A DNA stretch of 64,000 bases from Bacillus sp. AFS055030 (GTDB taxonomy: Bacteria > Bacillota > Bacilli > Bacillales > Bacillaceae_G), in the NCBI RefSeq assembly GCF_002574545.1, contig NZ_NUGT01000079.1:64442-128441 (forward strand), given 5' to 3'. The translations under genes were made by a program, and so were the position numbers. Below are positions 1 to 64,000 of this stretch, piece after piece. The notes below the pieces were generated by a model, which made no database searches, was not told the DNA's origin, and was given only the letters and a program-made list of their open reading frames with translations. Positions within the stretch are counted from its first letter, which is position 1; every line of letters begins with the position of its first letter.

Positions 1-955
1 AAAGATCGTGCCTTATGATGACCAAGGGGATCCAAAAAAAGGTGTAGCAAATGCTGAGCAATTAGCTGCAGACAATAAAATTCTTGGAGTTGTAGGACAT
101 TTAAACTCTGGAGTAGCAATTCCATCGTCAGTAAAGTATGAGAAAGACCATATCGTAATGGTATCGCCTTCAAATACTGCAAATGAAGTAACTGATCGTG
201 GATTAGGAGTAGTTAACCGAATTTGTGCTCGTGATGACTTCCAAGGTCCTGCAGGTGCAAATTTCGCTGTAAATACATTAAAAGCTAAAAATATTTTTAT
301 CATTCAAGATAAAACACCTTACGGAACAGGTTTAGCAAATGAATTCAAAGCTGCGGCTGAGAAATTAGGCGCTAAAATTTTAGGTGAAGAAGGGATCTCA
401 ATTGGAGATAAAGACTTTAACGGTGTACTAAATAATGCGATTGCGAAAAAGCCTGATTTAGTATTCTTTGGTGGACTTTATGCTGAAGGTGGAATTTTAT
501 TAAAACAAGCTCGTGAAAAAGGATTAAACATCCCATTCATGGGTGGAGATGGAATGGACTCTTCAGGTCTAGTTGATATTGCTGGAGATGCTGTTAAAAA
601 CTTCTACTACACTTCAGTTGCTGGTGATACGTTAAAAACAGATAAAGGTAAAGCTTTTGCTGACGCTTATAAAGCTAAATTTAATAAAAACATTGAGTCG
701 TTCTCATCTTACGGATATGACTCTGCTGGTGTGTTATTAGAAGGACTAAAAAATGCGATCAACGATAACAAAGGAAAAACTCCTACTCGTGAACAAGTTG
801 AAAAAGCAGTTCGTGCAGTCCAAGATTATGATGGAGTAGTAACGAAGGTGGGCTTTGACAACAAAGGGGACAACAAATACGCAAAAGTATTTATTTATAC
901 GTTTAAAGAAGCTAAATATCCTGGTACTCAAGAAGGCGAAGTTACTAAACCATAA
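1..955 (+). CDS. Branched-chain amino acid ABC transporter substrate-binding protein (5' end outside window)
   Basis: The reading frame is open from base 2, so the gene begins upstream; only the C-terminal part of about 317 residues is present, without the expected lipoprotein signal. The visible part has the periplasmic-binding fold of LivJ-type proteins: an early VGHLNSGVAIP segment, then NRICARDDFQGPAGANF, then a FFGGLYAEGGILLKQAREKG stretch and GGDGMDSSG. By family it would bind leucine, isoleucine, valine or a related amino acid outside the membrane and deliver it to the permease. The complete set of two permeases and two ATPases follows directly, which supports the assignment. A hairpin separates it from livH, a common way to give the binding protein a higher transcript level than the membrane parts. 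Confidence 0.93.
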   Translation, partial: KIVPYDDQGDPKKGVANAEQLAADNKILGVVGHLNSGVAIPSSVKYEKDHIVMVSPSNTANEVTDRGLGVVNRICARDDFQGPAGANFAVNTLKAKNIFIIQDKTPYGTGLANEFKAAAEKLGAKILGEEGISIGDKDFNGVLNNAIAKKPDLVFFGGLYAEGGILLKQAREKGLNIPFMGGDGMDSSGLVDIAGDAVKNFYYTSVAGDTLKTDKGKAFADAYKAKFNKNIESFSSYGYDSAGVLLEGLKNAINDNKGKTPTREQVEKAVRAVQDYDGVVTKVGFDNKGDNKYAKVFIYTFKEAKYPGTQEGEVTKP

Positions 956-982
956 TGTTAGAACTTTGCTAACCAGAAAAAG

Positions 983-1019
983 AAAAGAGTATCCCGTAAA
1001 AAACGAGATACTCTTTTTC
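983..1019 (+). terminator. Rho-independent terminator after the binding-protein gene
   Basis: GAGTATC at 987-993 pairs with GATACTC at 1007-1013, with A/T pairs extending the stem, followed by TTTTT. It lies between the binding-protein gene and livH, so it probably attenuates rather than fully isolates the downstream permease genes. Confidence 0.8.
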
Positions 1020-1091
1020 TCTCAATAAGTTGAGAAAATTGTAAAATTTTGGAAATTGAAGTAATAAATTATATATAGGGGGTCTAAATAC

Positions 1092-2075
1092 ATGAATGAA
1101 GTAATCCAAACACTACCTCAAGTTCTAATAGACGGTCTTGTTTTAGGAGCAGTATATGCAATCGTAGCACTTGGTTACACGATGGTTTATGGGATATTAG
1201 AACTAATCAATTTTGCGCATGGTGAAATATTCATGGCGGGTGCGTTTATAGGTACTGCGGTATTAATTACATTTACTGGTTTAGGTTTATTAAGTAGTTT
1301 ACCTGCAATTATCGTGTTAGCAATCGTATTAATCATAGCTTCATTAGCTACTGGTTTCCTGGGAATGGGGATTGAAAGAGTTGCTTATCGTCCATTGCGA
1401 AAAGCACCAAAGTTAATTACATTAATTACAGCAATCGGTATTTCATTTTTACTTCAAGATATCGTACGTTTTATTGCTGAATTAAAAGAAGGAAATTACA
1501 TTATTACTGGTCCATCACTATTTTCAGGACAACACCAAATTAAAACTAGCTCAATTCTTTCTTCGTTTGGAAATGCACAAATTAAATCAGCATCCATCAT
1601 TATTTTAGTCGTTGCAGTTGTAATGATGATTTCATTAGATTACTTCATCAATAAAACAAAATGGGGTACAGCAATGCGTGCAGTTGCACAAGATCGTGAG
1701 ACTGCATCATTAATGTCCGTAAACGTTAACAAAGTCATTTCTTTAACATTCTTTTTAGGTTCTGGATTAGGTGGTGCAACTGGCGTACTATTTGCATTAC
1801 AGTACAACACAATTGATCCGTATATCGGCTTTATTTTAGGTCTAAAAGCATTTACAGCAGCGGTATTAGGTGGAATCGGAAATATCCGTGGTGCGATGCT
1901 TGGCGGTTTATTAATCGGTTTGATCGAAGTCTTTGCGGCAACAAATTTATCAACTTTAACACATGGCATCTTCCCATCAGAATATAAAGATGTTGTTGCA
2001 TTTGGAATTTTAATTCTAGTTCTAATATTCAAGCCAGAAGGTTTATTAGGTAAACCTGTAGCTGAGAAAGTGTAG
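1092..2075 (+). CDS. livH: Branched-chain amino acid ABC transporter permease LivH
   Basis: This is a hydrophobic protein of 327 residues with about eight membrane segments and the LivH/LivM permease fold. Typical family stretches are the early LVLGAVYAIVALGYTMVYGI and the later LGGIGNIRGAMLGG near residue 260, in the conserved cytoplasmic region that contacts the ATPases. It forms one half of the channel through which the binding protein delivers branched-chain amino acids. The start is the ATG preceded by GGGGG at 1078-1082. It is followed by livM after 9 bases, so the two are co-translated. Length is normal for the family. Confidence 0.95.
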   Translation: MNEVIQTLPQVLIDGLVLGAVYAIVALGYTMVYGILELINFAHGEIFMAGAFIGTAVLITFTGLGLLSSLPAIIVLAIVLIIASLATGFLGMGIERVAYRPLRKAPKLITLITAIGISFLLQDIVRFIAELKEGNYIITGPSLFSGQHQIKTSSILSSFGNAQIKSASIIILVVAVVMMISLDYFINKTKWGTAMRAVAQDRETASLMSVNVNKVISLTFFLGSGLGGATGVLFALQYNTIDPYIGFILGLKAFTAAVLGGIGNIRGAMLGGLLIGLIEVFAATNLSTLTHGIFPSEYKDVVAFGILILVLIFKPEGLLGKPVAEKV

Positions 2076-2084
2076 GTGAATTAG

Positions 2085-3353
2085 ATGAAGAGCTTATTAA
2101 ATGGGGTAAAACAATCAAATAAACTACAAGGAATTTTCTTAGGTGCTTATATTATTGTTACATCATTAGGATTATACCTATTGCAAGAATCAGTAACAGC
2201 ATTTCTATTAATTCTATTCTCACTTTACTTATTATATAAAACGAATTTTCCAGTCAAATTAAAGTGGAGTATTGGGATACTAGTTTTAACAGTGATCATG
2301 CCGTATGTAGCATCACAAGGTACAGCACTTGAATCATATATGGGTGTAGCGACTTTAGTAGGAATCTATGTTGCAATGGCACTTGGATTAAACGTAGTAG
2401 TTGGGTTAGCAGGTTTATTAGATTTAGGTTTCGTAGCTTTCTTTGCAATCGGTTCATATACTTATGCAATCTTTTCTACAAAACAAGTAACGAATTTCTT
2501 ACATTTTGACTTTCTTCCTTTTTCAGGAAACTCATTTTGGGCATTTATTATAATCGGTGGAATTATCGCTGCAATCGCAGGCGTATTATTAGGTATACCA
2601 GTACTTCGAGTAAAAGGTGATTATTTAGCAATTGTAACACTTGGATTTGGAGAAATTATTCGAATTGTATTTAATAACTTAGATAAACCAGTAAATATAA
2701 CTGGAGGAGCACAAGGTATTTCTTCTATTTCGCCACCTACTTTATTTGGATTAGAGATTGTTAATTCAAGCCAATTTTATTATGTGGTACTAGTTGTATT
2801 GGCAATCGTCATTTTAGCTGTTACGAGATTACAAGATTCTAAGCTTGGTCGTTCTTGGCAGGCGGTTCGTGAAAATGAAATCGCTGCACAAGCATCAGGG
2901 ATTCACTTAGTACGTACGAAATTAATTGCATTTGCAATCGGTGCATCGTTCTCAGGAATGATGGGGGTAGTATTCTCTGCAAAGCAAATGTTCATCGATC
3001 CGACAAGCTTTACATTACTTGAATCAATCACAATCTTAGTAATGGTTATTTTAGGCGGTATGGGCAGCGTTCCAGGTGTAATCCTTGGTGCAGCACTAGT
3101 AACTATCTTAAACCTACAAGTATTAACAGAAATTACAAATTATTTAAACCAATTAACTTTAGATGGCGTGATTAATTTACCACCTGCTTTATCGCCTGCT
3201 AAAATGCAACGTATGATTTTCGGGCTAATTTTAGTACTTGTAGCAATCTTCAGGCCAAAAGGATTATTGCCTGCTAAAAATAAGATTGTTCCAAAAGAAG
3301 ATGTCGTAGATCAAACTATAGTCGAAGAAAAAACAAGCTCAGTTTCATTTTAG
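2085..3353 (+). CDS. livM: Branched-chain amino acid ABC transporter permease LivM
   Basis: This 422-residue membrane protein is the second channel subunit. An N-terminal extension of several hydrophobic helices precedes the conserved permease core, which contains LGLNVVVGLAGLLDLGFVAF and the LAIVTLGFGEIIRI loop typical of LivM. A GGMGSVPGVILGAAL stretch near residue 325 matches the ATPase-contact region of the family. The C-terminal tail after about residue 395 is charged and cytoplasmic. The ATG has GGTG upstream and starts 9 bases after livH; livG follows after 15 bases, so this lies inside the livHMGF operon. Confidence 0.95.
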   Translation: MKSLLNGVKQSNKLQGIFLGAYIIVTSLGLYLLQESVTAFLLILFSLYLLYKTNFPVKLKWSIGILVLTVIMPYVASQGTALESYMGVATLVGIYVAMALGLNVVVGLAGLLDLGFVAFFAIGSYTYAIFSTKQVTNFLHFDFLPFSGNSFWAFIIIGGIIAAIAGVLLGIPVLRVKGDYLAIVTLGFGEIIRIVFNNLDKPVNITGGAQGISSISPPTLFGLEIVNSSQFYYVVLVVLAIVILAVTRLQDSKLGRSWQAVRENEIAAQASGIHLVRTKLIAFAIGASFSGMMGVVFSAKQMFIDPTSFTLLESITILVMVILGGMGSVPGVILGAALVTILNLQVLTEITNYLNQLTLDGVINLPPALSPAKMQRMIFGLILVLVAIFRPKGLLPAKNKIVPKEDVVDQTIVEEKTSSVSF

Positions 3354-3368
3354 GAGGGAGGTTGTCAA

Positions 3369-4139
3369 ATGTTAAAAACAACGAATTTAACGAAAAGTTT
3401 TGGCGGTCTAACAGCTGTTAATAATGTAAATATTGAAATTAAAGAAGGCTCAATTACAGCCGTAATTGGACCAAATGGTGCAGGAAAGACAACATTTTTT
3501 AATATGATCACAGGTGTATATACGCCTACTAGTGGTGAAATATTGTTAGGAAATGAGAGCTTAGTCGGATTAAAGCCACATTCTGTTAATAAAAAAGGCA
3601 TTGCGCGTACATTCCAAAATATTCGTTTATTTAGTAGTATGACTGCTTTAGAAAACGTCATGGTAGGAATGCATCAGCATTTAAAATATGGTGTTTTTTC
3701 AACAATTTTCCATTTACCTAAATTTAAAAAAGCAGAAAAATCGGCAATGAAAGAGGCATATAAATGGTTAGAATACGTAGGATTGGCTGATGTTTATAAT
3801 GAAGAAGCATCAAGTCTATCTTACGGTGCACAAAGACGACTCGAAATAGCTCGCGCATTAGCATCTAGGCCAAGAATCTTACTTTTAGATGAACCAGCAG
3901 CAGGGATGAATCCGAAAGAAACGAAAGAATTGACTGATTTAATTTATCAAATGAGAGATGACCTTAACTTAACAATCGTCTTAATCGAGCATGATATGAA
4001 ACTTGTTATGGAAATATCGGAATATTTATTTGTACTTGATCATGGTGAAAAAATTGCAGAAGGAAAACCTCTCGAAATTCGTAATAATCAAAAAGTAATT
4101 GAAGCCTATTTAGGAAAAAGTGCAGTGACTACTGCATAG
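3369..4139 (+). CDS. livG: Branched-chain amino acid ABC transporter ATP-binding protein LivG
   Basis: This 256-residue ABC ATPase powers the LivHM channel from the cytoplasmic side. The Walker A motif GPNGAGKTT is at residues 34-42, the signature segment is LSYGAQRRLEIARAL, and Walker B is ILLLDEPAAGMNP; these sequences, including the AAGMNP ending, are typical of LivG rather than LivF. An EHDM segment provides the switch histidine. The start ATG follows GGAGGGAGG at 3353-3361. It sits 15 bases after livM and 18 before livF. All catalytic motifs are intact. Confidence 0.95.
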   Translation: MLKTTNLTKSFGGLTAVNNVNIEIKEGSITAVIGPNGAGKTTFFNMITGVYTPTSGEILLGNESLVGLKPHSVNKKGIARTFQNIRLFSSMTALENVMVGMHQHLKYGVFSTIFHLPKFKKAEKSAMKEAYKWLEYVGLADVYNEEASSLSYGAQRRLEIARALASRPRILLLDEPAAGMNPKETKELTDLIYQMRDDLNLTIVLIEHDMKLVMEISEYLFVLDHGEKIAEGKPLEIRNNQKVIEAYLGKSAVTTA

Positions 4140-4157
4140 TGAAAGGAGTACAAAAAG

Positions 4158-4865
4158 ATGACACTATTACAATTAAAAGATATTAACTCTTTTTACGGTG
4201 GTATACAAGCACTGAAAAATATAAACATTGAAGTAAATGAAGGTGAAATAGTAACATTAATTGGTAGTAACGGTGCAGGAAAATCTACTACTCTAAAAAC
4301 GATTTGTGGTCAAGTTAAACCAAAATCTGGAACGCTTATTTATAAAGGTGAAGAATTAATAAAGTTACAATCTCATGAAATTGCCTTAAAAGGAATTGCT
4401 CATGTACCGGAAGGAAGAAGAATCTTTTCTAAATTAACTGTAAAAGAAAATTTAGAGATGGGTGCTTTCTCAGTTAAAGATAAAAAACTAATCGCTGCTC
4501 GTATGGAAATGGTATTTGATTATTTTCCAAGACTAAAAGAGCGGATCAGCCAAAAAGGCGGTACGATGAGTGGAGGAGAACAACAAATGCTAGCAATTGG
4601 TCGAGGACTGATGATGGGGCCATCATTGCTAATGCTTGATGAACCATCAATGGGTCTTGCTCCAATTATCGTTGAACAAATATTTGAAATCATTGAGCAA
4701 TTAAACAAACAAGGAATGACCATCTTATTAGTTGAACAAAACGCCTACCAAGCATTACAAATTGCTCACCGTGGCTATGTCATTCAAACTGGTGAGATTC
4801 AAATGGTTGGTGAAGGTAAAGCATTAATGAATAATGAAGAAGTGAAAAAAGCATATTTAGCATAA
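4158..4865 (+). CDS. livF: Branched-chain amino acid ABC transporter ATP-binding protein LivF
   Basis: This 235-residue ATPase pairs with LivG. Walker A is GSNGAGKSTT around residues 34-43, the signature is MSGGEQQMLAIGRGLM and Walker B is LLMLDEPSMGLAP, the standard LivF pattern. AHVPEGRRIFSKLTV is the LivF-typical stretch after Walker A. It is preceded by AAAGGAG and is the last gene of the operon; a strong hairpin with a T-run follows. All five transporter components are therefore present, with normal lengths. Confidence 0.95.
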   Translation: MTLLQLKDINSFYGGIQALKNINIEVNEGEIVTLIGSNGAGKSTTLKTICGQVKPKSGTLIYKGEELIKLQSHEIALKGIAHVPEGRRIFSKLTVKENLEMGAFSVKDKKLIAARMEMVFDYFPRLKERISQKGGTMSGGEQQMLAIGRGLMMGPSLLMLDEPSMGLAPIIVEQIFEIIEQLNKQGMTILLVEQNAYQALQIAHRGYVIQTGEIQMVGEGKALMNNEEVKKAYLA

Positions 4866-4886
4866 TAAACAATGTAACGTAAAAAA

Positions 4887-4935
4887 GAGGATGTTTCATT
4901 GGTCAGGTTTTACTGACTTGTGAACATCCTTTTTT
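4887..4935 (+). terminator. Terminator of the liv operon
   Basis: AGGATGTTTCA pairs with TGAACATCCT (one bulged T), with an inner GTCAG/CTGAC hairpin, followed by TTTTTT. Confidence 0.88.
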
Positions 4936-4962
4936 GATGTAAATGAATTTGAACTTACAAAT

Positions 4963-4992
4963 AATAAAAAGAGGGAACACCTTGGCTCCCTC
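4963..4992 (-). terminator. Terminator for the minus-strand hypothetical gene
   Basis: Read on the minus strand, GAGGGA and TCCCTC (4971-4976 and 4987-4992) form a short stem followed by TTTTTATT. It sits just after the stop of the 5008-5436 gene. The short stem limits confidence. Confidence 0.55.
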
Positions 4993-5007
4993 ATTAATAC
5001 AAATTTA

Positions 5008-5436
5008 TTATTTATTAGAAATAAATTCTGAAACTTTTAATTGTTCTTCACTTGACGCATTGTTAATTGAAGATTGAAGTGATTCCTCTAGTAAACTACG
5101 ATTCTTGTAAAAATCTTCATGTTTACTATTATAATAGTACTTCACTGCTTCTAAATCTGAGAAAAACTCTTTTCCAAGCTTTAGAAGAAATGTTACTGGA
5201 AGTCCTTCGATCACTACTGTATTTACATTTTCAGAAATTTCATTTACCGTACTGTTTGAAGTTGAAATCATTTCCTCGTTTAATTCTTTAACAAGTAATT
5301 GTTCGAACCCTTTTATTTTATTGTTTCTTTTTTTAATGATTCGCTTTTTGTTTGTCTTTAATAAACGAATGGAATGATGTTTATCAAGCAATACTGCTGA
5401 ACGTTTCTTTTTCTTTAAAAAAATGCTGCTACTCAA
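5008..5436 (-). CDS. Hypothetical small basic protein
   Basis: I do not recognise a family. A longer frame opens at GTG 5445, but AAGGGAG (5446-5452 on the minus strand) abuts that codon with no spacing, whereas the TTG at 5434-5436 lies 9 bases downstream of it. The TTG start, giving 142 residues, is therefore preferred. The N-terminal third is strongly basic (KKKK, then RIIKKRNNK), with no signal peptide or membrane helix; the C-terminal two thirds is acidic, Ser/Asn/Glu-rich and predicted helical. It is a single minus-strand gene between two plus-strand units, with its own likely terminator. Coding is supported by the start signal and by orientation rather than by homology. Confidence 0.6.
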   Translation of the reverse strand: MSSSIFLKKKKRSAVLLDKHHSIRLLKTNKKRIIKKRNNKIKGFEQLLVKELNEEMISTSNSTVNEISENVNTVVIEGLPVTFLLKLGKEFFSDLEAVKYYYNSKHEDFYKNRSLLEESLQSSINNASSEEQLKVSEFISNK

Positions 5437-5598
5437 AACTAGCACTCCCTTCTGATAGTATAGTATATAAATAAAACAACTTTTCTATCATACCAAGTAA
5501 TGCTCATACTGTAAAGGTTTTATCTTTACATGTTATATTTCCAAAAAAAATTCAAAAAATTCACCGTTTTTTTCTATCAAAATTGTTCATAATAATAT

Positions 5599-5628
5599 TT
5601 GACTTAATCATAGTCACTTTGTTAAAAT
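5599..5628 (+). promoter_or_regulatory. Sigma-A promoter of the glycine T-box operon
   Basis: TTGACT at 5599-5604 and TAAAAT at 5623-5628 are separated by 18 bases, placing the transcript start just upstream of the T-box leader. Confidence 0.75.
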
Positions 5629-5644
5629 AACTACATATTATTTA

Positions 5645-5858
5645 TTACATATAACGTTGACGGAAAGAAGTACCTAAAGATTATTTTGTAAAAGCGAGTT
5701 GAGGATGGTGTGAGCTCAATCAAAACCTTTAGCGAAAGGCATTCCTGAGTTAATTTTTAAAGTGGACAATTTTTTTAATTGTCAACTAGGGTGGAACCGC
5801 GGGTGCATATACAGCTCTCGTCCCTAGGCAGAAAATGCCTAAGGATGAGAGCTTTTTT
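5645..5858 (+). ncRNA. T-box leader (glycine) controlling glycyl-tRNA synthetase
   Basis: The hallmark T-box AGGGTGGAACCGCGG is at 5788-5802, downstream of a long stem I that carries the usual AG-rich element (GTTGAGGATGGTGTGAGC region around 5699-5716). GGC at 5738-5740, followed by A, fits the specifier position and encodes glycine, matching the downstream synthetase. The terminator is a strong hairpin (5813-5851) with a T-run to 5858; uncharged tRNA-Gly would stabilise the competing antiterminator. The leader is RNA acting in cis, so charging of tRNA-Gly sets expression of the next gene. Confidence 0.93.
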
Positions 5859-5910
5859 ATTTCATTCTTGCATTTTCTAAAAAACAATTTGAAAATTGGA
5901 GGCAAATGAA

Positions 5911-7296
5911 ATGTCAGAAAAATCGATGGATGTAGTAGTAAGTCATGCTAAACACAGAGGATTTGTATTCCCAGGTTCTGAAATTTACGGTGGTTTAGCA
6001 AATACGTGGGATTATGGTCCACTAGGTGTTGAATTAAAAAATAATGTGAAAAAAGCTTGGTGGAAAAAGTTTGTACAACAAAGTCCATATAATGTTGGAT
6101 TAGATGCTGCAATCTTAATGAATCCACGTACATGGGAAGCTTCAGGTCATATTGGTAACTTTAATGATCCAATGATCGATTGCAAAAATTGTAAAGCTCG
6201 TCATCGTGCAGATAAATTAATCGAAAATGCACTTGAAGAAAAAGGAATGGAAATTGTCGTTGATGGTCTTCCATTTTCAGAAATGGCTAAATTAATTGAG
6301 GAGCATAATATAGCTTGCCCTGATTGTGGTAGCCATGATTTTACAGATATTCGTCAATTCAACTTAATGTTTAAAACATTCCAAGGTGTTACTGAATCAA
6401 GTACGAATGAAATTTTCTTACGCCCTGAGACAGCTCAAGGTATTTTCGTAAACTTCAAAAATGTTCAACGTACAATGAGAAAGAAAGTTCCATTTGGGAT
6501 CGCTCAAATCGGTAAAAGCTTCCGTAACGAAATTACTCCAGGAAATTTCACGTTCCGTACTCGTGAATTTGAACAAATGGAGCTTGAATTCTTCTGTAAA
6601 CCAGGTGAAGAGCTAGAGTGGTATTCTTATTGGAAAGAAACAGCTAATAAATGGCTTTTAGCTTTAGGCATGAAAGAAGAAAACCTTCGTTTACGTGAAC
6701 ATAGTGAAGATGAATTATCACATTATAGTAATGCAACAACAGACTTTGAATATAAATTCCCATTTGGTTGGGGCGAATTATGGGGTATTGCGTCTCGTAC
6801 AGATTATGATTTAAAACAACATATGGAATATTCAACTGAAGATTTCACATATCATGATCCAATTACAAATGAAAAATACGTTCCATATTGTATCGAGCCA
6901 TCATTAGGTGCAGATCGTGTGACGTTAGCATTTTTAATTGATGCTTATGAAGAAGAGGCATTAGAAGATGGTACATCTCGTACAGTCATGCGTCTACATC
7001 CTGCTTTAGCACCATATAAAGCAGCAATTTTACCATTATCTAAAAAATTATCAGAAAATGCACAAGAAGTATTTGCTTCTTTAGCAGAAGATTTCAATGT
7101 TGATTTCGATGAAACTGGTTCAATCGGTAAACGTTATAGACGTCAAGATGAAATCGGTACTCCTTTCTGTATTACTTATGACTTCGAATCAATTGAAGAT
7201 GGTAAAGTAACAGTTCGTGATCGTGACACAATGGAGCAAACTCGTGTTGCAATAAGTGAATTACAATCATTTTTATCAAATAAAATTAAATTTTAA
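5911..7296 (+). CDS. glyS: Glycyl-tRNA synthetase, homodimeric type
   Basis: This class II synthetase charges tRNA-Gly. Start choice: the frame opens at TTG 5896, but GGAGG at 5898-5902 sits 8 bases before ATG 5911, giving 461 residues beginning [10 protein letters not shown]. The N-terminal [14 protein letters not shown] and TWDYGPLG segments and the class II motif 2 region (FRNEITPG, then [14 protein letters not shown]) identify the one-subunit GlyRS, not the alpha2-beta2 GlyQ/GlyS enzyme. Two CxxC pairs (CKNC, CPDC) form an insertion that may bind zinc. The [14 protein letters not shown] segment is motif 3, and an anticodon-binding domain follows from about residue 355. It is controlled by the T-box leader and ends at its own terminator. 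Confidence 0.96.
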
Positions 7297-7312
7297 TTTA
7301 GTTTTTTGAATG

Positions 7313-7338
7313 AAGGTGTCCTTTTGGACATCTTTTTT
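7313..7338 (+). terminator. Terminator after glycyl-tRNA synthetase
   Basis: GGTGTCC pairs with GGACATC (one G-T pair) around a short T loop, followed by a run of T. Confidence 0.75.
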
Positions 7339-7423
7339 CATATATTTTACTAAAGCTTGTTTAAAGTTTAAGAATTTTACTAAAAATGGTAAAATAAAGG
7401 TATAAAATAAAGGAGGAGTTTAA

Positions 7424-8146
7424 ATGAGGAGTTCGAATCCTATCTTAAATTCTGAACGATTATCGAAATCAAGGCATTCTACTAAAGCGATGACGATTGG
7501 TGGGACAATTGGTAAAACGATCATCGCATTAATCTTACTAATCGCAACAGCGGGATACTCATTTTATCTAACGGCAACTGGAACACTTAATTCTAAAGTG
7601 TTTATAGGATGTTTGATCGTTGCACTCATTCTTGGATTAGTAACATCTTTTTCACCTAGAATTGCGCCGATTACTACACCTATTTATGCAGCAGTTGAAG
7701 GGATTTTAATTGGAAATATTTCAGCTGTTTATGAAGCAACATATGGAATGATTGTCCTACAAGCGGTTCTATTAACAATTGCAATTATTGCAGGAACATT
7801 AATTTGTTATGCTACTGGACTAGTTAAAGTAACGCACCGTTTTAGATCAATCGTTTTAGGCTTAACAATTGGTGTATTTTTATTTTATTTACTTACGATG
7901 GTCCTACAACTATTCCATGTTCCAATTCCATTTATTCATCAATCGGGTCCAATCGGAATATTTGTTAGTTTGGCAATACTAGTAATTGCTTCATTAAATC
8001 TATTTTTGGATTTTGAATTAATTACAACAAGTGTTAGACAAGGTGCACCAAAAGAATTCGAATGGTATTGTGCTTTTGGTTTATTAGTAACAGTCATTTG
8101 GGTTTATATTGAAGCACTACGATTCCTTTCGAGGCTTCGCGATTAA
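7424..8146 (+). CDS. Bax inhibitor-1/YccA family membrane protein
   Basis: This 240-residue protein has a charged N-terminal tail of about 25 residues and then seven hydrophobic helices, as in the bacterial BI-1-like family. Diagnostic stretches are PIYAAVEGILIGNISAVYE near residue 85, and, near the C-terminus, LNLFLDFELI and EFEWYCAFGLLVTVIWVYIE; the acidic residues inside these last helices are conserved in the family. It is an inner-membrane protein, proposed elsewhere to act in ion (calcium) leak, but the role in bacteria is not established. AGGAGG lies 6-10 bases upstream of the ATG. The gene stands alone between two terminators. Confidence 0.88.
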   Translation: MRSSNPILNSERLSKSRHSTKAMTIGGTIGKTIIALILLIATAGYSFYLTATGTLNSKVFIGCLIVALILGLVTSFSPRIAPITTPIYAAVEGILIGNISAVYEATYGMIVLQAVLLTIAIIAGTLICYATGLVKVTHRFRSIVLGLTIGVFLFYLLTMVLQLFHVPIPFIHQSGPIGIFVSLAILVIASLNLFLDFELITTSVRQGAPKEFEWYCAFGLLVTVIWVYIEALRFLSRLRD

Positions 8147-8163
8147 CTAATTTTAGTCAGTTT

Positions 8164-8196
8164 GACCTTACTCTCAAATGAAAGTAAGGTTTTTTA
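8164..8196 (+). terminator. Terminator after the Bax-inhibitor-like gene
   Basis: ACCTTAC at 8165-8171 pairs with GTAAGGT at 8184-8190, followed by TTTTTT. Confidence 0.82.
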
Positions 8197-8262
8197 CTAT
8201 ATTTTGATTTTTAATTTGATCATAATTCAATAGAATGACAAAAGTAGAAAGTAGGGAAATAG

Positions 8263-8457
8263 ATGAGTAAGAAAAAATTTGAAGTCTTTGAAAATGAAAC
8301 AATTAATGATTGCTTAGAGAGAATGCAAAGAGAAGGCTATACACCAGTTAAAAGAATGGAAGTACCAATATTTTCAGAGCAAATGGTTAATGGTAAGGTA
8401 GAAATTGAACCAACTGGAAGAAAGATTGTATTTGAAGGTAGATTAAATACGAATTGA
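8263..8457 (+). CDS. yebG: NETI-motif small protein
   Basis: This 64-residue soluble protein contains the sequence FENETINDCLERM at residues 9-21, including the NETI tetrapeptide that names the Bacillus YebG family; the following GYTPVKRMEVPIFSE stretch also fits. The family is small, conserved in Bacillaceae and of unknown function. In B. subtilis yebG lies next to the purine operon; here it is next to a zinc-ribbon protein and an ileS gene, so the purine context is not retained. AGTAGGGAA lies upstream of the ATG. The symbol is by family resemblance only. Confidence 0.85.
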   Translation: MSKKKFEVFENETINDCLERMQREGYTPVKRMEVPIFSEQMVNGKVEIEPTGRKIVFEGRLNTN

Positions 8458-8519
8458 TATGAATAAATAGAATAATTTAATGGAATAGTAACCTTATATG
8501 AATAAAATGAGGTGAAAAA

Positions 8520-8768
8520 ATGCATAAATTAGCATGTCCACGCTGTAAAACAAACAAAAGTAGATTTTATTTAATTGAACAAAACCCAAAAGCAGTTAAA
8601 TTAAATGCTCAAAGCGGAGATGTTGAAATAGAAGAATATGTTTCAAGTGGGCTAGATCCATTTTTTGTTCCGTATAAAGGTCCAGACTATTTAGTTCAAT
8701 GTGGAACTTGTGGTTTAATTGATCAAAGTGTTATGTTTGAAAAAACAGCAGATTCATTGAAATTTTAA
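8520..8768 (+). CDS. Small zinc-ribbon protein, function unknown
   Basis: This 82-residue protein has CPRC at residues 6-9 and CGTC at about 62-65, an arrangement that forms a single zinc ribbon closing the N- and C-termini around an acidic middle (GDVEIEEYVSSG). There is no enzyme motif and no membrane segment. GAGGTG lies upstream of the ATG, and the gene follows the NETI gene after 62 bases, so the two are probably co-transcribed. A nucleic-acid or protein contact role is possible but not shown by the sequence. Confidence 0.75.
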   Translation: MHKLACPRCKTNKSRFYLIEQNPKAVKLNAQSGDVEIEEYVSSGLDPFFVPYKGPDYLVQCGTCGLIDQSVMFEKTADSLKF

Positions 8769-8861
8769 ATTAAGGTGCCTATACATTCAGGTACCAAAGG
8801 AAAAAAAGTAGATGATATCCACAAAGAGGCCATCTAAATAAAAAATAAATTTAAGAAAACT

Positions 8862-8890
8862 TTGACTTTTTAGTAGTCGATGGATATAAT
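8862..8890 (+). promoter_or_regulatory. Sigma-A promoter of the isoleucine T-box operon
   Basis: TTGACT at 8862-8867 and a perfect TATAAT at 8885-8890 are separated by 17 bases. This is the strongest promoter match in the window. Confidence 0.88.
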
Positions 8891-8919
8891 AATTAACAAT
8901 TAAAGCACACAAATGAATT

Positions 8920-9175
8920 CAATGACGAGAAAAGTAATTTTTGTTACTGTTCTACAGAGAGCCGGGGCAGCTGAAATCCGGTGAATAGTACTTAAATGAA
9001 GATCCTCTCCGAGAAGTCAAACTGAAAATATAAGTAGGTTTGAACGGGTGTCTACCGTTAAAAGGAACGCGTATGATTGTACGTGACTAGAGTGCTATTG
9101 AAGAACGGACTGTTTTCAATAGAATTAGGGTGGTATCGCGGTTAAACCCGTCCCTTATGATAGGGGCGGGTTTTT
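8920..9175 (+). ncRNA. T-box leader (isoleucine) controlling ileS
   Basis: The T-box AGGGTGGTATCGCGG is at 9127-9141. Stem I contains the AG-bulge region GAGAGCCGGGGCAGCTGAAA (8957-8976) and the distal loop. ATC at 9002-9004 is the best specifier codon candidate and encodes isoleucine, the amino acid of the downstream synthetase, though I did not fold stem I completely. The terminator is AAACCCG (9144-9150) pairing with CGGGTTT and ending in a T-run. Uncharged tRNA-Ile would prevent termination and induce the synthetase. Confidence 0.92.
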
Positions 9176-9209
9176 GTGTGCTTTAAAAAAATAAGAGAGG
9201 CGATATCAT

Positions 9210-12200
9210 ATGAAAAAAGAAAACAAGAAAGAATCTGTTCAAAATCGTGAAAAAAGGATTAGTAAACTTTGGTCTAAAGAAAATACATTTATGAAATCAG
9301 TTGAACAAAGGGAACATAATCAATCATTTGTTTTTTATGAAGGCCCCCCAACTGCAAATGGCTTACCTCATGTTGGTCATGCATTAGGACGTACGATCAA
9401 AGATGTGGTAGCTAGATATAAAACAATGGCTGGTTACCAAGTTGTTCGCAAAGCTGGTTGGGATACTCATGGATTACCAGTTGAACTCGGCGTTGAAAAG
9501 ATGTTAGGTATTTCAGGTAAGGCAGAAATTGAACGTTATGGTGTAAAAGCTTTTCTTGAAAAATGTAAGGAAAGTGTTTTTACTTATGAAAAACAATGGC
9601 GTGACTTTACTGAGCAATTAGGTTATTGGGTGGATATGGATGATCCATATGTAACATTAGATAATTCTTATATCGAAAGTGTATGGAATATCCTTGGGAC
9701 AATTCATGAAAAAGGTTTATTAGTAAAAGGTCATCGTGTTTCACCTTATTGCCCTAGTTGTCAAACATCACTTAGCTCACATGAGGTAGCTCAAGGATAT
9801 AAAGACGTAAAGGATTTGTCTGCAACTGTTAAGTTTAAATTGCAAAATGAAGATAATGTCTATTTCCTTGGATGGACGACAACTCCTTGGACACTTCCAG
9901 CAAATGTAGCGTTAGCTGTGAATCCAACAATGGAATATGTTCGTGCTAAAAAAGGTGAGGAAGTATATATTCTTGCGAAGGCTTTAGTAGAAAAAGTATT
10001 AAAGGCTGATTACGTCATTTTATCAGAATTTCTTGGGGCCGATCTAATCGGAATTAGTTATTTACCACCATTTCATTTCGTAAAAGTTGAAGTTGGACAT
10101 AAAGTGGTGAAAGCAGATTTTGTAACTGAAGGTAGCGGTACTGGAATCGTTCATATCGCACCTGCATACGGTGAAGATGATTATAAGGTTGTACAAGAAA
10201 ATGGGTTATCTTTTGTCAATGTAGTGAATGAAAAGGGACAATATACTGATGAAGTACCTGGTTTTCAAGGGCGTTTTGTTAAAGAGTGTGATGTAGATAT
10301 AGTAAGGTATTTAGCCGAAAACGAATTATTATTTAGTAAAGAAAAATATGAGCACAGCTATCCGCATTGTTGGCGCTGTGATTCACCATTACTTTATTAT
10401 GCGAATGAAAGTTGGTTTATCAAAACGACTGTTTTAAAGGATGAGTTTATTAAAAATAATGAAGAAGTTACATGGCATCCTGAACATATAAAACACGGTA
10501 GATTTGGTAATTTTTTAGAACAAATGGTAGATTGGAATATTAGCCGTAAAAGATATTGGGGCACTCCATTAAATGTTTGGGAATGTGATTTGTGTCATCA
10601 TCAATTAGCGCCAAAGAGTATAAATGAGTTATGTAGCCATTCAGTTGAAGAAATTGATGATTCAATTGAACTGCATAAACCTTTCGTTGATGAAGTCATT
10701 CTTAATTGTCCAAATTGTAAAGGGCATATGAAAAGAACACCTGAAGTAATTGACGTTTGGTTTGATAGTGGTTCGATGCCATTTGCCCAGTATCATTATC
10801 CTTTTGAAAATAAAGAAAAATTTGAACAACAATTCCCTGCGGATGTTGTCATTGAAGGGATTGATCAAACGAGAGGCTGGTTCTACAGTTTACTTGCGGT
10901 ATCTACTTTATTTACTGGGAAAGTACCATATAAACGAGTATTATCACTAGGTCATGTATTAGATGAAAATGGTCAAAAAATGTCTAAAAGTAAAGGTAAT
11001 GCACTTGATCCAGTAGAATTAATCGAAAAATATGGTGCAGATTCATTACGATGGGCTTTATTAGTAGACAGTGCGCCATGGAACCCGAAGCGTTTTTCTG
11101 AAAGAGTTGTTCAAGAAGCGAAATCGAAACTCATCGATACATTCGACAATGTATATAGTTTTTACAGTTTATATGCAAATTTAGATGGATTTAATGCAAA
11201 TACACAATATGAGTATGAATCAAGTACATTGGATAAATGGATCATTTCACGTTTGCATAGCACAATAAAAAATGTATCTAAAAATTTAGAGGATTATCAA
11301 TTTACAAATGCTGCAAGAGACATCGCTAAATTAGTAGATGAAGTAAGCAATTGGTATGTAAGAAGATCAAGAGAAAGATTCTGGTCAAATGGAATGGATA
11401 AAGAGAAGGCAGCGGCTTACTATACTCTGTTTGAAGTTTTAACAAAATTTAGTCAATTATTAGCTCCGTTTACGCCATTCTTAGCGGAAGATGTATTTTT
11501 TAATTTAACAAAACAAAGCGTCCACTTATCTGACTTTCCAGTTTGCGATGAAACACTAATCGACGCTCAACTTGAAAAGGAAATGGATGCAGTTCTAAAA
11601 GTAGTCGAACTTGGAAGAAGCATCCGAAATGCCAATTCATTAAAGATTAAACAGCCTTTAGGTAGTTTAACATTTGTTAGTAACAATGAGGAGATCGATT
11701 GGGATTTATATAAAGATATTGTATTAGATGAGTTAAACGTTAAAAAATTCCAACAAGTAAACAACGAAAATGAGTTTTCGATCTTAAAATTGAAATTGGA
11801 TTTTAAAAAATCAGGAGCAAAATTTGGAAAGCTTTCAAATTTAATCAATAAATCACTACAAACATTAACAAATGAAGAAGCAAAAAAAGTAATTGAGAGC
11901 GGATATGTTACTTTATTAATTGAAACAGGAGAAACGGTTAAAGTCGACGCCCAAGATATTTTAGTTGAAAAAAGCGCAAAAGAAGGTTTTGCATCAGCTA
12001 CAAATGGTGAATATACAGTAACACTCGACACCTTACTAACAGAAGAGCTTATCCACGAAGGTACGGTAAGAGAACTAATTAGATCGATTCAAGAATACCG
12101 TAAAGAATTAAACCTACCAATAAATATGCGTGTAGACATTGGAATAACAGCAAGGACAGAGTTTATTGAAATCATTGAAAAGTTTAAAGGAATGCTTGAG

Positions 12201-12305
12201 GAAAACTTATTAATGAGAAAACTAGTTGTAAAGAATCATGTGAACGGAAAAGAAATTAAACTTGGTGACTATCAAGCTGAAATTGAATTAGTTGCTTCTA
12301 ATTGA
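9210..12305 (+). CDS. ileS: Isoleucyl-tRNA synthetase, type 2 (eukaryote-like)
   Basis: This 1031-residue class I synthetase charges tRNA-Ile. The signature motif is PHVGHALG near residue 54 and the KMSKS loop is present intact ([13 protein letters not shown], about residue 590). The editing (CP1) domain includes [14 protein letters not shown]. Features of IleRS2 rather than the usual bacterial IleRS1 are the overall length and opening ([20 protein letters not shown]) and the long C-terminal region without the IleRS1 zinc finger. IleRS2 enzymes are generally poorly inhibited by mupirocin. The active-site motif is the ordinary HxGH order, not the rearranged GxHH form reported for hyper-resistant IleRS2 enzymes. 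A second, housekeeping ileS is expected elsewhere in the genome. Expression is governed by the isoleucine T-box. Confidence 0.93.
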
Positions 12306-12316
12306 ATAGTTTAAAG

Positions 12317-12356
12317 AAAATGACAGACTAATAATGATTATAGTCTGTCATTTTTC
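12317..12356 (+). terminator. Terminator after ileS
   Basis: AAAATGACAGACTA pairs with TAGTCTGTCATTTT around a 10-base loop, ending in T-rich sequence. Confidence 0.9.
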
Positions 12357-12459
12357 TTATTAAATGACGTTAGCAAGGGATCTTATTTTTTTAATTAATG
12401 ATTTAAAGCTTTCTTAATATAACTGTTGAAATAAAGTAGAATGATGAAAGGAGGATCAA

Positions 12460-13140
12460 ATGATTTCTAAACAGAAGTGTTGATGGATAGTTGGAATGCG
12501 GATTTTCATTTGCAGTATGCGAAATTAAATTTTGTAATCCTACTGAAAATAGAAAGTTAAAAACGGTGGACTCTATGATCTCTCAAAACTACTTTCTTTG
12601 TCCAATTCAGTAAATATACTATCTGGTGGATTGATAAAGTGAAGAACTTCCTCGTTGCTACATTTGTACAGTCGAAAAATCTTTCTCAAGCATTCATAGC
12701 CACTTTGCGTATCTTATATAAACTCCCTCCTTTATTAGAAGATATTTCAGTAAAATTATAAATGAAAGTGAAAAAGACTAGGTAGGAACAATTTGTCCCT
12801 TTAGTTTTTTTAGATAATGAATTAGACTTTAATTACTTTATATTCATAGTACTTTAAATCATAATCCTAGGCTTACAAACAATGATAAAATTGTTACAGC
12901 GGCAATATTAGTGGTATTGTCCCGCATGAAGATATTGAAGAAGACATCGTTACTTTTGTAGATTTTGTGAATTTTTTAACATGTGTCTATAATGATAATG
13001 GAACAGATTTGGAAGGATTGTTGGTTGGATATAAAGAAATAAAATCTTCATTTTTTAGATTAATAGATTCAAAAGTATTAGATACTAACAACCAAGCCAT
13101 ACAAATGAAAGGAATCATATCTAATGAAAAAAATAACTAA
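12460..13140 (+). pseudogene. Decayed coding region (remnants in several frames)
   Basis: AAAGGAGG precedes ATG 12460, but that frame stops after seven codons. One base earlier in phase, the sequence reads on as VLMDSWNADFHLQYAKLN, and further open stretches occur at 12609-12761 (50 codons, with YTIWWIDKVKNFLVATF) and 12889-13140 (83 codons with no usual start codon, ending EIKSSFFRLIDSKVL and beyond). The last stretch overlaps the start of the intact gene at 13124 by 17 bases, as an upstream operon partner would. I read this as one or two genes destroyed by frameshifts and stops. No family is recognised, and short open stretches also arise by chance in AT-rich DNA, so this is tentative. Confidence 0.45.
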
Positions 13141-13786
13141 AGTTTTTTTATTACTATTTTTAATTGTTTTTTTCTTATATATGTATAAAGCGATCACTAC
13201 GCCTAAACCAATTGGTTACTATGCTGGGGAGGATGAGAAAAAACTGTCTTATAACGGAGTAAATTATTTGTACATTACTTCCGAAGTTAATGAGCAAATA
13301 GGTAATAAATTAGGAATAATTGTTAATGAATATAACTACCAAAAAAAGTGGATTAACTTCGATCTATATAATTTGTTTTCAGTGAAAGATGAGGCATACA
13401 GACTAAGCGAATATGGAGAAAAAGACTATTTAGTTATTAAATCAAATCCAATCATGGAAAGCATTACAAGTCTTTATGTTAGTGCAGAACAAAAAAGTTT
13501 ACCTATACAGTTTATCCCTAAATTAACTTTTGCTGAAGAGAACAAATTACCTATTCTAACTAATGATTACTTTTTAGTAGGCTCTATTAGAGATGAAAAT
13601 CTAATTGGAAATAAATTAGCTGCAGTTGAAATAGAAAATAAAAGTATGAATATTTTGTCTATCAAAGAAAGTGTGAAAGATGAATGGATAGCCTTAAAAA
13701 ATGGTGATAAATATGATGTTTATTCAAAGAAAAGAGATTTGCTAACGAGTATTCCTACTAAACTATATTTGGAGTTGGAAATATAG
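13124..13786 (+). CDS. Membrane-anchored or secreted protein, unknown function
   Basis: The 220-residue product starts MKKITKVFLLLFLIVFFLYMY, an N-terminal hydrophobic segment after two lysines, which is an uncleaved anchor or signal peptide without a lipobox. The rest is hydrophilic, with mixed beta-rich sequence and several Tyr/Asp/Lys-rich stretches; it should lie outside the membrane. I recognise no domain. AAAGGA lies upstream of the ATG. It follows, and slightly overlaps, the decayed frame at 12889-13140, which suggests that it was once second in a small operon. Confidence 0.7.
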   Translation: MKKITKVFLLLFLIVFFLYMYKAITTPKPIGYYAGEDEKKLSYNGVNYLYITSEVNEQIGNKLGIIVNEYNYQKKWINFDLYNLFSVKDEAYRLSEYGEKDYLVIKSNPIMESITSLYVSAEQKSLPIQFIPKLTFAEENKLPILTNDYFLVGSIRDENLIGNKLAAVEIENKSMNILSIKESVKDEWIALKNGDKYDVYSKKRDLLTSIPTKLYLELEI

Positions 13787-13817
13787 GTGTATAATATCTA
13801 TGATTTGATATGACACC

Positions 13818-14018
13818 AATTTTACTCCAATAGGGGAATGGTACAATGGGTGTTCAGAATCCGGCTGCAAAGTTTGGCAGCTAAAAATTTTCCGGGAGGT
13901 GTAATACAATGGCTAAAGTAGCTCGTGCTCTTTCAACTTATATTAGGGGCTTTTTTATTTTGTCCAAAAAAGGAGGTGATTAAAGAAAAAATCAAAAACG
14001 GTGATGAATTTTACTCCA
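13818..14018. repeat. Pair of 12-bp direct repeats
   Basis: AATTTTACTCCA occurs at 13818-13829 and again at 14007-14018, enclosing a non-homologous stretch with a short ORF. It could be a target-site duplication, a paired binding site or chance. Confidence 0.3.
13909..13983 (+). CDS. Possible 24-residue small protein
   Basis: ATG 13909 is preceded by a strong GGGAGGTG (13894-13901) at 7 bases spacing, and the frame reads 24 codons (MAKVARALSTYIRGFF, then a short polar end) to TAA. The peptide is amphipathic and basic. Its last codons coincide with a second near-perfect Shine-Dalgarno sequence (AAAGGAGGTGAT, 13969-13980), but no ATG follows at normal spacing. The 13787-14199 gap otherwise holds a GCTGC/GCAGC hairpin near 13864-13881 and a weak hairpin at 14163-14185. 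A real small protein, a leader peptide or a fragment are all possible. Confidence 0.35.
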   Translation: MAKVARALSTYIRGFFILSKKGGD

Positions 14019-14199
14019 TTTTGTAAGAATTGAAGAAACTTACTAACATAATCTATTAACAATTATTTATCAATTGCTGTAAAAAGGTTCAAACAATTAT
14101 CAATAGCAAGGAATAATTGATGAAGGGACATATGTCTAAATTGGTGATAGAACATATGTAGAGGATAATCATCATTCAATTATCCCCCCCTTATGTACA

Positions 14200-14802
14200 T
14201 TAAATTAATCCAATTAAAAGATAAATAGCAGTTCCCCAAATAAACAAGGCGGAGCATTTGTTGAATATGTTCATTAAGCCTCCTGTATTGTCTACCTTCT
14301 TCATGACTGAGCCTGCGAATGTTAATCCAAAAAACCAAATCCAAGATACTATAATACATGCGATCGTAAAGTAAACTTGTTCCCATCCGACATATTTTAA
14401 TGCACTTGTTCCAATTACTCCGACAGTATCTAAGATTGCATGGGGATTTAATAAGGAAACTGATAATGCAAAAATGATTTGTTGCCTACTAGGTAATGCA
14501 CTGTTCGATTCAATTGCTGCTGGTTTAGACATCCAAATAACATACCCCATGTAAACTAAAAACAAAATACCAGCAATCATCAGACTAATTTTTAGCCATT
14601 CAAATTGTAGTACGATTGTGGAAAGTCCAAAAACAGCTAAAAGAATTAAAAAAGTATCACAGATCGAAGCAGTAAGAGTCGCAGGAAGCGCTCGAATTAG
14701 TTTGGGCTGTGTGGCACCTTGTGAAAATACAAATACATTTTGTACCCCTAAAGGTAAAATAAGTCCGAATGCTAGGACTAGACCATGAATAATGGCTTCC
14801 AT
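14200..14802 (-). CDS. yisU: LysE/ArgO-family amino acid exporter (YisU-like)
   Basis: This 200-residue protein has five to six membrane helices and the LysE-family opening, with GLILPLGVQNVFVFSQG near residues 13-29, and the later NPHAILDTVGVIG segment, where the family has its conserved Asn-Pro pair. Such proteins export basic or other amino acids. The minus-strand RBS is AAAGGGAG. It is divergently transcribed from a MocR-type regulator, the same arrangement as yisU-yisV in B. subtilis, so control by that regulator is likely. The symbol rests on this combination, not on an alignment. Confidence 0.85.
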   Translation of the reverse strand: MEAIIHGLVLAFGLILPLGVQNVFVFSQGATQPKLIRALPATLTASICDTFLILLAVFGLSTIVLQFEWLKISLMIAGILFLVYMGYVIWMSKPAAIESNSALPSRQQIIFALSVSLLNPHAILDTVGVIGTSALKYVGWEQVYFTIACIIVSWIWFFGLTFAGSVMKKVDNTGGLMNIFNKCSALFIWGTAIYLLIGLI

Positions 14803-14859
14803 CTAATCAACTCCCTTTCAATTACTATCTTACTATGATAAAACTAAAAGAAAACAACC

Positions 14860-14887
14860 AATTGGATGGTTTTATATCCACCCAATT
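14860..14887. promoter_or_regulatory. Inverted repeat in the LysE/MocR divergent region
   Basis: AATTGGATGG (14860-14869) and CCACCCAATT (14878-14887) form a 10-bp inverted repeat with one mismatch and an 8-base spacer. It lies 14 bases before the regulator start and 58 before the exporter start, a sensible place for a MocR operator. Confidence 0.5.
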
Positions 14888-14900
14888 TAGGGGGAGTTAG

Positions 14901-16322
14901 ATGAAATGGAAACTAAATCGTGATTCTCATTTGACACTTCAAGACCAAATTGTAGATTGGATAAAATCTCGTATTGAACGAGGTGATTGGTCTGTTGGCA
15001 CAAAGATTCCATCACAGCGGCATCTAGCATCGCAATTTGATGTGAACCGCAGTACTGTACAACTTGCACTTGATGAATTAAGGGCAGATGGTTTGATCGA
15101 ATCAAAAATGGGTTCAGGGGTATTTGTAGCAAATAATTCTTGGAATGTATTATTGAAAAAATATCAACCAAATTGGCACAGACATATTGAATCAAGTATT
15201 CATAAACCAAACTTCCATACGATTCAACTCATAAATGAATATGAGCAGATGGATCATATCATACGGCTTGGTACAGGTGAATTATCACCAGATTTACTAC
15301 CAACTAAACAAATAGAAGATTCGTTAAGAAAGATTTCACTTGATTCCAAAGCAATTGGCTATTCATCTCCGCAAGGGAGTGAAAAGCTCCGAAAAATTTT
15401 ATGTAATTATTTAAAAAAACGTGGTATTGAATCAACACCAGAGAACATTTTAATTGTTTCGGGTGCACTTCAAGCACTTCAATTGATTGCTGTTGGATTA
15501 TTAGAAGAGGGATCCATTTTATTCCATGAACCCTTTTCGTATTTAAATTCAGTACATCCCTTTCAATCTAATGGAATGCAAATGATTTCAATTTCAAGGG
15601 AATGTCAATTAAAAGATAATTTACGGGCGCATAAAGGAAGGAGGCAATCTTTATTCTACTGCGTTCCAACACTTAACAATCCAACAGGTTATAATTGGTC
15701 ATTGGAAGAAAAGCAATATCTTTTTAATACATGCAAGGAGCTACAAATTCCGATTATTGAAGATGATGTGTATCATGAATTGCTTTTTGAATCAACTCTA
15801 CCAGCTATAAAATCGTTTGATAAATCAGGACAAGTTCTTTATATAGGGAGTGTTTCAAAAACACTTAGTCCAGGATTAAGAATTGGTTGGGTTGTTGCAC
15901 CTTCACCTGTAATTGAACGATTAGCTGATATAAAAATGCAAACAGATTATGGTTCAAGTGCCTTTTCACAAGAAATCGTATCTCACTGGATCTCAAGCGG
16001 TCTATACGAAAAGCATCTTATAAACCTCCGAGAACAATTACAAAGAAGAGCACTATTCGTAGAAGAAATTTTAGAAAAGAAATACACAAAAATAGCTTCA
16101 TGGAAAAAGTCTGAAGGTGGTTTCTACATATGGCTCAAGTTTCATAAACCGATTGTAAATAAGTCTTTCTTTTTAAAATTACTTAAAGAAAATATATTGA
16201 TTAATCCAGGGTATATTTACGAACCAAGAGATTTATACCATATTCGTCTTTCGTATGCCTATGCATCATTGGAAGAGTTAAAAAAGGGGTTAACTATTTT
16301 ACTACAAATAAGTCAACTGTAA
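14901..16322 (+). CDS. yisV: MocR-type GntR/aminotransferase transcriptional regulator (YisV-like)
   Basis: This 473-residue protein joins an N-terminal GntR winged helix-turn-helix (residues about 10-75, with TKIPSQRHLASQFDVNRSTV) to an aspartate aminotransferase fold type I domain. The PLP-binding lysine is the one in SVSKTLSPGLRIGW; YCVPTLNNPTGYNW and PIIEDDVYHELLF are the typical cofactor-site segments. Proteins of this type use PLP as a sensor and control a neighbouring gene. Here the neighbour is the divergent LysE-type exporter, with an inverted repeat between them. GGGGGAG lies just upstream of the ATG. Length is normal. Confidence 0.92.
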   Translation: MKWKLNRDSHLTLQDQIVDWIKSRIERGDWSVGTKIPSQRHLASQFDVNRSTVQLALDELRADGLIESKMGSGVFVANNSWNVLLKKYQPNWHRHIESSIHKPNFHTIQLINEYEQMDHIIRLGTGELSPDLLPTKQIEDSLRKISLDSKAIGYSSPQGSEKLRKILCNYLKKRGIESTPENILIVSGALQALQLIAVGLLEEGSILFHEPFSYLNSVHPFQSNGMQMISISRECQLKDNLRAHKGRRQSLFYCVPTLNNPTGYNWSLEEKQYLFNTCKELQIPIIEDDVYHELLFESTLPAIKSFDKSGQVLYIGSVSKTLSPGLRIGWVVAPSPVIERLADIKMQTDYGSSAFSQEIVSHWISSGLYEKHLINLREQLQRRALFVEEILEKKYTKIASWKKSEGGFYIWLKFHKPIVNKSFFLKLLKENILINPGYIYEPRDLYHIRLSYAYASLEELKKGLTILLQISQL

Positions 16323-16389
16323 TTATTTAGAGGTAGATATGTTTTGTATCTGGAAGTGTTGATAATAAAAAACGATTTCAAACTATGAG

Positions 16390-16420
16390 AAAGAGCACCG
16401 AGATCTCGATGCTCTTTTTT
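16390..16420. terminator. Terminator between the MocR gene and the P450 gene
   Basis: AGAGCACCGAG pairs with CTCGATGCTCT (one mismatch), with TTTTTT on the plus strand and TTTCTC on the minus strand. It can serve the two convergent genes. Confidence 0.82.
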
Positions 16421-16484
16421 GTTATGCTGTTACTCAAATTAATAAAAAATTTTCTCTTTGAAACTAGCTGAATTTGATCGAACT

Positions 16485-17690
16485 TTACTGAACACTTGCC
16501 TGAATCTTTAAGCTTTCAAACCCACGAAATGCAACATTTTTACGTCGAGTCGGTTCTTCAATTAAAACTGGATTAACTAAATGTTTAATCAGTTTTTCAA
16601 TTGCAATTTGCCCTTCTAGTCTAGCAAGAGGGGCACCTAAGCAAAAATGTGGACCAGATGAAAATGATAAATGTTTAATAATTTTTCGAGTGATATCAAA
16701 TGTTTCAGGATTATTAGTGACTGCTGGATCGTAGTTGGCTCCACCTAATGAAACCATAAAGTAATCACCTTTTTTGATCGAATTTCCAAAGAATTTAAAG
16801 TCTTCTCTAGCCCATCTCGAAGTAAAAATAACAGGTGATTCATATCTTAATATTTCTTCAATAGCTGAAGGAATTAATGTTAAATCATTTTTTAATAGCT
16901 CCAATGCTTCAGGATGTTTTAATAATAAATAATATCCATTCGTGATTAAATTAACAGTAGTTTCATGGCCAGCTATTAGTAAAAGAAGACAACTTGCGAT
17001 CATTTCATCTTCACTTAATTTATCTCCAGATTCCTCTGCTACGATTAAATGGCTGATTAAATCCTCTTTAGGTTCAATTCTTCTTTTAGATATAAGATTT
17101 CTGAAATAATTAGAAGCATCAAGAATATCCTTTGACACTAATTCTAAATCCTTCATAGTCGTATTAAAATCTATAAATTTTATAAATGCTTCTGACCAAT
17201 TGCGAAATAAATCGCGATCTTCTTTAGGAACACCTAAAAGGTCCGTTATGACAAAGACAGGTAGTAAATATGAGAAATCACTTATGAGTTCGTGGGTAAA
17301 TTTTCCCTTCATATTTGCGATAATATGATCAGCAATTTCATTTACCGTAACCCGTAAATTTTCAACCATTCTTGGAGAAAAAGCTTTGTTCACAAGATTT
17401 CTTAGTCTTGTATGATCAGGAGCATCTCGAAATAACATCATTTTTCGATTTATTGCAATTGCGGGCATAACACTTTCAGGTATTTGTTCAGGTGGAGCGA
17501 CTTTTGTTTCTTCTTTTATAAAACGGGGGTCTTTTAGCATGACTTCTGCTTCTCTATAGCCTGTTACTAGCCAACCGGTTCTTTGAAATAGCTCTGTGTA
17601 AAGCACAGGACTAATTTTTCTTGCGGTACTAAAAAATGAGTATGGGTCTTTGTAAAAATGCTGTGGATTCATTTTTAACTGATTATTCAT
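16485..17690 (-). CDS. Cytochrome P450
   Basis: This 401-residue soluble P450 has all core motifs: the oxygen-activating AGHETT in helix I (about residue 240), the ExxR motif in EEILRYESP, and the haem loop FSSGPHFCLG with the iron-ligand cysteine near residue 350. Length and sequence are of the bacterial class I type (CYP107/CYP109-like), which needs separate ferredoxin and reductase; none is adjacent. The substrate cannot be told; fatty acids and terpenoids are usual for relatives. The minus-strand start has AAGGGAG upstream. It is a single gene. Confidence 0.93.
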   Translation of the reverse strand: MNNQLKMNPQHFYKDPYSFFSTARKISPVLYTELFQRTGWLVTGYREAEVMLKDPRFIKEETKVAPPEQIPESVMPAIAINRKMMLFRDAPDHTRLRNLVNKAFSPRMVENLRVTVNEIADHIIANMKGKFTHELISDFSYLLPVFVITDLLGVPKEDRDLFRNWSEAFIKFIDFNTTMKDLELVSKDILDASNYFRNLISKRRIEPKEDLISHLIVAEESGDKLSEDEMIASCLLLLIAGHETTVNLITNGYYLLLKHPEALELLKNDLTLIPSAIEEILRYESPVIFTSRWAREDFKFFGNSIKKGDYFMVSLGGANYDPAVTNNPETFDITRKIIKHLSFSSGPHFCLGAPLARLEGQIAIEKLIKHLVNPVLIEEPTRRKNVAFRGFESLKIQASVQ

Positions 17691-17950
17691 GTAACTGTTC
17701 TCCCTTATAAATGAAATGAGTCTATTTATTTCTATTTCTGTGAAAAAGGATTATTACCAAATTTTGGATGGTATAAAAAAAGAATACTTATCCACTGAAT
17801 GATTTTCATGAGGAATTAGGTATAAATGAATAATAAATAAATCAAATGAAAATTAAGAAGATTAAATCATGATTTATGGTAAAATAAGGTACTTCAAGTA
17901 TACAAACTAGGTTTATGAGATTATTCGACGTGTAAGAAAGGGGTAATTTG

Positions 17951-18505
17951 ATGGACTTTCCAATTTTAGAAACAGAAAGATTATCATTAATGCAAATTAC
18001 ACAAAAAAATGTTGATGAGGTTTTTTCCATTTTTTCAAATAAAGAGTTAATGAAATTCTATGGTATGGACCCCTTTACTGAAAAAGATCAAGCTGTTAAA
18101 ATGATCGATTCATTTCAAACTAGATTTGAAAATCAACAAGGAATGCGTTTTGGAATAGTAGAAAAAGAATCCAAAAAATTAATCGGAACAATTGGATTAA
18201 ATAATTTAGTTTTACATGCTAGAAGAACGGAAATTGGTTATGATTTATTACCTGAATATTGGAGAAAGGGATATATGTCAGAAGCAATTAAGGAAATTAC
18301 ATCATATTGCTTTAATCAACTAGGATTATATCGAATTGGAGCTATTATTTTTCCAGATAATACAGCTTCATCGACATTAGTTGAGAAGTTACGGTTTCGA
18401 AAAGAAGGATTACTTAGAGGCTATTTAGTTCAAGGAGACCAGTCATATGATTTAAACGTATTTTCACTTATTAAACCTGATTGGGAAAAATTAAACGAAC
18501 AATAA
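17951..18505 (+). CDS. GNAT N-acetyltransferase, RimJ/RimL type
   Basis: The frame opens at TTG 17948, but the ATG at 17951 has AAAGGGG 7 bases upstream and is preferred (184 residues). The sequence fits the RimJ/RimL branch: ETERLSLMQITQKNVDEVF at the start, then EIGYDLLPEYWRKGYMSEAI with the acetyl-CoA loop, and FPDNTASSTLVEKLRFRKEG, where the family carries its NxAS segment. Targets in the family include ribosomal proteins, spermidine and drugs; nothing shows which applies here. It is followed 58 bases later by a HAD phosphatase and may be co-transcribed. Confidence 0.85.
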   Translation: MDFPILETERLSLMQITQKNVDEVFSIFSNKELMKFYGMDPFTEKDQAVKMIDSFQTRFENQQGMRFGIVEKESKKLIGTIGLNNLVLHARRTEIGYDLLPEYWRKGYMSEAIKEITSYCFNQLGLYRIGAIIFPDNTASSTLVEKLRFRKEGLLRGYLVQGDQSYDLNVFSLIKPDWEKLNEQ

Positions 18506-18563
18506 TAAATTGAAATATTCATAATATAGTAAAATAGTCCAATGAAGGAAAGGGAGAAATAGA

Positions 18564-19220
18564 ATGATTAAAGCTGTAATTTTTGATTTTGATGGTCTAA
18601 TTGTCGATACTGAGTCTGTTTGGTTCGAAGCATATAAGGAAGTACTACAACGATATGAAGTGGGGTTAACTTTTCAAAAGTTTTCAGAAGTTGTAGGAAC
18701 AAGTGATGAAATTTTATTCGATTTTATTAATTCAAATTTAAAAGAACCAATTGAAAAAGAACTGATCGAAGAAATGGCTAAAGAGTTAGTTGATGAGAAA
18801 CTACTCGAGCCTGCACTTCGAGAAAGTGTAGAAGATTATTTAGTTTCAGCAAAAAATGCAGGATTAAAAATAGCGCTGGCTTCTAGCTCATCAAGAGAAT
18901 GGGTAGAGGGCTTCTTAAAAAAATTAAATATTTACGAATACTTCTCAGTCATTAAGACGAAAGATGATGTGAAGAATGTAAAACCAGACCCGGAGTTATA
19001 TTTAAAAGCAATTGAGGCAATTGGTGTTCAAGCTAAAGAAGCTATCGCATTTGAAGATTCGTTGAATGGATTAATCGCTGCAACAAAAGCAGGATTACAC
19101 TGTGTAATCGTTCCGAATCAAGTTACATCACATTTAGAGTTTGAGAATCATAGTTTAAGATTATCATCTATGGCAGAAAAATCTTTAGAAGATGTAATTA
19201 AGCATATAATAAACAAGTAA
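18564..19220 (+). CDS. HAD-superfamily phosphatase, beta-phosphoglucomutase-like (YhcW-like)
   Basis: This 218-residue protein has the HAD core: the nucleophile motif FDFDGLIVDTE at residues 7-17, the threonine/serine motif LASSSS near residue 106, the lysine of KPDPELYL near 145 and the acidic FEDSLNG near 166. The cap domain between motifs one and two is the helical type seen in phosphoglycolate phosphatase and beta-phosphoglucomutase relatives. The substrate is probably a small sugar phosphate, but that is inferred. AAAGGGAG lies upstream of the ATG. It ends at a hairpin shared with the convergent MFS gene. Confidence 0.88.
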   Translation: MIKAVIFDFDGLIVDTESVWFEAYKEVLQRYEVGLTFQKFSEVVGTSDEILFDFINSNLKEPIEKELIEEMAKELVDEKLLEPALRESVEDYLVSAKNAGLKIALASSSSREWVEGFLKKLNIYEYFSVIKTKDDVKNVKPDPELYLKAIEAIGVQAKEAIAFEDSLNGLIAATKAGLHCVIVPNQVTSHLEFENHSLRLSSMAEKSLEDVIKHIINK

Positions 19221-19230
19221 TATAAATTAA

Positions 19231-19265
19231 AAAACCATTCCACAAAAAGACGGAATGGTTTTTTT
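19231..19265. terminator. Bidirectional terminator between HAD and MFS genes
   Basis: AACCATTCC (19233-19241) pairs with GGAATGGTT (19252-19260), flanked by A-run and T-run, so it works for both convergent genes. Confidence 0.88.
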
Positions 19266-19267
19266 CG

Positions 19268-20782
19268 TTAAATAGAATTTACTTCCTTTACTTCACTTGC
19301 TTCATCTTTCTTTATTAAAATTTCCTTTTTCAGACCCCAACAAATTAAAAATGTGAAGATGGCAAGCACAAAAGATACCCAATATAAATCTTGGAATGCA
19401 TGTGTAAAGACTGTTTTTACTTTTTCAAGTAAGTTAGGATCAAGATTAGGTGGAATCATACCATTTTCTACATTTTTTAATTGTAGTAATTGATCCATCG
19501 TAAGACTTCCAGCTAATGACTTCATCCCTGATGTAATTTTCGTAGCTAATAGAGAACCAAATAAACTAAAGCCAATTGTCATACCAATGGATTGAAATAA
19601 CATAACGGAAGATTGAGCAATCCCAACATTATCCTTTTCAACTGATTCTTGAACAATTAATGCATTGTTAAATAATGCACCAAATCCAAGGCCAAGAATG
19701 ATGAAATAAATAACGAATGTAAAAATTGATGTGTGAGCAGAAATATTTGTAAGTAAATAGAAACCGACTATTGGAATGATAAATGAAATACCGTAAATAT
19801 TTCGATAAGGGAATTTATTCATTACTCGACCAGCAATTATACTTGCACCCATTGCTCCAACCATAATTGGTAAATTTAAATAACCAGATTCAGTAGGTGT
19901 TAAACCGAGTACATTTTGCGAGAAGAATGGGAAAGATGAAAGTGACCCCATGATCGCAAGTACAAATACAAATACTAGTGCCGAAATGACAACGAAATTT
20001 CTATTTTTAAATAAGTGCAATGGGATAATAGGTTCTTTTGCTTTTGACTCTACAAAAATAAATAAACCTAGTAAAATAGTTCCTAAAATTAGTAAACCAA
20101 TCATTTTAGGATCACTCCATGCATACCCTTCTGTTTGATGAAGTACAGGAGTCAGCAGATAACTTATTAACATAGTAACTAGTAAAATCCCACCAAACCA
20201 ATCTATATGAATCTTTTTGTCTACTTTCGTTTCATTTAATCCTATTGCTAATAAAATTGCAGCTAAAACTCCAACTGGAATATTGACTAAGAAGATCCAG
20301 TGCCATGAAATATGCTGTACAAAATAACCTCCGATAAGCGGTCCAAGTAGTTGAGGTATAAACATGACAGCTCCGAAAATACCTTGAAGCTTAGCACGTT
20401 GTTCAACAGGGAAACTATCTCCAAAAATGACCATCGCAAGCGGCATTAACCCACCTGCACCAATCCCTTGAATCCCACGACCGATTAAAAGAACTTCCAT
20501 AGATTGGGCTGTACCACTAATAATCGATCCAGCCATAAATAATCCCATACTAAATAAATATATTTTTTTCCTACCATATAAATCCGCGAGCTTGCCGAGT
20601 ATTGCCATAAAGGAGGTCATCGAAAGCATATAAACCCCACCGACCCAGCCGTAAAGCGCTAAACCACCCAAATCCCTAATAATTGTTGGCATAGCTGTTG
20701 CAACGACCGTCTCGTCTAGCTCTGAGAAGATGACTCCAATCATTAGTCCTATTAATATAAGAGTCTTGTTATTTTCTTTCAT
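19268..20782 (-). CDS. MFS drug exporter, DHA2 family (EmrB/QacA-like)
   Basis: This 504-residue protein has 14 predicted membrane helices, as in DHA2 proton-driven exporters. Helix 1 contains the DHA2 motif LDETVVATAMPTI, the loop after helix 2 has the MFS motif GKLADLYGRKK, and helix 5 has a GPLIGGYFVQ segment with the exporter proline-glycine pattern. A large extracellular loop precedes the last helix, as is common in the family. It should pump toxic lipophilic compounds; the substrate is unknown. A good promoter and a perfect palindrome lie just upstream, so a repressor is likely, but no regulator gene is adjacent. Confidence 0.92.
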   Translation of the reverse strand: MKENNKTLILIGLMIGVIFSELDETVVATAMPTIIRDLGGLALYGWVGGVYMLSMTSFMAILGKLADLYGRKKIYLFSMGLFMAGSIISGTAQSMEVLLIGRGIQGIGAGGLMPLAMVIFGDSFPVEQRAKLQGIFGAVMFIPQLLGPLIGGYFVQHISWHWIFLVNIPVGVLAAILLAIGLNETKVDKKIHIDWFGGILLVTMLISYLLTPVLHQTEGYAWSDPKMIGLLILGTILLGLFIFVESKAKEPIIPLHLFKNRNFVVISALVFVFVLAIMGSLSSFPFFSQNVLGLTPTESGYLNLPIMVGAMGASIIAGRVMNKFPYRNIYGISFIIPIVGFYLLTNISAHTSIFTFVIYFIILGLGFGALFNNALIVQESVEKDNVGIAQSSVMLFQSIGMTIGFSLFGSLLATKITSGMKSLAGSLTMDQLLQLKNVENGMIPPNLDPNLLEKVKTVFTHAFQDLYWVSFVLAIFTFLICWGLKKEILIKKDEASEVKEVNSI

Positions 20783-20813
20783 CCTTAACCTCCCTAGGAA
20801 CTTTCATGTATTA

Positions 20814-20833
20814 TTCAATTGATTCATTGAATA
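20814..20833. promoter_or_regulatory. Palindromic operator upstream of the MFS exporter
   Basis: ATTCAAT (20814-20820) and ATTGAAT (20827-20833) form a perfect 7-bp inverted repeat with a 6-base spacer. It sits between the -10 element and the ATG, which suits a repressor of the MarR or TetR type. Confidence 0.55.
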
Positions 20834-20849
20834 CGAGAAAAGAAGAACA

Positions 20850-20879
20850 TTATAGACGAAAACCAAACTACAAGTAAAT
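20850..20879 (-). promoter_or_regulatory. Promoter of the MFS exporter
   Basis: On the minus strand, TTTACT (20874-20879) and TATAAT (20850-20855) are separated by 18 bases. The rest of the 20783-21152 gap holds a possible TAAAAT -10 element near 21090 for the next gene and nothing else clear. Confidence 0.65.
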
Positions 20880-21152
20880 CCATTTTTTCTACTACCTTAA
20901 TTTATTCTTTACTTCGTTTAAAAATCCTTTAGGTAGTATCGATCTTATTTGTAGTTGTTTGAAAAGCGGGTGATGCGTGGAAAACTTTAGAATATGGTCC
21001 ACTTTTAAACCCTGCTCTTCAACCTTGAAAAAAGTTTAAAAGCGGATTAAAGGTGAAAAAATACCTATTCGAATTTTAATAGGAAATGGTAAAATATAGT
21101 AAATAACATAAGGCATTTAAATTACATAATTACAAAAAGGTAGGTGGGATTC

Positions 21153-21374
21153 ATGGAAAGAAAGATAGTGAAAATTGGAAACTCATTAGGTATAATTCTT
21201 CCTGCTACAATCATTAAGGAACTGGGTGTTTCACAAAAGGATACTGTTGAGCTTGAATATAATTCGGAATTAAAAACTCTTACTATAAGTAGTAGTAACT
21301 CAGTAGCACCCAATTACTTTGAGCAAGAAATTAAGAGTACTGTAGAAAATTATCTTAAAGAAAAAGGATTATAA
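21153..21374 (+). CDS. AbrB/MazE-type (SpoVT-AbrB domain) protein
   Basis: The frame opens at GTG 21144, but ATG 21153 with AGGTGGG upstream is preferred (73 residues). The swapped-hairpin DNA-binding domain is clear: KIVKIGNSLGIILPATIIKE at the start and a short beta-rich finish, then an acidic C-terminal tail. The sequence is nearer to the antitoxin type (MazE/VapB) than to AbrB itself. No MazF-like or PIN toxin is adjacent: the next gene is a small membrane protein. It may be a solitary regulator. Confidence 0.82.
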   Translation: MERKIVKIGNSLGIILPATIIKELGVSQKDTVELEYNSELKTLTISSSNSVAPNYFEQEIKSTVENYLKEKGL

Positions 21375-21451
21375 AGTTTTGATAAGTGTATAAGAGTAAT
21401 AGAATATTTAATGCGGAACAACTTCAAAAACTATTTTGGAGGGTATCTTAT

Positions 21452-21646
21452 ATGTTTATAGGAATATTACTCATTTTATTTGGATTTTTTCTAATAGTGG
21501 CACCTGAAGCATTTTGGGTTGTTACAGAAAGTTGGAAATCCGATGGTGCAACAGAACCATCTTCTTTTTATAAATGGAGTACACGATTTGGAGGAACAAT
21601 GTGCGTTTTAGTTGGTGCTACTAGTATCATCGCGCCAATGTTATAA
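21452..21646 (+). CDS. Small membrane protein, DUF6199-like
   Basis: A frame opens at 21386, but GGAGGG (21439-21444) lies 7 bases before ATG 21452, giving 64 residues. Two membrane helices (residues about 2-20 and 44-63) flank a loop reading ESWKSDGATEPSSFYKWSTR, which matches the pattern I associate with DUF6199. No function is known. It follows the AbrB-like gene after 77 bases on the same strand and ends before a hairpin at 21774. Confidence 0.65.
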   Translation: MFIGILLILFGFFLIVAPEAFWVVTESWKSDGATEPSSFYKWSTRFGGTMCVLVGATSIIAPML

Positions 21647-21772
21647 TCTAAATTCATGTGTGAAGTTATTCGATACCTTTTTTATACATAAAAAGGATAA
21701 AAATAGCAGTTGAGATGAATTCCATATGGGAATTAGTCTGTCACTTACTTTTCTATGAAAAGACTGCTTTAT

Positions 21773-21807
21773 AAAGGAATATTACTATTTTGAAATTCCT
21801 TTTTTAT
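21773..21807 (+). terminator. Possible terminator after the small membrane protein
   Basis: AAGGAAT (21774-21780) pairs with ATTCCTT (21795-21801), followed by TTTTTATT. The loop is 14 bases, which lowers confidence. Confidence 0.6.
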
Positions 21808-21889
21808 TGAATGAACGCTTGCGACTGTTTAATGAAGGATTTAAGATAATGAAAATATTGTAGATTGAGTTTGAAAAGGAGAGCGTAAA

Positions 21890-22066
21890 ATGAATCATAT
21901 GAGTCTAATCATTACGTTAGCACAATTAATAATTCTATTTGCAGTAGTGTATATCTTGATTAAGATTGTTAAAAAAATAAGCTTATTTGCAACAAAAAAT
22001 TTGTTTGTTTCAAATAAAAAAATTGAAGAATTAGAGCAAAGAATAAGTAATTTAGAGAAAAAATAG
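21890..22066 (+). CDS. Small membrane protein with C-terminal coiled coil
   Basis: This 58-residue frame has AAAAGGAGAG 6 bases before the ATG. One membrane helix (residues about 5-27) is followed by a basic linker and a short heptad segment (KKIEELEQRISNLEKK) at the end. The layout resembles DUF4083-type proteins of Bacillus. The function is unknown; the coiled coil could make it an oligomer. It is a short gene not covered by the usual length cut-off. Confidence 0.62.
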   Translation: MNHMSLIITLAQLIILFAVVYILIKIVKKISLFATKNLFVSNKKIEELEQRISNLEKK

Positions 22067-22244
22067 ATCAATAGGGAATTTATAAAAGGTCCTAAGGTTT
22101 ACTCAAATGGACAACCTTTTTTAGAGCCAAAAATAAAAAAACCTTATTCTAAAAAAGAAAAAGGTTACTATTTAACATGGTTCGTGGTAAAGAAAATGGT
22201 TATAGCCCAAATAAAATGAAGATAAAAATAACTATTAATTATGA

Positions 22245-22412
22245 TTAGACATTTGAATTATTATTAGTTGTTTTGGAACTGCCATTTTTTTTAGTACCTT
22301 TACTAACATATGGCTTCGCGTTTTTTGCTTTCTTTGCACTCGCTTGCCACCTATTCCAACCCTTCTTATCTGTACCTCTACCTGTACCGCCTTTAGCTTT
22401 AGCTTTACTCAT
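22245..22412 (-). CDS. Small basic protein, DUF3934-like
   Basis: This 55-residue frame on the minus strand starts at ATG 22412 with GAGGTG upstream. It reads KGGTGRGTDKKGWNRWQASA near residues 8-27, then KKAKNAKPYVSKGT, a pattern known from the DUF3934 family of Bacillus. The protein is lysine-rich, has no membrane helix and ends in a low-complexity Asn/Thr tail. A TATAAT lies about 10 bases upstream of the RBS. Its function is unknown. Confidence 0.7.
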   Translation of the reverse strand: MSKAKAKGGTGRGTDKKGWNRWQASAKKAKNAKPYVSKGTKKNGSSKTTNNNSNV

Positions 22413-22507
22413 ATAAACACCTCATACTTATTATACACTAAGTATCATACAGTTTTTAGCGTTTGTTTTAGTAGAAGGGAAAAGTCTGTTCTGAGTATAA
22501 AATATTA

Positions 22508-22543
22508 AACGAAAGAATGTTGTTAAATCAACATTCTTTCGTT
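22508..22543 (-). terminator. Strong hairpin downstream of the EamA exporter
   Basis: AACGAAAGAATGTTG (22508-22522) pairs perfectly with CAACATTCTTTCGTT (22529-22543). On the minus strand it is followed by TTTAATATTTT and would end the EamA transcript; on the plus strand it is followed by T-rich sequence too. Confidence 0.8.
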
Positions 22544-22632
22544 TTGTTTTTTTAAATTTCATGGCTGAAATCTACCTTTTGGACGGCCTTTTATTTAATA
22601 TTTGTTCATTTAACTAAAGCAAGTTTGACTCT

Positions 22633-23553
22633 TTAAGCTGGAGCCTTTATTGTTTCTCTTTTCATTTGATTGTTTTTCATTCCATTTGTTTTAAAGTAAG
22701 TGAATAAGAAACTACCTAATATAACGATTATGCTGCCAATTCCTTGAACCCATGTCATTTTTTCATTTAATATGAAAAACGCTAAAATAGCTGTGAATAT
22801 TGGATTGAAATTTAGGAAAATACCTGCTGAAGTTGCTCCAATTTTTTGGACCCCAATATTCCAAAAGAGCATACATAAGACTGTTGAAATAATCCCCGTA
22901 TATAAAATTGAGAAGATAAATGAGCCATTTATATTTACAAATGTAAAATTTGAGAGATTAAAAGGTATGATTGCAACAAGCCCAAATATTCCTGAGTATA
23001 GTGTAGACAGCATAGGTGATACAAGTTTCGTTGCCCATCTACTACATACTGAATAGATTCCCCATATGCATACGGCAATGACCATCCATAAATCACCTAT
23101 ATTAAACTTCATTGAAAATAATAGATTCATATCTCCTTTTGAAAGCACAAGAATTACCCCAAAGAAGGAAATAATCATCGAGAAAATTTGTAAAAAGTTC
23201 ATTCTTTCTTTTAAAAATAAAGATGAAAATAACGCAATGGAGATTGTATTTAAGGTTGATATTAATCCAACATTCGTTGCAGATGTCTTTTCTAATGCCA
23301 TAAATTGAAAAAGATTAAAAAGGACAACACCTGTTACTCCCATCATGATTAATGGAAGAATAGCTTTTGGCGGAGGTAAAATTTTCTTTTCTTTCCACCA
23401 TACGATTGGTAATAATATGATAACTGCAATTCCCCATCTTAGAGTAGTCAACGTCATTGGAGAAGCATGACCAACAAGTGATTTTCCAACGACAAAATTT
23501 CCTCCCCATAAAAAACTTGTTAATAATAACAACAGTATATATAAGATTGGCAT
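22633..23553 (-). CDS. EamA-family (DMT) transporter
   Basis: This 306-residue protein has ten hydrophobic helices built from two EamA repeats, the first containing SFLWGGNFVVGK at residues 13-24 and ending near 135, the second from about 150. Such proteins commonly export amino acids or other metabolites. The divergent neighbour is an Lrp/AsnC-type regulator, an arrangement that usually means the regulator controls the exporter in response to an amino acid. The tail after the last helix is short and basic. AGGGGG lies upstream of the minus-strand ATG. Confidence 0.9.
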   Translation of the reverse strand: MPILYILLLLLTSFLWGGNFVVGKSLVGHASPMTLTTLRWGIAVIILLPIVWWKEKKILPPPKAILPLIMMGVTGVVLFNLFQFMALEKTSATNVGLISTLNTISIALFSSLFLKERMNFLQIFSMIISFFGVILVLSKGDMNLLFSMKFNIGDLWMVIAVCIWGIYSVCSRWATKLVSPMLSTLYSGIFGLVAIIPFNLSNFTFVNINGSFIFSILYTGIISTVLCMLFWNIGVQKIGATSAGIFLNFNPIFTAILAFFILNEKMTWVQGIGSIIVILGSFLFTYFKTNGMKNNQMKRETIKAPA

Positions 23554-23567
23554 ATCTAAACCCCCTA

Positions 23568-23611
23568 ATCACTGTTCATTTAAGGTGAAAAAAGACTATA
23601 CACAGTGATTT
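23568..23611. promoter_or_regulatory. Inverted repeat in the EamA/Lrp divergent region
   Basis: AATCACTGT (23568-23576) and ACAGTGATT (23603-23611) form a perfect 9-bp inverted repeat with a 26-base gap that includes a minus-strand TATAGT (23596-23601). Arms two to four helical turns apart suit an Lrp-type oligomer. Confidence 0.5.
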
Positions 23612-23782
23612 CTTACTATTTTTAAAATAGTTTAACACAATTGTATGTTTTACCGTATAATATTTTGTATATTAGAATAAATACGAAATAAAATTAATTA
23701 ATGGTATCGTTTTATGGAATATAATTCACTTTATATGTTGAATCCAAAGCGTTTTCCGAATTATTGAAAGGGAGTAGTTAAA

Positions 23783-24265
23783 GTGGAATTTCAAGGAAAT
23801 AAAGTATTAGATGAAGTAGATCTTAAAATTTTAGATAAGTTACAAAAACAAAGCCAAATAAGCAATACAGAACTAGCTAGACATGTGAACTTGTCACCAC
23901 CAGCTACACATGCGAGAGTTAAACGATTAGAAAATGAAGGCTATATCGATCGTCAAGTGGCAATCTTAAATCAAGAAAAGCTAGGATTTGACTTACTTTG
24001 TTTTATTTTTATCAATACAAATATCCATCAAGCTGAACAATTAGAAGTGTTAGAGAAAGAATTAAAATCCATGCCTGAAGTATTAGAGTGCCACTTATTA
24101 ACAGGAGAGTACGACTATTTATTAAAAGTAGCGAACAGGGAACGGAAGGAATTAGAGAACTTTATTCGTAAACTTAATCAGCTTGGAATTACAAGAATTC
24201 AAACAAGTTTAGCTTTAAGAGAAATTAAATATTCTACTGTTTTGCCAATTTGTGAAGAAGAATAA
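23783..24265 (+). CDS. Lrp/AsnC-family transcriptional regulator
   Basis: This 160-residue protein starts at GTG with AAAGGGAG upstream. The N-terminal helix-turn-helix spans about residues 10-60 (ILDKLQKQSQISNTELARHV, then THARVKRLENEGYI), and the C-terminal RAM domain binds the effector and makes the oligomer (residues about 70-150, including ECHLLTGEYDYLLKV, the conserved ligand-site region). Regulators of this type sense amino acids. It is divergent from the EamA exporter, its likely target. Confidence 0.92.
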   Translation: MEFQGNKVLDEVDLKILDKLQKQSQISNTELARHVNLSPPATHARVKRLENEGYIDRQVAILNQEKLGFDLLCFIFINTNIHQAEQLEVLEKELKSMPEVLECHLLTGEYDYLLKVANRERKELENFIRKLNQLGITRIQTSLALREIKYSTVLPICEEE

Positions 24266-24356
24266 TAGTTTGTATCGATGATTGTGATTTAGAGAAAAAT
24301 TTTTGAATAAAGGTTAATGTGTACCTATGTTGAATTAAACTAACAGAGGTGATCAT

Positions 24357-24677
24357 ATGAAAAATTATGTAATAGCTATATCGATATTTCTTTTAGGAAT
24401 ATGCATTGTGATTGGAAGTTGGATGATTTCTAGAGGGTTGAAAACAGAAGTTTCAGCCAAGCAAGCTGTACAACATCAATTATTAACTCAGTCGGAATTA
24501 GTTGAATATCTAGGATTAAGTAAGGAAGAAATTCAAAAACTAACAGAGTTATCTAATGGAGACGGTAGTTATACGAGTGAACTCCCTCACATAAAAATTG
24601 GATATGAATTTTACTATCCTAAATCAGCAATCGATAAATGGTTATTAAATGTGCAAGTAACAACAATTCCTAATTAA
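24357..24677 (+). CDS. Membrane-anchored protein with a helix-turn-helix-like domain
   Basis: This 106-residue protein has one N-terminal membrane helix (residues about 4-24) and then a soluble part. LLTQSELVEYLGLSKEEIQK, with the later IKIGYEFYYPKSAIDKWL, follows the pattern of excisionase-like (MerR-type) winged helices: a helix-turn-helix and a terminal helix ending in a tryptophan. Charge around the helix does not settle which side the domain faces. If it faces the cytoplasm it could be a membrane-tethered regulator; if outside, the fold must do something else. GAGGTG lies upstream of the ATG. Confidence 0.68.
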   Translation: MKNYVIAISIFLLGICIVIGSWMISRGLKTEVSAKQAVQHQLLTQSELVEYLGLSKEEIQKLTELSNGDGSYTSELPHIKIGYEFYYPKSAIDKWLLNVQVTTIPN

Positions 24678-24758
24678 TGTATGTTGAATAGAGATGAAGT
24701 TATTGCTGAAGTAACTTGGAATTAACATTCAATAATCCGTGCAATAATAGAAGAGTAT

Positions 24759-24784
24759 AAGCTGCTTATCTGCGGCTTTTTTTA
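24759..24784 (+). terminator. Terminator before the protease gene
   Basis: AAGCTGC (24759-24765) pairs with GCGGCTT (24772-24778), followed by a T-run. The remaining bases up to 24975 hold no other clear signal. Confidence 0.75.
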
Positions 24785-24975
24785 TTGCATTAAAGATAAA
24801 GTTAAAGAATATATATAATAAAATCGAGTTTATTTAAAGATTGAACTTAATAGTTAAAGAAATGATTTATGTGCCAATATTTAAAAGGGCTGTTTTTTTT
24901 ATGTCATTTTTTTGCTTTGTATGTACTCTCGATTGGGAGATAAACGTAAGCAAAACAAATGAAAGGGTGTTTGGA

Positions 24976-26241
24976 ATGAAAAAAAAGGCATTCGTGACCA
25001 TTCCACTTTGTATTGTATTGGCGATCTTAATTGCTACATCGTTTGTGCTCATTTCAACGAAACCATCTACCCCTTACATACTCAAACCTCAACAATTAGC
25101 TGAAACGACAAAGCCTGCGGTTGTTCGAATTGTTGATTATGCGATTGTAAAGTGGACGATTACTTTAGAGGATGAACGCGTAACGAGGGTGTTGAAGAAA
25201 TGGGATTATAAGACCGAACTTGACGGTTTTGGGTCAGGGGCTATTATTAATTCGGACGGTTATATCGTAACAAACGCTCATGTTCTCATTTATTCTCATC
25301 AATTGAGCGATCATGATATTGTTTCTGAGGCATTTTCAGTTCTTGTGGATGATGTTGCAATGGAAAATAATTGGACACACAAATCGACAGATGCGTACTT
25401 AAAAAAGTATATTAGTTACGAAATCTTACAAAAAGGCGTCGATGTATACTTACCAACTGTAGATGATCCTATAAGCGCGGTCGTCAAAAGTTATCAGCAG
25501 CCTACCGATCATGGAAAAGATGTAGCTCTTTTAAAAATCGATGGTTCTAACTACCCTACGATTCCACTTGGAAATAGTGATTCTATTCAAGATCAAGACA
25601 ATATTTGGGTGATTGGCTACCCGGCTGCGGCAGATTCTAGATTGCTTTCCATGCATAGTTATGTTATTCCGACGATGAATAAGGGGCAAATCTCAGCTAT
25701 ATCAAAAACAACATTAACTGGTAGTCCGGTCCTTCAAATCAATGCAGCATCTACCCATGGAAATAGTGGCGGACCCATCATCAATAATAAAGGACAATTG
25801 ATTGGCTTACTCACATTCCGAGGAAATACAGTAAATGATCAAGAAGTGCAAGGATTTCATTTTGCGGTACCTGTGAACACTTTGAAAAAAGTTGTAAGTA
25901 AAGCAGACGTTAAAGATACAAATGGCCAAACTGATAAATTATTCAAAGAAGGGTTAACTTTCTACTGGGCCGGCTATTACAAAAATGCACTGTCAAAATT
26001 CGAAGCAGTCCAACATATCTATCCGAACCACCCAGAAGTAAAACGATACATCTATGAATCTAAACAAAAAGTTGGTTTAAGCAAAACACTTTGGGCTGAA
26101 CACAAAACAAGTTTTTATATACAAGATGTTATCGCCAGTTTACTAATCCTCATTCTTCTTCTTTACACTTTCACGTTTAATAGTGAAAATAAATCAAATA
26201 CCTCATCTAAAACACCATCACCTGATAATGGATCCGATTAA
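24976..26241 (+). CDS. HtrA-like (S1C) serine protease with N- and C-terminal membrane segments
   Basis: A longer frame opens at 24841, but ATG 24976 has GAAAGGGTG upstream and starts MKKKAFVTIPLC, so it is preferred (421 residues). Order: membrane anchor (about 5-28), trypsin-like domain, helical region, second membrane helix (about 380-400), polar tail. The triad is visible: His102 in VTNAHVL, Asp182 in DVALLKID and Ser264 in GNSGGP. An unusual insert of about 50 residues lies between His and Asp. No PDZ domain is present; in its place is a single TPR-like helical pair (LFKEGLTFYWAGYYKNALSK). The protease domain should lie outside the membrane. Confidence 0.82.
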   Translation: MKKKAFVTIPLCIVLAILIATSFVLISTKPSTPYILKPQQLAETTKPAVVRIVDYAIVKWTITLEDERVTRVLKKWDYKTELDGFGSGAIINSDGYIVTNAHVLIYSHQLSDHDIVSEAFSVLVDDVAMENNWTHKSTDAYLKKYISYEILQKGVDVYLPTVDDPISAVVKSYQQPTDHGKDVALLKIDGSNYPTIPLGNSDSIQDQDNIWVIGYPAAADSRLLSMHSYVIPTMNKGQISAISKTTLTGSPVLQINAASTHGNSGGPIINNKGQLIGLLTFRGNTVNDQEVQGFHFAVPVNTLKKVVSKADVKDTNGQTDKLFKEGLTFYWAGYYKNALSKFEAVQHIYPNHPEVKRYIYESKQKVGLSKTLWAEHKTSFYIQDVIASLLILILLLYTFTFNSENKSNTSSKTPSPDNGSD

Positions 26242-26293
26242 ACTAAAAGATTATAAAACATGAAATTGAATAAAGTGCTTCATAATGAATGAA

Positions 26294-26394
26294 ACGGCTC
26301 CAATTTGTTTTTCATGGGTTGCAATTGGCATGAATGAGTTGGATAAAAGATAATACTAAAAACCAATTGTAGAGCTACAAACAAATGGAGCCGT
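26294..26394. repeat. 101-base imperfect inverted repeat
   Basis: The arms ACGGCTCCAATTTGTTT (26294-26310) and AAACAAATGGAGCCGT (26379-26394) pair over 16 bp with one bulge. Inside, CAATTGG (26322-26328) pairs with CCAATTG (26363-26369). The whole makes one long stem-loop without a T-run, between the protease and the catabolic cluster. A MITE-like element, a processed RNA or a weak terminator is possible. Confidence 0.55.
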
Positions 26395-26453
26395 ATAGTA
26401 ATGGTTATGAGTCTTGATGAAAAGTAACATTAAAAGCTAAATAACACTTAATA

Positions 26454-26482
26454 TTGAAAATTCAGAATTTTTCTTGTATTAT
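26454..26482 (+). promoter_or_regulatory. Promoter of the acyl-CoA catabolic cluster
   Basis: TTGAAA (26454-26459) and TATTAT (26477-26482) are separated by 17 bases. The operator at 26494-26515 begins about where transcription would start. Confidence 0.7.
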
Positions 26483-26493
26483 CTAATTAGCTA

Positions 26494-26515
26494 ACATACC
26501 GACTGGTTAGTATGT
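26494..26515. promoter_or_regulatory. TetR-type operator, copy 1
   Basis: ACATACCGACTG and GTTAGTATGT meet as an inverted repeat; arms ACATACCGAC and the complement of GTTAGTATGT agree at 8 of 10 positions. The same sequence recurs at 30102-30122, beside the TetR gene. It lies just after the promoter, a blocking position. Confidence 0.72.
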
Positions 26516-26573
26516 AGTTTTGAGCTATAATAGGGGGCTTTTGAAATTTATACTAATTTTAGGAGGAAATAAA

Positions 26574-27347
26574 ATGCACGTTAAAGAGTTATTTGATTTA
26601 ACCGGGAAAGTAGCAATTATAACTGGTGGTGGACGAGGTCTTGGTGAACAAATTGCGAAAGGATTTGCTGAAGCGGGAGCAAATGTTGTACTTTGTTCTC
26701 GAAATGTAGAAGCATGCCAGGAAATCAGTGAAGAATTGAAAAATCTAGGTGTAGAATCTTTCGCGTTGAAGTGTGATGTTACAAACAAAGAGGATGTGCA
26801 AAGAGTAGTTAATGAAACAAAAGAGAAATTTGGCCGAATTGATATATTAGTAAACAATAGTGGTGCTTCTTGGGGAGCACCAGCTGAAGAGATGCCATTA
26901 GAGGCATGGAATAAAGTAATGAATGTGAATGTAACTGGTACGTTTTTAATGTCTCAAGCAGTAGGGAAAATCATGTTAGCACAAAAATCCGGAAAAATCA
27001 TCAATATTGCATCAATTGCTGGTTTAGTAGGGACGAATCCAAACGTAATGAATGCAGTTGGTTATAGTGCAAGTAAAGGTGCAGTGATCAGTTTTACAAA
27101 AGATTTAGCTGCGAAATGGGGTCCGAGTGGTATTTATGTTAATGCATTAGCTCCTGGATTTTTTCCGACAAAAATGTCTAAAGATGTTATTTCCCACGGA
27201 ACGGATCAAATAATAGAATCGATACCGCTTAAGAAATTTGGAAATGAAAACGAGTTAAAAGGTGCGGCATTATTTTTAGCAGCGCCGGCTTCAAATTATG
27301 TGACTGGGTCTGTTCTAGTTGTCGATGGTGGAACATCAATCGTTTAA
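26574..27347 (+). CDS. SDR-family oxidoreductase (first gene of the catabolic cluster)
   Basis: The frame opens at 26520, but ATG 26574 has AGGAGG at 7 bases spacing and is chosen (257 residues). It is a classical short-chain dehydrogenase: the NAD(P)-binding TGGGRGLGEQ near residue 18, NNSG near 94, catalytic Ser in NIASIAG, and the YSASKG pair Tyr/Lys near 164-168. It should oxidise or reduce a hydroxyl/keto group. In the cluster it may interconvert a keto-acyl and hydroxy-acyl intermediate, like LvaD in the levulinate pathway of Pseudomonas; that is inference. It is followed by the ComB-family gene after 19 bases. Confidence 0.9.
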   Translation: MHVKELFDLTGKVAIITGGGRGLGEQIAKGFAEAGANVVLCSRNVEACQEISEELKNLGVESFALKCDVTNKEDVQRVVNETKEKFGRIDILVNNSGASWGAPAEEMPLEAWNKVMNVNVTGTFLMSQAVGKIMLAQKSGKIINIASIAGLVGTNPNVMNAVGYSASKGAVISFTKDLAAKWGPSGIYVNALAPGFFPTKMSKDVISHGTDQIIESIPLKKFGNENELKGAALFLAAPASNYVTGSVLVVDGGTSIV

Positions 27348-27366
27348 TCAAAAAGGAGTTTTGTAA

Positions 27367-28116
27367 ATGGGTAAACTTCATCTTTTGATGAAAAAAGAAG
27401 AAATAGATGTTCAAAAATTAAACGATGAAAAAATAGTAGTCGTTTTTGATGTATTACTTGCTACTTCAACAATTACAGCTGCATTAGCGTTTGGCGCTAA
27501 AGAGGTCATACCTGTTATGAATAGACAAGAGGCAGTTCTTTTCACAAATAAAAATTTTGATAAAGAATATTTATTAATAGGGGAATATGAAGGAAATACA
27601 ATTGAAGGTTTTCGATCTCCTAATCCATTAACTTTAAAGAAAGTTGTTTCAAATCAGTCAATCGTCTTATCAACAACGAATGGAACAGTAGCGTTAAAAA
27701 ATTCTCAAAATGCAAAGAGAGTATACGCCGCATCAATTTTAAATGCATGCGCAGTTGCAAATCACTTAAGACAAAACTACAAAGAAGAGTCTGTTATTTT
27801 AGTCTGTTCAGGGTCGTCAGGACATTTTAATATGGAAGACTTTTATGGTGCAGGTTATTTTATTGAGTGCTTAGTAAATGAATCATGTCTTTTCGATTTA
27901 TCTGAAGCAGCTAAATCTGCACATTATTTTTACTTAGGATTGAAAGAAAAATGTAATGAGATTTTAGCGGAATCGAATGTTGGTAAAATGTTAATCCGTT
28001 ATGGATTTGAAGAGGAATTAAAATTTGTTTGTAGTAAAAGTATGTTTAATGTTGTACCAATATTTGTAGATGGTAAAAGCGTAGTGAATGTCAATCTTTC
28101 AAAGGAAACTATTTAA
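27367..28116 (+). CDS. ComB/2-phosphosulfolactate phosphatase family protein
   Basis: This 249-residue protein fits the ComB fold: VVVFDVLLATSTITAALAFG near residues 24-43 (metal-site aspartate and threonine), GEYEGNTIEGFRSPNP near 77-92, STTNGT near 107, and CSGSSGHFNMEDFYGAG near 145-161. The family hydrolyses 2-phosphosulfolactate in coenzyme M synthesis of methanogens, but homologues in other bacteria lack that pathway and have unknown substrates. Here it sits inside an acyl-CoA cluster that also has a kinase making a phospho-intermediate, so a role on a phosphorylated acid is conceivable. AAGGAG precedes the ATG. Confidence 0.85.
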   Translation: MGKLHLLMKKEEIDVQKLNDEKIVVVFDVLLATSTITAALAFGAKEVIPVMNRQEAVLFTNKNFDKEYLLIGEYEGNTIEGFRSPNPLTLKKVVSNQSIVLSTTNGTVALKNSQNAKRVYAASILNACAVANHLRQNYKEESVILVCSGSSGHFNMEDFYGAGYFIECLVNESCLFDLSEAAKSAHYFYLGLKEKCNEILAESNVGKMLIRYGFEEELKFVCSKSMFNVVPIFVDGKSVVNVNLSKETI

Positions 28117-28179
28117 ATAGTGTACTATTAAACTCTTAAACTTGATTGATAAAAAACAGGGTGTGAAAGGGATGATTGA

Positions 28180-29418
28180 ATGGATTTTTTCTATTCGCAA
28201 AAAAGTAAAGAGCTTCAATTAAAATTAACGAAATTTATGGAAAACTATATTTATCCTAATGAACGGATATACGAGCAACAGTTAAATGCACAAGAAACTA
28301 GGTGGTGTAATATACCTCCGATTATGGAAGAATTAAAACAAAAAGCAAAACAAGCGGGTTTATGGAATTTATTTTTATCTGAAAGTGACTTAGGAGCAGG
28401 GTTAACGAATTTAGAATATGCTCCATTATGCGAAATTATGGGACGATCTTTGATTGGACCAGAAGTGTTTAATTGTAGTGCACCAGATACAGGGAATATG
28501 GAAGTTTTAGAGAGATATGGTACGAAAGAGCAAAAAGAAAAATGGTTAGAACCACTTTTAAATGGTGAAATTCGTTCTTGCTTTTCAATGACCGAACCTG
28601 AGGTCGCTTCTTCTGATGCGACAAATATTGAAGCGAGTATCAAAAAAGATGGTGATTATTATATTATTAATGGTCGAAAATGGTGGTCATCAGGAGCCGG
28701 TGATCCTAGATGCAAAATTGCAATATTTATGGGCAAAACGAATCCGGACGCACCTAAATATGAACAGCAATCTATGATTCTAGTCCCTTTAAATACACCT
28801 GGTGTAAAAATCGAGCGGGTATTACCTGTTTTCGGTTATGATCATGCACCGCATGGACATGCAGAAATTACATTTACAAATGTAAAAGTTCCTGCAAGCA
28901 ATATTTTATGGGGAGAAGGAAAAGGGTTTGCGATTGCACAAGGTAGACTAGGTCCAGGTCGCATCCACCATTGTATGAGATTGATCGGTGCTGCCGAACG
29001 GGCACTCGAAGAAATGTGTAAGCGTGTTCAAACGCGAGAAACATTTGGTAAGCCGATTGCAAATCAAGGCGTAGTTCAAGATTGGATTGCTAATTCAAGA
29101 ATCGAAATTGAGCAAGCTAGATTACTAACCTTAAAAGCTGCATATATGATGGATACTGTTGGTAATAAAGAAGCGAAAGCAGAAATTGCAATGATAAAAG
29201 TCGTCGCGCCATCAATGGCTTTAAGAGTAATTGATCGAGCTATTCAAGCCTTTGGTGCTGCTGGTGTTTCTGATGATTATACATTAGCTGCTCAATGGGC
29301 AAATGCCAGAACGCTAAGATTAGCTGATGGTCCTGATGAAGTACATCGAGCACAATTAGCCAGATTAGAATTAAAAAAACATGCTGTAGAAAAAAACTTC
29401 TCATCAATAAAAAGTTAA
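28180..29418 (+). CDS. ACAD10/ACAD11-type acyl-CoA dehydrogenase
   Basis: This 412-residue flavoprotein has the three-domain acyl-CoA dehydrogenase fold. Its sequence follows the dehydrogenase part of human ACAD11 very closely as I recall that protein: [14 protein letters not shown] near residue 145, [11 protein letters not shown] near 166-176, [16 protein letters not shown] near 200-215, and [14 protein letters not shown] near 255-268. The position that usually holds the catalytic glutamate (YEGT in ordinary enzymes) reads ADGPDEVH at 382-389, i.e. Asp383. In ACAD10/11 and bacterial LvaC the enzyme removes phosphate from a 4-phosphoacyl-CoA to give an enoyl-CoA. The matching kinase is encoded 1.2 kb downstream. 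FAD is the expected cofactor. Confidence 0.92.
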
Positions 29419-29468
29419 TTTAAATGAAATGATAGATTGAGGTTATGATCAAAACATCCCTTGTATCA

Positions 29469-29477
29469 TGATATAAT
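29469..29477 (+). promoter_or_regulatory. Extended -10 promoter of the TetR gene
   Basis: TGATATAAT is a perfect extended -10 element, 34 bases before the TetR ATG. No good -35 is visible, as is usual for this class. It suggests the regulator has its own transcript. Confidence 0.6.
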
Positions 29478-29510
29478 TCTACTTAATTTTTAAGATTGCG
29501 AGGATTTCTT

Positions 29511-30080
29511 ATGAAACAAAAAATAAAAGCACATTCTATACAGCTATTTGATAAAAAAGGATTTACGAGTACATCCATTCAAGATATCGTCGAATCAATC
29601 GGTGTTACAAAAGGGACTTTTTATTATTATTATACAAGCAAAGAACAGCTTCTTATGGAAATTCACCTTCAATTTATTGAGGAATTATTAAATGAACAGG
29701 AAGAAGTTATTAATGATTCAAGGAAAAGCTTTTCAGATAAGCTATTTGAAGTGATTTATTTAAGCTTAATGGACATCAAAAAGCAAGGTCCAAGCGCCAA
29801 AGTATTTTATCGTGAAATGAGACATTTAAGTCCTGAAAGCTTAACAGAAATTAAGGCAAAAAGAGATGTATACAGATTTAATATTGAGAAACTTCTTTAT
29901 GAAGGAATTAAAAATGGTGATGTAAGATCAGATTTAGACGTACCAATTGTTTCATTCGGTATTTTAGGTGTTATGAACTGGAGCTATGAATGGTATAACG
30001 CTGAAGGGGAAAAAAATGCACTTGAAATAACGAAGTCATTCCAAGAAATGATCTTAAAAGGGATTAAAGTAGAGGAGTAA
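29511..30080 (+). CDS. TetR-family transcriptional regulator
   Basis: The frame opens at TTG 29496; ATG 29511 with GCGAGGA upstream is preferred (189 residues). The N-terminal helix-turn-helix is clear: AHSIQLFDKKGFTSTSIQDI and then GVTKGTFYYYYTSKEQLL, the signature end of the TetR DNA-binding domain. The C-terminal ligand domain is of the type found in acyl-CoA-sensing regulators. It lies between two acyl-CoA gene blocks, and a shared operator sits before each block, so it is most likely their repressor, released by a CoA thioester. The regulator gene itself does not carry the operator in front. Confidence 0.9.
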   Translation: MKQKIKAHSIQLFDKKGFTSTSIQDIVESIGVTKGTFYYYYTSKEQLLMEIHLQFIEELLNEQEEVINDSRKSFSDKLFEVIYLSLMDIKKQGPSAKVFYREMRHLSPESLTEIKAKRDVYRFNIEKLLYEGIKNGDVRSDLDVPIVSFGILGVMNWSYEWYNAEGEKNALEITKSFQEMILKGIKVEE

Positions 30081-30101
30081 TTATTTGTCTCCTTTTCCTT
30101 T

Positions 30102-30122
30102 ACATACCGACTAGTTAGTATT
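30102..30122. promoter_or_regulatory. TetR-type operator, copy 2
   Basis: ACATACCGACTAGTTAGTAT matches copy 1 (26494) at 19 of 20 positions. It lies 38 bases before the thioesterase gene and overlaps TAGTAT (30116-30121), a possible -10 element with only a weak -35. Confidence 0.72.
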
Positions 30123-30159
30123 GAAAAATACAAAATAATCGATAAAGGTAGGTTGATTT

Positions 30160-30561
30160 ATGAAAAAATTCACCGTTACACCTAGATTTTGTGAAACCGA
30201 TGCATTAGGACATATAAACAATACTAGTTACTTTATCTATTTAGAAGAAGCGCGAATTAAATTCTTCCAATCTCTTGGTTATTCAATGAATTTAGATGAT
30301 TGGAAGTTTATTCTAGCATCTACAAAATGCGATTTTGTGAATCAAGGTCACTTTAATCAAAAAATGACAGTCTCTACTTATATTTCAAAAATTGGAAATA
30401 AAAGCTTTCATCTCGAACATGAAATTTGTTGTGAAGAGACAAATCAATTAATCGCAACCGGTAATGCGATCATCGTATTTTTTAATTTCAAAGAGCAGCG
30501 TAGTGAAGTACTTCCTGAGTTATTTAGAGAGCAGTTAGAAAGACATTTAGTTGTAAAATAA
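30160..30561 (+). CDS. Acyl-CoA thioesterase (4HBT hot-dog family)
   Basis: This 133-residue protein is a single hot-dog domain with the active-site segment ETDALGHINNTSYFIYLEEA near residues 10-29, including the catalytic aspartate and the GHxNN pattern of YbgC/FadM-type thioesterases. It should hydrolyse an acyl-CoA, perhaps to recover CoA from dead-end intermediates. It is the first gene of the second block of the cluster, just after operator copy 2. GGTAGG lies upstream of the ATG. Confidence 0.88.
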   Translation: MKKFTVTPRFCETDALGHINNTSYFIYLEEARIKFFQSLGYSMNLDDWKFILASTKCDFVNQGHFNQKMTVSTYISKIGNKSFHLEHEICCEETNQLIATGNAIIVFFNFKEQRSEVLPELFREQLERHLVVK

Positions 30562-30592
30562 ACTGAATTTTCTAATAGGAAGAAGGGCTAAT

Positions 30593-31660
30593 ATGGCTGA
30601 AAAATTAGAATTAGAAACGATACAAGTTCGTAAAGGTGAAGAGTTAAATCTTCAAGTTTTACATAGATTTTTAGCAAAAAACATTGAAGGTCTTCCAGAT
30701 GGAGAATTAGAAATCCGCCAGTTCTCAGCTGGTCATTCAAACTTAACCTATTTACTAAAAATTGGTGAATGGGAAGTTGTGTTAAGAAGGCCGCCACTCG
30801 GTCCAGTTGCTCCAAAAGCACACGATATGAAAAGAGAATTTCGTATTTTATCAGAAATTCATCCTCACTTTTCGGCTGCACCTAAACCAATTTTATATTC
30901 AGAAAATGAACTAATTGTAGGTAGTCCATTTTTCATCATGGAAAGAAAAAATGGTGAAGTATTTGATTCTTCATTTCCTCCATATTTAAATGTAACAATT
31001 GAAGATTGTAAAAGATTATCTACTGTAATGGTAACTAAGCTGGTAGAATTACACTCCATTGATTATACAAAAACAAAACTCCTAGAAATAACGAAACCTG
31101 AAAATTTTATGGAAAGACAAGTAAACGGTTGGATTGGACGGTATAACAGGGCAAAGACTAGTGAAATTGCCGAGGTTGATCAGCTAATGCGTTGGTTAAT
31201 CAATCATGTTCCAATAAATCATCAGTCATCAATCATACATTATGATTTTAAATTGAATAATTCGATGTTTAGTCTCGATTTAAAAGAAATGATTGGACTA
31301 TTTGATTGGGAAATGGCAACAATTGGTGATCCATTAGCTGATTTAGGTGTAGCTTTATGCTATTGGATTCAAAATGATGATCCTGATTTATTAAAATTTG
31401 GCTTAGGTAAGCCACCTGTTACGATTCAAGAAGGATTTATGACAAGAAATCAATTTATTGAGGCATATGCAAAGAAAAGTGGGAGAGATTTATCAAACAT
31501 TCATTACTATATGGCTTTCGCCTATTTTAAATTAGCGGTAATCGTTCAACAAATCTTCTATCGATTTAAAGCTGGACAAACAAATGATCAGCGTTTTGCA
31601 AAGTTTGACCAATTTGCTGAAAATCTGATTAGAATTGCCAATCATGTAGCAGTTAAATAG
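30593..31660 (+). CDS. ACAD10/11-type phosphotransferase (APH-fold kinase, LvaA-like)
   Basis: This 355-residue protein has the aminoglycoside-phosphotransferase fold (COG3173 type). FSAGHSNLTYLLK near residue 44 and VVLRRPPLGPVAPKAHDMKR near 62-81 are the glycine-rich loop and the lysine-bearing strand region. The catalytic loop reads HYDFKLNNSMF (about 221-231) and the metal-binding loop is FDWEMATIGDPLADLG (about 240-255). The kinase half of ACAD10/11 has the same pattern but HGDFRLDN, so Gly is replaced by Tyr here; the catalytic aspartate and the asparagine remain. In the family the substrate is a hydroxyacyl-CoA. As a separate protein in one cluster with the ACAD11-type dehydrogenase, it mirrors bacterial LvaA/LvaC. 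Confidence 0.9.
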   Translation: MAEKLELETIQVRKGEELNLQVLHRFLAKNIEGLPDGELEIRQFSAGHSNLTYLLKIGEWEVVLRRPPLGPVAPKAHDMKREFRILSEIHPHFSAAPKPILYSENELIVGSPFFIMERKNGEVFDSSFPPYLNVTIEDCKRLSTVMVTKLVELHSIDYTKTKLLEITKPENFMERQVNGWIGRYNRAKTSEIAEVDQLMRWLINHVPINHQSSIIHYDFKLNNSMFSLDLKEMIGLFDWEMATIGDPLADLGVALCYWIQNDDPDLLKFGLGKPPVTIQEGFMTRNQFIEAYAKKSGRDLSNIHYYMAFAYFKLAVIVQQIFYRFKAGQTNDQRFAKFDQFAENLIRIANHVAVK

Positions 31661-31714
31661 ATTCATATGAAAGAGATTTTTATACGTAAATAAAAAACTG
31701 AAAGGAAGTTAATA

Positions 31715-32695
31715 ATGCAATCAATTCAATTTAAGCAATTTGGTGGTCCTGAAGTATTAGAAGAGGTAGAACTCGAAAGACCAGTACCTAAGGGGAATGA
31801 AGTATTAATTGAAGTATATGCAGCAGGTGTCAATTATGCTGATACTGCACGAAGAGAAAATCAGTATATAGTCAAAACTACTTTACCATATATACCTGGT
31901 GCTGAAGTTGCTGGAGTTGTTGTGGGAATTGGAGATGAGGTTACTTCAGTTAAAATTGGTGATCGAGTTGTTTCAATGTTGGAATGTGGTGGTTACTCAC
32001 AGTTTGCATTGACGAATGAGCGGTCGATTATTCATTTACCAAACGAAATGGATTTTAAAATAGCTGCCGCACTACCTGTCCAAGGATTAAGCGCGTATCA
32101 TATTTTAAAAACGATGGGTATGTTAGAACCAGGTGAAACCGTTTTAGTTCATGCAGCAGCAGGTGGGCTTGGTACATTAGCGGTGCAATTAGCAAAGCTT
32201 TTTGGAGCCGGTAAAGTAATCGCTACAGCAAGTACAGGCAAAAAATTACAACTAGCAAAAGAGATGGGAGCCGATGTATTAATCAATTATACAGAAGTAG
32301 GCTGGGAACAAAAAGTACTAGAAGCTACAAATGGAAAAGGTGTAGATGTTGCCTTAGAGATGGCAGGTGGCGATGTTTTTTATAAAACGTTAGATTGTTT
32401 AGCTTATTTCGGAAGATTAGTTATTTATGGTGTAGCAAGTGGTGAGCAAAGTAAGTTTTACCCATCTTCATTAATGGCAAAAAATCAATCAGTAATTGGT
32501 TTTTTCTTACCGCCTCTTTTGAGAAAAAAGGCATTAATTAAACAAAGCTTAGAAGAGTTATTTACTTATTTAGCTGAAGGAAAATTAAAAATCACGATTG
32601 GCGAGGTATTTCCATTAAGTGAAGCTGCCAATGTCCATACGTTATTGCAATCAAGGAAAACTGTTGGAAAGGTGATTTTAGAGCCTAGAAAGTAA
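31715..32695 (+). CDS. MDR-family NAD(P)H:quinone oxidoreductase / enoyl reductase
   Basis: This 326-residue medium-chain reductase has no catalytic zinc ligands. It opens with the family pattern FKQFGGPEVLEEVELERPVP, has NYADTARRENQY near residue 46, and the NADPH-binding loop is VLVHAAAGGLGTLAVQLAK near residue 141-159. Homologues reduce quinones or 2-enoyl groups; the sequence does not choose between them. It is flanked at 54 and 51 bases by the kinase and the second dehydrogenase of the same cluster. AAAGGAAG lies upstream. Confidence 0.88.
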   Translation: MQSIQFKQFGGPEVLEEVELERPVPKGNEVLIEVYAAGVNYADTARRENQYIVKTTLPYIPGAEVAGVVVGIGDEVTSVKIGDRVVSMLECGGYSQFALTNERSIIHLPNEMDFKIAAALPVQGLSAYHILKTMGMLEPGETVLVHAAAGGLGTLAVQLAKLFGAGKVIATASTGKKLQLAKEMGADVLINYTEVGWEQKVLEATNGKGVDVALEMAGGDVFYKTLDCLAYFGRLVIYGVASGEQSKFYPSSLMAKNQSVIGFFLPPLLRKKALIKQSLEELFTYLAEGKLKITIGEVFPLSEAANVHTLLQSRKTVGKVILEPRK

Positions 32696-32746
32696 TGAAT
32701 TTTTGATATGATAAACGGTGATTCAGATGAAACGGGGGGAATTTAA

Positions 32747-33925
32747 ATGCATTTACGCCTGACTGACGAACAAAAAATGATTCAAAAAACAATTCGAAAA
32801 TTTGTTGAAAAAGAATTAATCCCTTTAGAAAATGAAGTACTTAGAAATGAGCGTGAAGGTAGACCAAGCTTAGATCCTAAAGTTGAAAAGGAACTTCAAT
32901 TAAAAGCAAAAAAAGCTGGTTTCTGGGGCATTAATACTCCTACTGAATATGGTGGTGCAGATTTAGGCCAAATGATGTTAGCAATTATTTATATGGAAAT
33001 TTCAAAAACATTCGTTCCTTTTAAATTTGGTGGTTACGCGGATAATATTTTATTTTATTGTAGCGAAGAACAGAAAAAGAAATACCTGATTCCTACAATA
33101 AATGGTGAGAAAAAATCATGCTTTGCGATGACGGAACCTAATGCGGGCTCTGATACTCAAAACATTAAAATGACCGCTGTAAAGGATGGGGATGAATGGG
33201 TATTAAATGGTGAGAAAACATTTATTACAGGCGGAAACGAAGCGGATTTTGTAATGGTCATTGCCATTACGGATAGAGAAAGACATCAAAAAACTGGTGG
33301 AAGAGAGGGTGTAACTTGTTTTATAGTCGACCGGGAAATGGGTTGGAAATCTGAATTTATCCATACGATGGGCGAATGGGGACCAGCTGGTTTAGTATTT
33401 GATAATGTCCGTGTGCCAAAAGAGAATATTTTAGGAGAATTAAATGGTGGCTATAATTTAGGACTTGAATGGATTGGATTTGCAAGATGGATTGTAGGGG
33501 CTACGGCAGTTGGAGCAGCTGAACGTTTATTACAAATGGCCATTGACTATTCAAAAGAAAGAGAAACATTTGGAAAACCAATTGCCCAACGACAAGCTAT
33601 ACAATGGCAAATAGCGGATTCTGCTGTTGAAATAGAAGCAGCCAAATGGCTCGTGTTAAATGCAGCATATACACTCGATCAAGGAGAGGACAATAGGCAT
33701 TTAGCATCAATGGCGAAATTATATGGTTCGAATATGGGAAATCGAGTTGTTGACCGCGTACTTCAAATTCATGGTGGAATCGGTTATACAAAAGAACTAC
33801 CAATTGAAAGATGGTACCGTGAAGCAAGATTGTGGAGAATTTACGATGGAACTGATGAAATCCAACGTTTAATCATCTCACGTAATTTACTAAAAGGGCA
33901 TGTAAAATTAGGTCAATACATTTAA
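32747..33925 (+). CDS. Acyl-CoA dehydrogenase (second in the cluster)
   Basis: This 392-residue FAD enzyme has the standard features: FAMTEPNAGSDTQNIKM near 123-139, KTFITGGNEADFV near 157, and [20 protein letters not shown] near 270-290. The position of the usual C-terminal glutamate reads YDGTDEIQR (about 370-378), so Asp replaces Glu there. A glutamate in GLEWIGFARW near 240 is placed like the alternative base of isovaleryl-CoA dehydrogenase and may serve instead. It differs clearly from the ACAD11-like paralogue upstream and is probably an ordinary acyl-CoA dehydrogenase for the resulting acyl chain. GGGGGGA lies upstream of the ATG. Confidence 0.9.
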   Translation: MHLRLTDEQKMIQKTIRKFVEKELIPLENEVLRNEREGRPSLDPKVEKELQLKAKKAGFWGINTPTEYGGADLGQMMLAIIYMEISKTFVPFKFGGYADNILFYCSEEQKKKYLIPTINGEKKSCFAMTEPNAGSDTQNIKMTAVKDGDEWVLNGEKTFITGGNEADFVMVIAITDRERHQKTGGREGVTCFIVDREMGWKSEFIHTMGEWGPAGLVFDNVRVPKENILGELNGGYNLGLEWIGFARWIVGATAVGAAERLLQMAIDYSKERETFGKPIAQRQAIQWQIADSAVEIEAAKWLVLNAAYTLDQGEDNRHLASMAKLYGSNMGNRVVDRVLQIHGGIGYTKELPIERWYREARLWRIYDGTDEIQRLIISRNLLKGHVKLGQYI

Positions 33926-33943
33926 AAGATGGGAGAGAAGAAT

Positions 33944-34702
33944 ATGTCAGGAAGATTTGAAGGTCGAGTAGCCTTTGTAACAGGCGGTAGTCGAGGAATC
34001 GGAAAAGGAATCGTAGAATTATTTGCAAAAGAAGGTGCAAAAGTAGCCATTATTGATGTGAATGAAGAAGCACTATCACAAACTGCTTCAGAATTTAAAG
34101 AGTATGAAATATATACTAGAGTTGCAAACGTTACTAATTCTAATGAAGTTGAAACTGCTATGAAAGAAGTACATGATACATTTGGTTCAATAGATATTGT
34201 TGTCAATAATGCAGGTGTTATTCGCGATAATTTATTATTTAAAATGACAGACTCAGATTGGGATACAGTTATGGATGTACACTTGAAAGGTTCATTTAAT
34301 GTCGTACGTGCTGCACAAGTTTATATGGTTAAACAAAAATATGGAAGAATCATTAATATTTCATCAACATCAGCACTTGGAAACCGTGGACAATCAAACT
34401 ATGCAACTGCTAAGGCTGGTTTACAAGGTTTAACGAAAACCCTTGCAATTGAACTAGGTAAATACGGAATCACATCTAACGCTGTGGCACCAGGGTTTAT
34501 CGAAACTGAAATGACAAAAGAAACAGCAAAACGAATTGGTATTACGTTTGAACAACTTGTTGAGGCAAGTTTAAGCCAAATCCCAGCCGGAAGAACAGGT
34601 AAACCAGAGGATATAGCAAATGCAGTGGCTTTCTTTGCAGATGAGAAGTCTTCCTATGTAAATGGGCAAGTTTTATATGTTGCTGGTGGACCTAAAGCAT
34701 AA
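33944..34702 (+). CDS. FabG-like SDR, probable 3-hydroxyacyl-CoA dehydrogenase
   Basis: A frame opens at ATG 33929, but GGGAGAG lies 6 bases before ATG 33944, which is preferred (252 residues). It is a classical SDR: TGGSRGIGKG near residues 13-22, NNAGV near 88, Ser in NISSTSALG near 140, and YATAKAG with Tyr/Lys near 153-157. It resembles FabG/PhaB. Followed at once by a MaoC-type hydratase pair, which makes (R)-3-hydroxyacyl-CoA, it fits as the enzyme that oxidises that product. The direction and stereochemistry are inferred. Confidence 0.9.
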   Translation: MSGRFEGRVAFVTGGSRGIGKGIVELFAKEGAKVAIIDVNEEALSQTASEFKEYEIYTRVANVTNSNEVETAMKEVHDTFGSIDIVVNNAGVIRDNLLFKMTDSDWDTVMDVHLKGSFNVVRAAQVYMVKQKYGRIINISSTSALGNRGQSNYATAKAGLQGLTKTLAIELGKYGITSNAVAPGFIETEMTKETAKRIGITFEQLVEASLSQIPAGRTGKPEDIANAVAFFADEKSSYVNGQVLYVAGGPKA

Positions 34703-34719
34703 AAAAAGAGGTGAATTCA

Positions 34720-35169
34720 ATGTTTAAATCGTTTATTGGAAAACGCTCTAAATCCGTAAAAAATACTGTAGAACGTGGTGCTGTGAAAAAATTTGCTGAA
34801 GCAATTGGAGATTTACATCCAATTTATGTTGATGAAGAATACGGAAAACAATCTAGATATGGACAAAATATTGCTCCGACTACTTTTCCAAGAGTATTTG
34901 ACTATGGGAAAATCGAAAATTTCAACTTACCGAATGTTGGATTAATTCATGGTGAGCAAACATTTGAATATAAAAGGCCATTTTTCGTAGGTGAAACCAT
35001 TAATTGTTACACAGAAATTAAGGACTATTATGAAAAACGTGGTGGACATGGCTTTATGGGATTTCTAGTACTGTCTGATAACGGTGAAGATCAAGCAGGT
35101 AATATAATATTTACTACTAAATCAGTTGTGATCATAACTGAAGAGGTTAGGAAGGTGCTAACGGTATGA
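34720..35169 (+). CDS. MaoC-type hydratase subunit (FAS1-like dehydratase domain)
   Basis: A GTG opens the frame at 34711, but ATG 34720 follows GAGGTG at 6 bases and is preferred (149 residues). The hot-dog domain has GAVKKFAEAIGDLHPIYVDE near residues 20-39 and GLIHGEQTFEYKRPFFVGE near 73-91, as in the N-terminal, non-catalytic-type half of two-part hydratases (HadA/HadC-like). The stop overlaps the next start by 4 bases (ATGA), so the two subunits are co-translated and probably form a heterodimer. Confidence 0.85.
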   Translation: MFKSFIGKRSKSVKNTVERGAVKKFAEAIGDLHPIYVDEEYGKQSRYGQNIAPTTFPRVFDYGKIENFNLPNVGLIHGEQTFEYKRPFFVGETINCYTEIKDYYEKRGGHGFMGFLVLSDNGEDQAGNIIFTTKSVVIITEEVRKVLTV

Positions 35170-35570
35170 CGGTAATATTAGATTTACAAGCTGGAGACTC
35201 GTTGAAACCAGTTGTTCTTGACCCAGTATCTCGGATTGATTTAATAAAATACGCAGGAGCATCAGGTGATTATAATCCAATTCATACCATTGATGAGGAA
35301 GCAAAGAAAGCTGGTTTACCTGGAATAATTGCACATGGCATGTGGACTATGGGGAATTTAGCAAAGCTTTTTTCAGATTATTTAGAAGGCGGATTTATTG
35401 AACATTACTCGATTAGATTTAAGAATATGGTATTTCTAAATGATGTCATTACATTAAATTCAACTCTTCATAAAATTGATGAAAACAATCTACATTTTAA
35501 AGTAAATGCAAAGAATCAAAACGATGTAACAGTGATAACTGGTAAAATTTTATTTAAATTATATGAATGA
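35166..35570 (+). CDS. MaoC-type enoyl-CoA hydratase, catalytic subunit
   Basis: This 134-residue hot-dog protein carries the hydratase-2 motif: SGDYNPIHTIDEEAKKAGLP near residues 35-54, with the catalytic Asp and His, then IIAHGMWTMG. Together with the preceding protein it should hydrate 2-enoyl-CoA to (R)-3-hydroxyacyl-CoA. The start overlaps the upstream stop as ATGA. It is the last gene of the cluster, followed by a hairpin terminator. Confidence 0.9.
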   Translation: MTVILDLQAGDSLKPVVLDPVSRIDLIKYAGASGDYNPIHTIDEEAKKAGLPGIIAHGMWTMGNLAKLFSDYLEGGFIEHYSIRFKNMVFLNDVITLNSTLHKIDENNLHFKVNAKNQNDVTVITGKILFKLYE

Positions 35571-35584
35571 GACTAAATCGAATT

Positions 35585-35609
35585 GGGACTTCTAAAAGGA
35601 GTCCCTTTT
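35585..35609 (+). terminator. Terminator of the catabolic cluster
   Basis: GGGACT (35585-35590) pairs with AGTCCC (35600-35605), followed by TTTTG. Confidence 0.75.
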
Positions 35610-35705
35610 GTATTTTACAACTTCATAATGTTAATTTTACATTAAATAGGATTTGGATAAAGAGGATTTACACATAATATTAAAAAACGAAATAGGTGAG
35701 GAAAA

Positions 35706-36527
35706 ATGGATCTTTCATTTGATAAATTATTAGAGCAGTTTGATTTGAAAAAAAATGAACATCAAAAAAATATGCATAAGGTCAACAAAAGAATAGATGA
35801 AATAGAGTCCCATATGGAAGAAATTAAAAAGCAATTACATAGTTTTGACCATCAAATTGTTAATATAGAAAAAGAATTAAAAACTACACTATCAATGATT
35901 AAAAGTGAAAATGAAACAAGCTCACTTCAAAATAAAGATAATGGACATCACCATAAAAACGAGCATAAAGAACATCAAAAGCAAAACAGACATCAAAAGC
36001 AGCACATAGGTCATGAACACCAACAAGATCATCTTAATTGGGCTGAAAATTTAATCCATAATGTGGAGGAATTTTCAGCAAGTATATTCGAACCTAACCA
36101 TAAAGGTGATAAAGAGCATCATACGCACAAAGAGCATCAACATCAAGATGAACAGCAAGAACACGGTCATGTCGAGGAAAAACAGCATAACTCAAGAGTA
36201 GCTAATAGGAAAAAGTTTAATAATCAAACTTCAGATCTAAATCAGTATACTGCAAGTACATTGGACGAAAGTCAATCTAGCGGCATAGTAAATGAATTAA
36301 CTAGCATGAATCAAAAAAATTATTCAGAAATATCATCTGTTTTTTCAAATCATAAGGAAGAACAACATCAAAATTACAATCATACAAACGTCACTAATGA
36401 AAAGAAAACATCTGAACAATTATTAGAAACGGATTTTTCTGATTTATCAATAGATGACTGGGAGGACACTACTACTAACTTATCGATGTCTGAATGGTTT
36501 GAAATTGATCCTACTGATAAGAGATAA
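35706..36527 (+). CDS. Histidine-rich coiled-coil protein, unknown function
   Basis: I recognise no family. The 273-residue product has an N-terminal coiled coil (about 15-65, with regular hydrophobic positions in INKRIDEIESHMEEIKKQ-like sequence), then a long low-complexity part (about 78-165) very rich in His, Gln, Glu and Lys (GHHHKNEHKEHQKQNRH and similar), then a polar acidic C-terminus ending DLSIDDWEDTTTN. It has no signal peptide or membrane helix. The histidine clusters could bind zinc, nickel or copper; similar composition also occurs in spore coat proteins. GGTGAGG lies upstream of the ATG. It is a single gene with a strong terminator after it. Confidence 0.72.
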   Translation: MDLSFDKLLEQFDLKKNEHQKNMHKVNKRIDEIESHMEEIKKQLHSFDHQIVNIEKELKTTLSMIKSENETSSLQNKDNGHHHKNEHKEHQKQNRHQKQHIGHEHQQDHLNWAENLIHNVEEFSASIFEPNHKGDKEHHTHKEHQHQDEQQEHGHVEEKQHNSRVANRKKFNNQTSDLNQYTASTLDESQSSGIVNELTSMNQKNYSEISSVFSNHKEEQHQNYNHTNVTNEKKTSEQLLETDFSDLSIDDWEDTTTNLSMSEWFEIDPTDKR

Positions 36528-36608
36528 ATTCGGTTGATTATTTTAATTGTTATTTTTTCAATACATGAACTAGATCAGCATTGAAATCAGTCATGTTTTG
36601 AAGCATAT

Positions 36609-36648
36609 AAAATGCATTACTTCTAAAAAGTGAAGTAATGCATTTTTT
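36609..36648 (+). terminator. Terminator after the histidine-rich gene
   Basis: AAATGCATTACTTC (36610-36623) pairs perfectly with GAAGTAATGCATTT (36632-36645), with a T-run. Confidence 0.88.
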
Positions 36649-36805
36649 CTTTTTGAAGGAAACACATTTTGATTTGGTGAATTTATCAAGATAATACTTT
36701 ACCTTACTATGCATTTTTTAGCTACAAAGATTCATAAAGATATACAATTGAGAATAACAGTAGTTCATAATAGTGTGGGCAATTTGAAAATTTGAGTTGA
36801 ATAAG

Positions 36806-36834
36806 TTGACCGTAGTATTGGTTTTGTTTAAAAT
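36806..36834 (+). promoter_or_regulatory. Sigma-A promoter of murG
   Basis: TTGACC (36806-36811) and TAAAAT (36829-36834) are 17 bases apart. Outside this promoter and the upstream terminator, the 36528-36881 gap shows nothing clear. Confidence 0.78.
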
Positions 36835-36881
36835 TTGTGATTAAGTTAATAGTATGAAAACGAACAAAGATAGGAGTTAAT

Positions 36882-37946
36882 ATGTCAAAGAAAACAATTG
36901 TATTTACAGGTGGCGGCTCCGCAGGGCATGTAACACCGAATATAGCCATTATAAATGAGTTAAATAAAAATGATTGGGATATCCATTATATTGGGTCTAA
37001 AAAAGGAATTGAGAAGGAATTAATTAATAAAATTGAATTACCTTATTACGGCATTTCAAGCGGAAAATTAAGACGATATATAGATTTTGAAAATATTATT
37101 GATATGTTTCGAGTTATAAAAGGGTGTGTTGATGCTAGAAAAGTATTAAAAAAAATTAAGCCAAGTTTAGTTTTTTCAAAGGGTGGCTTTGTTTCTGTAC
37201 CGGTAATCATTGCAGCAAGCACATTGAAAATTCCAATTTTTATACATGAAAGTGATATGACACCAGGACTTGCAAATAAAATTTCACAGCGATTTGCTAC
37301 GAAAATTTTTACTTCATTTGAAGAGGCTAAAAATTATTTTCCAAAAAATAAAACAACAGTAATTGGTTCGCCAATTAGAAGGGAACTATTAAATGGCTCA
37401 AGACAAAAGGGCTTAGAATTCCTTAATTTTAAAAGCTATATACCAATATTAACAATTATGGGTGGAAGTTTAGGAGCAAAGAAAATCAATGAGACTGTTA
37501 GACAATCATTACAGGATCTCACTAAAAAGTATCAAATTGTCCATTTATGTGGTAAAGGTAATGTTGATGAAAGTTTAACAAATATTCAAGGATATAAGCA
37601 ATTTGAATATGTTCATGACGAACTAGCAGACGTATTGGCCGCATCTCAAATGATTATTACAAGAGGTGGCTCAAATGCAATATTTGAATTTTTAGCGCTA
37701 CATAAGCCGATGTTAATCATCCCTCTTACGAAGAACCAAAGTAGGGGAGATCAAATAGTAAATGCAAATTCTTTTAAAGAAAAAGGCTTTGCATTAATGT
37801 TAGAAGAAGAAGATTTAACGGACAAAACACTTCAAGCATCAATTGAACAACTTCAAACTAAAAAAGACTTTTTCATTACCAATATGAAATCATCAAATCA
37901 AAATAATGCACTTGATGTACTTCTTGAGGAAATTAATAGAAATTGA
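36882..37946 (+). CDS. murG: MurG-type undecaprenyl-PP-MurNAc-pentapeptide GlcNAc transferase
   Basis: This 354-residue GT28 enzyme transfers GlcNAc from UDP-GlcNAc to lipid I, giving lipid II on the inner face of the membrane. The N-terminal loop FTGGGSAGHVTPN (residues about 8-20), IFIHESDMTPGLAN near 121, the middle GGSLGAKKIN near 193 and TRGGSNAIFEFLAL near 262 are the MurG motifs. It stands alone, with no mur, mra or fts neighbours, so it is more likely the second MurG (as in the B. cereus group) or a relocated single copy. It has its own promoter and terminator. Confidence 0.93.
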   Translation: MSKKTIVFTGGGSAGHVTPNIAIINELNKNDWDIHYIGSKKGIEKELINKIELPYYGISSGKLRRYIDFENIIDMFRVIKGCVDARKVLKKIKPSLVFSKGGFVSVPVIIAASTLKIPIFIHESDMTPGLANKISQRFATKIFTSFEEAKNYFPKNKTTVIGSPIRRELLNGSRQKGLEFLNFKSYIPILTIMGGSLGAKKINETVRQSLQDLTKKYQIVHLCGKGNVDESLTNIQGYKQFEYVHDELADVLAASQMIITRGGSNAIFEFLALHKPMLIIPLTKNQSRGDQIVNANSFKEKGFALMLEEEDLTDKTLQASIEQLQTKKDFFITNMKSSNQNNALDVLLEEINRN

Positions 37947-37953
37947 TTCAATG

Positions 37954-37990
37954 AAAGCATTCTTCTAAATAAAGGAAGTAATGCTTTTTT
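37954..37990 (+). terminator. Terminator after murG
   Basis: AAAGCATTCTTC pairs with GAAGTAATGCTTT (with one extra T), followed by TTTT. Confidence 0.78.
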
Positions 37991-38047
37991 GTTGAATAAA
38001 TCTAAAGGGACTAAGCGTAATATTGAAATAAGAAGGTGGAAAATTTG

Positions 38048-38869
38048 ATGACAGACAAACAATTTAACGAAATAACCGTCTTGCAAGATACATGCGAAAA
38101 ATTTGATGAAATAACTTTAAAGCTAAACTGGGAAATGTTAAGAAATCGAAAAAATGATGTAAATGAAGATTTTTTTCATTATGAAGAAGATCAATTAGTT
38201 GGATTTTTAGCGACTTACTACTTTGGAGAAAAAGTTGAAATCTGTGGTATGGTTCACCCAAATTTTCGCCGAAAAGGTATTTTTTCCAGTTTGTTAAATG
38301 AAGCACTAAATTCATTATCTTCAGTCAAGACTATTTTATTAAATGCCCCTAAAGCTTCAGCATCAGCGAAAGAGTTTATTCGACATCAAAAAAATTGTTC
38401 CTATTCATTTTCTGAATATCAAATGGTTTGGAAAAACCAAGAGGTAAAAGAATATACACCAATCGTTAAATTTAAGAAAGCAGAGCTAGTCGATTTCGCA
38501 TTTATTTCAAATTTAGATGTTGTATGTTTTGGATTTGAAAATAGTGATGCACAGAAGTACAATCAACGCATTTTAAATGAACCAAATCGTCATATTTATA
38601 TAATAGAAGTAAATAATGAAAAAATTGGTAAAATGAGCTTGCTTCGTGAAAATAATGAAAGTTGGATATTTGGCTTTGCAATACTTCCAGAATACCAAGG
38701 GAAAGGATATGGAAAAAATGCTTTACTCCAAATCATTCAAAAAGAACACGAGATTGGAAATGAAATTCATTTAGAAGTTGCTCTAGAAAACAGCAACGCG
38801 AAGAAATTATATATCGATTGTGGATTTAGACAATATAACACTCAAGATTATTATAAGATGAACAAATAA
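38048..38869 (+). CDS. Tandem GNAT acetyltransferase
   Basis: A GTG opens the frame at 38036, but ATG 38048, with AAGGTGG 8 bases upstream, is preferred (273 residues). The protein has two GNAT domains: the first, about residues 1-130, holds GMVHPNFRRKGIFSSLLNEA (about 77-96); the second, from about 145, holds FAILPEYQGKGYGKNAL near 215-231, with the acetyl-CoA loop Q/RxxGxG/A. Both loops look functional. The acceptor is unknown; the double form occurs in mycothiol-synthase-like and other amine acetyltransferases. Confidence 0.85.
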   Translation: MTDKQFNEITVLQDTCEKFDEITLKLNWEMLRNRKNDVNEDFFHYEEDQLVGFLATYYFGEKVEICGMVHPNFRRKGIFSSLLNEALNSLSSVKTILLNAPKASASAKEFIRHQKNCSYSFSEYQMVWKNQEVKEYTPIVKFKKAELVDFAFISNLDVVCFGFENSDAQKYNQRILNEPNRHIYIIEVNNEKIGKMSLLRENNESWIFGFAILPEYQGKGYGKNALLQIIQKEHEIGNEIHLEVALENSNAKKLYIDCGFRQYNTQDYYKMNK

Positions 38870-38876
38870 TTAGTAA

Positions 38877-38905
38877 GAGGCTGTCTTTTTTTTTTAGACA
38901 GCCTC
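38877..38905. other. Hairpin with poly-T loop
   Basis: GAGGCTGTCT (38877-38886) pairs perfectly with AGACAGCCTC (38896-38905) around a loop made only of T. No T-run follows on either strand, so it is an atypical terminator. Confidence 0.55.
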
Positions 38906-38966
38906 TCTCATTACGAAAATATCTATGTTACACTAGGAATGGATTAAATGGTAAAGGGTGAAAGAT

Positions 38967-39416
38967 TTGGAAAAAATAAGAGGTTTTGAAGTAGCAAAAG
39001 GATTTGAAAATTGTGGGGTGAATCTTCCGAAAAGAGCAACGACTCATGCTGCTGGTTATGATATTGAAAGTATTGAAGAGACAATTATTAATCCAAACGA
39101 GATCAAACTTGTTGGTACAGGATTAAAAGCGTATATGCAAAAAGACGAATTTTTAGCATTATTTGTACGTTCTTCTACTCCGCTTAAGAAAGGTTTAATG
39201 AAAGGAAATGGGGTAGGGGTAATTGATTCAGACTATTACAGCAACCCTTCAAACGATGGCCATATCATGATGCAGTTAATCAACGTATCAAAGGAGCCTG
39301 TAATCATTCAAAAAGGTGAAAGAATTGGACAAGCTGTTTTCCAAAAGTTCTTATTAGCTGATGATGATTTCGCAGGGGAAGAAAGAGTAAGTGGGTTTGG
39401 TAGTACTGGTAAATAA
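38967..39416 (+). CDS. dut: dUTP diphosphatase (trimeric dUTPase family)
   Basis: A GTG at 38958 abuts AAAGGG with no spacing, whereas TTG 38967 has AAAGGGTG 6 bases upstream; the TTG start (150 codons including stop) is preferred and gives MEKIRGFEVAKG. The trimeric dUTPase motifs are visible in order: HAAGYDI, RSSTPLKKGL, GVIDSDYYSNP, GERIGQAVFQKF and the C-terminal VSGFGSTG arm that closes over the base. It hydrolyses dUTP to dUMP, keeping uracil out of DNA and feeding thymidylate synthesis. It is a single gene, as in the B. cereus group. Confidence 0.92.
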   Translation: MEKIRGFEVAKGFENCGVNLPKRATTHAAGYDIESIEETIINPNEIKLVGTGLKAYMQKDEFLALFVRSSTPLKKGLMKGNGVGVIDSDYYSNPSNDGHIMMQLINVSKEPVIIQKGERIGQAVFQKFLLADDDFAGEERVSGFGSTGK

Positions 39417-39431
39417 AAATGTAGAAAAAGA

Positions 39432-39462
39432 AAAGAACTCGAGTAGACTCGAGTTCTTTTTT
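39432..39462. terminator. Bidirectional terminator between dut and dtpT
   Basis: AAGAACTCGAGT (39433-39444) pairs perfectly with ACTCGAGTTCTT (39447-39458), with A-run and T-run flanks for the two convergent genes. Confidence 0.88.
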
Positions 39463-39466
39463 GTAA

Positions 39467-40861
39467 TTAGTCTAACATTCTTGCAAGTTTTGGTGATATA
39501 GCAAGTAAGATTAATCCTACTACGATTGCTGCTCCACCTACTGCTAAGAATACTTGTAACATTCCAAGTGTTGTTGTAAAAGCAGCTAATTGACCACCAA
39601 CTAAGTTTGCAATGAAACTTGATGATAACCATACACCCATTAATAATGAAGCCAGTTTAGCTGGTGCATAACGAGATACTGCTGATAAACCAACTGGTGA
39701 AAGTACTAATTCAGCAATTGTATGGAAGAAATATGTCATAACCATGAATAACATATTTGCTTTTACAGTAATATGATTTGGATCAGAACCTGTTTTTAAA
39801 ACTGCCATAATTGTGAAAGCGAAACCAACACCTAATAGGATAAGACCCATTGCCATTTTCGCAGGAACACTAATGTCTTTACCACTTTTTGCCATTTTAA
39901 TCCAGATCATCGAAACAACTGGAGCGAAAAGCATAATGAATAATGGATTTACAGACTGGAACCAAGCAGAAGGTACATTGAAACTTCCAACTTGAAGATC
40001 TAAGAAACGTTGAGTATAAAGCGTTAATGATGAACCAGCTTGTTCAAATCCAGCCCAGAAAAATACTACGAATGCAGCTAAGATAAAGATAACAGTCGTA
40101 CGTTGTTTTTCCTTTTTAGTAAGAGGTACATCCTTAACAGAAGCGCTGTTACCCTCTTTCACAACTTTAGCGTTAGGTTTTGTACCTAAATCACCAAGAT
40201 ATTTTGAAGCTAATAAGTTGAAAATGATTTGACCAATAATCATACCGATTGCAGCTGCTAAGAAACCATAACGGTAACCGTATAAAGCATCGCCAGCAGC
40301 ATTTTTTGACATAAATAAAGTTTGAGCTAAATAACCAGTAACAAGTGGAGCAAAGAATGCACCTAAGTTGATCCCCATGTAGAAGATAGTGAATGCACCA
40401 TCACGACGTGGGTCATTATCTTCATAAAGTTCACCAACAATTGTAGAAATGTTTGGCTTGAAGAAACCATTACCGATAATCATTAAAATTAAACCAAGGT
40501 ATAAACCAGTTGAAGAATGAATACCGAATAATGCGATATTACCAGCTGCCATTATAATACCACCAAGTGTTATGGCAGAACGCTTTGCAAGGAAATTATC
40601 TGTAATCCAACCACCAATGATTGGAGTGAAATATACAAGACCAGTAAATAATCCATAAAGTTGTAGTGCCCAAGCATCTTTAAATCCAAGACCACCTTGA
40701 ACTACTGAAGTAGTCAAGTAAAGAACTAAAAGTGCACGCATTCCATAATAACTAAAGCGCTCCCAAGCCTCTGTTGCAAATAGTAAGTAAAGGCCAGGTG
40801 GGTGTTTCGTTTTTTGATTTTGCTCGTTTGATGAAACGTTTTGTTTTGCTGCTACGCTCAT
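39467..40861 (-). CDS. dtpT: POT-family proton-coupled di-/tripeptide transporter
   Basis: This 464-residue protein has 14 hydrophobic helices and the POT signature ExxERFxYYG in TEAWERFSYYGM (residues about 30-41), then GGWITDNFLAKR after helix 2 and NGFFKPNISTIVGELYE near 130, the second POT signature. It takes up di- and tripeptides with protons. GGAGG lies upstream of the minus-strand ATG. The long upstream gap has AT-rich stretches resembling CodY boxes (AATTTTCTG near 40897), and peptide transporters are common CodY targets, but no match is good enough to call. Confidence 0.92.
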   Translation of the reverse strand: MSVAAKQNVSSNEQNQKTKHPPGLYLLFATEAWERFSYYGMRALLVLYLTTSVVQGGLGFKDAWALQLYGLFTGLVYFTPIIGGWITDNFLAKRSAITLGGIIMAAGNIALFGIHSSTGLYLGLILMIIGNGFFKPNISTIVGELYEDNDPRRDGAFTIFYMGINLGAFFAPLVTGYLAQTLFMSKNAAGDALYGYRYGFLAAAIGMIIGQIIFNLLASKYLGDLGTKPNAKVVKEGNSASVKDVPLTKKEKQRTTVIFILAAFVVFFWAGFEQAGSSLTLYTQRFLDLQVGSFNVPSAWFQSVNPLFIMLFAPVVSMIWIKMAKSGKDISVPAKMAMGLILLGVGFAFTIMAVLKTGSDPNHITVKANMLFMVMTYFFHTIAELVLSPVGLSAVSRYAPAKLASLLMGVWLSSSFIANLVGGQLAAFTTTLGMLQVFLAVGGAAIVVGLILLAISPKLARMLD

Positions 40862-41449
40862 TCAAATTCCTCCCTCATAATTGCTATTCTGTGTAATTTT
40901 CTGTATGAATATTTATTGTCGCCAATTCATATACTATTCTGTCAATTTATTGTAAAAAATAATTTCCGAATTCAACAAATTTCGACAATTTAAGTTAAAA
41001 AAAATTTCTAACTATTTCCAACAGAACAATGCTACTAATTTTATTATCTAGATTCGTCCAAAATAACTTAGGACCAATTTACTATCTTAGTATAACACAC
41101 AATAGCGTATTTGTGTAAAGTTTTTTATATTGTCAGACAAATCTCGCAATACTGATTTTTCGCATTAAACTAGTATTTTTAGACTTTGTCGATTGACCTG
41201 TATTAGTACAGCCTGAATAAAAAGACCTATATCTAAATAATAATAAGTTTTTGAAATATTTCAAGGGTTTTTATTATTTTTTACTTTAATATTATAAAAG
41301 TTTAATTAAACAAAAAAATGGGAATTGTCAAAAAATGTCGAAATAAAAAAGAGTGTTTCGTCCTTTTTTAATATTCAATTAATTCATATGGACGATTTTC
41401 TAAAATTTGGATATACTAAAAGTACTATATACGAAACGGAGTGATGATT
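40862..41449. other. Long AT-rich intergenic region upstream of dtpT and rsgA
   Basis: No gene is supported in this stretch. On the minus strand a TTGACA lies at about 40938-40943 without a good -10. On the plus strand TATACT at 41411-41416 is a plausible -10 for the rsgA transcript. Several TGTC/GACA half-palindromes (for example near 41133) are present, with no clear pattern. Confidence 0.4.
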
Positions 41450-41512
41450 ATGGGAATGTTAATGAATTTAGTTCAGATGAAGGTAAAAAGTCGAGGACAA
41501 AAAATGGAGTGA
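41450..41512 (+). CDS. Possible 20-residue leader peptide upstream of rsgA
   Basis: ATG 41450 follows GGAGTG at 6 bases and reads MGMLMNLVQMKVKSRGQKME to a TGA, ending 36 bases before the rsgA start. It starts about 27 bases after the likely transcription start. It may be a regulatory upstream ORF or chance. Confidence 0.3.
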   Translation: MGMLMNLVQMKVKSRGQKME

Positions 41513-41548
41513 TTCTTCATTATTGTCCTTATATAATTGGAGGACAAA

Positions 41549-42595
41549 ATGAATTTAAAACAATTAGGTTGGAACGAAGCGTTCGGAGAAAAGGATCAAA
41601 ATACTGTAGTTGCAAGAGTAATATCTGAACAAAGACAAATTTATAAATTGCATGATGGAGAAAACGAACTAACTGGTGAAGTTTCTGGGAAATTTCAATT
41701 CCAGGCAAAAGTAAAAAGTGATTATCCATCCGTTGGAGATTGGGTTGTTATTGAACTGTTAAAAAGTGAGAACAAAGCAATTATTCAAAAGGTATTGCCG
41801 AGAATAAGTCAATTTTCAAGGCAATCTGCAGGAGAAAAAACTGAAGAACAAATAGTAGCTGCTAATATCGATTACGTGTTTTTAGTAATGGCATTAAATA
41901 ACGATTTTAATATAAGAAGATTAGAACGATATTTACTTGTTGCATATGATAGTGGGGCAAATCCCATTATTATTTTAACTAAAAAGGATTTATGCACTGA
42001 CCTATCTTCCAAAATTGCAGCTGTTGAAGAGATTGCATTTGGTGTACCTATTTATTCTGTGAATAGTACAAATGGAGAAGGTATTGAAGAACTGAAACAG
42101 CTTATAACATCCGGGAAGACTGTTTCCTTACTAGGTTCTTCAGGTGTTGGTAAATCTACATTATTAAACGCATTAATCGGTGAAGTAATACAAATAACTG
42201 GGGACGTACGTGAAGGTGACGATCGTGGGAAACATACAACAACGCACCGTGAATTATTTTTCCTACCATCTGGCGGAATGGTCATCGATACACCAGGTAT
42301 GCGAGAATTACAACTTTGGGGTGGAGAAGAGCATATTAACTCGACATTTACAGATGTCGAACAATTAGCTAAATCATGTAAATTCTCAGACTGTACACAT
42401 GAAACCGAACCAGGATGTGCAGTCAATCGAGCTATCGAAAACGGCGAGTTAGATCACCAAAGGCTCACAAGCTATCGTAAATTAATGAGAGAACTAGCGT
42501 ATGCAGAACGGAAACAAGATGCATCTCTAGCTAGACAGGAAAGAGATAAGTGGAAAAAAATTAGTAAAATGATGAATACTAAGTCTTATAAATAA
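41549..42595 (+). CDS. rsgA: Ribosome small subunit-dependent GTPase RsgA
   Basis: The frame opens at TTG 41537, but GGAGG at 41538-41542 precedes ATG 41549 (348 residues). It is a circularly permuted GTPase: an OB-fold (about 25-95) is followed by G4 (LTKKD, near 143) before G1 (GSSGVGKSTLLN, near 196) and G3 (DTPGMRE, near 250), then a zinc-binding Cys/His region (CKFSDCTHETEPGC near 276-289). It checks 30S subunit maturation. Bacillus RsgA (YloQ/CpgA) is usually near 300 residues and next to prkC; this one is longer, unlinked and may be a paralogue. Confidence 0.9.
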   Translation: MNLKQLGWNEAFGEKDQNTVVARVISEQRQIYKLHDGENELTGEVSGKFQFQAKVKSDYPSVGDWVVIELLKSENKAIIQKVLPRISQFSRQSAGEKTEEQIVAANIDYVFLVMALNNDFNIRRLERYLLVAYDSGANPIIILTKKDLCTDLSSKIAAVEEIAFGVPIYSVNSTNGEGIEELKQLITSGKTVSLLGSSGVGKSTLLNALIGEVIQITGDVREGDDRGKHTTTHRELFFLPSGGMVIDTPGMRELQLWGGEEHINSTFTDVEQLAKSCKFSDCTHETEPGCAVNRAIENGELDHQRLTSYRKLMRELAYAERKQDASLARQERDKWKKISKMMNTKSYK

Positions 42596-42597
42596 GA

Positions 42598-42625
42598 GAG
42601 AAGAGTTTTAATACTCTTCTTTTTC
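42598..42625 (+). terminator. Terminator after rsgA
   Basis: AGAAGAGT (42599-42606) pairs with ACTCTTCT (42613-42620), followed by TTTTCTTTTT. Confidence 0.8.
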
Positions 42626-42787
42626 TTTTTGAAATTTAGTGATTTATATGGGGTGCATGAGGAAATATAAATTCAAGAAGAAGCTTATTAAATGGCTATT
42701 ATAAGGCTCTTAAGTATGTAAATAGAAAAAAATCACAATTAACTTACTCACAACTAGTATAAGATCAGTTACATATTTCTTTAAAAA

Positions 42788-42809
42788 ATCTCAGTCTTAA
42801 GACCGAGAT
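42788..42809. promoter_or_regulatory. Palindrome upstream of liaF, probable LiaR box
   Basis: A 22-bp inverted repeat with one mismatch has the perfect core GTCTTAAGAC with ATCTC and GAGAT outer arms. It lies 124 bases before liaF. LiaR/VraR/CesR boxes in Firmicutes have, as far as I recall, a similar AGTCTTAAGAC-like core. TAGAAT at 42864-42869 is a possible -10 at a suitable distance. The rest of the 42626-42932 gap shows nothing else. Confidence 0.6.
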
Positions 42810-42932
42810 AAGACAATACTTAAGTTTGTATCAAAACGAACAAAAAATAGATAAACTACATAGTAGAATAGTTAATAACAAAAGCTTTCGATTGCTATTA
42901 ACAAGCTAGTTTAGTGAATAGAGGAGAGCTAT

Positions 42933-43670
42933 ATGAAGCGATTTAGACGATTGTCTAGCAATGAATTAACTGGATTATTATTCATAATTGCAGGCATAGG
43001 ATTATTATTCGATCTATTTATGAATCCTTTTGCAATAATCGCAGCTGGGGTAGGTATTTATTTATTTCAGTATGGGGCAAAAAAACGTAAAGTTTACCCT
43101 TCTACCTCTGCGAATATCGCGTTTTTTGGAGGAATCATTTTATTTATCAGTAATGTATTTCAATTGAAATCCATCTTAGGTGTATTATCATTTATTGTGA
43201 TTTATGTTGGTTATTTAATATTTGTTAATTCGAAATTTAATGCAAAAGTCATTATACCTAACATAGTTGAAACAACGATTACAGGTGTCTTTGAAACAAA
43301 TTCACTCATTTCAAATCGATTTTTAACAAATATCCATTTAAAGAATGATTCATTTGAATTAGAAGATGTAGATCATTATTTTGGTATTGGTGATGTCATA
43401 ATTGACCTTTCAGAGTCATTTATTCCTGAAGGAGAGACAGTGCTGGTTTTAAATGGAATCATTGGTAATATAACTTTATATGTGCCGTATGATTTAGAAG
43501 TCTCGATCCAACATTCAACTTTATTTGGTAAAATTAATATCCTTAAAAATAAATTGAACGGGTTTAACAAAAATTGTAAGTTCACTTCTAATGATTATAA
43601 AGAAGCTTCTAGAAAGTTAAAAATTGTCACTTCTTTAGCAATCGGAAACATTGAGGTGACAAACAAATGA
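42933..43670 (+). CDS. liaF: LiaF, membrane inhibitor of the LiaRS system
   Basis: This 245-residue protein has three to four N-terminal membrane helices (about 12-100) and a soluble C-terminal beta-rich domain (about 125-243) with HYFGIGDVIIDLSESFIPEG and VLNGIIGNITLYVPYDLEV, the DUF2154/cell-wall-active antibiotic response pattern. In B. subtilis LiaF keeps the kinase LiaS inactive until the envelope is damaged. Its stop overlaps the start of liaS as ATGA. The usual neighbours liaI and liaH are absent upstream. Confidence 0.92.
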   Translation: MKRFRRLSSNELTGLLFIIAGIGLLFDLFMNPFAIIAAGVGIYLFQYGAKKRKVYPSTSANIAFFGGIILFISNVFQLKSILGVLSFIVIYVGYLIFVNSKFNAKVIIPNIVETTITGVFETNSLISNRFLTNIHLKNDSFELEDVDHYFGIGDVIIDLSESFIPEGETVLVLNGIIGNITLYVPYDLEVSIQHSTLFGKINILKNKLNGFNKNCKFTSNDYKEASRKLKIVTSLAIGNIEVTNK

Positions 43671-44683
43671 AAATTGACAAAGGTATTTTTTTATCAATCT
43701 GTCTTGCCGCATTTACATCAAGTATTTTGATCTGTGGAGTTGTTTATTATTTCATCGATCAGACTTTCTTTGATAAATTGGTTTTGTATAAAATTGGAAA
43801 TTTTCCGTTGCTATTCATCCTATTTGTAGCAATCATAATCATATCAATTGTTTATAGTACGGCTGTTTTAAGCACGATTCGTCATAATGAAAAAGCTTTA
43901 TTGGAAGGGATCGTGAAGGCAGAAAATGGAATTTACCATAAAGAATCAGAGCACTCAATTCGATCAATTGATAACGAAATTGAATTACAACTACAAAAAA
44001 TATCTAAACAAATTGAAGGTTCAAGAAAGACTGTTCAAAAATTAGTAGATGAAAAGAAGTTAATTGAATCTCAAACAATGGAAGATGTTGTAACAAAAGA
44101 GCGTCATAGACTAGCAAGGGAATTACATGATTCAGTGAGCCAACAGTTATTTGCGATTTCGATGATGATTTCTGCAATTAATGAACTTGGTGAAACTACG
44201 TTTAAAGAACAATTACAATATATTGAAAAAATGGCGATTAATGCTCAATCAGAAATGCGTGCACTTTTATTACATTTAAGACCAGTTCAGTTAGAAGGGA
44301 AAAGCTTAAAAGAGGGTGTTGAAAAGTTACTAACTGAATTAACAAATCGCCAAGCTCTTCAATTAAAGTGGAAAATCGATGATATTTCACTTTCAAAAGG
44401 AGTAGAAGATCATTTATTTAGGATTATACAAGAAGCATTATCAAATACTTTAAGGCATGCAAATGCAAAAACTTTTGAAATACGAATTAGAAAAATTGAA
44501 GATTTTGTATTAGTTCGAATGATTGATGATGGCATTGGTTTTGATGTCGAGAACCGAAAAACTGGTTCGTATGGATTGCAATCAATAAGTGAACGTTCAT
44601 CTGAAATTGGTGGAACGGCAAAAATAGTAAGTATACCAAAAAGAGGAACACAGATTGAAGTAAAAGTTCCAGTAATTGAATAG
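43667..44683 (+). CDS. liaS: LiaS sensor histidine kinase
   Basis: This 338-residue intramembrane-sensing kinase has two helices (about 8-30 and 45-68) with a very short outer loop, a coiled segment, then a HisKA_3 domain with the phospho-acceptor His154 in RLARELHDSVSQQLFA and a HATPase_c domain (EALSNTLRHANAK, then DDGIGFD and GSYGLQSISER). It senses envelope stress such as lipid II antibiotics, through LiaF. It is translationally coupled to liaF and followed by liaR after 12 bases. Confidence 0.94.
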   Translation: MKIDKGIFLSICLAAFTSSILICGVVYYFIDQTFFDKLVLYKIGNFPLLFILFVAIIIISIVYSTAVLSTIRHNEKALLEGIVKAENGIYHKESEHSIRSIDNEIELQLQKISKQIEGSRKTVQKLVDEKKLIESQTMEDVVTKERHRLARELHDSVSQQLFAISMMISAINELGETTFKEQLQYIEKMAINAQSEMRALLLHLRPVQLEGKSLKEGVEKLLTELTNRQALQLKWKIDDISLSKGVEDHLFRIIQEALSNTLRHANAKTFEIRIRKIEDFVLVRMIDDGIGFDVENRKTGSYGLQSISERSSEIGGTAKIVSIPKRGTQIEVKVPVIE

Positions 44684-44695
44684 AGGTGGGAAATT

Positions 44696-45334
44696 TTGAT
44701 TAAAGTCGTATTAGTTGATGATCATGAAATGGTGAGAATGGGTGTTTCTACATATTTAAGTACTCAATCTGATATTGAAGTGGTTGGTCAAGCAAGTAAT
44801 GGAAAAGAAGGCGTTGAACTTGTATTAGAAAAACGCCCAGATATTGTATTAATGGACTTAATTATGGAAGTAATGGATGGAATTGAAGCGACGAAACAAA
44901 TTATTTCAAAATGGCCAGAAGCAAAAATCATTATTGTTACAAGCTTCATTGATGATGAGAATGTTTATCCGGCAATTGATGCAGGTGCAATTAGTTATAT
45001 GTTAAAAACTTCTAGAGCTAGTGATATCGCAAATGCAATACGAACGACACATAAAGGTGGATCAGTTTTAGAACCAGTTGTTACTGGGAAAATGATGAAT
45101 AGAATGAGAAAATCTACTCAACGCGAATTACATGATGATTTAACGGCTAGAGAACAAGAAGTGCTTCATTTAATGACTGAAGGTAAATCAAATCAGGAAA
45201 TCGCCGATACTTTGTTTGTTTCATTAAAAACGGTAAAAACCCATGTAAGTAATATATTAACGAAATTAGAAGTGGTCGATCGAACCCAGGCTGTTATCTA
45301 TGCATTTAGACATGGAATTGTAGAACAAAAATAA
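44696..45334 (+). CDS. liaR: LiaR response regulator
   Basis: This 212-residue NarL-type regulator starts at TTG with AGGTGGG upstream. The receiver has acidic [10 protein letters not shown] at residues 7-16, the phosphorylation site Asp54 in VLMDLIM, and Lys103 in YMLKTS. The C-terminal LuxR helix-turn-helix (about 147-205) includes [20 protein letters not shown] and [30 protein letters not shown] is a stretch shared with B. subtilis LiaR. Its likely autoregulatory box is the palindrome upstream of liaF. Confidence 0.94.
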
Positions 45335-45346
45335 ATATATTCACAA

Positions 45347-45375
45347 AAAGAAGTCGAAAATGGCTTCTTTTTTCT
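45347..45375 (+). terminator. Terminator of liaFSR
   Basis: AAGAAGTC pairs with GGCTTCTT (one G-T pair) around a 6-base loop, ending in TTTTT. Confidence 0.75.
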
Positions 45376-45473
45376 ATTTTTATAAGAAGATTTGATTCAA
45401 TATTTTAGATAAATAATTAATTAATGGTAATATAATTATATTCGTTTTATTTATTTTGGAAGGAGCAGTTAGA

Positions 45474-48400
45474 TTGAAGATAAAATTAAATCACAAAATC
45501 ATAAAAGAACGCTGCGGTACAGTCTCCTTCAAAAGAGGTGACTCTTTTTATCGCGCAAATAAAGTACAAATCGAAAAATATACTATTGATCATTGTACAG
45601 CTACAGTTATAGGAAATGAAGATTTTACCGTTAAAGTAATAAAAGAAGAGAATGGTGATTATTATTGTCAGTGCACTTGTCCTAAACTAGCTTCAATTAA
45701 AACGGATTGTCAGCATATAGCTGCAGTTTTAATTTCGATTTTTGAACAGCAGAAAAATGAGGGGAATCTCAATGAAATTAATGTTCTTATAGAAGATTCC
45801 GATACAAATAAGTCAAATGGTATTTTAGAACTTTTTCAAGATAAAACGATTCGTAAAAGCGGACAATTAAACCATTTTGACGATCGGCAACTAATTGATT
45901 TCGAGTTTATTTGCGAAGTCGTTGAAATAGGTAAAGGGCAAAAAATTCTTGGAATTGCCATGGCATATGAAAAAAAGAAAATTGAAAATCTACGCAACTT
46001 TTTAAAGGATGTTAAAGAAGGGAAATCAAGTGAAATTTCGGCTGATCGTATATTTGACCCTAATTTACACTGTGTACAAAATGGAGTTAATCGTATATGG
46101 GAACTTTTAATAAAATTGTTAGATGATGAAAAAATGTTTAATGGATCTTTAACTAAGAAAAAAGAATATATGTTCATTTCACCGATCATTTGGAGCCAAT
46201 TCATTAATTTAGTTAAAGATTTGGAAAACGTCAAAATAATTGAAAATGGAATACTATTTAATGGAATTTCATTTACCGAAGATAAATTACCATTGGAATT
46301 TGAAATAGAGCAATTAGAAGGTCAATATTTTTTAACTGTCAATGGAATCGAGCAATTAACAATAATAGAAGCTTATTCAACAGTCTTGTATCGCGGGAAA
46401 ATATATCAACTAAAAGTAGAAGAATTTAATCGACTTGTTGAATTAAAACAAATTGTTAAATATACCGCACATGAAAAAATAAATATTCCAACAGATCAAA
46501 TCCACCTTTACGTTGAGAAAGTAATTCCAGGGCTTATCAAACTAGGTAAGGTGCATTTACCTACAAAATTATCAAACCAGTACTCAGAAACCCCGTTAAG
46601 AGCAAAGCTATATTTAGATCGTATAAAAAATAAATTACTTGCAGGGCTCGAATTTCATTATGATCGCATCGTGATTAATCCGCTAGATAAAAGAGAAATT
46701 CAACCTAGTAAAACGTTAATTAGAGATGAAGAAAAAGAATTAGAAATACTACAATTAATGGAAGATAGTTCTTTTTCAAAAACAGAAGGTGGCTATTTCC
46801 TACAAAATGAAGAACTTGAATACGAGTTTTTAAGAAATAGATTACCGAAACTTGAAAAACTTACTGAAATTTATGCTACGAGTGCAGTTCGAAATAGAAT
46901 TTTTAAAGAAAGTAAGAAACCACAAATACGCGTTAATTTAAAAAGAGAACGAACGAATTGGTTGGAATTTAAGTTTGAATTAGACATTCCAGAAAAACAA
47001 ATCAAAGAAGTATTATTAGCACTTAAAGAGAAACGGAAATATTATCGGTTACAAGATGGTACTTTGTACTCGTTTGAAACGAAAGAATTACAAGAGATAA
47101 GACGATTTTTAAATGCAGTACCTGAACAAGAGTTTGATTATGAAAGTGTATTAAACTTACCGATAAAAAATAGTCTATATTTTTTAGATTCAGCGGAAGA
47201 TACTAGTTTATTTAAAATTGAAGATCGTTTGCAGCATTTTTATGATAGTTTAATCAATCCAAATGAATTAATAGAAGAAGTTCCTAAATCCTTAATAAAT
47301 TGGTTAAGAGACTACCAAATTTTTGGGTATAAATGGATGAAGAATTTAGCTAAATTCGGTTTTGGAGGAATTTTAGCTGATGATATGGGATTAGGTAAAA
47401 CAATTCAAAGTTTAACGTATATTCAATCCGTATTAAACGAAATCCGTACATTAAATACACCGATCCTAATTGTTTGTCCCAGTGCATTAACGTATAACTG
47501 GTTAAGCGAGATATTCAAATTTGTACCGGAAATTCAAGCACTTGTCATAGATGGAAATAAAAATGAGAGGTTAAAAATACAAAAAGAACTAGTCAACATC
47601 GATGTTTTAATTACTTCTTATTCGTTGTTAAGAAATGATATAAAGTGGTACGAAAAGCAAAAGTTTCATACAGTATTTTTTGATGAGGCACAGAATTTTA
47701 AAAATCCTTTTACTCAAACAGCTAAAGTTGTTAAAAAGCTAAATGCCAAGCAACGGTTTGCTTTAACAGGTACACCAATTGAAAATTCACTCGAAGAACT
47801 TTGGGCAATTTATCATGTAGTTTTTCCTGAATTATTTGGGGGATTAAAAGATTTTAGTAATTTAACTAGGAAAACAATTTCTAAAAGAGTTCGACCTTTC
47901 TTATTAAGAAGATTAAAAGAAGATGTACTTAAGGAACTTCCTGAGAAAATCGAATCGAAGGAATCTGTAGAGTTGTTACCGGAACAAAAAAAATTATATG
48001 CAGCATATTTAGCAAAACTACGACACGATACATTAAAGCATTTAGCTGTAGATAAACTTACTTTAGGTAAAAATCATATTAAAATTTTAGCCGGTTTAAC
48101 ACGTTTAAGACAAATTTGTTGCCATCCTGCACTCTTTATAGATGGTTACGAAGGTAGTTCAGCCAAGTTTGAACAACTATTTCAACTTATTGAGGCATCA
48201 AAAATAGCCGGTAGGAGAGTTTTAATATTCTCTCAATTTACGAAAATGTTAGATTTAATCGGCAGAGAACTATCAATAATGGGAGAGCCATTTTTTTATC
48301 TAGATGGGCAAACTCCGGCAGAAGAACGATTATCAATATGCAATCGATTTAATGCTGGGGAACATAACTTTTTCCTAATTTCATTAAAGGCAGGAGGAGT

Positions 48401-48671
48401 AGGACTCAATTTAACTGGTGCTGATACTGTTATTCTTTATGATAATTGGTGGAATCCTGCGGTTGAAAATCAAGCAATGGACCGAGCATACCGTTTTGGT
48501 CAAATGAATGATGTTCAAGTGATCAAACTAGTCGCTAAAGGAACAATCGAAGATAAAATGAATGAACTACAAGAGAAGAAAAAACAATTAATAGGAGAAA
48601 TTATCGAAACGAATGGAAAAGCTTCGTATAATTTAACAGAAGAAGACATTCGCGAATTATTAATGTTATAA
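45474..48671 (+). CDS. SNF2-family ATPase with N-terminal SWIM zinc finger (YwqA-like)
   Basis: The frame opens at TTG 45456, but AAGGAG (45462-45467) precedes the TTG at 45474, giving 1065 residues. A SWIM finger (CQCTCP, then DCQHIAAVLI) occupies about 64-90. A long SNF2-associated region follows, then the SNF2 ATPase from about 610: Walker A DDMGLGKTIQSL near 636, the DEAQ box near 736, TGTPIENSLEELW near 765, and the C-terminal helicase motif with SLKAGGVGLNLTGADTV near 970 and QAMDRAYRFGQ. All motifs are intact. The family acts in DNA translocation; B. subtilis YwqA is the nearest known layout. Confidence 0.93.
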   Translation: MKIKLNHKIIKERCGTVSFKRGDSFYRANKVQIEKYTIDHCTATVIGNEDFTVKVIKEENGDYYCQCTCPKLASIKTDCQHIAAVLISIFEQQKNEGNLNEINVLIEDSDTNKSNGILELFQDKTIRKSGQLNHFDDRQLIDFEFICEVVEIGKGQKILGIAMAYEKKKIENLRNFLKDVKEGKSSEISADRIFDPNLHCVQNGVNRIWELLIKLLDDEKMFNGSLTKKKEYMFISPIIWSQFINLVKDLENVKIIENGILFNGISFTEDKLPLEFEIEQLEGQYFLTVNGIEQLTIIEAYSTVLYRGKIYQLKVEEFNRLVELKQIVKYTAHEKINIPTDQIHLYVEKVIPGLIKLGKVHLPTKLSNQYSETPLRAKLYLDRIKNKLLAGLEFHYDRIVINPLDKREIQPSKTLIRDEEKELEILQLMEDSSFSKTEGGYFLQNEELEYEFLRNRLPKLEKLTEIYATSAVRNRIFKESKKPQIRVNLKRERTNWLEFKFELDIPEKQIKEVLLALKEKRKYYRLQDGTLYSFETKELQEIRRFLNAVPEQEFDYESVLNLPIKNSLYFLDSAEDTSLFKIEDRLQHFYDSLINPNELIEEVPKSLINWLRDYQIFGYKWMKNLAKFGFGGILADDMGLGKTIQSLTYIQSVLNEIRTLNTPILIVCPSALTYNWLSEIFKFVPEIQALVIDGNKNERLKIQKELVNIDVLITSYSLLRNDIKWYEKQKFHTVFFDEAQNFKNPFTQTAKVVKKLNAKQRFALTGTPIENSLEELWAIYHVVFPELFGGLKDFSNLTRKTISKRVRPFLLRRLKEDVLKELPEKIESKESVELLPEQKKLYAAYLAKLRHDTLKHLAVDKLTLGKNHIKILAGLTRLRQICCHPALFIDGYEGSSAKFEQLFQLIEASKIAGRRVLIFSQFTKMLDLIGRELSIMGEPFFYLDGQTPAEERLSICNRFNAGEHNFFLISLKAGGVGLNLTGADTVILYDNWWNPAVENQAMDRAYRFGQMNDVQVIKLVAKGTIEDKMNELQEKKKQLIGEIIETNGKASYNLTEEDIRELLML

Positions 48672-48678
48672 AATAAAA

Positions 48679-48701
48679 TGCCACTTTCCAGAGTGGCTTT
48701 T
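48679..48701 (+). terminator. Terminator after the SNF2 gene
   Basis: GCCACT (48680-48685) pairs with AGTGGC (48692-48697), followed by TTTT. Confidence 0.72.
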
Positions 48702-48824
48702 CCCTTTTTGATAATTATATTTCATTCTTAAATGTTTGAAAGCGAGTATATTAGTAATGAAGCTAATAATTTACTAAATTCATAGATTTTAAATGAAATT
48801 ATATTGATGAGAGGGAGAGTTAGC

Positions 48825-50189
48825 ATGAGCAATAATCGCAAATTTGTTAATGTCTCAGCAGGTGTTCCAGGGCCAAAGGGAAAAGAACTCATTGAATTAC
48901 GGAATGAGTTTGTGCCAAATGGTGTTGGAAATAATACGCCTGTTTTTGTAGAAAAAGCAAACGGTACAATCGTTGAGGATGTTGATGGAAATAAATTTTT
49001 AGATTTTGCTGGAGCAATTGGTACTTTAAATGTCGGACATACGCCAAAGAATGTAGTACAAGCGATTAAAAATCAGTCGGAGCGATTAATCCACTCTTGC
49101 TTTCATGTAGGAATGTATAAGCCATATATTGATTTAGCTAAAAAATTAACTGAAATAACGCCTGGCGATTTTGCGAAAAAAACAATTCTATTAAATAGTG
49201 GTGCTGAAGCAGTTGAAAATGCCGTTAAAATTGCGAGGAAGTACACTGGTCGTTCAGGAATTATTTCGTTTACACGAGGATTTCATGGTCGAACATTATT
49301 AGGAATGTCTTTAACAAGTAAAGTAAAACCATATAAATATAAAATGGGACCATTTGCTCCGGCTACATATAAAGCTAAATTCCCTTATTTATCAAATAGA
49401 CCAAAAGAGTTATCTGAAGAAGAATATATTAATTTTTGTATTTCTCAATTTAAGGATTTTCTGTTAACAGATGTGTCACCAGAAGAAGTGGCTGCGGTTA
49501 TTATGGAGCCTGTACAAGGAGAAGGAGGATTTATTGTTCCACCAAAGAAATTTGTAAAAGAAATCTATACTATTTGTAAGTCACATGGAATTTTGTTTAT
49601 AGCGGATGAAATTCAAACAGGATTTGGGCGAACGGGTGAATTGTTTGCATCAACGATTTTTGAAATTGAACCAGATTTAATCACGATGTCAAAATCAATT
49701 GCAGCAGGTGTACCAATTAGTGCAGTGACTGGTTGTTCAAAAATAATGGATGCGGCATCACCTGGTGAATTAGGTGGAACTTATGGCGGAAGTCCTTTAG
49801 GTTGTGTAGCAGCGCTTGAGGTGATTGAAAAAATTGAAAGTGAAAAATTATGGATTCGAGCTAGATCGATTGGAGAAAAAATTAGATCATTTTTTGATCA
49901 GTTGAAGAATGATTTTCCAATTATTTATGATGTTAGGGGACTAGGAGCGATGGTAGGAATCGAATTTATAGATCCTAATTCTGGTCAACCAGCAAAAGAG
50001 TTTGTTGCAGCATTAACAAAAAAATGTTGTGAAAATGGAGTCATTATTCTTAGCGCAGGTGTTCATAGTAATGTTCTTCGTTTCTTAACACCTTTAATTA
50101 TTTCTGACGATGAATTAAATGAAGGATTAGATATTATAAAACAATCAATAGATCAAGTTGCTAGTCAGCTTGTAACAGAGGTGAAGTAG
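48825..50189 (+). CDS. gabT: Class III aminotransferase, GabT-like
   Basis: The frame opens at 48804; ATG 48825 has AGGGAG upstream and is preferred (454 residues). It is a fold type I, class III PLP enzyme: NSGAEAVENAVKIARKYTGR near 126-145, FTRGFHGRTLLGMSL, IADEIQTGFGRTGE near 265, and the PLP lysine in MSKSIAAG at about residue 290. The likely reaction is transfer of an omega-amino group (GABA, beta-alanine or a relative) to 2-oxoglutarate. It starts the two-gene unit with the aldehyde dehydrogenase 1 base downstream. Confidence 0.9.
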   Translation: MSNNRKFVNVSAGVPGPKGKELIELRNEFVPNGVGNNTPVFVEKANGTIVEDVDGNKFLDFAGAIGTLNVGHTPKNVVQAIKNQSERLIHSCFHVGMYKPYIDLAKKLTEITPGDFAKKTILLNSGAEAVENAVKIARKYTGRSGIISFTRGFHGRTLLGMSLTSKVKPYKYKMGPFAPATYKAKFPYLSNRPKELSEEEYINFCISQFKDFLLTDVSPEEVAAVIMEPVQGEGGFIVPPKKFVKEIYTICKSHGILFIADEIQTGFGRTGELFASTIFEIEPDLITMSKSIAAGVPISAVTGCSKIMDAASPGELGGTYGGSPLGCVAALEVIEKIESEKLWIRARSIGEKIRSFFDQLKNDFPIIYDVRGLGAMVGIEFIDPNSGQPAKEFVAALTKKCCENGVIILSAGVHSNVLRFLTPLIISDDELNEGLDIIKQSIDQVASQLVTEVK

Positions 50190-50190
50190 A

Positions 50191-51624
50191 ATGAAAAAGC
50201 AATTTTATATAGATGGAACTTGGGTGGAAGGGGTTAAATATGAAAAACTTGTTGCCCCTCATTCTGGTGAAGTTTTAGCCGAAATACCAGTCGCAACGAT
50301 CGAGAATTTAGAAGAAGCAATTAGATCGGCAAATAACGCGAAAACTAAAATGGAAAGCTTGAGCTCATATGAGAGAAGTATCATTCTAGAGCAATTAGTT
50401 GACCAGTTTAAACAAAATCGTTCAAAACTTGCTGAGATTTTAGCATTAGAAGCATCCAAACCACTAAAAGCTGCTTTAGGTGAAATTGATCGAACGATTG
50501 CAACTTATAAAATAGCCGCTGAAGAAGCAAAAAGAATATACGGTGAAACAATCCCTCTTGATGCAGTAGCAGGTGGTGAAGGTCGAGTCACATATACTGT
50601 CAGAGAGCCAGTTGGAGTTATTGGTGCAATTACCCCGTTTAATTTTCCATTTAATTTAGTCGCACATAAAGTTGGTCCAGCAATTGCTGCAGGAAATACA
50701 ATTGTTTTAAAACCTGCTAGTCAAACTCCGCTTTCTGCTATTGCATTAGCTGAAATGATCGATAAAACGGATTTACCTAAAGGTGCGTTTAACCTAATTA
50801 CTGGAAAGGGATCCGAAATCGGTGATGCGTTAGTAAAACATTCTGACGTGAAAGCAATCACATTTACCGGTAGTCCTGAAGTCGGCATCGCATTAAAAAA
50901 CAAGGCAGGATTAAAAAAAGTAACATTAGAATTAGGATCAAACTCAGCGTTAATCATAGATGAAGGGGTCCAGCTAACTGATGAATTGATTAATCGTTGT
51001 GTATGGGGAGCCTTTATTTATAACGGCCAAGTATGTATTTCTTTACAAAGAATTTTTGTACACCAAACACTATATAATGAATTCCTATTGAAGATGAAAC
51101 ATGCTACTGAACTTTTAAATATAGGTTCTCCTTTAGAACTTCAAACAGATATTAGTGCCCTGATTTCTAAAAAAGATGTTGCTAGAATAGATGAATGGGT
51201 AAAGCAATCAATTAAAGATGGAGCCGATCTAGTAACGGGTGGCGATCGTATAGATGAACGAATTTATAAACCAACAATTTTGGCAAACGTAAAGAATAGC
51301 AGTGATGTATCTTGTAAGGAAATTTTTGGCCCGGTTGTAGTCATAGGTTCATATGAACAATTTGATGAAGCAATAACAGAAGTAAACAATAGTCGATTTG
51401 GATTACAAGCTGGTGTCTATACAAACAACTTACAAAGAGCACTATATGCAACGAAGAAATTACATGTAGGAGGCGTACTTGTAAATGATGTTCCTACATT
51501 TAGAGTCGATTTAATGCCTTATGGTGGCGTAAAAGAAAGTGGTTATGGAAGAGAAGGCATAAAATATGCAATACAAGAGATGACTGAATTAAAACTTGTC
51601 TCTATTAAACTTTCAGACTGTTGA
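50191..51624 (+). CDS. Aldehyde dehydrogenase (semialdehyde dehydrogenase partner of the aminotransferase)
   Basis: This 477-residue NAD(P)-dependent enzyme has TPFNFPFNLVAHKVGPAIAA near 145-164, the FTGSPEVG cofactor loop, the general base Glu247 in TLELGSN and the nucleophile Cys282 in NGQVCISLQR. The last motif resembles lactaldehyde/phosphonate- or sulfo-aldehyde-type dehydrogenases (CISxQR) more than succinate-semialdehyde dehydrogenase GabD (CVCxNR), so the substrate may not be succinate semialdehyde. It starts 1 base after the aminotransferase stop, so the two work in series. Confidence 0.88.
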   Translation: MKKQFYIDGTWVEGVKYEKLVAPHSGEVLAEIPVATIENLEEAIRSANNAKTKMESLSSYERSIILEQLVDQFKQNRSKLAEILALEASKPLKAALGEIDRTIATYKIAAEEAKRIYGETIPLDAVAGGEGRVTYTVREPVGVIGAITPFNFPFNLVAHKVGPAIAAGNTIVLKPASQTPLSAIALAEMIDKTDLPKGAFNLITGKGSEIGDALVKHSDVKAITFTGSPEVGIALKNKAGLKKVTLELGSNSALIIDEGVQLTDELINRCVWGAFIYNGQVCISLQRIFVHQTLYNEFLLKMKHATELLNIGSPLELQTDISALISKKDVARIDEWVKQSIKDGADLVTGGDRIDERIYKPTILANVKNSSDVSCKEIFGPVVVIGSYEQFDEAITEVNNSRFGLQAGVYTNNLQRALYATKKLHVGGVLVNDVPTFRVDLMPYGGVKESGYGREGIKYAIQEMTELKLVSIKLSDC

Positions 51625-51655
51625 AAAGTGATTGCAATCGTTTGTTTTTAAAATG

Positions 51656-51695
51656 AAAGAACTGATCGTGAATGAATATGATCAGTTCTTTTTTT
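51656..51695 (+). terminator. Terminator after the aldehyde dehydrogenase
   Basis: AAGAACTGATC (51657-51667) pairs with GATCAGTTCTT (51680-51690), followed by TTTTT. Confidence 0.9.
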
Positions 51696-51778
51696 ATTCA
51701 TAAACTTCAGAATAATATGTTATATTTAGATGAAGTAAATTGATTTAAGGCTTTTTTAGCTTCGAAGGGAGATTAAAT

Positions 51779-52282
51779 ATGGAAATTCGAAAATTAACAA
51801 TTGAAGATTTACCTGATTTTATTCGATTAAGAAGTGAAGGATTAACATTATCACCAGAAGCATTCGGAGAAAGTTTAGCTGAATATGAGAGAAAATCATT
51901 CGAACAGCATAAAAATAATTTTCCTAAAACGTTTGATAATTTTATTATAGGTGCATTTGACAAAGGCGTACTTGTTGGGGTTTGTGGCTTCTTCCAAAAA
52001 AGATCTGAAAAAATGAAGCATAAAGGAGCAATTTGGGGAATGTATGTTACACCAAATTACCGAGGAAAAGGTGTAGGGAAAAAAGTTTTAAGCCAAGCCA
52101 TTCAAGATGCAATGGAGATTGAAGAAATTTTACAAATTGAACTGGCAGTCATTTCATCAAATCAATCTGCAAAAAGACTTTATAAAACTGTAGGCTTCGA
52201 AAGCTTTGGTACAGAAAAAAGAGCATTATTTGTAAATGGTGAATTTTACGATGAGGATCATATGGTTAAGATTATTAAATAA
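51779..52282 (+). CDS. GNAT N-acetyltransferase
   Basis: This 167-residue protein has the GNAT core: VGVCGFFQKRSEKMKHKGAI, then IWGMYVTPNYRGKGVGKKVL near residues 80-99 (acetyl-CoA loop), and SSNQSAKRLYKTVGF near 125-139, the typical last helix. The substrate is unknown. AAGGGAGA lies upstream of the ATG. It is a single gene with terminators on both sides. Confidence 0.87.
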   Translation: MEIRKLTIEDLPDFIRLRSEGLTLSPEAFGESLAEYERKSFEQHKNNFPKTFDNFIIGAFDKGVLVGVCGFFQKRSEKMKHKGAIWGMYVTPNYRGKGVGKKVLSQAIQDAMEIEEILQIELAVISSNQSAKRLYKTVGFESFGTEKRALFVNGEFYDEDHMVKIIK

Positions 52283-52290
52283 GAAGAAGT

Positions 52291-52328
52291 AGATGATCAA
52301 AGGTATGGTTTGGTCGTCTTTTTTTTGC
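52291..52328 (+). terminator. Terminator after the GNAT gene
   Basis: AGATGATCA (52291-52299) pairs with TGGTCGTCT (52311-52319) using two G-T pairs, followed by TTTTTTTT. Confidence 0.68.
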
Positions 52329-52425
52329 TTTTTTCATTGTATTTGTTGGATTTTTGTTCACATTTTTATACATAATAAGTGTGTTATGATTGAGCTAACT
52401 TAGTAATAGAAGTAGGAGAACTAGT

Positions 52426-53124
52426 TTGAAATCTAAACAAAAAATCATTCCATCATTATCTTCAAATTCAGTTTATCTAGGATTATTATTAGCTTTAGTA
52501 GGTGGATTTTTAGACGGGTATACTTTTATCAGTAGAGATGGTGTATTTGCCAATGCACAAACAGGAAATCTTGTTCTTTTGGCAATCAATCTATCATTTG
52601 GGAAATGGAAAAACTCTGTGGATTATATTCTACCTATTCTAGCCTTTATTTTAGGTGTATTAGTTGCAGAATCCGTTAAACATCCACGGTTAAGAGAACT
52701 ATTATACAGTTATAGACGTTCAATTCTCTTATTAGAATGTTGTGTATTGTTGATCGTAGGATTATTACCTAGTAGTGTGCCTAATTTAGTTGTAACAGTT
52801 TGCATCTCCTTTGTGTCATCATTACAAATTTCAACTTTTACCCATTTAGATAAATGGACATACAATTCAACGATGACAACTGGTAATATTAGAATTGCTT
52901 CACAAGCAGCATATACAGCCTTTGTAAATCATGACAAAGAAGCAAAAACTAAATTTAAAGAGTTTTTTGTTATTATCCTTTCCTTTTCATTTGGCGCATT
53001 ATTTGGAAGTCTTTCCACTAAATATATTGGGAATCAAGCTGTTTGGATTGCTGCAGTAGTATTAATTATAGCGTTAATCTTATATCACAAAGACAAAGGT
53101 TATTTTAGAAAGAAATTTCATTAA
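52426..53124 (+). CDS. DUF1275 (YoaK-like) membrane protein
   Basis: This 232-residue protein has six hydrophobic helices. The DUF1275 pattern is GGFLDGYTFISRDGVFANAQTG, given here as GGFLDGYTFI at 26-35 and FANAQTGNLVLL at 41-52, and the later MTTGNIRIAS near 150. The function is unknown. It starts at TTG with AGGAGA 6 bases upstream. It is convergent with ydfK and shares the hairpin at 53134. Confidence 0.87.
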   Translation: MKSKQKIIPSLSSNSVYLGLLLALVGGFLDGYTFISRDGVFANAQTGNLVLLAINLSFGKWKNSVDYILPILAFILGVLVAESVKHPRLRELLYSYRRSILLLECCVLLIVGLLPSSVPNLVVTVCISFVSSLQISTFTHLDKWTYNSTMTTGNIRIASQAAYTAFVNHDKEAKTKFKEFFVIILSFSFGALFGSLSTKYIGNQAVWIAAVVLIIALILYHKDKGYFRKKFH

Positions 53125-53133
53125 TTAGATTAA

Positions 53134-53164
53134 AAAATGAGCCCAGTAAAAGGGCTCATTTTAG
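53134..53164. terminator. Bidirectional terminator
   Basis: AAATGAGCCC (53135-53144) pairs perfectly with GGGCTCATTT (53152-53161), with A/T-rich flanks for convergent genes. Confidence 0.85.
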
Positions 53165-53185
53165 TTTGTAGAAAATACATAAATC

Positions 53186-53890
53186 TTATTTGAAAAACTG
53201 TATGAAACAAACAATAATAAGTGCAAATAAAATAGACGGTAACATATTTCCGATTTTAATTTTAATTAAACCTAATGAATTTAAACCAAGAGCAATTAAT
53301 AAAATTCCTCCTGTACCTGAAATTTCAGCAATAATTGAATTTAATAAATGCTGGGTAACAAGATTCGGTACAAATGAGGCAAAGATGGCAATGAATCCTT
53401 GATAGATTAAAACTGGGACAGCGGAGAGTAACACGCCAATACCAAGCGTTGAAGTTAAAATAATTGATAAAAATCCGTCCATCATTGATTTTGTATATAA
53501 GATTTCATGATTATGACGAAGTCCGCTATCTAATGCCCCAAGTATAGCCATCGCTCCAACACAGAATAATAAAGTCGATGTAACAAATCCTTTCGAAATT
53601 GAACCTTCGTTTTTAGAATGAAATTTACTTTCGATGAATAGACCTAATTGATCTAATTTACTTTCGAGATCTAACCATTCTCCTACAACTGCACCTAGCG
53701 ATAAGCTAAAAACGACGATTAGAACTTGATTTGTTTTCATAGCTAAAGTAAATCCTATGACGATAATTACGAGAGAAATTGACTGAGTTACTAGGTTTTT
53801 CATTCGATCTGGAATTCTTTTAATAAACAAGCCTAGTAAAGAGCCAAAAATAATAGCGATCGCATTAACAATTGAACCGAATAGTACCAT
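53186..53890 (-). CDS. ydfK: DUF554 membrane protein (YdfK/YqgA-like)
   Basis: This 234-residue protein has six to seven membrane helices. It opens GSIVNAIAIIFGSLLGLFIK and has LGAVVGEWLDLE near 65, CVGAMAILGALDSGLRHNHE near 110-129, and KSMMDGFLSIILTSTLGIGV near 134, all typical of DUF554. Its role is not known. It follows the quinone oxidoreductase gene by 26 bases on the minus strand, so the two form an operon. GGGGA lies upstream of the ATG. Confidence 0.87.
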   Translation of the reverse strand: MVLFGSIVNAIAIIFGSLLGLFIKRIPDRMKNLVTQSISLVIIVIGFTLAMKTNQVLIVVFSLSLGAVVGEWLDLESKLDQLGLFIESKFHSKNEGSISKGFVTSTLLFCVGAMAILGALDSGLRHNHEILYTKSMMDGFLSIILTSTLGIGVLLSAVPVLIYQGFIAIFASFVPNLVTQHLLNSIIAEISGTGGILLIALGLNSLGLIKIKIGNMLPSILFALIIVCFIQFFK

Positions 53891-53916
53891 GATTATCCCC
53901 TTTGACTTCTATATAA

Positions 53917-54891
53917 TTAATCTATTTTTAAAACTATTTTTCCGATATTTAAATTGTTCTCCATTCGACTATGAGCTTCATTCACTTCATGCCAACTATA
54001 CACTGAATCGATAATCGGTTTTATTTTCTGATTCGTAAAAAGTGGTAAGACATCTTTCTTGAACTGATTCGTTAAATAGATTTTTTGCTCAAGTGTTTGT
54101 GAACGCAAAGTACTACCTATAATGGAAATTCTCTTTGTCAATAATGGTAATAGATTCATATCGTTCACTTTAACCCCACCCATTGTACCAATCAAAATGA
54201 GCCTACCATTTGTATTTAGTGATTGTAAGTTTTGATGGAAATAGGATGCACCAATAAAATCTAAAATGACGTCTACACCTACTTCATTAGTAACTTTTCC
54301 GACCACAGATTTAAAATCTTCTTGTTTATAGTTAATCACATAATTTGCACCTAAATCAGTACAAGCTGCAAGTTTCATGTCACTCCCAGCAGTCACGATT
54401 GAACTTGCACCAAATTCCCTTGCAAGCTGAATTGCAGCGGTCCCAACACCACTAGCCCCTGCATGAATTAAAACAGTTTCATTTTCTTTTAATCTACCTA
54501 ATTCAAATAAATTTAAGTAAGCTGTCAAAAACACTTCAGGTATAGCGGCAGCCTCTTCGAACGAAAAATGATCTGGAATTGAAATGGCTAAATCTGAAGG
54601 AATGGAAACATACTCCGCATAACCTCCGCCTGGCAATAAGCTACAAACACGATCTCCGATTTCCCAATTTGTAACATTAGCACCAACTTGTTCGACAACC
54701 CCGGCCATCTCTAAACCTAAAATCGGGGAAGCTCCTTTAGGTACAGGGTACTTACCATGTTTTTGAAGTAAGTCAGCTCGATTAATAGCCGTAGCATGAA
54801 CTTTAACAAGTAGTTCATTCTCACCTAAAAGAGGCATTTGATATTCGTCAATAAATAAATGCTTTGATTCATCAATTTGAACTGCCTTCAT
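53917..54891 (-). CDS. Quinone oxidoreductase, PIG3/TP53I3-type MDR
   Basis: The frame opens at 54930, but AAAGGTAGG lies 9 bases before ATG 54891, which gives 324 residues starting MKAVQIDESKHLF. It is a zinc-free medium-chain reductase: NRADLLQKHGKYPVPKGASP near 39-58 is the PIG3-type stretch, and VLIHAGASGVGTAAIQLARE near 135-154 is the NADPH loop. It should reduce quinones with NADPH. It is different from the MDR at 31715. The 26-base gap links it to ydfK. Confidence 0.9.
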   Translation of the reverse strand: MKAVQIDESKHLFIDEYQMPLLGENELLVKVHATAINRADLLQKHGKYPVPKGASPILGLEMAGVVEQVGANVTNWEIGDRVCSLLPGGGYAEYVSIPSDLAISIPDHFSFEEAAAIPEVFLTAYLNLFELGRLKENETVLIHAGASGVGTAAIQLAREFGASSIVTAGSDMKLAACTDLGANYVINYKQEDFKSVVGKVTNEVGVDVILDFIGASYFHQNLQSLNTNGRLILIGTMGGVKVNDMNLLPLLTKRISIIGSTLRSQTLEQKIYLTNQFKKDVLPLFTNQKIKPIIDSVYSWHEVNEAHSRMENNLNIGKIVLKID

Positions 54892-55101
54892 TCTAAAAAA
54901 CCTACCTTTAATTAAGTTAATTCTTATCATACTATATAACTAATCGAATGAATATTTTAAAAACTTGGAATCGTAAAATTGCATCTGTTTTTAACACTAT
55001 TCCTACACTATTTTAGTCATTTTAGATAAAAATTTTAAAAAAACCGAACTATAATCTGTTTTTAAGTGTATATAGGGTGAGTGGTGAAAGGAGGAGAACT
55101 A

Positions 55102-55668
55102 GTGCCTGAAAGAATTGACAAAGATTGTTTAGAAGAATTATTTAATAATCACTCGTCATTTGTGTATCGGACTGCTTACTTTTTAACAAAATCAAACGTA
55201 CTGGCAGATGATATTACACAAGAGACGTTCATTCGAATGATAAAAAAATTCCATCTATTTGATCAGACAAAACCAATTGAACCTTGGATTTATCGAATAA
55301 CCGTAAATATCACACGAAATATGTTACGTAAACAAAAAATTAAGAAACTTTTCGGCTTTCATTATAATGTTTTAGCCGAAAAAAACGTTGAACAATCAAT
55401 TTTACAAAATGAAATGGAAGATCATCTATGGAAAGAAATAAACTTATTACCGAATAAGAGCAGGGAAGTGATTGTACTTCATTATTATTTAGAACTTAAA
55501 TTAGAAGAAGTGGCGGACTCACTAAATATTCCGATTGGTACATGTAAATCAAGACTTAATTACGCACTAACAAAATTAAGAAATCGTTTATCGAAAAACG
55601 AATTGTTTAAAGTAGAACAAAAACGAAAAGGGAGAGAACTTGATGGTGGAAAACAATCCTATTTCTGA
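55102..55668 (+). CDS. ECF-family RNA polymerase sigma factor
   Basis: The frame opens at GTG 55081, but GGAGGAG (55090-55096) lies just upstream of GTG 55102, giving 188 residues. Region 2 is about 10-75 (ADDITQETFIRMIKKFHLF, the -10-binding helix) and region 4 about 105-165 (LPNKSREVIVLHYYLELKLE, then IPIGTCKSRLNYALTKLR for the -35). No region 3 is present, as in all ECF factors. A possible self-recognised promoter, with ACCGAAC near 55042 and TGTATA near 55067, lies just upstream. The next gene overlaps it and is a probable anti-sigma factor. Confidence 0.9.
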   Translation: MPERIDKDCLEELFNNHSSFVYRTAYFLTKSNVLADDITQETFIRMIKKFHLFDQTKPIEPWIYRITVNITRNMLRKQKIKKLFGFHYNVLAEKNVEQSILQNEMEDHLWKEINLLPNKSREVIVLHYYLELKLEEVADSLNIPIGTCKSRLNYALTKLRNRLSKNELFKVEQKRKGRELDGGKQSYF

Positions 55669-56161
55669 GATTAAACAAACTCTTCAGAAGAAATTAGATC
55701 AACAAAATCCTTCCGTCACATTTGATCAAATATGGAATAAAGCTAATTCCAAATGGTGGGATAATCGAATTCGAAAACCGTTCGTCTCACTTGGGATTTT
55801 ATTGTTGTTAGCAATTACCATTTTTATGAACTCACCTATGAAAAAGGATCGAATAGAAAGCATAGGTAATACAAACGAATCTACAAGTATTTCTGCAGAT
55901 GCTAGTATTGGATTATTAATAGTAAATGGGGCGGAGTATCGGTTTGAAGGAATTTTACATAATAAGGAAGTTAAACTGAAAGACCAAATTGGTGAAGTTC
56001 AAGAAGTTGTTAATAATCATACGATTCCAAAAGTCAATTTTTCCTCTAATATGTTAAAGGTTGGCGATAAAATTTATTTATCGAGTAAGGACTCAAAAGT
56101 CATGATTGTAAAACAAGAGGACGGTACCTTCTTAAAGTTTGTAAAAACTGAAAATGAGTGA
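55643..56161 (+). CDS. Probable anti-sigma factor, membrane-bound
   Basis: The frame opens at TTG 55640, but GGGAGAG precedes ATG 55643 (172 residues), which overlaps the sigma gene by 26 bases. The N-terminal part (about 1-45) is cytoplasmic and helical, with no HCC zinc motif; one membrane helix follows (about 48-66) and then an outer domain of about 100 residues, beta-rich. This N-in, C-out layout and the overlap with an ECF gene indicate an anti-sigma factor. No named family is recognised. Confidence 0.75.
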   Translation: MVENNPISEIKQTLQKKLDQQNPSVTFDQIWNKANSKWWDNRIRKPFVSLGILLLLAITIFMNSPMKKDRIESIGNTNESTSISADASIGLLIVNGAEYRFEGILHNKEVKLKDQIGEVQEVVNNHTIPKVNFSSNMLKVGDKIYLSSKDSKVMIVKQEDGTFLKFVKTENE

Positions 56162-56203
56162 CTATTAATTAAAATCTAAACCAAAAAAGAGGGAGTGGCC
56201 ATT

Positions 56204-56671
56204 ATGTCAAAATGGTTAAGTGTTGCGATAATTTTTTTCTTTCTCATTTTTACTGGATGTTCAGCAAATAATGGTTTAAAAGGTAATAAACCTCCAAAAA
56301 CAATGGTACAAGTAGAGAATCAAACTTATGATACAAAGTTAGGTTCTTATTGTTGGATTACGAAAGGAAAAGGTGAATGTGCTGATACAGCAGGACCGGT
56401 CAATCTATTAGAGGGGAAAAAGCCGATTGAAGTAAAACCAGGAGAAACCATTAAAATTAATATGAAATATACTCCGAAACCAAATGAAATCCACTTAACT
56501 CAAATCAATAATAATAAAGAAAGTGAAATATTATTAGTGAAGAATCAATTTTCAGCACCTATTAATAAAGGAGTATATTATTATTCATATGGAGTTTGGT
56601 GGGTGGATAAAAAAGATAAGCACTTATCACATGGTGATGCCTTTTATGCTTTTGCTTTAGAGATAAAATAG
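56204..56671 (+). CDS. Lipoprotein, unknown function (ECF operon)
   Basis: The frame opens at GTG 56195, but GGGAGTGG precedes ATG 56204 (155 residues). The signal peptide ends in a lipobox with Cys19 (LIFTGC), so the protein is anchored to the outer face of the membrane. The mature part has two Cys (CWITKGKGECAD near 47-58) that may form a disulphide. It has no recognised domain. It starts 42 bases after the anti-sigma gene and is probably a target or co-regulated member of the ECF unit. Confidence 0.8.
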   Translation: MSKWLSVAIIFFFLIFTGCSANNGLKGNKPPKTMVQVENQTYDTKLGSYCWITKGKGECADTAGPVNLLEGKKPIEVKPGETIKINMKYTPKPNEIHLTQINNNKESEILLVKNQFSAPINKGVYYYSYGVWWVDKKDKHLSHGDAFYAFALEIK

Positions 56672-56683
56672 AACGATTTAGAG

Positions 56684-56712
56684 GGGGTATGTTTTGATCA
56701 AAAACATACCCC
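56684..56712. terminator. Hairpin between convergent genes
   Basis: GGGGTATGTTTT pairs with AAAACATACCCC around TGATCA. No good T-run follows on either strand, but it sits between two convergent stop codons. Confidence 0.55.
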
Positions 56713-56727
56713 TAATAGACTACTAAA

Positions 56728-57240
56728 TTATTCTTCTGTAGGATTCTTTGGTCCACCAAGTTCTAATTGATAAAAGGACAAGTCAAGCCATCTATTAAAT
56801 TTATAGCCTGCTTTTTTAATTGTGCCTGAATAGACAAATCCTAAGTTTTTATGCATAGCAATACTTTTTTCATTATCTGCATCAATTCCAGCAATTAAAG
56901 TCATGTACTCTCTTTCTTTGGCAATGGAGATTAATTCTTTCATTAATGAAGTGGCAATCCCCTTTTTTCTGTAGTTACTATTTACATAAACTGAATGCTC
57001 AATCGAATATTTATAAGCCGGCCACGCTCTAAAAGGACCGAATGTAGCAAATCCAACGACTTTTTGGTCAAGTTCGAAGACTAGTATCGGAAATCCTTCA
57101 TTCATCTTTTGTTCAAACCAATTTTGTCTGCCCTCAAGTGTTTGAGGTTTATATGTATAAACGGCAGTTGTATTAAGTACGGCATCGTTATAGATTTCTA
57201 AAATATCTGTTAAATCATGTTGAGTAGCTTCTCTGATCAT
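56728..57240 (-). CDS. GNAT acetyltransferase, phosphinothricin acetyltransferase-like
   Basis: This 170-residue protein resembles PAT/YwnH enzymes: IREATQHDLTDILEIYNDAV at residues 2-21 and GFATFGPFRAWPAYKYSIEH near 62-81, then SVYVNSNYRKKGIATSLMKE near 82-101 (acetyl-CoA loop) and MHKNLGFVYSGTIKKAGYKF. Relatives acetylate phosphinothricin, methionine sulfoximine or similar glutamine analogues. GGGGG lies upstream of the minus-strand ATG. Confidence 0.88.
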   Translation of the reverse strand: MIREATQHDLTDILEIYNDAVLNTTAVYTYKPQTLEGRQNWFEQKMNEGFPILVFELDQKVVGFATFGPFRAWPAYKYSIEHSVYVNSNYRKKGIATSLMKELISIAKEREYMTLIAGIDADNEKSIAMHKNLGFVYSGTIKKAGYKFNRWLDLSFYQLELGGPKNPTEE

Positions 57241-57635
57241 TTCTTCTTACCCCCATTTTAATCTGTTAACCCTACTTAATTCAGAAATTTTTATCTAAAC
57301 CTTAAAAGAACGGTTTGTTCATCATCTAAATTCCCAATCTTGTTCAAAATGCTAATTTTATAACCTTATTTCCTTATTTCCTTAGTAAACTATCTCACTT
57401 GTGAAAAAGAGGATATTCATTTATCTATTATTCTCTATATCATTTTTTAACATGATTGTGCAAGAAGGAATCTAATCTATTTTCGTTGAATTAATTACAA
57501 AATAATTTTTCAGGCAATAAGGTATCTGCTGAAAAACAATTTTTTAGGCATTTCGTGTGATTTATATTAATCAATCACTTATTCATTAAGAAGTTGTATT
57601 TTTCAAGTAAGTTCAAAGGAGCGAGGAAGTTAAAA
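57241..57635. other. Intergenic region without visible gene
   Basis: This stretch between divergent genes is AT-rich and contains no ORF of note. A weak TATTAT near 57429 is the only promoter-like feature; I see no operator or hairpin worth naming. Confidence 0.4.
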
Positions 57636-58466
57636 ATGAATCAATCCTATTTTTATTTAAAAATAGAAACACATCAATTACAAATGTCTTATAAAAATGA
57701 AAAACGTCGCGTGCGTGTTTTATTGCCGAAAAATTATGAAGAAGACAAGGATCAACATTATCCAGTTGTTTATATGCATGATGGTCAAAATATTTTCTAT
57801 AGTAGTGAATCTTATAGCGGGTATTCATGGAAAGTGATTCCAGCAATTAAACGAAATCCTGATTTACCGAAGATGATCGTTGTTGGGATTGATAACGGTG
57901 GACAAGATCGAATTAATGAATATACGCCTTGGAAAATTACAGAAAGCCCACTTCCTGAAGATTATGAATTAGGTGGGAAAGGCGCGGAGTTTGCTAATTT
58001 TGTGATGACAGTCGTTAAGCCGTTTATCGATAAACAATATCGAACGAAATCGGATAAATACCATACAGCGGTGATTGGTAGTTCACTTGGTGGGAATATT
58101 TCGGCATTTATGGGTGTTGAATATAAAAATCAAATTGGTTGTTTAGGTATTTTTTCTTTAGCAAATTGGATTACAAGTAAAGCATTTGATCAATTTATTG
58201 CAAGTAGAGAATTGGATCCCGAACAACGAGTGTATATTCAAGTTGGTACCCAAGAAGGCGATGATACTGATCGACAATTCATGTATGGAAATATGAAGCA
58301 AGCTTATATCGATTGCTCGCTTAAATATTATAAACAACTGATAAAAGGTTCTATTCCTATTGATCACATTTGTTTAAATATTTTTGCAGATGAAGTACAT
58401 GATGAAAAAGCTTGGGCAAAACACTTACCAGAATGTTTACGCTTCTTAAGTGAGAATTGGTCTTGA
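57636..58466 (+). CDS. Alpha/beta-hydrolase esterase (first of the pair)
   Basis: The frame opens at 57594, but AGGAGCGAGGAA precedes ATG 57636 (276 residues). It has the COG2819-type fold: RVRVLLPKNYEEDKDQHYPV near 22-41, YMHDGQNIF near 44-52, the nucleophile elbow GSSLGGN with Ser150, and a late His in EVHDEKAW. There is no signal peptide. Relatives are esterase D-like and enterochelin-esterase-like. It opens a three-gene cluster with an ATP-grasp enzyme and a second esterase. Confidence 0.87.
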   Translation: MNQSYFYLKIETHQLQMSYKNEKRRVRVLLPKNYEEDKDQHYPVVYMHDGQNIFYSSESYSGYSWKVIPAIKRNPDLPKMIVVGIDNGGQDRINEYTPWKITESPLPEDYELGGKGAEFANFVMTVVKPFIDKQYRTKSDKYHTAVIGSSLGGNISAFMGVEYKNQIGCLGIFSLANWITSKAFDQFIASRELDPEQRVYIQVGTQEGDDTDRQFMYGNMKQAYIDCSLKYYKQLIKGSIPIDHICLNIFADEVHDEKAWAKHLPECLRFLSENWS

Positions 58467-58583
58467 ATGAATCCCTAAAATGATATTTGACTTACATACT
58501 TATTACATTATTTAAAGAGAATTACATTAATTTTAATGTGAAATAAATATTAAATTTTTTGATAGTAAGAAAGGAGCATATTT

Positions 58584-59771
58584 ATGAATTATATTTTGAT
58601 CTCTCCATATTATCCAGAGAATTTCCAGGCATTTGCTTATCGCTTAAAAGCCGCAGGGGTTAATGTATTAGGTATTGGCGAAGAGCCATATGACCAATTA
58701 GGTCCGAAATTACAAAATGCATTAACAGAATATTATCGAGTGAATAATTTAGAAGATCTAGATGAAGTGAAACGGGCTGTTGCATTTTTATTTTATAAAC
58801 ATGGTCCGATTGATCGCATTGAATCGAATAATGAATACTGGTTAGAACTTGATGCCAAACTACGTGAGCAATTTAATGTATACGGTAATAAACCAAGTGA
58901 TTTGAAAAAAGTTAAATATAAATCTGAAATGAAAAAACTGTTTAAAAAAGCAGGTGTGCCAGTTGTAGAGGGAAAAGTTGTTAAAACTAAAAATGATTTA
59001 ACGAAAGCCATTAATGAATTAGGACTGCCTGTTATTGCTAAACCGGATAATGGTGTTGGAACAGCTGCAACCTTTAAATTATGCTCCAAAGAAGCTGTAC
59101 TTCATTTTGAAGAAGTATGGGATGAGACACATGTGTATTTCATTGAACCATATGTGGAAGGAGGAACGCTTTGTACATTTGATGGTTTAATTGATCAGAA
59201 AGGGAATATTGTTTTCCAAACAAGTTTTACATATAATGTACCAACTCTAGAACTTGTAAAAGGTCAGTTGGACTTAGCTTATATTATTCAAAAAGAGATT
59301 GATCCAAAGCTCGAAAATTATGGTAAATCAATTGTAAAAGCTTTTGGGATGAAAGAACGCTTTTTCCATATTGAATTTTTTAAATTAGAAGATGGGGATT
59401 ATGTTGCACTTGAATATAATAATCGCTTAGCTGGCGGTTATACGATTGATATGTACAATTTCGCGTACTCCATTGATTTATTTGCTCAGTATGCCTCAAT
59501 TGTGACAGGAGGAGAATTTAAGGAACCCGATGTTAAAAACGAGTTTTGTGTTGGTATAACCCAGCGTGATGCGTATGAGTATAACCATGATACGAATGCA
59601 ATTTATGAACGATTTGGTGGGCAAGTGAAGTTTGAAAAGCGTATTCCAGATGCGTTTGCTGAACTACAAGGAAATCAATTTTATGCGATTAATGCAGATT
59701 CTCAAGAAGAAGTCGATGAAATCATACGTTTTGTACATGAACGAAAAAATTGCAGCATTGTAAACGTATAA
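58584..59771 (+). CDS. ATP-grasp domain protein
   Basis: This 395-residue protein has an N-terminal Rossmann-like part (about 1-100), then the ATP-grasp domains: KVKYKSEMKKLFKKAGVPVV near 109-128, PVIAKPDNGVGTAATFKL near 150, YFIEPYVEGGTLCTFDGL near 188-205, and the metal-binding FHIEFFKLEDGDYVALEYNN near 260-279. Such enzymes join a carboxylate to an amine or similar nucleophile using ATP. The partner substrates are unknown. AAGGAG lies upstream of the ATG. It is placed between two esterases. Confidence 0.88.
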   Translation: MNYILISPYYPENFQAFAYRLKAAGVNVLGIGEEPYDQLGPKLQNALTEYYRVNNLEDLDEVKRAVAFLFYKHGPIDRIESNNEYWLELDAKLREQFNVYGNKPSDLKKVKYKSEMKKLFKKAGVPVVEGKVVKTKNDLTKAINELGLPVIAKPDNGVGTAATFKLCSKEAVLHFEEVWDETHVYFIEPYVEGGTLCTFDGLIDQKGNIVFQTSFTYNVPTLELVKGQLDLAYIIQKEIDPKLENYGKSIVKAFGMKERFFHIEFFKLEDGDYVALEYNNRLAGGYTIDMYNFAYSIDLFAQYASIVTGGEFKEPDVKNEFCVGITQRDAYEYNHDTNAIYERFGGQVKFEKRIPDAFAELQGNQFYAINADSQEEVDEIIRFVHERKNCSIVNV

Positions 59772-59788
59772 AGATAGGAGATTTATCT

Positions 59789-60529
59789 ATGAATATAGAA
59801 CATTTAAGCCATTGGAGTGGGGAATTAGGACGAGAAATGCAGTTGAACAGATATGGACACAGTGGCATGCCAATCCTAGTTTTTCCTTCCTCTGGGGGGA
59901 CGCATTTTGAATACTATAATTTTGGAATGATTGATGTGTGCCGTGACTTTATTGAATCGGGCAAAGTTCAGTTTTTTACACTGTCTACGATCGATAGCGA
60001 AAGTTGGCTACACGACTCAAAATCGGTACATGATCGAGCATTAGCTCATGAAGCATATGACCGATATGTCATTTCAGAAGCTATTCCTTTTATTAAACAT
60101 AAAACAGGTTGGTTTGATTCAATGATGACAACTGGCTGTAGTATGGGGGCCTATCATGCATTGAACTTTTTCCTAAGGCATCCGGATGTTTTCCAAACAA
60201 CCGTTGCACTAAGCGGTGTTTACGATGTGCGTTTCTTTTTTGGGGATTACGGAAATGATCCTCTTGTATACCAAAATTCACCAAGTGATTACATATGGAA
60301 TCAAAATGACGGTTGGTTTATTGATCGATACCGTTCAGCAGATATCATAATTTGCACCGGGCTAGGTGATTGGGAACAAGAAGGACTGCCTTCATACTTT
60401 ACATTAAAAAAGGCTTTTAAAGAAAAACAAATTGAAGCTTGGTTTGATGAGTGGGGTGAGGATGTTTCGCATGATTGGGTGTGGTGGCGAAAACAAATGC
60501 CGTATTATTTAGGAGAATTATTTAAATAA
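59789..60529 (+). CDS. Alpha/beta-hydrolase esterase (second of the pair, COG4947-like)
   Basis: The frame opens at 59750; AGGAGA precedes ATG 59789, giving 246 residues. It has HWSGELGREMQLNRYGHSGM at the start, the elbow TTGCSMGAYHALNF with Ser118, and a C-terminal His in EDVSHDWVWW. Relatives are cytoplasmic esterases of unknown substrate. It starts 17 bases after the ATP-grasp stop, so the two are clearly in one transcript. Confidence 0.87.
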   Translation: MNIEHLSHWSGELGREMQLNRYGHSGMPILVFPSSGGTHFEYYNFGMIDVCRDFIESGKVQFFTLSTIDSESWLHDSKSVHDRALAHEAYDRYVISEAIPFIKHKTGWFDSMMTTGCSMGAYHALNFFLRHPDVFQTTVALSGVYDVRFFFGDYGNDPLVYQNSPSDYIWNQNDGWFIDRYRSADIIICTGLGDWEQEGLPSYFTLKKAFKEKQIEAWFDEWGEDVSHDWVWWRKQMPYYLGELFK

Positions 60530-60657
60530 AAAATTATGAAAACATTAGTGATGTAGTATTGGTATTGTTTTTGACATTAATTTTAAATTAAAATTAACAA
60601 TATGTGGAAATAAACACTTTATACTATTTAAAACTACCTTACAAGGAGGTATTGATC

Positions 60658-61050
60658 ATGAAAAGTTTGTTTGATGAAACGTATTCCTCAAATGAAAATC
60701 AGAGAACAAGTAGAAATATTTGGTATGGGGATGCTGATCTAACTGTTAATAGTGATTATGGAAAAATCATGAATCTTAATGAAGATTTCATGGTTACGAT
60801 GTGCGAAATAATAAAAAATGACTTATCTAAAAATGCAGAAAATAAGCCTACTGAAACGAACTGGTATTTTTATGGAAGTGGTGTAACTCAGGAAGATATT
60901 GGAGATAACATACGTCCGACAATTATGGTACGTGAGAGATCTGGTGAATTTATCACAAATTTTAATATCAGTGACCATGATTTTGCTCTAAATATTGATG
61001 GAATTCTGCTATTTAAGGCTGATTTTGAAAAACGCTTAGCTAAGGTCTAA
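60658..61050 (+). CDS. Hypothetical protein
   Basis: The frame opens at 60604, but AGGAGGT at 60643-60649 precedes ATG 60658 (130 residues). I do not recognise a family. It has no signal peptide or membrane helix, opens with a polar Ser/Asn/Glu-rich stretch (about 1-25), and has a globular rest with mixed charge. A downstream hairpin (61108) closes the transcript. It lies 128 bases after the second esterase and may be independent. Confidence 0.6.
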   Translation: MKSLFDETYSSNENQRTSRNIWYGDADLTVNSDYGKIMNLNEDFMVTMCEIIKNDLSKNAENKPTETNWYFYGSGVTQEDIGDNIRPTIMVRERSGEFITNFNISDHDFALNIDGILLFKADFEKRLAKV

Positions 61051-61107
61051 GGTATCTGAGGTTTAATACGACTGAAGAAAATATTTTTATATTTACATAC
61101 TATTTTA

Positions 61108-61145
61108 GGGGAATGATTTCAAAATGAAATTATTCTCCTTTTTTA
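61108..61145 (+). terminator. Terminator after the hypothetical gene
   Basis: GGGGAATGATTT (61108-61119) pairs with AAATTATTCTCC (61127-61138) with two G-T pairs, then TTTTTT. The rest of the gap to 61394 shows no gene or clear signal. Confidence 0.75.
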
Positions 61146-61394
61146 TCTGTGTAGAGTCATAGGTACAGAATGTGAATATTACTGAAAAAATCAACTATAT
61201 TTTATTAGATTGGGTGTAATCATTTAATAAACTATTTGAACTGGTGTATGATAAGTAAATCACTAAAAATGTTTAAACTTTCTATTATAGTTAAGTGTGT
61301 GTTAAGTGGATATGAAAAATTAAAAAGTAACGCACTAACGCTGACTAAAAAGAGATGTTTAACGATCAATTTCAAAGTTAATAAGGTGAAATAA

Positions 61395-63668
61395 ATGATT
61401 GTAAATACACTAAACGACGTAAAAAAGTTAATAACTGAATGGCAAACTGCAATTGAAGCCGAACGAAATTATTTAAAATTTCATGGTGGGAGAAGTTACA
61501 CGCTTTCAAAAGGGACGCCGCTATATCAAATTGGACAAAGTACGGTTATTTTGTTTACGATTTATGCAGAAATTTTTGTCCCAGAAGGAACACCGGTTCG
61601 AATAAAAATAGAAAATCAAGAGTATCAAGGTGAATTATTGTCATTTAAAGGCTCTCAAGTTGAAATTAAACTAAATGAAAAAATTACTTCGACGATTCCA
61701 TTTGCTGAACTTTTTAATGAACCATGGGAGCTTTTAGATCAATTAATTGAAAGACTTGAGGAAATAAAAGATTATCGCAGTAAACAAAGTAGAATTATGA
61801 AGCTGATGAATGCTGATTCTACTGCTAAACATTTAAGTAAAATGAAGAAAGATTATTCAACAAAGCAGGAACTAATTTATCGTTCGTTTTATAATGCGAC
61901 AACATATATATGGGGACCACCAGGTACTGGTAAGTCTTATAATTTAACAAATATTATTTTAAAACATTATGAAAAAAAGAAGTCAGTTTTAGTAATTGCT
62001 CATTCTAATGCTGCAGTCGATGTATTAATGAAAAATGTGATTCATGAATTAGAACAAAAAGATAAATGGAAAAGTGGAGAGGTTGTCCGCTATGGTTATA
62101 CAAAAGATGAAGTGTTATTACAACATGAAGATGTCCTTTCTTCAAAGCTTGTTGAAGTAAGTGGAAGTATAAATCAATATGAGTTGGAAAATTTAGATGA
62201 ACGAAAACACTCGATGCTAAGGAAGGCCAGAAGAGGTGCAGCATCAAAAAAAGAATTAGATGATTTGAGTAAAATTCAAAATAAGTTAAATAAAATACGT
62301 GGAGAAGTTCGTGAAAAAGAAAAAGAATTGATTGATCAAGCAAAAGTGATTGGAACAACTATTTCTAAATGTACAATTGATCCTTTAATCTATTTACGCC
62401 AATTTGATTTAGTGATTGTGGATGAAATCAGTATGGCATATACACCACAAATCGCCTTTGCTTCAACATTAGGAAAACGAATTGTAGTTTGTGGAGACTT
62501 TAAACAATTACCGCCAATTGCATCATGCTTTCATAATGAATATGTTAAAAAATGGCTACAAGAAGATTTGTTTCATCATACAGGAATTGTCCAAAAAATT
62601 GAAAATGGAAAACCATTAATTAATTTAGTTTTACTGAATCAACAAAGGAGAATGCATCCGGCCATCTCTGGATTTACAAATAATGAAATTTATCATTCGT
62701 TAGTGTTTGACCATCCATCTGTTAAAAAAAGACAGGAAATCGCAAAACATAGACCATTTCCAATGCAAGCAAATAGTTTAATAAATTCGCAATTTCTAAA
62801 ATGCTATGCCCTAAAAGATTCAAATACGAATTCTAGATATAATTTAGGGTCTGCGATTATTGCCATTCAATGTATTCTTTCAAGTATAGTAGATGGGGTC
62901 AAGTCAATTGGAATTGTTACGCCATATAGAGCACAAGCAAAATTACTTACGGCACTCCATAAAGAAATAATCGGGAAAACAAAATATCGAGAATTACCAA
63001 TACAAATCGCAACAGTTCACCGATTTCAAGGAGCGGAGTGTGACGTAATCATTTTTGATTCAGTTGATACGAAACCACAATATTCTCCTGGGTTGCTGCT
63101 TACAGATCAGAACAGTGAAAGATTAATTAATGTTGCTTTAACTAGAGCTCGGGGCAAATTTATTCATATTGCAGATATTCCATTTATAAAAACTAAAACA
63201 AATTCAAAAAAGACGATTAATAAGTTAATTCATTTTCAAATAGATAATGAATACAAAGTAAGTATGGAAGAGTTTGAAAAGTGTTTTTCAAAGAGTATTT
63301 CAAAGAGATTAAAACTGTTTTCAAATGATTCAAGCGATCTGAAAAATGAATTAGTAAATGACCTGAAAAATGCTAAGAAAAAAATAATTGTTTCCATGCC
63401 AAATTTATCTGAGATGTCATTGGCTATTCGAAAACTGATCAATGAAGTTGAGATACCGATTCTCTTTATAAGTGAGTCTCATTATGAAAATCAAAAAAAT
63501 AGAAGTTTTATAAAAAAAGATCAAGTTCAACCTTTTATTATGATAGATAATGAAGTTTTATGGTATGGAATTCCTTTGTCAAAAGTAAGTTTAAATCAAT
63601 CAAGCAAATCTGCTAGATTGAATTGTCCGTTAACATGTCAAATATTAAAAGGCTTTATCGATTATTAA
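61395..63668 (+). CDS. UPF1-like superfamily 1 helicase with C-terminal extension
   Basis: This 757-residue protein has an N-terminal region (about 1-160), then the SF1 core: Walker A GPPGTGKS near 172, VIVDEISM near 342, GDFKQLPPIASC near 370, VTPYRAQ, RFQGAECDVIIFDSV near 543-557 and ALTRARGK near 580. A coiled segment (about 255-320) is inserted between motifs I and II, as in the Upf1/Senataxin-type subgroup. The C-terminal 150 residues contain LKNAKKKIIVSMPNLSE, the layout of PLD-like nuclease domains but without a clear HKD motif. Bacterial relatives occur in defence islands and elsewhere; the context here is neutral. Confidence 0.88.
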   Translation: MIVNTLNDVKKLITEWQTAIEAERNYLKFHGGRSYTLSKGTPLYQIGQSTVILFTIYAEIFVPEGTPVRIKIENQEYQGELLSFKGSQVEIKLNEKITSTIPFAELFNEPWELLDQLIERLEEIKDYRSKQSRIMKLMNADSTAKHLSKMKKDYSTKQELIYRSFYNATTYIWGPPGTGKSYNLTNIILKHYEKKKSVLVIAHSNAAVDVLMKNVIHELEQKDKWKSGEVVRYGYTKDEVLLQHEDVLSSKLVEVSGSINQYELENLDERKHSMLRKARRGAASKKELDDLSKIQNKLNKIRGEVREKEKELIDQAKVIGTTISKCTIDPLIYLRQFDLVIVDEISMAYTPQIAFASTLGKRIVVCGDFKQLPPIASCFHNEYVKKWLQEDLFHHTGIVQKIENGKPLINLVLLNQQRRMHPAISGFTNNEIYHSLVFDHPSVKKRQEIAKHRPFPMQANSLINSQFLKCYALKDSNTNSRYNLGSAIIAIQCILSSIVDGVKSIGIVTPYRAQAKLLTALHKEIIGKTKYRELPIQIATVHRFQGAECDVIIFDSVDTKPQYSPGLLLTDQNSERLINVALTRARGKFIHIADIPFIKTKTNSKKTINKLIHFQIDNEYKVSMEEFEKCFSKSISKRLKLFSNDSSDLKNELVNDLKNAKKKIIVSMPNLSEMSLAIRKLINEVEIPILFISESHYENQKNRSFIKKDQVQPFIMIDNEVLWYGIPLSKVSLNQSSKSARLNCPLTCQILKGFIDY

Positions 63669-63669
63669 A

Positions 63670-63704
63670 AGTTACATAGAAACTATTCTATGTAGCTTTT
63701 TTTA
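63670..63704 (+). terminator. Terminator after the helicase
   Basis: AGTTACATAGA (63670-63680) pairs with TCTATGTAGCT (63687-63697) with one G-T pair, then TTTTTTTATT. Confidence 0.85.
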
Positions 63705-63766
63705 TTCTGATTAAATAATTTTCTGCATAAAATTAATAATAAAATGCTATCGGGATAGGTGAATAA

Positions 63767-64000
63767 ATGGTCGATCGATCGGTATTTTCCAAATTGTCTA
63801 TGCCATGTGCTTTTTTAGATTGGGATGCTTTTGTTCAAAATGTGGATGATATTGCAACTAAATCAAACGGTAAGAAAATACGGATTGCTACAAAATCCAT
63901 TCGTAGTGTACAAGTTTTAAAATATATTTTAGAGAGCAACGATTGTTATGAGGGGCTAATGTGTTATAACCCTAATGAAGCAGATTTTCTTGCTGAAAAT
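63767..64000 (+). CDS. PLP-dependent amino acid deaminase/aldolase (3' end outside window)
   Basis: The frame from ATG 63767 (GATAGGTG upstream) runs 78 codons off the end. PCAFLDWDAFVQNVDDIA near residues 13-30 and KIRIATKSIRSVQVLKY near 37-53 fit the start of fold type III (alanine racemase-like) enzymes; the lysine in ATKSIRS is the PLP site. Such proteins are annotated as amino acid deaminase/aldolase (D-threonine aldolase or D-serine dehydratase relatives). The catalytic C-terminal half is not visible, so the substrate cannot be stated. Confidence 0.8.
   Translation, partial: MVDRSVFSKLSMPCAFLDWDAFVQNVDDIATKSNGKKIRIATKSIRSVQVLKYILESNDCYEGLMCYNPNEADFLAEN

Follow-up and report, generated by a model that had tools for sequence, protein, structure and literature searches.

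We propose that the stretch of Bacillus sp. AFS055030 DNA analysed here (64,000 nucleotides, called the window below) carries a TetR-controlled catabolic operon, probably for a 4-hydroxy (or 4-oxo) carboxylic acid. Within it a separate kinase and a separate acyl-CoA dehydrogenase very probably share the chemistry of human ACAD10/11, in which a 4-hydroxy group is phosphorylated and the phosphate then eliminated. Activities and substrate are inferred from gene content, residues, trees, operator-like sites and conservation; the sequence does not discriminate between levulinate, a lactone and a 4-hydroxy fatty acid as the substrate.

Results and Discussion

All open reading frames named in a previous sequence-only reading of this DNA were found where it had placed them, and profiles assigned them to the expected families. 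The cluster comprises the following features:

26494–26513, no strand: operator copy 1 (ACATACCGACTGGTTAGTAT), upstream of SDR1; similar sites stand before cluster genes in relatives
26574–27347, + strand: SDR1, gluconate-5-dehydrogenase-like short-chain dehydrogenase, candidate for the 4-oxo/4-hydroxy step (NF006070, 394.5 bits, above the cut-off of 279)
27367–28116, + strand: ComB-like PF04029 protein, candidate phosphatase or kinase partner (PF04029, 209.9 bits; below the ComB equivalog cut-offs; Arg of LRATS lost)
28180–29418, + strand: dehydrogenase A, ACAD11/LvaC-type, predicted to convert 4-phosphoacyl-CoA into enoyl-CoA (R256, R261, H264, R267, D383; 56% identity to the mouse ACAD11 domain)
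29496–30080, + strand: TetR-family regulator (PF17932/PF00440; 25% identical to Thermus PfmR)
30102–30121, no strand: operator copy 2 (ACATACCGACTAGTTAGTAT), upstream of the thioesterase
30160–30561, + strand: 4HBT-fold thioesterase (PF13279)
30593–31660, + strand: APH-fold kinase, predicted 4-hydroxyacyl-CoA kinase (R81, E82, R175, H216, D218, N223, D238; trees)
31715–32695, + strand: MDR, quinone-oxidoreductase/enoyl-reductase-like (TIGR02824, 277.3 bits, below the cut-off of 296.8)
32747–33925, + strand: dehydrogenase B, not in the ACAD11-type clade (W242, V250 and T253 replace the phosphate-binding R/H/R; Asp367 present)
33929–34702, + strand: SDR2, FabG-like 3-hydroxyacyl dehydrogenase (family profile matches)
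34711–35169, + strand: MaoC1, FAS1_DH-type partner subunit (PF13452)
35166–35570, + strand: MaoC2, MaoC-type hydratase subunit (PF01575; HadB-like match below its cut-off)
35585–35605, + strand: terminator-like hairpin after the last gene (9-pair stem and T tail; consensus match only)

The cluster is more than a chance assembly, because all 11 genes show a dN/dS of 0.03–0.20 in five pairwise comparisons with loci of the same genus and because the arrangement recurs in relatives. A survey of the gene neighbourhood found kinase and dehydrogenase A together in 57 of 63 loci.

That the dehydrogenase follows its counterpart in ACAD11, as the sequence-only reading had claimed from motifs, was borne out for dehydrogenase A by residues and tree alike. 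All five diagnostic active-site residues of ACAD11 are present, with R256, R261, H264, R267 and D383 aligning to R626, R631, H634, R637 and D753 of the mouse enzyme, and this RRHRD pentad is kept in each of the 57 dehydrogenase A sequences tested from the Bacillales set, the one from the window included. R256, H264 and R267 thereby correspond to the phosphate-binding R626, H634 and R637, changes of which disrupt processing of the phospho-intermediate by ACAD11 (PMC12440821), and D383 takes the place of the usual catalytic Glu. This Asp alone is not diagnostic of the ACAD11 type, since dehydrogenase B has it too. Among solved relatives, 4hr3 and ACAD11 come closest to dehydrogenase A (E 2e-146 to 4e-138, against 6e-42 for the next dehydrogenase), and in a tree built without LvaC it lies with both of them inside one clade (support 100/100, 45 of the 60 sequences), outside of which dehydrogenase B is found. 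By residues and tree, dehydrogenase A is an ACAD11-type enzyme.

For the kinase the same claim holds for residues but not for clade. Its seven listed residues are the mapped substrate and catalytic residues of the ACAD11 kinase (R86 of the ACAD11 paper being matched by description and not by number), and these positions agree with ACAD11 in 64 of 65 kinase matches of the Bacillales set and in all 92 others aligned. The two kinases are 32% identical. In the trees the window kinase stands across a split with a support of 100/99 to 100/100, and thus outside the ACAD11 kinase clade, and groups with Bacillales, Deinococcus and a Marinobacter-type group in a supported tree that was calculated without P. 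putida LvaA. A free-standing bacterial protein can substitute for either half of ACAD10 (PMC11342911). A second kinase and dehydrogenase pair (48% and 67% identical) is present on another contig of the same genome.

In the proposed pathway the acid would be activated by a CoA ligase from another part of the genome, SDR1 would convert the 4-oxo and 4-hydroxy forms into each other, the kinase would phosphorylate the 4-hydroxy group of the acyl-CoA and dehydrogenase A would eliminate the phosphate to give the 2-enoyl-CoA. This may be hydrated by the MaoC pair and oxidised by SDR2 toward the 3-ketoacyl-CoA, with a thiolase from elsewhere in the genome finishing the sequence and dehydrogenase B serving the next round. 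The likeliest role of the ComB-like protein would be the removal of phosphate from stalled 4-phospho-acyl intermediates, as a histidine phosphatase may do in Proteobacteria, and the thioesterase would free CoA.

The ComB-like protein, described earlier as an added partner, proved to be real and widely conserved, as 46 of 63 loci have its gene near the kinase and 37 have it directly behind, with the two genes overlapping in 10 of the latter. It is not essential, because a nearby copy is absent in 17 of the 63 loci and 9 of the 15 such genomes searched have no copy anywhere at E 1e-40 or better. This association is the new part of the finding; the case of the histidine phosphatase has already been published for P. 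citronellolis. The protein shares the PF04029 family with the 2-phosphosulfolactate phosphatase ComB (1vr0, 2yyv; E 8e-35 to 1vr0), and the acidic and TNGT positions of this family (D28, E73, T104–T107, E157, D158) are kept in 45 or 46 of 46 cluster proteins. Unlike ComB, however, the genes are tied to kinase–dehydrogenase clusters, and the best ComB equivalog score of the window protein is 162.6 bits against a cut-off of 330 (TIGR00298: 117.7 against 175.05); ten of ten other cluster proteins also stay below all eight ComB cut-offs, so that 11 of 11 fail. The Arg of LRATS is Leu31 in the window protein and is Arg in none of the 46, and all five positions common to 1vr0 and 2yyv (two Arg, His, Arg, Cys, among them the LRATS Arg, Arg74 and His205) are kept in 0 of 46, as judged against these two solved proteins only. 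Because of these losses phosphatase activity is not assured, and we give a phosphatase function in this pathway slightly less than an even chance. Somewhat more tentatively, cassettes of kinase and ACAD11-type dehydrogenase might need a third protein for the phospho-intermediate, a slot that unrelated folds would have come to fill: in Proteobacteria, Deinococcus and Thermus this would be a histidine phosphatase, in Bacillales a ComB-type protein that has been remodelled, and in ACAD10 perhaps the HAD domain. On this view the ComB-like proteins of Bacillales would represent a new 4-phospho-hydroxyacyl(-CoA) phosphatase.

It is rather unlikely, but worth considering, that the ComB-like protein is a non-catalytic partner of the kinase in place of the small LvaB subunit, comparable to LvaB binding LvaA or the HAD domain restraining the ACAD10 kinase. 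LvaB came down together with LvaA in a pull-down and growth on levulinate requires the two (Rand et al. as reported in PMC6692424), the ACAD10 HAD domain is described as having negligible phosphatase activity and yet lowers the kinase output (PMC11342911), and both the loss of the five ComB positions and the tight coupling to the kinase gene would fit such a role. Against it, the conserved PF04029 positions are those expected of an active enzyme, the same slot is taken by a histidine phosphatase in 24 of 33 Marinobacter-type relatives (PF00300 scores above its cut-off in three examples), and in Thermus a histidine phosphatase occurs alongside an LvaB-sized DUF6285 gene.

The partners in the cluster differ from those of the lva operon. 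As previously noted, an LvaB-like helper is missing: all gaps in the cluster are below 100 bp, so no LvaB-sized gene fits, and neither LvaE ligase nor LvaR is present in the window cluster, the regulator being of the TetR family instead of the sigma-54 type reported for LvaR. Both the lva operon and P. citronellolis LA18T have a separate kinase and ACAD11-type dehydrogenase together with an SDR (LvaA and LvaC being likened by description, not by sequence), but P. citronellolis has a histidine phosphatase gene beside the kinase, with lvaB reported as not found there (PMC6692424), whereas the window cluster has the ComB-like gene and is without a ligase. Homologues of lvaABCD are reported in alpha-, beta- and gammaproteobacteria (PMC6692424), and the window is from Bacillota. 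Operons of this kind are already in print, namely the Thermus PfmR operon (PMC7022988) and the P. citronellolis lva cluster (PMC6692424). With mammalian ACAD10/ACAD11 the cluster shares the mapped active-site residues of both halves and the dehydrogenase clade; it differs in having two free proteins, in its kinase lying across the supported split and in the extra ComB-like protein where ACAD10 has its HAD domain (PMC11342911).

In addition to the TetR gene, two matching copies of a TACCGACC-type palindrome precede cluster genes at 26494 and 30102, and the palindrome is present with at most one mismatch in 44 of 63 loci, from which the pattern itself was drawn. The region delimited in the sequence-only reading begins with the first base of operator copy 1. 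The two operators suggest a TetR regulon resembling the PfmR (TTHB023) operon on plasmid pTT27 of Thermus thermophilus HB8, whose site TACCGACCGNTNGGTN matches operator copy 1 by eye at 11 of 13 specified positions. Also shared are an RRHRD-type dehydrogenase, an APH kinase, an SDR1-like SDR (48%), a second SDR, MaoC, a thioesterase and a conventional dehydrogenase. In contrast, the Thermus kinase and dehydrogenase are 24% and 35% identical to those of the window, the kinase differs at one of the seven mapped positions, a ligase is present, the DUF6285 and histidine phosphatase genes follow the kinase, and a ComB-like gene is not annotated there. The PfmR-controlled genes have been assigned to phenylacetate and fatty-acid metabolism (PMC7022988), which, together with the differing kinase clade and a sequence that gives no substrate, would suit a kinase acting on another position or another acyl-CoA (e.g. 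3-, 5- or branched hydroxy, a steroid or terpenoid side chain) in a pathway not meant for 4-hydroxy acids. We consider this improbable, as neither residues nor tree set dehydrogenase A apart from the ACAD11 type, whose triad has been modelled as binding the 4-phospho group (PMC12440821), and as 5- or 6-hydroxyhexanoate is reported to have given no P-acyl-CoA in cells (PMC11342911).

Against the proposed pathway, the cluster of this genome has neither ligase nor thiolase of its own. The previously noted lack of a ligase is a secondary loss specific to this genome: in all five same-genus loci read, the cluster includes a CoA ligase together with an SDR and an enoyl-CoA hydratase. In one of these five the SDR and ligase frames are broken. 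Many other Bacillales loci add a 3-hydroxyacyl-CoA dehydrogenase, a thiolase or an ABC importer, and in many relatives the cluster is extended by a ligase, hydratases, a 3-hydroxyacyl-CoA dehydrogenase, a thiolase and an importer of the branched-chain type (families checked on examples); the thioesterase is present in 35 of 63 loci. That the whole cluster is decaying, with ligase, one SDR and a hydratase gone and the rest a remnant, is very improbable, for although the kinase-to-MDR gap is 58 bp here versus 823–844 bp in 12 of 12 relatives measured, and the ligase and SDR missing here look broken in the relative whose kinase, of those read, is closest to that of the window, all 11 remaining genes are intact with the low dN/dS given above, at least ten further AMP-ligase-like frames occur in the genome and a P. 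putida lvaE deletion still grows on levulinate (Rand et al. as reported in PMC6692424).

Conclusion

Among 299 genomes of the window's order, 137 have the kinase, frequently next to a more complete regulated pathway, and this chemistry could therefore be studied in Gram-positive bacteria. 4-Hydroxy acids arise from lipid peroxidation, from lactones and from levulinate, and the mammalian enzymes giving them access to beta-oxidation were described in 2024 and 2025 (PMC11342911, PMC12440821). If true, a conserved partner phosphatase would be a general answer to the handling of stalled phospho-acyl-CoA, a question raised for the HAD domain of ACAD10 (PMC11342911), and it would give a function to ComB-labelled proteins that fail the ComB cut-offs, as did all those tested.

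Results and Discussion

ORF calls and profile matches confirmed the eleven ORFs that the sequence-only reading had recognised as an acyl-CoA cluster, together with the families assigned to them.

26574–35570, plus strand: the cluster, all gaps below 100 bp
30593–31660, plus strand: APH-fold kinase, assigned by profile match
35585–35605: terminator-like hairpin, directly following the cluster

In five pairwise comparisons among the window and three same-genus loci dN/dS was 0.03–0.20 for every gene, and therefore all of them appear to be kept by selection. An ORF of 273 residues, His/Gln/Lys-rich by eye, lies directly 3′ of the cluster (35706–36527), and the same-genus loci have an ORF of 126–311 residues at the matching place.

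To compare gene neighbourhoods we read about 9.4 kb on each side of the kinase in 63 loci, namely 60 loci taken mostly as one per genus, the window, the second locus of its own genome (L003) and a Cytobacillus plasmid (L049); the window and five congeneric species account for six of the 63. The order is named Bacillales here because the named Cytobacillus locus falls inside the kinase group. With the own genome counted each time, a search at E 1e-3 detected the kinase in 15 of the family's 19 genomes (two of them weakly, at 5e-4 and 7e-4). At E 1e-40 it was present in 137 of 299 genomes and 56 of 116 genera of the order, and a phylum-wide sample had it in 6 of 299 genomes. The kinase is thus characteristic of the order and not peculiar to this genome.

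Among solved proteins, dehydrogenase A (28180–29418) is nearest to 4hr3 and to ACAD11 of human and mouse (E 4e-138 or lower), whereas the next dehydrogenase reaches only 6e-42. It aligns with mouse ACAD11 across 395 residues at 56% identity, and its R256, R261, H264, R267 and D383 correspond to R626, R631, H634, R637 and D753, the active-site pentad of ACAD11-type dehydrogenases. According to the ACAD11 study, changes of R626, H634 and R637, the phosphate-binding triad, disrupt the dehydrogenase-domain step and the phospho-intermediate accumulates (PMC12440821). Within the Bacillales set the pentad is kept by all 57 sequences of dehydrogenase A, and 27 of 32 more distant dehydrogenases from the same loci show V-R-L-A-E at these positions. 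A careful tree of 60 sequences unites 45 of them in one clade on a long branch (100/100), dehydrogenase A, mouse ACAD11 and 4hr3 included; the pentad-bearing Bacillales-set sequences of loci L103 and L113 fall outside it, as do four more distant ones from plasmids or genomes.

Dehydrogenase B (32747–33925) has an Asp at the position of the catalytic base and no phosphate-binding triad; with W/V/T at the triad and a position outside the ACAD11-type clade, it is ruled out as a second enzyme of this type. Two plasmid-borne dehydrogenases adjoining a kinase (L053, 5788–6978; L119, 5781–6959) are 30–34% identical to dehydrogenase A and keep the triad (RLSPARLSHCMR), and perhaps represent a more divergent branch of the same chemistry. 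A dehydrogenase-like stretch elsewhere in the own genome (G000:C3:64157-65152) has two in-frame stops and is perhaps a pseudogene.

The closest solved relative of the kinase is 9o56 (E 6e-149), titled only "aminoglycoside phosphotransferase", followed by ACAD11. A role as aminoglycoside-resistance enzyme was rejected, as the best NCBIfam APH match (E 9e-5) is far below the cut-off. Overall identity to the ACAD11 kinase is 32%, and R81, R175, D218 and N223 align with the ACAD11 Arg beside the αC Glu, R176, D220 and N225, the first of which is numbered R86 in the paper and was matched to R81 by its description. A careful tree of 64 hand-chosen kinases separates two groups. The ACAD11 kinase falls with most of the Pseudomonadota sequences included; the window kinase shares its group with the Bacillales set, with Deinococcus and Streptomyces, and with a Marinobacter-type group (a term that here means the order of the genome carrying L173). 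This split is supported by 100/99 to 100/100, and by 87 and 98 in a quick tree of 96 of the 122 collected kinases. Kinase and dehydrogenase trees were both rooted by choice, and long branches (L050, mouse ACAD11) are less surely placed in them. The sequence-only reading was to be refuted by a kinase or dehydrogenase placed outside the ACAD10/11–LvaA/LvaC clades; strictly taken, the kinase does lie outside the ACAD10/11 clade in the 64-kinase tree, and dehydrogenase A lies with ACAD11 in the 60-sequence tree. The two-step kinase/dehydrogenase chemistry is very likely for this cluster, and a 4-hydroxy substrate class is likely.

Genes in the 63 loci were named by similarity to query proteins, or by membership of clusters from which only selected examples were compared with Pfam, and the resulting counts are as follows.

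Genes found near the kinase in the 63 loci
Dehydrogenase A: 57
SDR1-like: 56
TetR: 51
ComB-like: 46
CoA ligase: 40
MDR: 39
Enoyl-CoA hydratase: 37
Thioesterase: 35
3-Hydroxyacyl-CoA dehydrogenase: 32
MaoC pair: 14
Thiolase: 14
Branched-chain-type importer permease: 13

A separate module made up of dehydrogenase B, SDR2 and the MaoC pair is also seen (e.g. in L071, L082, L095 and L108). The absence of a ligase, regarded in the sequence-only reading as a distinct trait of the cluster, turned out to be a loss in the window lineage. In each of the five same-genus loci read, the stretch from dehydrogenase A to TetR contains SDR and ligase frames, and a hydratase gene separates the kinase from the MDR; the kinase–MDR gap is 58 bp in the window versus 823–844 bp in all 12 relatives measured. 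The ligases of the same-genus loci are 71–96% identical to that of L059, whereas the best of eight ligase-like frames compared from the own genome, which has at least ten, reaches 52%, ruling out that the ligase has merely been relocated; with the L084 ligase as first query, identity in the own genome was 57% along part of the length and 46% along most of it. From gene content, gap and ligase identities together we therefore conclude that the ligase was lost. In L058 (5693–8118), whose kinase is 93% identical to that of the window, the SDR frame is shortened and the ligase is broken into two, as though decay of the genes that the window has lost were under way there.

The own genome carries a second pair of kinase and ACAD11-type dehydrogenase (48% and 67% identical) in L003 (2505–8823, minus strand; G000:C31), accompanied by an SDR, an AMP ligase and a family III CoA-transferase. 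No ComB-like gene was found in this stretch, and transposase-type ORFs lie near the pair at 14315–15287.

The added ComB-like gene (PF04029) is a recurrent neighbour of the kinase: 46 of the 63 loci have it inside the roughly 9.4 kb read on each side, and 40 of 57 do if the window and the five same-genus loci are left out. In 37 loci it directly follows the kinase, with gaps of −38 to 78 bp including ten overlaps. The window genome has about two PF04029 genes; at that number per genome, we estimate that chance would account for fewer than one locus. Searches at E 1e-8 detected no same-strand ComB-like gene up to 6 kb from the kinase in any of 91 non-Bacillota loci, and none was found in a set of 44 kinase loci that includes the Marinobacter-type best matches. 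It is also missing near the kinase in 17 of the 63 loci; of 15 such genomes searched at E 1e-40 or better, six have a copy elsewhere and nine have none, and these absences count against an essential role. One copy, in genome G185, has an in-frame stop and lies by its coordinates about 125 bp behind another kinase.

D28, E73, T104-N105-G106-T107, E157 and D158 are kept in 45 or 46 of the 46 cluster ComB-like proteins, and the Arg of LRATS, Arg74, His205, Arg208 and Cys221 (window numbering), common to 1vr0 and 2yyv, in none. Of the 46 proteins, eleven were compared with NCBIfam and all stay below each of the eight ComB equivalog cut-offs, which together with the residue losses suggests a substrate different from that of ComB. 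Among the papers listed in literature searches at title and abstract level (ComB with acyl-CoA dehydrogenase, histidine phosphatase with such chemistry, 4-hydroxyacyl-CoA, Bacillus with lva), none on this partner was found.

A histidine phosphatase beside the kinase is found in Pseudomonas citronellolis and the Marinobacter-type group. For the P. citronellolis cluster such a gene had already been described; lvaB was not found there, and phosphate removal was suggested as a possible role (PMC6692424). Three query proteins (E 1e-8, in one search 1e-5) detected a same-strand copy up to 6 kb away in 17 of 91 non-Bacillota loci, and one within 1.5 kb in 29 of 33 Marinobacter-type loci, which are best matches and not a random sample; these counts are lower bounds because only three queries were used and some loci lie on short contigs. 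In 24 of the 33 it is directly downstream of the kinase, twelve times at exactly −1 bp, and in none of the 63 Bacillales-set loci was it found.

Two copies of an operator-like site, ACATACCGACT[G/A]GTTAGTAT, are located 5′ of SDR1 (26494) and 5′ of the thioesterase (30102), with a chance expectation of 0.04 at up to three mismatches for a pattern taken from the sites themselves. A degenerate pattern, written after sites had been seen, gave 70 matches at up to one mismatch in 44 of 63 loci versus 0.05 in shuffled sequence; 63 of them lie no more than 150 bp upstream of a gene of the cluster, and the pattern is present in 40 of the 48 loci whose TetR gene is more than 40% identical. With the window's own site sequence at up to four mismatches the contrast was small, 119 matches versus 63 in shuffled sequence, in 57 versus 40 loci.

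The site resembles that of TTHB023/PfmR, TACCGACCGNTNGGTN (PMC7022988). The PfmR operon of Thermus thermophilus on pTT27 encodes a TetR, a conventional dehydrogenase, hydrolase, SDR, MaoC, thioesterase, ligase, second SDR, second dehydrogenase and kinase; the second SDR is 48% identical to SDR1, and the second dehydrogenase has the full RRHRD pentad as in dehydrogenase A. As published there, the operon ends at the kinase TTHB014 and is tied to fatty-acid degradation, and an assignment to phenylacetate metabolism is cited (PMC7022988). From its active-site residues we infer that it may be a 4-hydroxyacyl-CoA pathway. Further genes follow the kinase on the same strand, first one for an LvaB-sized DUF6285 protein of 116 residues and then one for a histidine phosphatase.

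The order kinase, LvaB-sized DUF6285-like stretch and dehydrogenase, as in lvaA-lvaB-lvaC, occurs in L230 (1273–3708), from the genome of the Alcanivorax hit L128. In two genera taken as Pseudomonas and searched with dehydrogenase A, ACAD11-type dehydrogenases are present in 144 of 149 and 25 of 25 genomes (mostly 63–70% identical). In seven loci and six regions read from this search the lvaA-lvaB-lvaC order was not found, nor was a kinase within 1.5 kb of the dehydrogenase in the seven loci read from the second genus.

Conclusion

In summary, the cluster represents the Bacillales form of an already known type of system that has published relatives in Pseudomonas and Thermus, and its conserved ComB-like partner is a new part of the system that is worth testing.
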